The translations under genes and the position numbers were made by a program. From positions 1 to 17,853 of the forward strand of contig JAGHTV010000156.1 in the NCBI GenBank assembly GCA_018065165.1: a DNA stretch of 17,853 nucleotides, read 5' to 3'. Origin of the DNA: Candidatus Sodaliphilus fimicaballi. GTDB lineage: Bacteria > Bacteroidota > Bacteroidia > Bacteroidales > Muribaculaceae. This document shows, one piece after another, positions 1-17,853 of this stretch. The notes beneath the pieces are model-generated. The model was not told the DNA's origin and made no database searches. It saw only the letters and a program-made list of their open reading frames with translations. Numbering within the stretch: the first letter of the stretch is position 1; every line of letters starts with the position of its first letter.

Positions 1-1371
1 ACATTGTGCTTTGCTACAGGTTGCATCGAGGACGAGTTTACCACTTCGAGCAACGATGTCCTTTCCTTCTCGGCTGATACTGTGTACTTTGACACCGTCA
101 TTACCACACAGGGAACCATTACCAAGCAGTTTATTGTATACAACAAGAGCAAGAAGCAACTCAACATATCGTCGATCAAGGTTGCAGGCATGAGCGATGC
201 AAAGTTTTACATCAATGTCGATGGCCTCAAGGGTAAGGAGTTCCACGACATTGAACTTCGTGGCAACGACAGCCTGTATGTCTTTGTCGAGGGCTTTATC
301 GACGAGATGAAGCAAGACGATCCCAAGGAGTTTAACGACCACATCGAGTTTGTGACCAATGGCGTAACCCAAAAGGTCTACATCAATGCCTGGGGACAGG
401 ATGTGATACGCTTCACAGGCGACACGCTGTGGACCGACACCCAACTGTATGCCAACCGTCCTTACCTCGTCTATGATACTCTGGTAGTGGCACCAGGTGC
501 AACACTCAATATTGAGCCTGGCACCAAGTTGCTCTTCCATAAGGGAGGCGCCCTCAAGGTATATGGCAAGATGATGGCCCTGGGTACACAAGACAAACCC
601 ATCGTCTTGCGTGGCGACCGCCTCGACAATGTGGTGGCCGACATCGACTTCGACATCATGTCGGGTCAATGGGGCGGTGTAGTGATAGGCAGTGGCAGTT
701 ACGGCAGTCAGTGGGAGTATGTCGATATGGGTGGCAGCGAGTTTGGCCTGCAGGTAAGTTCGAGCAAGCCCAGCAAGGAGTCGCTCTATATGCTCAACTG
801 CCGTCTGCACAATTCTAGCGGTTCTATTTTCCTCAACTGGAACGCCTATGTTACCGCTTATGGTACCGAGTTCAGTGACTCGGCCGAAGGGGTTGTATTC
901 CTCTATGGCGGCAAGACACGCTTTGCCCATTGCACGCTGACTAACTATTACCTGTTTGCCGCCGTCACCGAACCATTGCTCAATGTGTTTAACATCGACG
1001 ATCCTTCATGTCCGGCAATTGATGCTACTATCGACAACTGTATCTTCTATGGCCTCACTGGCGACATCAACGCTGGTGACCTCACAGGCACCGATATATA
1101 CCTGCGCAGCTGTCTGCTCAAGTCTAAAGGTACCGACGATGCCAACTTCATCAACATCGTGTGGGAAGGCGATCCCAAGTTCTATACCGTGCGCGAAGAT
1201 TACCTCTTTGACTACCGCGTCAAGAACGAGAGCGACGCCATAGCCCGCGGCGATAAGTCGTTGACACCCGAGAAAGCACGTTACGACCGCTACGGTCAAG
1301 ACCGCTTTGCCGAGACCGCACCCACCCTCGGTGCCTACGTCTATGTATTCAAAGAAGACCCCAAGAAGTAA
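1..1371 (+). CDS. Beta-helix surface lipoprotein, 5' end missing
   Basis: The reading frame is open from the first base of the window, so the true start lies upstream. The first visible residues include ATGC, which resembles the end of a lipoprotein signal peptide, with Cys at about codon 8 of the window frame; only part of the signal peptide is therefore missing. After an N-terminal beta-rich region (about 10-130) comes a segment typical of right-handed parallel beta-helix proteins: VAPGATLNIEPGTKL, then GTQDKPIVLRGDR (roughly residues 160-205), followed by N- and G-rich rungs to about residue 400. The family is common in Bacteroidetes as a lipid-anchored envelope protein; its ligand or substrate is unknown. 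I see no catalytic motif. The C-terminus is intact (TAA at 1369-1371). No terminator follows; repeats begin immediately after the stop codon. Confidence 0.8.
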   Translation, partial: TLCFATGCIEDEFTTSSNDVLSFSADTVYFDTVITTQGTITKQFIVYNKSKKQLNISSIKVAGMSDAKFYINVDGLKGKEFHDIELRGNDSLYVFVEGFIDEMKQDDPKEFNDHIEFVTNGVTQKVYINAWGQDVIRFTGDTLWTDTQLYANRPYLVYDTLVVAPGATLNIEPGTKLLFHKGGALKVYGKMMALGTQDKPIVLRGDRLDNVVADIDFDIMSGQWGGVVIGSGSYGSQWEYVDMGGSEFGLQVSSSKPSKESLYMLNCRLHNSSGSIFLNWNAYVTAYGTEFSDSAEGVVFLYGGKTRFAHCTLTNYYLFAAVTEPLLNVFNIDDPSCPAIDATIDNCIFYGLTGDINAGDLTGTDIYLRSCLLKSKGTDDANFINIVWEGDPKFYTVREDYLFDYRVKNESDAIARGDKSLTPEKARYDRYGQDRFAETAPTLGAYVYVFKEDPKK

Positions 1372-1375
1372 TTTC

Positions 1376-1453
1376 TTTAAGGACGCTACGCTTATCAGAG
1401 CGGTCGCTTTAAGGACGCTACGCTTAAAGGACGCTACGCTTTAAGGACGGAGC
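1376..1453. repeat. Left repeat array beside the four-helix gene
   Basis: Three close copies of AAGGACGCTACGCTT start at 1379, 1411 and 1427, and a fourth partial copy starts at about 1443 (AAGGACGGAGC). Read on the minus strand, the copy at 1427-1445 is CTTAAAGCGTAGCGTCCTT. It differs at only two positions from CTTAAAGCGCAGCGTTCTT at 1908-1926 on the plus strand. The left array is therefore an inverted, diverged counterpart of the array on the other side of the small gene. Confidence 0.75.
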
Positions 1454-1489
1454 TAATACTCCTATAAGACATAAAGACACGACTAAATA

Positions 1490-1843
1490 ATGATAAATTA
1501 TAAGAATCTTTTATTCTGGCAACGAAGCATGGTATTTGTTGCTGATATTTATAAGAAGACGATGTCCTTCCCTAGGGAAGAGCAATTTGGTCTGTCGGGA
1601 CAAATAAGAAGAGCTGCAGTATCAGTTCCAACAAATATTGCAGAAGGAAGTGGTCGTGATAGCAAAAAAGATTTCGCTCATTTTTTGCGTATTTCAATTG
1701 GTTCGGCATGTGAAGTTGAATGCGAACTAATGATTGCAAGAGATTTGGGGTACATCAATGAATCTGAATCGTCAGTTTTACTTAAGGAAATAAAAGAAAT
1801 TAAGGAGATGATAGACTCCTACAAAAATAAATTGTTGGAATAA
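1490..1843 (+). CDS. Four-helix bundle protein (23S rRNA IVP / S23 family)
   Basis: This 117-residue protein has the signature of the four-helix bundle family first found as ORFs inside 23S rRNA intervening sequences and related to Avd, the accessory protein of diversity-generating retroelements. Visible hallmarks are LSGQIRRAAVSVPTNIAEG (about residues 34-52), GRDSKKDF, then the helix IGSACEVECELMIARDLGYI (about 70-89), and a final Lys/Glu-rich helix. Family members form basic pentameric barrels thought to bind nucleic acid; no enzymatic activity is known. Length is normal for the family. The gene is visibly AT-richer than the beta-helix gene and lpxB, and it sits alone between repeat arrays of opposite orientation, which suggests an acquired cassette. 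It is not in an rRNA gene here, and no reverse transcriptase or template repeat is visible. I found no convincing promoter. The ATG at 1490 follows an in-frame stop and fits the family N-terminus. Confidence 0.88.
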   Translation: MINYKNLLFWQRSMVFVADIYKKTMSFPREEQFGLSGQIRRAAVSVPTNIAEGSGRDSKKDFAHFLRISIGSACEVECELMIARDLGYINESESSVLLKEIKEIKEMIDSYKNKLLE

Positions 1844-1869
1844 AACGGCTTGTCCTTTTGAGAGTAAAT

Positions 1870-1987
1870 CTTAAAGCACAGCGTTCTTAGAGCCACCTAG
1901 TGGCGTTCTTAAAGCGCAGCGTTCTTAGAGCCACCTAGTGGCGTTCTTATAGCGCAGCGTTCTTAAAGCCACCTAGTGGCGTTCTTA
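1870..1987. repeat. Right repeat array, three 38-base direct repeats
   Basis: A 38-base unit is repeated in register, with unit starts (CAGCGTTCTT) at 1879, 1917 and 1955; the copies differ at only a few positions. Each unit carries the small hairpin GCCAC-CTA-GTGGC and the segment CTTAAAGCGCAGCGTTCTT or a variant of it. There are no unique spacers, so this is a tandem repeat rather than a CRISPR array. It ends 10 bases before the lpxB start codon and is inverted relative to the array at 1376-1453. Confidence 0.85.
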
Positions 1988-1997
1988 AATTAATAAT

Positions 1998-3127
1998 ATG
2001 AAATACTTTATTATTGCAGGTGAGGCTAGTGGTGATCTTCATGCGTCGCAGCTGATGAAGTCAATTATTGCTGCCGATGCACAGGCTGAGTTTGAATTTC
2101 TGGGTGGCAATCTTATGGCTAATGTGGCCAATAAGATGCCCATCATTCACTACAGCTCGATGGCCTATATGGGATTCGTCGAGGTGGCAAGCACTTAGGC
2201 TCAATCATGGGTTTCATGAAGATAGCCCGCAAAGCCATCGACCGTCAGAAGCCCGATGCCGTGATTCTAGTCGATTATCCGTCGTTCAACCTCAAGATTG
2301 CCAAGTATGCTCATAGCAAGGGCATCAAGGTGCACTATTTCATCTCGCCCAAGGTGTGGGTGTGGAAAGAATGGCGTGTTAAGGATATCAAGAAGTATGT
2401 CGACCACATGCACTGCATACTCCCCTTTGAGGTCGATTTCTATAAGCGACACAACTACGATGTCAACTATGTAGGCAATCCCACAGTAGGCGAGATAAAC
2501 GCCGCTATTGCCTCGATGCACAGCGAGCAGGAGTTCAAGCGTCTCAACGGGCTCGAGGACAAGCCCATCATTGCCCTTGTGCCAGGCTCACGCATCAAGG
2601 AAATCAACGACAACTTGCCTTCGATGCTCGAGGCTGCAGCTCACCACCCCGAGTATCAAGCCATCATTGCTGCGGCTCCTAGTGTTGACACTCGCGTCTA
2701 TTACAATATACTCGATCCTATCAATAGCGATGCTCTACTGGTCACTAACCAGACTTGGGAGCTCGTGCATCACGCTCGAGTGGCACTTGTCACAAGTGGC
2801 ACTGCAACGCTCGAGACAGCCATGCTGGGCACACCACAAGTGGCCTGCTACCGCATGAACGGCAGCAAGTGGCTGTACAAGTTCTACCGAGGCCTGCTCA
2901 AGGGCGACTATGTGACATTGCCCAATTTGGTTGCTGACGAACCCGTTATCCCCGAGTTGCTGTTGCACTACTGCAATGTAGATAGCATCGACCAGCACTT
3001 GTCAGCGCTGTTGCAAGATGGTGATGAGCGTAGTGCAATGCTAGCGGGATATGACCGTATGTCGGCTCGCCTAGGCACAAACGACTGCTGTGCAACAGCT
3101 GCACAGTTGATTGTAAATTCGCTGTAA
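1998..3127 (+). pseudogene. lpxB: Lipid-A-disaccharide synthase, broken by one frameshift
   Basis: LpxB (GT19) joins UDP-2,3-diacylglucosamine and lipid X to make the lipid A disaccharide at the inner membrane. The first frame (1998-2198) encodes MKYFIIAGEASGDLHASQLM and ends in TAG. The rest continues in the -1 frame, with an internal ATG at 2207. Adding one A near 2188-2191 restores the sequence VAKHLGSIMGFMKIA and one frame of exactly 377 codons (376 residues), normal for Bacteroidetes LpxB. All landmarks survive: GEASGD, VDYPSFNLKIAK, YFISPKVWVWKEWRVK, LVPGSRIKEI, VTSGTATLETAMLGTP and TLPNLVADEPVIPELL. A change this clean in a gene normally needed for lipid A suggests either a sequencing/assembly error or a very recent mutation. 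No slippery heptamer supports programmed frameshifting. The start lies 10 bases after a tandem repeat array. Identity is certain; whether the break is real is not. Confidence 0.9.
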
Positions 3128-3163
3128 AAGTCGCGTCAATCAAGGTTCTAATGATACAATGCA

Positions 3164-3197
3164 AAAAGCGACATCGAGTGTCCTCGGTGTCGCTTTT
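3164..3197. terminator. Bidirectional terminator between lpxB and the 3222 gene
   Basis: A 15-base-pair stem (AAAAGCGACATCGAG with CTCGGTGTCGCTTTT, one G-U pair) encloses a 4-base loop, with A's on one side and T's on the other. It lies between two convergent genes and should stop transcription from both directions. Confidence 0.85.
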
Positions 3198-3221
3198 GTT
3201 ATAGTAAATATATCGCAGTGT

Positions 3222-3821
3222 TTACTTGCGAGCACGCTTTGCCGCGGGCTTCTTTGCTGCTGGTTTTTTAGACTTGGGCTGAGTTGTTGCAGCCTTGGCT
3301 GGGGTTTTGGCCTGTGCCTTTACAGTAGGCTTTTTGCCTATTGCGGCAGCATAGAAGTCGAGACTCTTGAACAGAGGTTCCATGATGGCACTGTGCTTGG
3401 CACTGCATGCGATGCTCACATAAAATGCCAGATCACCGTCCTTCACATTCAGCACACCCACACAGCCGCGATTCTTGTTTGCCTTGGTCTGTGAGAACAG
3501 GGCTCCTTCCAGGTTGGTGGTCTTGATGTCGATATCTTTAGCCTTCTTCAAGTCAACCTCAACTCCTTGTGCGAGAGTGTTTATTGCACCAGCAATGTCG
3601 GCTTCCGACGCCTTTGATGGTTGGAAGGGGATGGCTGTAATGCAAAACTCTTGATCTTGAGTTGCAAGAACGATGGCTTCATAGTCGTTCTTGATAACCA
3701 CGCCACTTGCAGGCATGATGCATGTAAAACCTGTTACTTCGCTAACAAATTGCTTTGCCTCTTGTGCACTTGCAACAAGTGTGACTATTGCCACAAGGGC
3801 GCTAAGGATAAATTTCTTCAT
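3222..3821 (-). CDS. Secreted protein of unknown family with Lys/Ala-rich tail
   Basis: I do not recognise a named family. The 199-residue product starts at ATG 3821 with a clear signal peptide (MKKFILSALVAIVTLVASAQ); the longer open frame upstream runs through the neighbouring gene and is not used. The mature region is a paralogue of the protein encoded just upstream: both share SEVTGFTCI, VVIKND, AIPFQPS, CVGV and KSLDF in the same order, including three conserved Cys (here at about 34, 120 and 139). Residues 161-199 form a low-complexity tail rich in Lys, Ala and Pro that ends KKPAAKRARK and is absent from the paralogue; it resembles histone H1-like tails but belongs to an exported protein. 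It is the last gene of the PrsW operon (16-base gap to the gene before) and is followed by a terminator. Localisation is inferred to be periplasm or outside the cell; function is unknown. Confidence 0.8.
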   Translation of the reverse strand: MKKFILSALVAIVTLVASAQEAKQFVSEVTGFTCIMPASGVVIKNDYEAIVLATQDQEFCITAIPFQPSKASEADIAGAINTLAQGVEVDLKKAKDIDIKTTNLEGALFSQTKANKNRGCVGVLNVKDGDLAFYVSIACSAKHSAIMEPLFKSLDFYAAAIGKKPTVKAQAKTPAKAATTQPKSKKPAAKKPAAKRARK

Positions 3822-3837
3822 TGTATGTTTGTTTTTT

Positions 3838-4323
3838 TTACTCAACTGCATCGGGGTTGAAGTCGAGGCTCTTGAGCAAACTGTCCATGATGTCCTCATA
3901 CTGTGCCTCACACGAGATAGTGATATAATAAGCAAGATCGCCCCCCTTTACTTTCATCACGCCCACGCAAGCACCTGAGTGGTCATCGCCTGCCTGAATA
4001 AATAAGCCTCCTTCAAGAAGGTTGTTGTTGAGGTCAACGTCGATAGCTGTTTCTAAGTCAATATCAACGCTCTCGGCCAGAGTCTTGATTGAGTTGGTTA
4101 CATCTTCTTCACTTGTTATAGAGGGCTGGAAAGGGATTGCCGAGATAACAAAGCCCTCGTCGGGGGAAGCAATGATTGCTGCGTCGTTGTCGTTCTTGAT
4201 TACCACGGCATTTTCAGGAGTAATACAAGTAAAACCTGTAACCTCGCTGGTAAACAGTGATTGTGCATTGGCAACAAGTGATATGAGCGCTACCAGAGCG
4301 CATAGGATTGTTTTTTTCATCAT
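3838..4323 (-). CDS. Secreted protein of unknown family, paralogue of its neighbour
   Basis: This 161-residue protein starts with MMKKTILCALVALISLVANA, a good signal peptide, and aligns along its whole length with the core of the protein at 3222-3821 (SEVTGFTCI, VVIKND, SAIPFQPS, CVGV, KSLDF); it ends at DFNPDAVE without the basic tail. The pair therefore arose by tandem duplication, with the tail gained or lost in one copy. The start ATG at 4323 overlaps the stop codon of the PrsW-like gene by four bases (ATGA), which implies translational coupling and strongly links the two products. A second ATG at 4320 would remove only one Met. There is no lipobox. I cannot assign a domain; the mature part is acidic with alternating beta-type segments. 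Confidence 0.8.
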   Translation of the reverse strand: MMKKTILCALVALISLVANAQSLFTSEVTGFTCITPENAVVIKNDNDAAIIASPDEGFVISAIPFQPSITSEEDVTNSIKTLAESVDIDLETAIDVDLNNNLLEGGLFIQAGDDHSGACVGVMKVKGGDLAYYITISCEAQYEDIMDSLLKSLDFNPDAVE

Positions 4324-5030
4324 CTATAAAGGTTTTTATTGTTATTCTCATCGGTTGGCGCTTGCGGGATGGGAGGTGTACGCATCGACTTGATGCGCTT
4401 GTGTGCATAAATGAACATGCATACGCAAAATACTACCCACACAATCATTGCTAGCCCCATGACGTCTTCGGGCAGGCTCAGCAGCGAGTCGTAGATGCCG
4501 TGCAGGATGATGGGTGCCACCAGCGTGAGAACCCTGTTGGTTGTGCGGTGGCGTTCGCTGCCAAACTTCACTGCACTGTAGTAGTAACCCATAGCCACTG
4601 CAAAGCTGAAGTGTCCTGGCACTGCCGAGATTCCTCTCATCACTCCCACCGAGAGCAGCGAGTCACTGTTCTCAATAAGGTACAATATGTTTTCAAATCC
4701 AGCAAATCCCATGCCAATGCACACGGCATAGACTATGCCATCAAATGGCTCGTCAAACTCCTTCATGTGGCGTACGAGCAACCATAGCATTAGCAACTTG
4801 GCACACTCCTCGGGGATTGCCGCCATGATAAAGGCGTCTTCTATACCATTCAACTCGTCTCCGCTACCCACCAACTCGGCATAGGCAAAGACAATGAAAC
4901 ACGACCCTATACCATAGATTATTCCTTTAATGAGGTTTATAATGGGCTCGGGTTGTATGCGATCCTTGCGATAGATGTATAGCAGTAGGAATGCAACGGG
5001 GATTAGTGCCAGCGAAAGTATTGCTTCCAT
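4320..5030 (-). CDS. PrsW-family intramembrane metalloprotease
   Basis: The 236-residue membrane protein has the core motifs of the PrsW group of intramembrane (CPBP-like) proteases: PEECAK with the Glu pair at 74-75, GFAGFEN with Glu113, AVPGHF with His140 and LHGIYD with His177. These are the expected metal-binding and catalytic residues, all present. There are about seven hydrophobic segments (roughly 3-20, 35-55, 65-87, 97-118, 128-152, 166-184, 189-208) and a short cytoplasmic Pro/Asn-rich end. In Bacillus, PrsW cuts the anti-sigma factor RsiW; no sigma/anti-sigma pair is visible here. Instead the gene overlaps by ATGA with a secreted protein gene and forms a three-gene operon with two secreted paralogues, so substrate, partner or co-regulated roles are possible but unproven. 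No clear promoter is seen in the short gap upstream. Confidence 0.87.
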   Translation of the reverse strand: MEAILSLALIPVAFLLLYIYRKDRIQPEPIINLIKGIIYGIGSCFIVFAYAELVGSGDELNGIEDAFIMAAIPEECAKLLMLWLLVRHMKEFDEPFDGIVYAVCIGMGFAGFENILYLIENSDSLLSVGVMRGISAVPGHFSFAVAMGYYYSAVKFGSERHRTTNRVLTLVAPIILHGIYDSLLSLPEDVMGLAMIVWVVFCVCMFIYAHKRIKSMRTPPIPQAPTDENNNKNLYR

Positions 5031-5057
5031 TGTAAGCGATATTGATAAGAATTGTAA

Positions 5058-5083
5058 AAAGGCCCGCTCACAGGCGGGCCTTT
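5058..5083 (-). terminator. Terminator after the dockerin operon
   Basis: A perfect 10-base-pair GC-rich stem (AAAGGCCCGC with GCGGGCCTTT) has a 6-base loop. On the minus strand it is followed by a T run. It lies 18 bases beyond the stop codon of the 5102-5656 gene and separates that operon from the PrsW operon. Confidence 0.88.
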
Positions 5084-5101
5084 ATGTTTATGGTGTCGTT
5101 A

Positions 5102-5656
5102 TCAGTCAAGACCAAGGACGATGTCGATGCAAGCATTTACATCGGCAATGTCAACAGCGCCGTCGCCGTTGATGTCACCCTTCTTGCCAACAGGAGCTGC
5201 GGGAGTTGTACCCACGAAGTTAACCTTGATGATTTGCTCAAGGCTTTCCATCATGTCGATGTCGATGTTTACGCTCATGGCTGTATCATTAAAGTCACAG
5301 TCCAGAACAATTGGTACTTCACCAAGGAATGGGCCCATCCAGAATTCAACACCAGGAAGATCTCCCTCAGTAATATTTACGTTGTTATTATACTTGATGT
5401 TTGTGAAACCATATTCTTGTTTACCTTCAAGTTCGTGTATAGAAATATTGCCTACTCCGATAACGCCATCCTCACTTGTGAGGCAAAAGTTTTTAAGGTC
5501 AAAATTTACTTTACCATTAACAACCTCTGCTTGAATCGTTGTTTCCATTGATGTTCCTATTCCGTTAATGGAAACGGTAAGTTTTCCTGTGTACTCTGTT
5601 GCCATAGCTGCCATTGAAGTGATAGCCGCAGCGAGCATAATGATAATTTTTTTCAT
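5102..5656 (-). CDS. Secreted calycin-like protein with C-terminal dockerin
   Basis: The product has 184 residues. A signal peptide (MKKIIIMLAAAITSMAAMA) is followed by a lipocalin/calycin-like domain (about 20-150; begins TEYTGKLTVSINGIGT, with NGKVNFDLKNF and VGNISIHELEG), a beta-barrel family frequent in Bacteroidales secreted proteins. A short linker (TTPAAPVGKK) leads to one dockerin-type segment, GDINGDGAVDIADVNACIDI, at about 160-180, with the D-x-N-x-D-G spacing of an EF-hand-like calcium loop. Only one of the two usual dockerin repeats is present. No cohesin is encoded in the window, so the docking partner is unknown. It is the last gene of the 9101-5102 operon, 27 bases after the longer dockerin protein, with which it shares both the calycin start and the dockerin end. 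Confidence 0.83.
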   Translation of the reverse strand: MKKIIIMLAAAITSMAAMATEYTGKLTVSINGIGTSMETTIQAEVVNGKVNFDLKNFCLTSEDGVIGVGNISIHELEGKQEYGFTNIKYNNNVNITEGDLPGVEFWMGPFLGEVPIVLDCDFNDTAMSVNIDIDMMESLEQIIKVNFVGTTPAAPVGKKGDINGDGAVDIADVNACIDIVLGLD

Positions 5657-5683
5657 AACTTGTCTTATAGAATTTTGTGATTA

Positions 5684-7135
5684 TTATTTCTTGTTGAGAA
5701 TGATATTAATGATAGCATTTATATCAACAATATCAATTGTCTTGTCGCCATTAAGGTCTGAGCGACTGATGTATTTCTCGTCTTTCTCTTGGTTGAGAAT
5801 GATCTTTACAACAGCGTTGATGTCGGCAATATCTACTGTCTTGTCGTCGTTAACATCGCCTGGGATAGTTTCTTCAGCCTTATGCATTACAACAGTGTAA
5901 ACATCAGTAGTGAGGAGGTCGCCCGATACTGCATATACATAGGCAATATAGCTGTCTTCAGTCTCAACTACTGTGCAACCAGCTGATGCGCTTGCACCAT
6001 TGTATGCTACAGCAAAGTCGTCTGCCACGGGAGCCTCGGTTGCGGTACCCAGGTCGCAAGTGCCGTCGGTGAACGAGAGTTGCTGTCCCTTGTAGGTAAC
6101 GCTTGTAACCTCAGCTTTGTAAACGAGTGTAAGGTCGTCAATAAAGATTTGATCACCCTTTGAACCTTTACCTGGAGTAGCGTTGGTCGACATTGTTACA
6201 AGAATTGCGTCAGCATTCTTGTTTGCATCTGTTGTGTGGTTGTATACAAAAGGAATTGAAAGTTCTGTCCAATTGCATACTGCTATTGTATTGTTACTTG
6301 CACGAGCTACTACATTGGTATATTCCTTGTCTTCGGGGTCTTGGTAATAGGTTTTCCCCGCAATGCTGGTGTCGTCAAATGCAACAGCATTGAATGTTGC
6401 GTAAGGGTAATTTTTATTTGCTGTCCCCTGTGAAAATTTCACCCATACCTTTATTGAATCAGGTCGTGCGGGAAGTTTCATATAAAATGGATTTCCGTCT
6501 TTGTCTGTTCTTGTTGATGTGCGATCCATTTCACTGTGATTATCAGTGTTGGTAGCTGTAGCACTATTGGCTTTAAGTTGGCCATTAGTCATTGTACCAT
6601 TTGCGACAATCTTGGCAATACCGAGATTTACTTCACTTGAACTGATTAGACCACTATATGAACCTGTAGACCCGGGACGAGTGTTAGTGTCTTTTACAAA
6701 AGTGCTTTTAGCCATAGACGCTAGGCCTCCATACGCACTTTTGAAACCGTGCCAGTACTGTGGCTCACCGCTCGATGCTGTCCAAGTCTCGAAGTCACTG
6801 TTGGGGAGTTGGAATGATTTGTCCACATTCTCAAAGTAGTAGGTTGTACCATCGGCAAGTGTCATGTTGATGACAGCATACGCGCTGTCATATCCGTAGT
6901 GTGCTACAACCTGTGCTGCAGCTGTCTTGTTGACCAGTGTTGTTATGCCTTTTACAGTGTTTACTGCACAATCGGCAACTGTTACACCGTTTAGGGTTAC
7001 TGTGTTGTCTTCGATGGTTGCTGTTACACCAGTCTGTGTAGTTGCATTGTTTACTGTGAGTGTTCCTGTGTAGTTTGTAGCCATCACAGTCATTGAAACC
7101 ACACTAGCAGTTACTAAAGTGAAAATCTTCTTCAT
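5684..7135 (-). CDS. Secreted calycin, PCMD and dockerin multidomain protein
   Basis: The product has 483 residues. After a signal peptide (about 1-19) comes a calycin-like segment (20-105; NYTGTLTVNN, like the start of the 5102-5656 product). Residues about 110-345 match the PCMD (putative carbohydrate metabolism) type: QLPNSDFETW, PQYWHGFKSA, then DSIKVWVKF and QIFIDDLTLVYK at the end. A short Ig-like beta segment (about 346-420) follows, and then a two-repeat dockerin (about 425-483) with GDVNDDKTVDIADINAVV and SDLNGDKTIDIVDINAII; in both loops the Gly of the usual DG is replaced by Lys or shifted. The domain calls rest on pattern memory; PCMD function is not established. The gene lies 21 bases after the outer-membrane barrel gene, in the same operon as a second PCMD lipoprotein. 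An exported carbohydrate-binding or scaffold role is an inference. Confidence 0.82.
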   Translation of the reverse strand: MKKIFTLVTASVVSMTVMATNYTGTLTVNNATTQTGVTATIEDNTVTLNGVTVADCAVNTVKGITTLVNKTAAAQVVAHYGYDSAYAVINMTLADGTTYYFENVDKSFQLPNSDFETWTASSGEPQYWHGFKSAYGGLASMAKSTFVKDTNTRPGSTGSYSGLISSSEVNLGIAKIVANGTMTNGQLKANSATATNTDNHSEMDRTSTRTDKDGNPFYMKLPARPDSIKVWVKFSQGTANKNYPYATFNAVAFDDTSIAGKTYYQDPEDKEYTNVVARASNNTIAVCNWTELSIPFVYNHTTDANKNADAILVTMSTNATPGKGSKGDQIFIDDLTLVYKAEVTSVTYKGQQLSFTDGTCDLGTATEAPVADDFAVAYNGASASAGCTVVETEDSYIAYVYAVSGDLLTTDVYTVVMHKAEETIPGDVNDDKTVDIADINAVVKIILNQEKDEKYISRSDLNGDKTIDIVDINAIINIILNKK

Positions 7136-7156
7136 GTTGTACTATTTTTAGAACCG

Positions 7157-7909
7157 TTATTTCAATCTATAAGTTAAACCAAATTTTCCATACACGGGGT
7201 AGAGTGTCTGCTCAATGGTATGGAAATTTTTCTTGTGCAATTGTGATGTGCCCCAAGCGAGGTCAAAGAATGCTCCAAAGCGGTCGGCAAAGTGGTAATC
7301 TACACCCACATCGAGTCCCCATTGCATGCGACGCATGCTATCGCTGAAGTCATACTCGCCACGCTCGTCTTCGCCTTCGCCCAGGATAACCTTGGGACCT
7401 GTGGGATCGTCAACACGCAGGTATCCGTTGTGGGCCCAGCCTGTGAATGAACGGTTGCCCACATATGAAAAATAGGGACCAAACTTGACGTTTACCTTGC
7501 GGTAGTGGAACATCATCTGCACGGGCACTGTGAGCATCCACTCGGTAACCTTGGTTGTGACATCGCCGGTAAACACACCTGCAAGTGTCTGTCCACCACG
7601 GGTTATCTCCATCTTGTAGTTCTTGACCTGAGCGTCCTCGTCCATACCCTTGTTCTCGAGTTGCAAGCCACCCATCACGCTCCAGTTGCGGTAAACGGGA
7701 TAAGCCACGTCGATACCCAGCGAGGGGTTGAACTGGGGCTTGAAAGAGTTGAGGTGACGTATGGTCTCGGGCATACCCATAGGCATTGTACCGCCTATGC
7801 CATAACCCAGACGAACATTGATGTCGGCGTTAGTAATCAAGTCAAGAGCGTTGCCGCTAAGGCTTGTGAGTACTAATGCTATCGCTAGAAGTATCTTTTT
7901 CATTGTCAT
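7157..7909 (-). CDS. PorT-like outer-membrane beta-barrel protein
   Basis: The 250-residue protein has a signal peptide (MTMKKILLAIALVLTSLSGNA) followed by alternating amphipathic beta strands: INVRLGYGIGG, PSLGIDVAYPVYRNWSVMGGLQLENKG, EWMLTVPVQMMFHYRKVNVKFGPY, GLDVGVDYHF and the final strand YGKFGLTYRLK. This is the pattern of the eight-stranded outer-membrane barrel family called OMP_b-brl_2 or PorT-like in Bacteroidetes. Such barrels often lie next to PCMD lipoprotein genes, as here: the PCMD gene ends 16 bases upstream. A role in anchoring or exporting the neighbouring surface proteins is possible but not shown. An internal start at Met3 (7903) would also give a good signal peptide. Confidence 0.82.
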   Translation of the reverse strand: MTMKKILLAIALVLTSLSGNALDLITNADINVRLGYGIGGTMPMGMPETIRHLNSFKPQFNPSLGIDVAYPVYRNWSVMGGLQLENKGMDEDAQVKNYKMEITRGGQTLAGVFTGDVTTKVTEWMLTVPVQMMFHYRKVNVKFGPYFSYVGNRSFTGWAHNGYLRVDDPTGPKVILGEGEDERGEYDFSDSMRRMQWGLDVGVDYHFADRFGAFFDLAWGTSQLHKKNFHTIEQTLYPVYGKFGLTYRLK

Positions 7910-7925
7910 TGTCCTTTTTAGTTCG

Positions 7926-9101
7926 TTATTCCTCGTGAGAGCATATCACGCGCACCTTGTCGACCATCAATTGGCTACCAACGGCACCCTCAAACAAGTC
8001 GCCATTGATGCTTGATGAGAATACCACGGTGAGGCTGTAGCCACGCTCCTTGAGCAGGTTCATGTCTACCTCGTGACCGTTGTAGTCAAACTCGACCTCC
8101 CACTTAACCCACTCGGTTGATGCATGCAGGTCTTTAACCTTGGCTATTGCAACTATGTGAGGATTGGTCTGTACATCGTCGCCATAGAGTACCACGGGGT
8201 TGCCGTCGGCGTCGTGGTTGCGGTAGAGAACGGCATATATCGAACCATTATCGACCATGCCTGCAACTTCCTTGCCTTGCTTGTTGATGTACTTGGGGCC
8301 GGGAGTGTACTTGTAGTAACCTGTGTACTTGAGTGGCTTGTGGGTGAAGGGCTTGCCAAAGCGGGTCGCCTTCATAGCGTCGAGCAATGCCACAGTGATG
8401 TCAAATTCTCCCAGGAAGAAGTTACCTGCTGCGATACGCTTGTTGACCATAACGCCAAACGAACCTGTGCTGCTGGTAGTGAGCTTGATGCACTTGCCGT
8501 CGAAACCATCGTCGCTGGGAGCCGAGGGATACTCGAGAGGCTTGGCCGAACCCATACTCAGCTGGAAGCCTGCATTACCAGTTGCCCAGTCGTTGCCCAG
8601 ACTGCCATCGTCGAGCGTGTTGTGCCATATGTAGTACTTGTTGTTTCCGGGCTCAAGCTCGTAGTGTTCAAAGTCATACTTGCTGGTGGCGTTGGTAACA
8701 ATGATTACCTCGGGCACGATGGCAATGGTGTAAGTGCGATGCCACTTGCCGTCTTGCGATGTTACAACATAAGTCACAGGACCTTTGCTGAAGTCTTGTG
8801 GAACACCGCTGGCGGGGCTGATGGTAGCTCCGTCGGTAATCTTGAAGTTGGGCGTGATGCTGGTAACATCGGCACCGGGACGCACTGTGATGCTTACTGA
8901 GTTAACATCAGATGCAAAAACCTTGGATGTGTCTGAAAGTTGGAAAAATATGTCTTTGGGCGACGACACGTGCAATGTCATCGACTCAATGTCACATTCA
9001 GCATTTAAGGGCTCTTCCTTGAAGCATGAACTCACCACTGTTGTGAGCACTGCCAGGGAAACATATATGGCCATCTTGACCATAGTAAACTTAATCTTCA
9101 T
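7926..9101 (-). CDS. PCMD-domain surface lipoprotein
   Basis: The product has 391 residues. The lipoprotein signal peptide ends in VVSSC with Cys26 as the predicted lipid-modified residue. Residues about 40-130 form an Ig-like or DUF5018-like beta domain (SITVRPGADVTSITPNFKI, YVVTSQDGKWHRTYTIAI). Residues about 140-388 carry PCMD features: the early YDFEHYEL, AAGNFFLGEFDI, GKPFTHKP with the following TGYYKYTPG, and the final beta strand SQLMVDKVRVI. PCMD proteins were named for a putative role in carbohydrate metabolism from structural resemblance; no catalytic site is established and none is obvious here. It is the first gene of a four-gene operon and has a Bacteroidetes -7 box just upstream. 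Met7 is an alternative start. Location is probably the outer-membrane surface. Confidence 0.85.
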   Translation of the reverse strand: MKIKFTMVKMAIYVSLAVLTTVVSSCFKEEPLNAECDIESMTLHVSSPKDIFFQLSDTSKVFASDVNSVSITVRPGADVTSITPNFKITDGATISPASGVPQDFSKGPVTYVVTSQDGKWHRTYTIAIVPEVIIVTNATSKYDFEHYELEPGNNKYYIWHNTLDDGSLGNDWATGNAGFQLSMGSAKPLEYPSAPSDDGFDGKCIKLTTSSTGSFGVMVNKRIAAGNFFLGEFDITVALLDAMKATRFGKPFTHKPLKYTGYYKYTPGPKYINKQGKEVAGMVDNGSIYAVLYRNHDADGNPVVLYGDDVQTNPHIVAIAKVKDLHASTEWVKWEVEFDYNGHEVDMNLLKERGYSLTVVFSSSINGDLFEGAVGSQLMVDKVRVICSHEE

Positions 9102-9123
9102 ACCTTGTAAACCTAATGAAATG

Positions 9124-9131
9124 CAAAGTTA
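9124..9131 (-). promoter_or_regulatory. Bacteroidetes -7 box before the PCMD operon
   Basis: On the minus strand this reads TAACTTTG, a full match to TAnnTTTG, 22 bases upstream of the start codon. The upstream half is weak: a CTTG lies about 18 bases further away instead of the usual spacing. Transcription would begin about 15-18 bases before the ATG. Confidence 0.65.
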
Positions 9132-9192
9132 CAAAAAAATATCCAAATTCAAGTGTGATTTTTTCTAAAAGGGGCAAAATTCCCTAAAAATG

Positions 9193-9214
9193 ACCAAATT
9201 AACCGTAATTTGGT
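9193..9214 (-). terminator. Inverted repeat, possible terminator of the phosphoesterase gene
   Basis: A perfect 9-base-pair stem (ACCAAATTA with TAATTTGGT) encloses the loop ACCG, and a run of T's follows on the minus strand. A second short stem (AAGCTT at 9237-9242 and 9250-9255) lies closer to the stop codon at 9267. Both are AT-rich, so termination is plausible but weak. The 9193 stem could instead be an operator for the PCMD operon. Confidence 0.4.
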
Positions 9215-9266
9215 TTAAATATGTGTGCTCTTGTAAAAGCTTGGTAATTAAGCTTGACTTATTGTG

Positions 9267-10616
9267 TTATTCGTTCAGTTGTGAGATGGGCGAGATGTCT
9301 GAAATTGGTGTGCTTGAGTATTGGTTCGTATCGTCAAGGATGCTGTTGACGATGGGCATGAGTTTGCTGTCGACCATAGGAGATAGTAACTCTAGTGCAG
9401 CGTCTTGATAGTCAGGGTTGACGACATGTTTTATCACACTGAAGATGCCGTTACGCAACTCGGTTCGCAAGTTAGCTGTGTTTTGGTTATTCTCATCACC
9501 CATGCTTGCCATAAGGTAAATTTGAGTCAGATAGGGAGTGATGTTAATGTCAATTAAGCTGCTTACTTTGTTCCAGTCAAGATCCTTGGCAAGCATGCGA
9601 TTAGCCATGGGTAGGCTTTGTGCCATTGCCATCGCCTTGTCCCAGTATTTGCGCCCCATATTCTTTACCATCACTGGCACAGCTTTCTTGATGAGTTCTT
9701 TAGATGCTTCACTATATGGAACGCTAGGGGCTAAGCCATTTTTAGCATCATAAACGAGAAAATTGTGAACTGAAGCGTCATTAGCAATCTTATTACCCTT
9801 CAATCGGAGTTCGCGATAATAATGTGGATGGGCACTGAGAGCGCCTGTGCATATGTCAATTATGGAGTCGGTGTGCTCGGTGTTGTATGCCACTGCTGCG
9901 TCGTGAATATGGGTGTGACCAGTAAAGACGTAGCGAACGCCCGACTTGATGAGCAGGTCGGTCATTGCCTGACTGTTATCGATTACGGATGTTGCCAGCA
10001 ACTTATCTTCTTCGAGGAAGTGCGGGAACAGGTGATGATGCATCATTGCAATCACGGTTTTTCCCTTGGCTTTTGCTGCTTGGGCAGCTGCCCACTTGAT
10101 GGCACTGTTACTGTCACCGTTAGTGTCAATTCCTAGAATTACGATACCCTTAACGGGCTCACACACATAGCTCAGCGAGTTAGGGTCGCGCAAGGCGCTG
10201 TTATAGCCAAAGTCGGCATAAATGCGAGCAAATTCATCCTTGCTTACTTCTTTGCCACAGTCGTGGTTGCCGGGGATAACAAGCACTGGCACACCTGTGT
10301 TCTTGACACAATTGAGTTGCGATGCTACATACTGGTGGCTTGCAAGGTCGCCATACTCGGTAAGGTCACCTGTGATAAGAACTAACTTGGGGAGTTGCCC
10401 GTCCTTGTCCATATATGGGTTGATGTAGTCTCTAAAAATCTCGGCGCTGCGATTAATAAGCTTGCGCTCACCAGGTTGGAGTTCTAGATTTTTGGCTATT
10501 TCGGGCTCTACGACATGTAGGTCGCTGTAAACATTGATAAACGGTTTAGCCTTGGTTTTAGCTCCAGTGGGCAACAGACACAGGCACATGAGTATGAGTG
10601 AAAGTAGATGTTTCAT
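9267..10616 (-). CDS. Secreted calcineurin-like metallophosphoesterase
   Basis: The product has 449 residues with an N-terminal signal peptide (about 1-20, MKHLLSLILMCLCLLPTGA). The classic dinuclear-metal phosphoesterase motifs are all present: SDLH (31-34), GDLTEYG (83-89), GNHD (116-119), MMHHH (191-195) and GHTHIH (233-238). The enzyme should hydrolyse phosphate esters or diesters in the periplasm or at the surface; the substrate cannot be read from the sequence. The C-terminal 180 residues are helical and less conserved. The motif order is that of the Icc/3',5'-cyclic-nucleotide phosphodiesterase-like group, but that is only a resemblance. It is a single gene with its own promoter, divergent from a small membrane protein gene with which it shares interlocked promoter elements. 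Confidence 0.9.
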   Translation of the reverse strand: MKHLLSLILMCLCLLPTGAKTKAKPFINVYSDLHVVEPEIAKNLELQPGERKLINRSAEIFRDYINPYMDKDGQLPKLVLITGDLTEYGDLASHQYVASQLNCVKNTGVPVLVIPGNHDCGKEVSKDEFARIYADFGYNSALRDPNSLSYVCEPVKGIVILGIDTNGDSNSAIKWAAAQAAKAKGKTVIAMMHHHLFPHFLEEDKLLATSVIDNSQAMTDLLIKSGVRYVFTGHTHIHDAAVAYNTEHTDSIIDICTGALSAHPHYYRELRLKGNKIANDASVHNFLVYDAKNGLAPSVPYSEASKELIKKAVPVMVKNMGRKYWDKAMAMAQSLPMANRMLAKDLDWNKVSSLIDINITPYLTQIYLMASMGDENNQNTANLRTELRNGIFSVIKHVVNPDYQDAALELLSPMVDSKLMPIVNSILDDTNQYSSTPISDISPISQLNE

Positions 10617-10637
10617 AATCTAAATATATTGTTATAG

Positions 10638-10668
10638 TTGCAAAGATAGGCAATTTTGAGTAACTTTG
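10638..10668 (+). promoter_or_regulatory. Promoter of the HExxH protein gene
   Basis: TTG at 10638-10640, a 20-base spacer and TAACTTTG at 10661-10668 match the Bacteroidetes consensus. The predicted transcription start falls at about 10673-10676, on the GTG start codon at 10674, so the mRNA would have little or no leader. Confidence 0.75.
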
Positions 10669-10671
10669 CAA
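10641..10671 (-). promoter_or_regulatory. Promoter of the metallophosphoesterase gene
   Basis: On the minus strand, TTG (10671-10669), a 20-base spacer and TATCTTTG (10648-10641) match the Bacteroidetes consensus. It overlaps almost completely with the opposing plus-strand promoter, so RNA polymerase could hardly occupy both at once. Confidence 0.72.
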
Positions 10672-10673
10672 GT

Positions 10674-11000
10674 GTGAAGATAGTTAGATCTCGTTGGCTT
10701 CCGCCCAAAGATTTTTTGGCGATAAATTTGTTGGGCGTGATTGTCATACGTCCGGGAACAATGCTCTCGGCGCGCACCATCAATCATGAGCGCATACACA
10801 CGGCTCAAATGCGTGAGTTGGGTTATGTGTTGTTCTATCTGCTCTATGTGTTGGAGTGGGTGGTTAGGTTGTTTATGCGTGGCAATGCCTACTATAACCT
10901 GACATTTGAACGCGAAGCCTATCGCCACGAGGCCGACTTAGACTATCTTAAGCACCGCCGTCACTTTGAACAATGGCGCAGAACTAAAGGAAAACGCTAA
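10674..11000 (+). CDS. Small membrane protein with HExxH zincin-like motif
   Basis: The 108-residue protein begins at GTG 10674; the open frame extends to a TTG at 10656, but the promoter -7 box sits inside that extension, so GTG is preferred. It carries NHERIHTAQMRE, an HExxH zinc-protease motif at about residues 37-41, then a hydrophobic segment (GYVLFYLLYVLEWVVRLF, about 49-66), and then YYNLTFEREAYRHEADLDYL, whose Glu residues could supply the third ligand. Proteins of this size and pattern (HExxH, one membrane-like helix, FEREAY) recur in Bacteroidetes as uncharacterised proteins. Whether it is an active protease is unknown; it would be unusually small. It is a lone gene, divergent from the phosphoesterase. 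Confidence 0.75.
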   Translation: MKIVRSRWLPPKDFLAINLLGVIVIRPGTMLSARTINHERIHTAQMRELGYVLFYLLYVLEWVVRLFMRGNAYYNLTFEREAYRHEADLDYLKHRRHFEQWRRTKGKR

Positions 11001-11306
11001 CTAGAGCGTCGCCTCAAGGTATAACTGGGACTTGGTATAGATCAAAAAAAGAAACTGAACTTTTATTTTTTTATGGCTTACGCCCAAAAATAGAGGACTC
11101 TGTCCTCAAAATAATATTACTCTATCTGTGAGGTAATTTTATTTTGCTTGCTAAGCAAGCCATTTTAAGGGAGGTTCACTTTTCGCGGCACCGACCTACG
11201 GTCAACTTACCGCTGCTCACTCCCTTGAGCACGGTTCTAAGCGGAGCATAAAAATCACAATAAAAATATTTTCTTTTTTTACCGGACAACAATGAAAATA
11301 AATGAT
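11001..11306. other. Gene-free stretch with a run of hairpins
   Basis: No credible coding frame is present. The stretch holds short inverted repeats: GAGGAC-TCT-GTCCTC (11093-11107); a 12-base-pair stem with one mismatch at 11109-11144; GCTTGC-TAA-GCAAGC (11146-11160); GACC-TAC-GGTC (11193-11203); and TGCTCA with TGAGCA (11214-11231). The first three are packed end to end. Poly-A and poly-T tracts lie at both ends. It may be a repeat-element remnant or a structured RNA; I see no promoter that decides between these. Confidence 0.55.
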
Positions 11307-11334
11307 AAACGCATCGAGCTAGCTCGGTGCGTTT
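11307..11334. terminator. Bidirectional terminator before the GT2 gene
   Basis: A stem of about 12 base pairs (AAACGCATCGAG with CTCGGTGCGTTT, one G-U pair) encloses the loop CTAG and is followed by T-rich sequence on the plus strand. It separates the convergent genes ending at 11000 and 11346. Confidence 0.8.
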
Positions 11335-11345
11335 TGTTTCTTTAA

Positions 11346-12314
11346 TCAACCAAATATCTTAATTGCAACTCGGGCAGCTCCTCGCTTGTCGCTTGACACA
11401 CGGTTAAACAACCATCGCACGATTGGTGATATCACATATTTCCATTTAGGACTGTTGTCGTAGGTTACCGCAAGTTGTTGCATGGCATGGTGACGCAGAT
11501 TGTCAGAAAGGGATTTCTCGCCTTCAAGTTTGTATTGTGCCGCAAGGACAAGTCGCTTGTATTCAAGCAGGCGTTGATATCGATGCTTGTTGCCGATACT
11601 TGACTGTGTAACTTCATTTTGTACTACATCTATGACATGCTCCCATACGCCAGCTTTGCTCTTGAAGTTGTTTCCTGTTATGCTTTGTTCTCCGCTATGG
11701 TTTACTGTTACATATTCCTTCTCAAGAAATGCGATGTGAGGATTGTTAATCAACAACCTCATGCCCAACTCCCAATCGTTCCAGGCCGGTAGGGTAGCGT
11801 TCCACTTGCCACAGGTTTCAAAAAACTGCTTCTTAACAATGTATCGCTGCGTAGCCAGTTGACTGTGCAATACTTGCACTGCAAGTATGTCGCTTGTGAA
11901 GAATGGCAAGCTGCGTTGCGAGCCATCGGCAAATTTTAGTATAGCACCTGTAGAAACAATGTCGGTCTTGTTGCCATTGTCCTTGATACACTCTACATAA
12001 CTGCTTACTAGCTTGCTATCCATCTCATCGTCGCTGTCAAAGAACATTAGCCATTCTCCAGTAGCCTCTTGTGCACCACGGTTGCGAGCCGCTCCAGCAG
12101 TGTGGATTGACTCCTGTACAACTTTTACACTAAAGTCAGGTGTATTGTGCTCGGCGGCAAATGATTCAAGTACTGCGAGTGTTCCGTCGGTGCTACAATT
12201 GTCCACCAACACCACTTCCAGCGGACGGTATTGCTGACCTAGTACAGAATTAAGCGTGCGCTTGACCACTTCGGCACGGTTATAAACAGGTATGACTATT
12301 GAGATGTTTTGCAT
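11346..12314 (-). CDS. Glycosyltransferase family 2
   Basis: The 322-residue protein starts at ATG 12314 (MQNISIVIPVYNRAEVV); the longer open frame runs across the shared promoter into the next gene and is not used. The GT-A fold markers are present: ISIVIPVYN at the start, VLVDNCSTDGT (about 35-45), the acceptor-loop AGAARNRGAQEATGEW (about 73-88), the metal-binding DSDD (93-96), and NDWELGMRL in the catalytic half. It should transfer a sugar from a nucleotide donor onto a glycan; donor and acceptor are not evident. The C-terminal 80 residues are basic and helical. There is no transmembrane segment. The neighbours are two more glycosyltransferases and sugar-nucleotide genes, pointing to lipopolysaccharide, capsule or other surface glycan synthesis. 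Confidence 0.92.
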   Translation of the reverse strand: MQNISIVIPVYNRAEVVKRTLNSVLGQQYRPLEVVLVDNCSTDGTLAVLESFAAEHNTPDFSVKVVQESIHTAGAARNRGAQEATGEWLMFFDSDDEMDSKLVSSYVECIKDNGNKTDIVSTGAILKFADGSQRSLPFFTSDILAVQVLHSQLATQRYIVKKQFFETCGKWNATLPAWNDWELGMRLLINNPHIAFLEKEYVTVNHSGEQSITGNNFKSKAGVWEHVIDVVQNEVTQSSIGNKHRYQRLLEYKRLVLAAQYKLEGEKSLSDNLRHHAMQQLAVTYDNSPKWKYVISPIVRWLFNRVSSDKRGAARVAIKIFG

Positions 12315-12322
12315 AATCCTCG

Positions 12323-12353
12323 TAAAATTAATACTATTTTTGATTATTTGCAA
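12323..12353 (-). promoter_or_regulatory. Promoter of the GT2 gene
   Basis: On the minus strand, TTG (12353-12351), a 20-base spacer and TAATTTTA (12330-12323, one base off TAnnTTTG) lie directly before the ATG at 12314. The predicted start of transcription is within a few bases of the ATG. Confidence 0.55.
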
Positions 12354-12370
12354 AAAATGCCGTAATTTTG
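12340..12370 (+). promoter_or_regulatory. Promoter of the GT-B glycosyltransferase gene
   Basis: TTG at 12340-12342, exactly 20 bases, then TAATTTTG at 12363-12370. The ATG at 12377 is at or next to the predicted transcription start, suggesting a leaderless message. It interlocks with the opposing promoter at 12323-12353. Confidence 0.75.
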
Positions 12371-12376
12371 CACATA

Positions 12377-13501
12377 ATGAAAGTGCTATTTGTAGGTGAT
12401 GCAAGCAACATGCATAATTGCTTGGCTAAGCAATTGCGACGCATGGGACATGAGGCTGTTGTGGCTTCAAATGGCTCAACATGGATGAATACCGAGCGTG
12501 ACATAAACTTGTTGCGCCATCCAGGTAAGTTGGGTGCGGTGCGTTATGTGTATGATATCCTTAAGGCGTTGCCTCAAATGCGGGGATTTGACATCGTGCA
12601 GCTGGCTGGCCCCATTTTTCTCAATCTCAAGCCTTCAAAGGTGCGCTGGGTACTCGACTACCTAAAGCGACATAATAGCCATGTCGTGCTGTCGGCCATC
12701 GGCACCGACCGCGTTTACTATGACGCTTGCCACGATGGTCACACCTACCGGTACAGTGATTATATGCTGGGTGACAAACCATCGCCATATGTTCTCTCGC
12801 AAGAGTATCGGGCACAGCAGCAGGACAATTGGTCACAGGACTTTATGAAGGAGCATAGCGACTATGTACTCAATGCCGTTGATGGTGTTGCCGCTTGCTT
12901 ATGGGAATATTTTGTCGCTTATGAGCAGGTGGGTGTGAAGAAGCTGGTTCATACTGGTCTGCCCATAGATGTAGACTCGCTTACTTTGCGTGAACTTGAT
13001 TCTGTGCCCAATAAGGTTCGCTTCTTTATAGGTATACAGCGTGACCGAACAGCTCTTAAAGGAACTGACCGCATGCTTGCTGCCCTGAAGCGTGTGTGCG
13101 CAGCTCGTCCTGATGAGTGTGAAATGGTGGTTGCTGAAAGTGTTCCTTATGCCCAGTATGTGAATATGATGCGCAGCAGTCATGTGATACTTGACCAGTT
13201 ATATAGCTATACGCCCGCAACCAATGCTTTGCTTGCTATGGCTCAAGGACTTGTGGCAGTGTCGGGGGCTGAACCTGAATATTATGAATTGATAGGGGAG
13301 ACCGAGAATCAGCCTATTGTGAATGTTAATCCCTTAATCGAAGGCGACATAGAAGCTAAACTCAACTATATTATTGATAATAAGGATCACATGCCAGAAT
13401 GGAGCCTCAAGAGTCGCGAGTTTGTCTTGAAACACAACTCGGCAAGCATCGTTGCACAACGCTATCTAGACTTGTGGAATTCAATAATTAATGGTAAATG
13501 A
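12377..13501 (+). CDS. GT-B fold glycosyltransferase
   Basis: The product has 374 residues. The N-terminus MKVLFVGDASNMHNCLAKQL with GHEAVVAS (25-32) is typical of the first Rossmann domain of GT4-like GT-B enzymes. The link to the second domain is HTGLPIDVDSL (about 192-202), followed by VRFFIGIQRDRTALKGTDRM (about 214-233) and then the donor-site region DQLYSYTPATNALLAMAQG with GAEPEYYELIG (about 273-307), where GT4 enzymes bind the nucleotide sugar. The usual EPFG motif is replaced by this divergent form, so the exact family is uncertain. The gene overlaps the next by four bases (ATGA), so the two glycosyltransferases are co-translated and probably act on the same glycan. There is no membrane segment; it is likely cytoplasmic or membrane-associated. 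Confidence 0.82.
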   Translation: MKVLFVGDASNMHNCLAKQLRRMGHEAVVASNGSTWMNTERDINLLRHPGKLGAVRYVYDILKALPQMRGFDIVQLAGPIFLNLKPSKVRWVLDYLKRHNSHVVLSAIGTDRVYYDACHDGHTYRYSDYMLGDKPSPYVLSQEYRAQQQDNWSQDFMKEHSDYVLNAVDGVAACLWEYFVAYEQVGVKKLVHTGLPIDVDSLTLRELDSVPNKVRFFIGIQRDRTALKGTDRMLAALKRVCAARPDECEMVVAESVPYAQYVNMMRSSHVILDQLYSYTPATNALLAMAQGLVAVSGAEPEYYELIGETENQPIVNVNPLIEGDIEAKLNYIIDNKDHMPEWSLKSREFVLKHNSASIVAQRYLDLWNSIINGK

Positions 13502-14298
13502 CTTTAGAGATACTCATATCGACTATTGATGCAGGCATCGACAACATTGCTGCAATGCTACTTGAACCACGCGATGGAATCAAGTATCTTGTGTCGTGGC
13601 AACACCGTGATGAAGGAAACTGTAAGATTCCTGATGTTCTGTTGCGCGATGATGTGACAGTTGTGCATTTACAGGGTCCCGGCTTGAGCCGTAACCGCAA
13701 CAATTGTCTTAAACACGCCACTGGTGATGTGTGCCTCATTGCCGACGACGATTGTCGCTATACTCACGAGGAGTTGAGTTGTATTGCGCTTACATTTGCT
13801 AGCCACCGCAATGTCGACATCGCTACATTCAAGGCTCATGGCTTGCTCACTCCATATCCTGAAAAGTCTTTTAACTTGCAGGAACCTCATAAGGGGTATC
13901 ATGTGTCGTCGATTGAGATTGCCTTTAGGAGGGTAAGTGTGCAAGGCAAATTGTGGTTCAATGAATTGTTTGGCCTTGGTGCTCCTGTTCTGCATTGTGC
14001 CGAGGAGGAAGTCTTTATCCACGATGCACTCGAGATGGGACTAAGATGTGTGTATTTCCCTGCCTATGTCGTATCACATGAAGCTCCCTCAACATCTATA
14101 TCGCGCATCAATGATCCTGGAACCCTTATGGCTCGAGGTGCCTATTTGTATATAGCCTATCGCCAGTCGATGATACCTCGTGCAGCACTCATCTCATATC
14201 GCTTGAGCCGAACTGGTAAGGTGACAATGTATAAGGCCCTTAAGTATATACTTAAAGGTATTGCTTACTATAGAAGGGAAACTCGTAGAGTGAAATAA
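13498..14298 (+). CDS. Glycosyltransferase family 2-like protein
   Basis: The product has 266 residues. It has the GT-A pattern in compact form: LEILISTI at the start, GPGLSRNRNNCLKHATGD (60-77) as the nucleotide-binding and acceptor loop, and IADDDCRY with the metal-binding Asp run at 83-85. GLGAPVLHCAEEEVFIHDAL (about 160-179) probably supplies the catalytic acid. The C-terminal 60 residues are basic with a hydrophobic stretch that may touch the membrane. The ATG at 13498 overlaps the preceding stop codon, so the gene is coupled to the GT-B enzyme. It converges with the 14308 gene across only nine bases with no terminator. The sugar specificity is unknown. Confidence 0.85.
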   Translation: MTLEILISTIDAGIDNIAAMLLEPRDGIKYLVSWQHRDEGNCKIPDVLLRDDVTVVHLQGPGLSRNRNNCLKHATGDVCLIADDDCRYTHEELSCIALTFASHRNVDIATFKAHGLLTPYPEKSFNLQEPHKGYHVSSIEIAFRRVSVQGKLWFNELFGLGAPVLHCAEEEVFIHDALEMGLRCVYFPAYVVSHEAPSTSISRINDPGTLMARGAYLYIAYRQSMIPRAALISYRLSRTGKVTMYKALKYILKGIAYYRRETRRVK

Positions 14299-14307
14299 GA
14301 ATGCTGC

Positions 14308-15489
14308 TTACTTATAGCGGTCGCTGATGTTGTAGATTGATGCGAAGATGTCTTTGTCGGCCTGTGTCAGCTCCATGCCACGGCGGGCCATCACGCGTTC
14401 GGCTATGCTATAGAATGTCTTCAATGGCACATCCTTGAAACCTGCGTTGCTACTGCCTTCTTGAAACGATGCCACAAATGGACGCGGAAATCCGCTACCG
14501 TGAATGTTCACTCCTACGCCTAGCACTGTTGCAGTGTTGATCATGCAATTGACTCCTGTCTTGCTGTGGTCGCCCATGATTAGGCCACAAAACTGCAATC
14601 CTGTGCGCACAAAGCGACGCTCTACATAATCCCACAGCTTTATCTCGCTGTAGTCGTTCTTCAGGTTGGACGCTGTCGTGCCTCCGCCTATGTTGCACCG
14701 TTCGCCTATCACAGCGTCGCCCAGGAATCCATCGTGTGCCTTGTTGCTATAGCCTATCATCACAGTGCTCTCTACCTCGCCACCTATTTTGCAATGTGGG
14801 CCCAGTGTGGTGCCACCATACACCTTTGCTCCCATGCGCACTTTAGCGTCGTGGCATGCAGCAAACGGGCCTCGCACGCAGGCCCCTTCCATAATCTCTA
14901 CATCATGGCCTATGTAGATAGGGCCTTCCTTTGTGTTGAGGAACGCACCTTCGACACAAGCTCCATCCTCAATGAATATGAGCGACGGATCCCCTATAAT
15001 CACTGCGTTCCCAGGAAGTGGTTGTGATGTTCGACCTTGAGTGAGGCGTGCAAAGTCGTCCTTTATCACCTGGCCGTTATTTATGAAAATGTCATACGGC
15101 GCATGCAGGGCGATAGGAGCGTGCTCTACATACACTTTGTGGCTGTATTGCTTGTTGTCAAATCCGGTTGCATCTCCGTTGTAGGCAATGAGTTCGTTGT
15201 CGTGAAACAGAGCCTCGCCGTCGTTCAACTCCAGCACTTGCCTAACAAGTTCTCTTGTGGGCACAATGTGACCCGCAACCATCAGGTTGCTCGACTTGGC
15301 CTTGAGTGGGAACTTGGCTTTGAGATGCGCTGCAGTGAGATAACTGTAAGTGTGCTCATCGCCCAGCATGGCTTTCCATTTCTCCTCAATGGTAGTGATG
15401 CCCACGCGCAATAGTGCGGTGGGACGGGTATATGTGAGTGGCAGCAGGTGGCGACGCACCTCGTTATCGTCAAAGAGTATGATATTCAT
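14308..15489 (-). CDS. GlmU-family sugar nucleotidyltransferase/acetyltransferase-like protein
   Basis: The 393-residue protein starts MNIILFDDNEVRRHLLPLTYTRPTALLR, the hallmark N-terminus of the Bacteroidetes GlmU-like family (NTP_transf_4 type), in which a short, unusual nucleotidyltransferase-like domain (about 1-150) precedes a left-handed beta-helix of hexapeptide repeats (about 155-345: IIGDPSLIFIEDGACVEGAF, VYGGTTLGPHCKIGGEVE and NIGGGTTASNLKNDY). The last motif, with GLIMGDHSKTGVNCMINTAT, resembles the acetyl-CoA and UDP-GlcNAc site of GlmU. It is proposed to make UDP-GlcNAc from glucosamine-1-phosphate for cell wall and lipopolysaccharide; that role is by family, not shown. A single gene with its own -7 box, next to glycan genes. 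Confidence 0.88.
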   Translation of the reverse strand: MNIILFDDNEVRRHLLPLTYTRPTALLRVGITTIEEKWKAMLGDEHTYSYLTAAHLKAKFPLKAKSSNLMVAGHIVPTRELVRQVLELNDGEALFHDNELIAYNGDATGFDNKQYSHKVYVEHAPIALHAPYDIFINNGQVIKDDFARLTQGRTSQPLPGNAVIIGDPSLIFIEDGACVEGAFLNTKEGPIYIGHDVEIMEGACVRGPFAACHDAKVRMGAKVYGGTTLGPHCKIGGEVESTVMIGYSNKAHDGFLGDAVIGERCNIGGGTTASNLKNDYSEIKLWDYVERRFVRTGLQFCGLIMGDHSKTGVNCMINTATVLGVGVNIHGSGFPRPFVASFQEGSSNAGFKDVPLKTFYSIAERVMARRGMELTQADKDIFASIYNISDRYK

Positions 15490-15519
15490 AAATAATTGTC
15501 CGTTTTCTTAATTCTTTTG

Positions 15520-15527
15520 CAAAGGTA
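15520..15527 (-). promoter_or_regulatory. -7 box of the GlmU-family gene
   Basis: On the minus strand this reads TACCTTTG, a full match to TAnnTTTG, 31 bases before the ATG at 15489. I do not find the TTG at the usual distance, so this promoter is only half supported. Confidence 0.55.
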
Positions 15528-15549
15528 TGATTTATTGGCTGAATATGCC

Positions 15550-15578
15550 TTGATAATGGGCAAAAAATATTAATTTTG
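15550..15578 (+). promoter_or_regulatory. Promoter of rfbC
   Basis: TTG at 15550-15552, an 18-base spacer and TAATTTTG at 15571-15578, giving a leader of about 30 bases before the ATG at 15615. Confidence 0.65.
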
Positions 15579-15614
15579 CAGTAATATTTATTGTATTATA
15601 TATAATAAGGTGTA

Positions 15615-16160
15615 ATGAAGTTTACCGAACAGTATATAAAAGGCGTGTGGATTATCGAGCCCAAGCGTTTTGGCGATGCACGAGGATACTTTAGCGAGGT
15701 GTTCAAGCTCGAGGAGTTTCAGCAGCATGTAGGCCCCATCCAGTTTGTCCAGGACAACGAGTCGTTCTCTAGTCGTGGTGTGTTGCGTGGCCTTCACTTC
15801 CAGAAAGGGGAGTTTAGCCAGGCAAAGCTGGTGCGTGTGAGCCAGGGCAGGGTGCTCGATGTGGCTGTCGACTTGCGTGGTGACAGTCCCACTTATGGCA
15901 AGCACATCGCTGTTGAACTGAGTGCCGACAATGGACTCCAGTTTTTCATTCCCCGTGGGTTTGCCCATGGTTTTGTGGTGCTGAGCGAGGTGGCTCAGTT
16001 CCAGTATAAGGTCGATAATGTGTATGCTCCGCACAGCGAGGCTACCCTCAAGTTTGATGATCCCGCCCTGGGCATTGACTGGAAAATAGATGCCAGCGAA
16101 ATGCTCCTTAGCGAGAAAGACAAGGCAGGAATGCTGTTAAAAGATATTAAACCTTTTTAA
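15615..16160 (+). CDS. rfbC: dTDP-4-dehydrorhamnose 3,5-epimerase
   Basis: The 181-residue protein has the full RmlC/RfbC pattern: GDARGYFSEVF (20-30), QDNESFSSRGVLRGLHFQ (46-63) with the catalytic His61, VDLRGDSPTYGKH (85-97), FIPRGFAHGFVVLSE (111-125) and YKVDNVYAPHSE, then DDPALGIDW near the end. The enzyme epimerises C3 and C5 of dTDP-4-keto-6-deoxyglucose, the third step of dTDP-L-rhamnose synthesis in the cytoplasm. Length is usual for the family. The partner genes rfbA, rfbB and rfbD are not in the window, so the pathway is split or continues elsewhere in the genome. It lies next to surface-glycan genes, which fits use of rhamnose in lipopolysaccharide or capsule. The next gene, rpsL, has its own promoter, and I see no clear terminator in the 292-base gap. 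Confidence 0.95.
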   Translation: MKFTEQYIKGVWIIEPKRFGDARGYFSEVFKLEEFQQHVGPIQFVQDNESFSSRGVLRGLHFQKGEFSQAKLVRVSQGRVLDVAVDLRGDSPTYGKHIAVELSADNGLQFFIPRGFAHGFVVLSEVAQFQYKVDNVYAPHSEATLKFDDPALGIDWKIDASEMLLSEKDKAGMLLKDIKPF

Positions 16161-16278
16161 TAGAGTGTAAATTTACCGAAATCCTGACTTTTTGTGGTTT
16201 TTTTGACCAATTGGCAATGGGTTACCAAATCGCATAGTGAAAAAAGTTTGTAACTCATTGAAAAAAGTGATAAAAACA

Positions 16279-16310
16279 TTTGGTTATTAGGAAATTAAAG
16301 CGTAACTTTG
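16279..16310 (+). promoter_or_regulatory. Promoter of the rpsL-rpsG-fusA operon
   Basis: TTTG at 16279-16282, exactly 20 bases, then TAACTTTG at 16303-16310: a perfect Bacteroidetes housekeeping promoter. Transcription should start near 16315, leaving a leader of about 138 bases before rpsL. Confidence 0.85.
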
Positions 16311-16330
16311 CACTGTTTTTGTGGCTAAAT

Positions 16331-16379
16331 GCAATTCTATCGTTCGTTAATCAGTTGATTTAATGAATGATAGCGTTGT
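16331..16379 (+). promoter_or_regulatory. Long hairpin in the rpsL mRNA leader
   Basis: CTATCGTTCGTTAA (16337-16350) pairs with TTAATGAATGATAG (16360-16373) over 14 base pairs, two of them G-U, around a 9-base loop. After one mismatch the stem continues for five more pairs (16331-16335 with 16375-16379). It begins about 16 bases into the predicted transcript, in a place where ribosomal-protein operons often carry autoregulatory structures. I know of no named Bacteroidetes element that it matches. Confidence 0.6.
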
Positions 16380-16452
16380 GTGAGGCCTTGAAATGTGAAT
16401 ATAATTTTATCAATTAATTTATAATTAAAAACTAAAGTAAAACAGAACTAAG

Positions 16453-16836
16453 ATGCCAACAATTCAGCAATTAGTAAGAAAAGGTCGTACTGCGCTTGAA
16501 AGCGCCAGCAAATCGCCCGCGTTGGATTCTTGCCCGCAACGTCGCGGTGTGTGCGTTCGTGTTTACACAACCACTCCCAAGAAACCTAATTCAGCGATGC
16601 GTAAGGTTGCACGTGTTAGATTGACTAACGGTAAGGAAGTCAACAGTTACATCCCCGGTGAGGGTCACAACTTGCAAGAGCACTCAATCGTAATGGTTCG
16701 TGGTGGTCGTGTTAAGGATCTTCCGGGTGTTCGCTACCACATCGTTCGCGGTACTCTCGATACTGCTGGTGTAGCTGGTCGCACACAACGCCGCTCTAAG
16801 TACGGCGCTAAGCGTCCCAAGGCTGCTAAGAAGTAA
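16453..16836 (+). CDS. rpsL: 30S ribosomal protein S12
   Basis: The 127-residue protein is collinear with S12: [32 protein letters not shown] and [17 protein letters not shown], ending in a basic tail ([15 protein letters not shown]). S12 sits at the decoding centre of the small subunit and monitors codon-anticodon pairing. The two lysines whose changes give streptomycin resistance are both wild type (Lys43 in TPKKPNS and Lys88 in RVKDLPG). It is the first gene of the rpsL-rpsG-fusA operon. There is no Shine-Dalgarno sequence; the leader before the ATG is A-rich, as is usual for highly translated Bacteroidetes genes. Confidence 0.98.
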
Positions 16837-17012
16837 TCGCTAATCGCAATTAACGACTTTTCAAATTACTAAAAGAGAAACAAAACAAAATTTAAACTTA
16901 GTTTTTGATTTTATTGGATTGAAACAGGTTGAGTAAATGATTGCACTGACAATCGTTGAAGAACAAAGACGAAAACAACCAAGCGGTCAAAAAACTACAA
17001 TTTAATGTAACA

Positions 17013-17489
17013 ATGAGAAAGGCTAAGCCAAAAAAGAGGATCATCCTTCCCGATCCCGTATTCGGTGACGTACGCGTTTCAAAGTTCGTGAATCACCTCA
17101 TGTATGATGGTAAAAAGAATACCTCATACCGTATCTTCTACAGCGCACTTGAGTTAGTGGGCAAGAAGATGGCTAATGAAGAAAAAACTCCCCTCGAGAT
17201 TTGGAAACAAGCTCTCGAGAAGGTTACTCCCCAAGTCGAGGTTAAGTCTCGCCGCATCGGTGGCGCTACTTTCCAGGTGCCTACTGAAATCCGCGCCGAT
17301 CGCAAGGAGTCAATTTCAATGAAGAATCTCATCATCTTCGCACGCAAGCGTGGTGGCAAGACTATGGCCGACAAGTTGTGTGCTGAAATTATCGATGCTT
17401 ACAATGAGCAAGGTGGCGCTTACAAGCGTAAAGAGGACATGCACCGCATGGCCGAGGCTAACCGTGCATTCGCTCATTTCAGATTTTAA
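17013..17489 (+). CDS. rpsG: 30S ribosomal protein S7
   Basis: The 158-residue protein starts at ATG 17013 ([19 protein letters not shown]); the open frame continues upstream to about 16956, but the extra residues are not S7-like and the length without them is right for Bacteroidetes. S7 motifs include [38 protein letters not shown] and the C-terminal [24 protein letters not shown] end (here with Lys in place of the first Arg). S7 nucleates assembly of the 16S rRNA 3' domain and contacts tRNA in the E site. In E. coli, S7 also represses its own operon by binding the rpsL-rpsG spacer; the 176-base spacer here (16837-17012) is long enough for such a site, but I see no strong stem in it. fusA starts 25 bases downstream. 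Confidence 0.97.
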
Positions 17490-17514
17490 CATTGGATAGG
17501 GAAATAGAAATATA

Positions 17515-17853
17515 ATGGCAAAACAAGGACAATTACAGTACACTCGTAACCTAGGCATCATGGCTCACATCGATGCCGGTAAAACTACTACATCTGAGCG
17601 TATCCTGTTCTACACTGGACTTACTCACAAGATTGGTGAGGTGCACGATGGTGCAGCCACCATGGACTGGATGGTTCAAGAGCAGGAGCGTGGTATTACA
17701 ATTACCTCTGCTGCTACAACAGCATTCTGGAACTACAAGGATAACAAGTATAAAATCAACTTGATTGATACTCCGGGACACGTTGACTTTACCGTTGAGG
17801 TAGAGCGTTCACTCCGCGTGCTCGATGGCGCTATCGCTACATTCTGTGCAGTG
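17515..17853 (+). CDS. fusA: Elongation factor G, 3' end cut by the window
   Basis: The first 113 codons of EF-G are present; the frame is still open at the last base. The GTPase motifs are [10 protein letters not shown] (17-26, P-loop), [11 protein letters not shown] (59-69, switch I) and [16 protein letters not shown] (85-100, switch II), followed by [12 protein letters not shown], where EF-G usually has VLDGAVAVFCAV. EF-G moves tRNAs and mRNA through the ribosome using GTP. The position after rpsG is the conserved str operon order. Bacteroidetes often carry more than one EF-G gene; the operon position argues that this is the housekeeping copy. Confidence 0.96.

What the first reader, a model, noticed from the sequence alone, without database searches (positions are those of the whole stretch)
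1376..1987. Four-helix-bundle gene enclosed by complementary inverted repeat arrays
The IVP-type gene at 1490-1843 is flanked by arrays that are reverse complements of each other. The 19-base core at 1427-1445 (minus strand) and at 1908-1926 (plus strand) differs at two positions; in RNA one difference would give a G-U pair and the other an A-C mismatch, so pairing is largely kept. Classic IVP genes live inside 23S rRNA intervening sequences whose ends also form a stem. Here the same gene type has a similar layout outside rRNA. It could be a free-standing mobile cassette, or a transcript that folds around its own ORF and is bound by the protein. The AT-rich base composition supports acquisition.
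Basis: partly seen in the sequence, partly recalled or inferred. Interest (0 to 1): 0.7.

Follow-up and report, generated by a model that had tools for sequence, protein, structure and literature searches.

The report
Mobile gene cassette inside bacterial operons
A small gene of a family first known from ribosomal RNA genes sits between two mirror-image arrays of short repeats; in other bacteria such a gene and its arrays come, go and are swapped together between neighbouring genes, which points to a little-recognised kind of mobile cassette whose transcript would fold into a long hairpin.

Summary
An IVP/S23 four-helix-bundle gene (1490-1843) lies between complementary repeat arrays (about 1375-1455 and 1869-1989). 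It is not a local oddity: 88 of 148 unique IVP loci have 5' and 3' flanks that are inverted copies of each other, against 14 of 799 other genes in the same loci. The arms are mostly arrays of 7-8-nt units that differ between loci; this window's unit is 16 nt. Loci with arms sit mainly between co-directional genes (70 of 87; controls 233 of 428). At one Flavobacterium junction IVP presence changes at least 14 times over 88 species; arm type changes once on the IVP gene tree but 12 times on the flanking-gene tree; one pair has 99% and 98% identical flanks but different cassettes. There, gene plus both arms behave as one unit. For the window itself this is inferred from three relatives. The predicted RNA folds as a long stem around the ORF, like a 23S rRNA IVS but in an mRNA; evidence for RNA-level selection was negative. 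How it moves is unknown. Ten paper searches showed no earlier description.

The parts
1375..1455 (+). left (5') repeat array; the part aligned to the right array is 1375-1437
1490..1843 (+). IVP/S23-type four-helix-bundle gene, 117 aa
   Evidence: PF05635 E 7e-39; TIGR02436 130.7 bits
1869..1989 (+). right (3') repeat array, three copies spaced 38 nt, inverted relative to the left array; aligned part 1900-1968
1372..1998 (+). whole cassette as inferred: everything between the stop codon of the upstream gene and the start codon of lpxB; predicted RNA long stem with the ORF in the loop
   Evidence: MFE -201.2, z -7.6; the boundary is inferred from a Flavobacterium cassette swap, not shown in this genome
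1999..3127 (+). downstream neighbour lpxB (reading frame broken near 2190-2207)

Best explanation
An operon-embedded IVP cassette: one IVP/S23 four-helix-bundle gene plus two flanking inverted arrays of short repeats, occupying the junction between two co-directional genes. Shown by comparison at one Flavobacterium junction, with supporting data elsewhere: gene and both arms are inherited and exchanged as one unit, and the site gains, loses or swaps it. Predicted: read-through transcripts fold the arms into a long stem with the IVP ORF in the loop, the layout of a 23S rRNA intervening sequence but in mRNA. Inferred, not shown: the stem is processed (RNase III is the likely enzyme) so that neighbouring messages are released, which would make the insertion tolerable; and the IVP protein, one relative of which is described as five assembled four-helix bundles, recognises its own arms. 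The arms are probably kept alike at least partly by DNA-level copying, because wobble pairs are not favoured. How it moves is unknown; the cassette holds no gene but the IVP gene. That the window's locus is such a cassette is inferred from its anatomy and three relatives.
For: Inverted arms at 88 of 148 IVP loci against 14 of 799 control genes; direct orientation 8 of 148 and 13 of 799 (Fisher 5e-68). Set fetched after the threshold was fixed: 12 of 19 viral contigs (10 of 17 if three with the same arms count once) and 2 of 6 cyanobacterial plasmid loci, the six being picked from 27 records. Matches at lag 7, 14 and 21 are 0.589, 0.573 and 0.522, at other lags 0.25-0.35. Both neighbours co-directional in 70 of 87 loci with arms, 41 of 59 IVP loci without, 233 of 428 controls (p 4e-6 for the first against the last). 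Different-site pairs with arm similarity >=0.45 rise from 9 of 1637 to 7 of 23 as protein similarity rises; 0 of 2000 permutations reach 7. Flavobacterium site C: at least 14 changes of IVP presence on 88 rows; the two arms agree in type in 36 of 36 cassettes scorable on both sides, of 37; arm type changes once on the IVP tree and 12 times on the flanking-gene tree; L238/L245 flanks identical at 235 of 237 and 235 of 240 positions, the stretch between at 337 of 520 in a forced alignment. Second junction: IVP in 6 of 30, all six with arms over the threshold; 6 of 30 have only 27-39 nt. Window's site: IVP in G000 and G042, none in G004 and G022. Protein under purifying selection at site C, median dN/dS 0.12 over 231 usable of 595 pairs. 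Folding: 82 of 88 cassettes pair at least half of the 5' arm with the 3' arm.
Against: 60 of 148 IVP loci do not pass the arm threshold, among them one of three full-length ones in the window's genome (L010, score 23). Of 41 loci printed for nine recurrent junctions only 18 pass. G-U-keeping differences between arms are not favoured: 83 kept to 102 broken, 28 to 49 at site C. The flanking-gene tree is a quick tree with 9 of 34 inner branches unsupported, so the figure of 12 is soft; the L238/L245 pair does not depend on it. Homologous recombination could explain the swaps without active mobility. One search does not correct for relatedness of the genomes. The window's repeat also occurs without an IVP gene in its genome. 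No clean insertion with a target duplication was found; one apparent empty site (L265) proved to be an assembly gap.
Confidence: 0.72

Rival explanations
1. The arms are ordinary intergenic repeat elements (REP-like or simple heptamer arrays) that are common in these genomes; IVP genes merely happen to lie in repeat-rich junctions and carry no causal link.
For: The window's repeat occurs at 7 other places in its genome. Lag-7 arrays occur at 9 of 210 co-directional, 1 of 49 convergent and 1 of 66 divergent junctions without IVP. IVP-less hairpins exist at sites C and E.
Against: Other genes in the same loci rarely have inverted flanks (14 of 799). IVP-adjacent junctions are richer in arrays (29 of 123, p 2e-7). 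At site C arm type follows the IVP gene tree better than the flanks.
Confidence: 0.1
2. The cassette is not mobile as such; it is exchanged by homologous recombination in the flanking genes, and is kept because the hairpin works as an intercistronic processing or attenuation element, with the IVP gene a passenger.
For: Orthologous sites recur across genera. Hairpin-only versions exist at site C. In hairpin-only loci wobble-kept transitions outnumber broken ones, 11 to 4, a small sample of related species.
Against: In L238/L245 divergence starts at the cassette edge although the 237 and 240 nt of flank compared are 99% and 98% identical. Related cassettes sit at different operon sites in different genera of the window's family. 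The protein is under purifying selection.
Confidence: 0.25
3. RNA-level retro-mobile element related to diversity-generating retroelements: the IVP protein acts like Avd with a host reverse transcriptase on the stem-loop RNA.
For: Weak profile similarity to Avd (NF033474, 21.6 bits, E 2e-4). A paper likens PF05635 to Avd (PMC10053308, passages).
Against: The Avd cut-off (80 bits) is far from met. I recognised no reverse transcriptase among the window's ORFs, by eye only. Marks of RNA copying were not looked for.
Confidence: 0.07

Closest known systems
23S rRNA intervening sequence (IVS) with S23/IVP ORF, e.g. Coxiella burnetii (PMC4990558; outline, abstract and passages)
   Same: Same protein family name; complementary ends forming a stem with the ORF in the loop; lower GC than the genome; sporadic distribution.
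   Different: Located between protein-coding genes, not in rRNA; arms are mostly arrays of 7-8-nt repeats with locus-specific sequence; RNase III processing not shown here.
TAACTGA heptamer direct repeats of Beggiatoaceae, Cyanobacteria and five Bacteroidetes (PMC4679880; outline, abstract and passages)
   Same: Intergenic heptamer arrays, many just upstream of a start codon, in partly the same groups; the main text has no 'S23', 'helix bundle' or 'intervening'.
   Different: Described as one fixed unit sequence in direct arrays (one inverted case in its main genome), with no IVP gene noted in the text searched.
G-rich heptamer repeats of Xanthomonas and Nostoc (PMC4692102; abstract and passages)
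   Same: Heptamers, in Xanthomonas many as convergent inverted pairs (70 cases in Xcc, 75 in Xac); one Nostoc repeat inside an operon.
   Different: One unit type per genus; the main text has no 'S23'.
Avd of diversity-generating retroelements (PMC10053308; passages)
   Same: Distant relative of the IVP fold.
   Different: Works with a reverse transcriptase and template repeat (recalled); family cut-off not met here.
MITE and REP elements (recalled, general knowledge)
   Same: Small intergenic inverted-repeat elements; hairpin-only versions here resemble them.
   Different: Arms have no common sequence across copies; a conserved protein-coding gene lies inside.

Membership tests
PF05635 / TIGR02436 (23S rRNA IVP, four-helix bundle) | profile score above the curated cut-off | tested here: met
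   132.7 bits against 33.8; 130.7 against 24
23S rRNA intervening sequence (IVS) | inserted in an rRNA gene | tested here: not met
   lies between two protein-coding genes; no Rfam family reaches its gathering score in 900-2700
23S rRNA intervening sequence (IVS) | complementary ends form a stem with the ORF in the loop | tested here: met
   as a predicted fold, z -7.6
23S rRNA intervening sequence (IVS) | excision by RNase III | not testable with these tools
   needs RNA from cells or an in vitro assay
Diversity-generating retroelement (Avd) | Avd profile above cut-off | tested here: not met
   21.6 bits against 80
Diversity-generating retroelement (Avd) | reverse transcriptase and template/variable repeats nearby | tested here: inconclusive
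   none recognised by eye among the window's ORFs; repeats searched only in 1200-2200
Insertion sequence / MITE | terminal inverted repeats of common sequence across copies | tested here: not met
   unit differs between loci; mainly cassettes with similar proteins share it
Insertion sequence / MITE | target-site duplication | tested here: inconclusive
   no clean filled/empty pair; L265 proved to be an assembly gap
REP / RAYT system | RAYT-type transposase gene associated | not tested
   no RAYT search was made
TAACTGA-type heptamer repeats | fixed unit sequence | tested here: not met
   many unit sequences

The most novel reading that the evidence does not exclude
IVP proteins are sequence-specific ring proteins that recognise their own arms and secure the precise spread or replacement of their cassette at operon junctions: a class of mobile element without a recognisable recombinase, of which the rRNA IVS is the special case that happened to land in ribosomal RNA.
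Probability: 0.3. Interest if true: 0.93.

Novelty: new variant of a known kind. Interest (0 to 1): 0.8.

Why it matters
IVP proteins are still called functionally uncharacterised (PMC11270868, passage); as far as I know the rRNA intervening sequences are their only well-studied setting. The operon cassettes give many further settings, a defined anatomy, and natural experiments: the same junction nearly empty, with a hairpin only, with one IVP type or with another. That makes two open questions testable: what IVP proteins bind, and how intervening sequences move. It also suggests an origin for some of the heptamer arrays that have been reported as unexplained repeats.

Tried and rejected
RNA-selection test: if the arms were kept for RNA pairing, differences between arms should favour those that keep G-U pairs. 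They do not (83 kept to 102 broken; 28 to 49 at site C), so I do not claim RNA selection. Two very long arrays (L146, L106) were left out of that count and of the lag count.

Correlation of protein and arm similarity over all different-site pairs was weak (Spearman 0.056, 23 of 500 permutations as high); the signal is confined to similar proteins.

A supposed fully empty site, L265, was an assembly gap and was dropped before the count. L255 was cut at a contig end and could not be scored. The count of changes was 14 (with L265) and 14 (without).

IVP gene distance against neighbour-protein distance at site C is only weakly correlated (0.167, 3 of 500 permutations as high). The neighbour proteins are nearly identical and give little resolution, so the DNA trees were used.

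The hairpin class is by a lenient score rule (20 shuffles, searched at fewer split points than the real sequence). 18 of the 43 no-IVP loci pass; three of these (L257, L261, L281) and L266 carry CTCTCC-type repeats and were set apart, which leaves 15. Several hairpins visible by eye do not pass (e.g. L259, L271, L294). L258 was labelled IVP2 by score; it is two fragments of a frame of the main type and was relabelled.

The script ended in an error while saving; its printed counts stand and the data file was rebuilt (148 and 88 again).

At the window's site only three relatives could be compared: of 30 loci fetched (60 of 61 genomes have the upstream gene) I found the upstream gene directly before lpxB in G000, G004, G022 and G042 only. 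In G022 the start of lpxB was recognised by eye; the contig ends 280 nt further on and tblastn gave no hit.

Rfam search of 900-2700 gave nothing above a gathering score. The phage collection had no tblastn match. Several paper searches listed only the top of longer hit lists (20 of 1,620; 20 of 24; 15 of 80; 20 of 246).

Full report
WHAT IS IN THE WINDOW. The window is contig C397 of a 2.46-Mb draft genome in 562 contigs. An IVP-type gene at 1490-1843 (PF05635, E 7e-39) lies between an upstream gene ending at 1371 and lpxB starting at 1999, all on the plus strand. The 5' flank holds three overlapping copies of a repeat (1375-1454, 16-nt period) and the 3' flank three copies spaced 38 nt (1869-1989); the two are inverted relative to each other. 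The RNA of 1372-1998 is predicted to fold with the arms paired around the ORF, z -7.6. The ORF has GC 0.35 against 0.51-0.52 in its neighbours; the arms have 0.49-0.50.

THE REPEAT SEQUENCE IS NOT IVP-SPECIFIC. The window's repeat matches 9 further stretches at 7 places in its own genome; of those contigs only C396 has a PF05635 match, nearly 4 kb away. The five places that I read look intergenic. The genome has three full-length IVP genes. The second (L011) has inverted arms of a quite different sequence (score 37); the third (L010) falls below the threshold (score 23).

THE LAYOUT IS TIED TO IVP GENES. I collected IVP loci by protein score, not by flanks: the higher-scoring ones from 149 genomes of the window's family (with stretches), the window's genome, G042, and the 80 best of 586 from a named genome collection. 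After requiring 250 nt on each side and removing duplicates, 148 remained. The 5' flank was aligned with the reverse complement of the 3' flank. 88 of 148 exceeded 31, the 99th percentile of swapped flanks (own family 50 of 66, others 38 of 82); in direct orientation 8 did. In the same loci 14 of 799 other genes exceeded it, and 13 in direct orientation. By phylum the named-collection loci give Bacteroidota 25 of 61, Acidobacteriota 5 of 5, Bacillota 2 of 2, Ignavibacteriota 2 of 2, Planctomycetota 1 of 3, Thermodesulfobacteriota 1 of 1, none of one each for Chloroflexota, Nomuraibacteriota and Fibrobacterota, and 2 of 5 without a phylum name. A set fetched later gave 12 of 19 viral contigs (three share the same arms) and 2 of 6 cyanobacterial plasmid loci; in direct orientation 2 of 19 and 1 of 6, and for L335 the direct match is the better one.

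ANATOMY. The arms are arrays with a period of mostly 7 nt: matches at lags 7, 14 and 21 are 0.589, 0.573 and 0.522, at other lags 0.25-0.35. Of 76 5' arms with a clear period 60 have 7 and 10 have 8; the consensus contains AG in 54 and CT in 11. The 5' arm has a positive GC skew on the sense strand in 73 and a negative one in 11 of 88. The unit differs between loci, even within one genome. The window's own 16-nt unit belongs to a minority type. Of 87 loci with arms and both neighbours visible, 70 lie between two genes reading in the same direction as the IVP gene, against 41 of 59 IVP loci without arms and 233 of 428 control genes (p 4e-6 for arms against controls). Recurrent junctions with IVP in different genera include thiolase/acyl-CoA dehydrogenase, PRiA4_ORF3/NA37, SdhA/SdhB and PanB/RluA (thiolase, acyl-CoA dehydrogenase, PRiA4_ORF3, NA37, the iron-sulphur domains of the SdhB-like protein and PanB named by Pfam, the other labels by my reading). 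Of 41 loci printed for nine such junctions 18 pass the arm threshold. Arm similarity between loci that share a homologous neighbour is low (7 of 45 pairs at or above 0.45), so arms at one junction differ in sequence between genera while matching within the locus where they pass.

GAIN, LOSS AND EXCHANGE. At the window's site four genomes keep the gene order: the window's and G042 have an IVP gene with different arms, G004 has a short stretch with one palindromic repeat unit and no gene, and in G022 the two genes overlap. At site C (PRiA4_ORF3/NA37) the downstream gene was found in 145 of 150 genomes of the genus of G203, the genome of the Flavobacterium saccharophilum locus L118. I fetched 90; 89 had both neighbours and 88 were kept after removing an assembly gap. 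45 have an IVP gene or its remains: 36 of the main type, 5 of a second type, one odd one, 3 decayed. 43 have none: 15 in my hairpin class, 4 with CTCTCC repeats, 2 nearly empty (13 and 17 nt), 22 others (with the corrections told below). Presence changes at least 14 times on the tree of the flanking proteins. For 37 cassettes of the main type (one of them decayed) each arm was classed by its core (CARAG or CTRAG in the 5' arm); the two arms agree in 36 of 36 cases scorable on both sides. Arm class changes once on the IVP gene tree, where both classes are clades with SH-aLRT 100, and 12 times on the flanking-gene DNA tree; both are quick trees, the second with 9 of 34 inner branches unsupported. 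L238 and L245 have flanks identical at 235 of 237 and 235 of 240 positions but cassettes of the two different classes (337 of 520 in a forced alignment), with divergence starting at the upstream stop codon and ending just before the downstream start codon. At a second junction (PanB/RluA) 6 of 30 species have the IVP gene, all six with arms over the threshold (scores 37-77); 6 others have 27-39 nt, and the rest hairpins, other repeats, another ORF or no located downstream gene. Across different sites, related IVP proteins carry related arms: 9 of 1637 pairs at the lowest protein similarity, 7 of 23 at 0.6-0.8; 0 of 2000 permutations as extreme; relatedness of the genomes is not corrected for.

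HOW IT MAY WORK. Shown by comparison at site C: the unit is gene plus both arms, and the protein is under purifying selection (median dN/dS 0.118 over 231 usable of 595 pairs, against 0.048 for the start of the neighbour). Predicted: a long RNA stem with the ORF in the loop (82 of 88 cassettes pair at least half of the 5' arm with the 3' arm; this follows partly from how they were chosen). [quoted passage not shown] Inferred: recognition of the arms by the protein; two solved relatives exist (2gsc, 2rld) and the first is described in a paper title as five assembled four-helix bundles (title seen in reference lists). Against RNA-level upkeep of the arms: differences between arms do not favour G-U-keeping changes. 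DNA-level copying between arms, or linked inheritance from a common source, fits better.

WHAT IS KNOWN. Ten paper searches, seen as listings, some capped, showed no description of IVP genes enclosed by inverted heptamer arrays in operons. Close pieces are in print: heptamer arrays whose main text does not mention S23 (PMC4679880; PMC4692102); IVP genes in cas loci, one between cmr3 and cmr2 (PMC3936711, passage), and in a CRISPR survey's figure legend (PMC10910872, passage); a four-helix-bundle gene between gmk and a nicotinic acid mononucleotide adenylyltransferase gene in two F. columnare strains (PMC5524665, passage); an IVP gene with a measured expression change in a Flavobacterium RNA-seq table (PMC5787105, passage); IVP ORFs inside rRNA insertions of CPR bacteria (PMC11270868, passage). 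Passages in PMC11637426, PMC8700078 and PMC12306157 added nothing to the mechanism. The library holds no preprints and lacks most subscription papers.

LIMITS. One genome per species, so no strain-level junctions; two Flavobacterium sites carry most of the exchange evidence; the window's own site has three usable relatives; thresholds are mine; and sequence alone cannot separate active movement from homologous recombination.

Noticed in passing
window 1999-3127: The lpxB reading frame is broken near 2190-2207; a relative (G004) has lpxB at this place too. Assembly error or a real break cannot be told apart here.
   Followed up: partly
L012, L013, L014: Longer open frames (211-262 aa) in the window's genome match PF05635 weakly (26.8-34.4 bits); possibly a separate family with a similar bundle.
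   Followed up: no
L267, L268, L289, L300, L310: A second IVP subfamily with its own arm type (TTTAAA-rich) occupies the same Flavobacterium junction in scattered species.
   Followed up: partly
L257, L261, L266, L281 (site C): A different inverted repeat (CCTCTCC...GGAGAGG type) fills the same junction in some species without an IVP gene.
   Followed up: no
L335 and L338 (cyanobacterial plasmids): IVP genes with arms between cas6 and cas4, and between the two ribonucleotide reductase genes on the opposite strand.
   Followed up: no
L134, L085, L110: These loci appear twice among the recurrent sites: an IVP cassette on each side of what looks like one thiolase gene.
   Followed up: no
window 5102-5656 and 5684-7135 (minus strand); L006: C-terminal repeats that look like dockerin-type motifs (my reading, no search); a repeat array like the window's lies next to a similar-looking frame in L006.
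   Followed up: no
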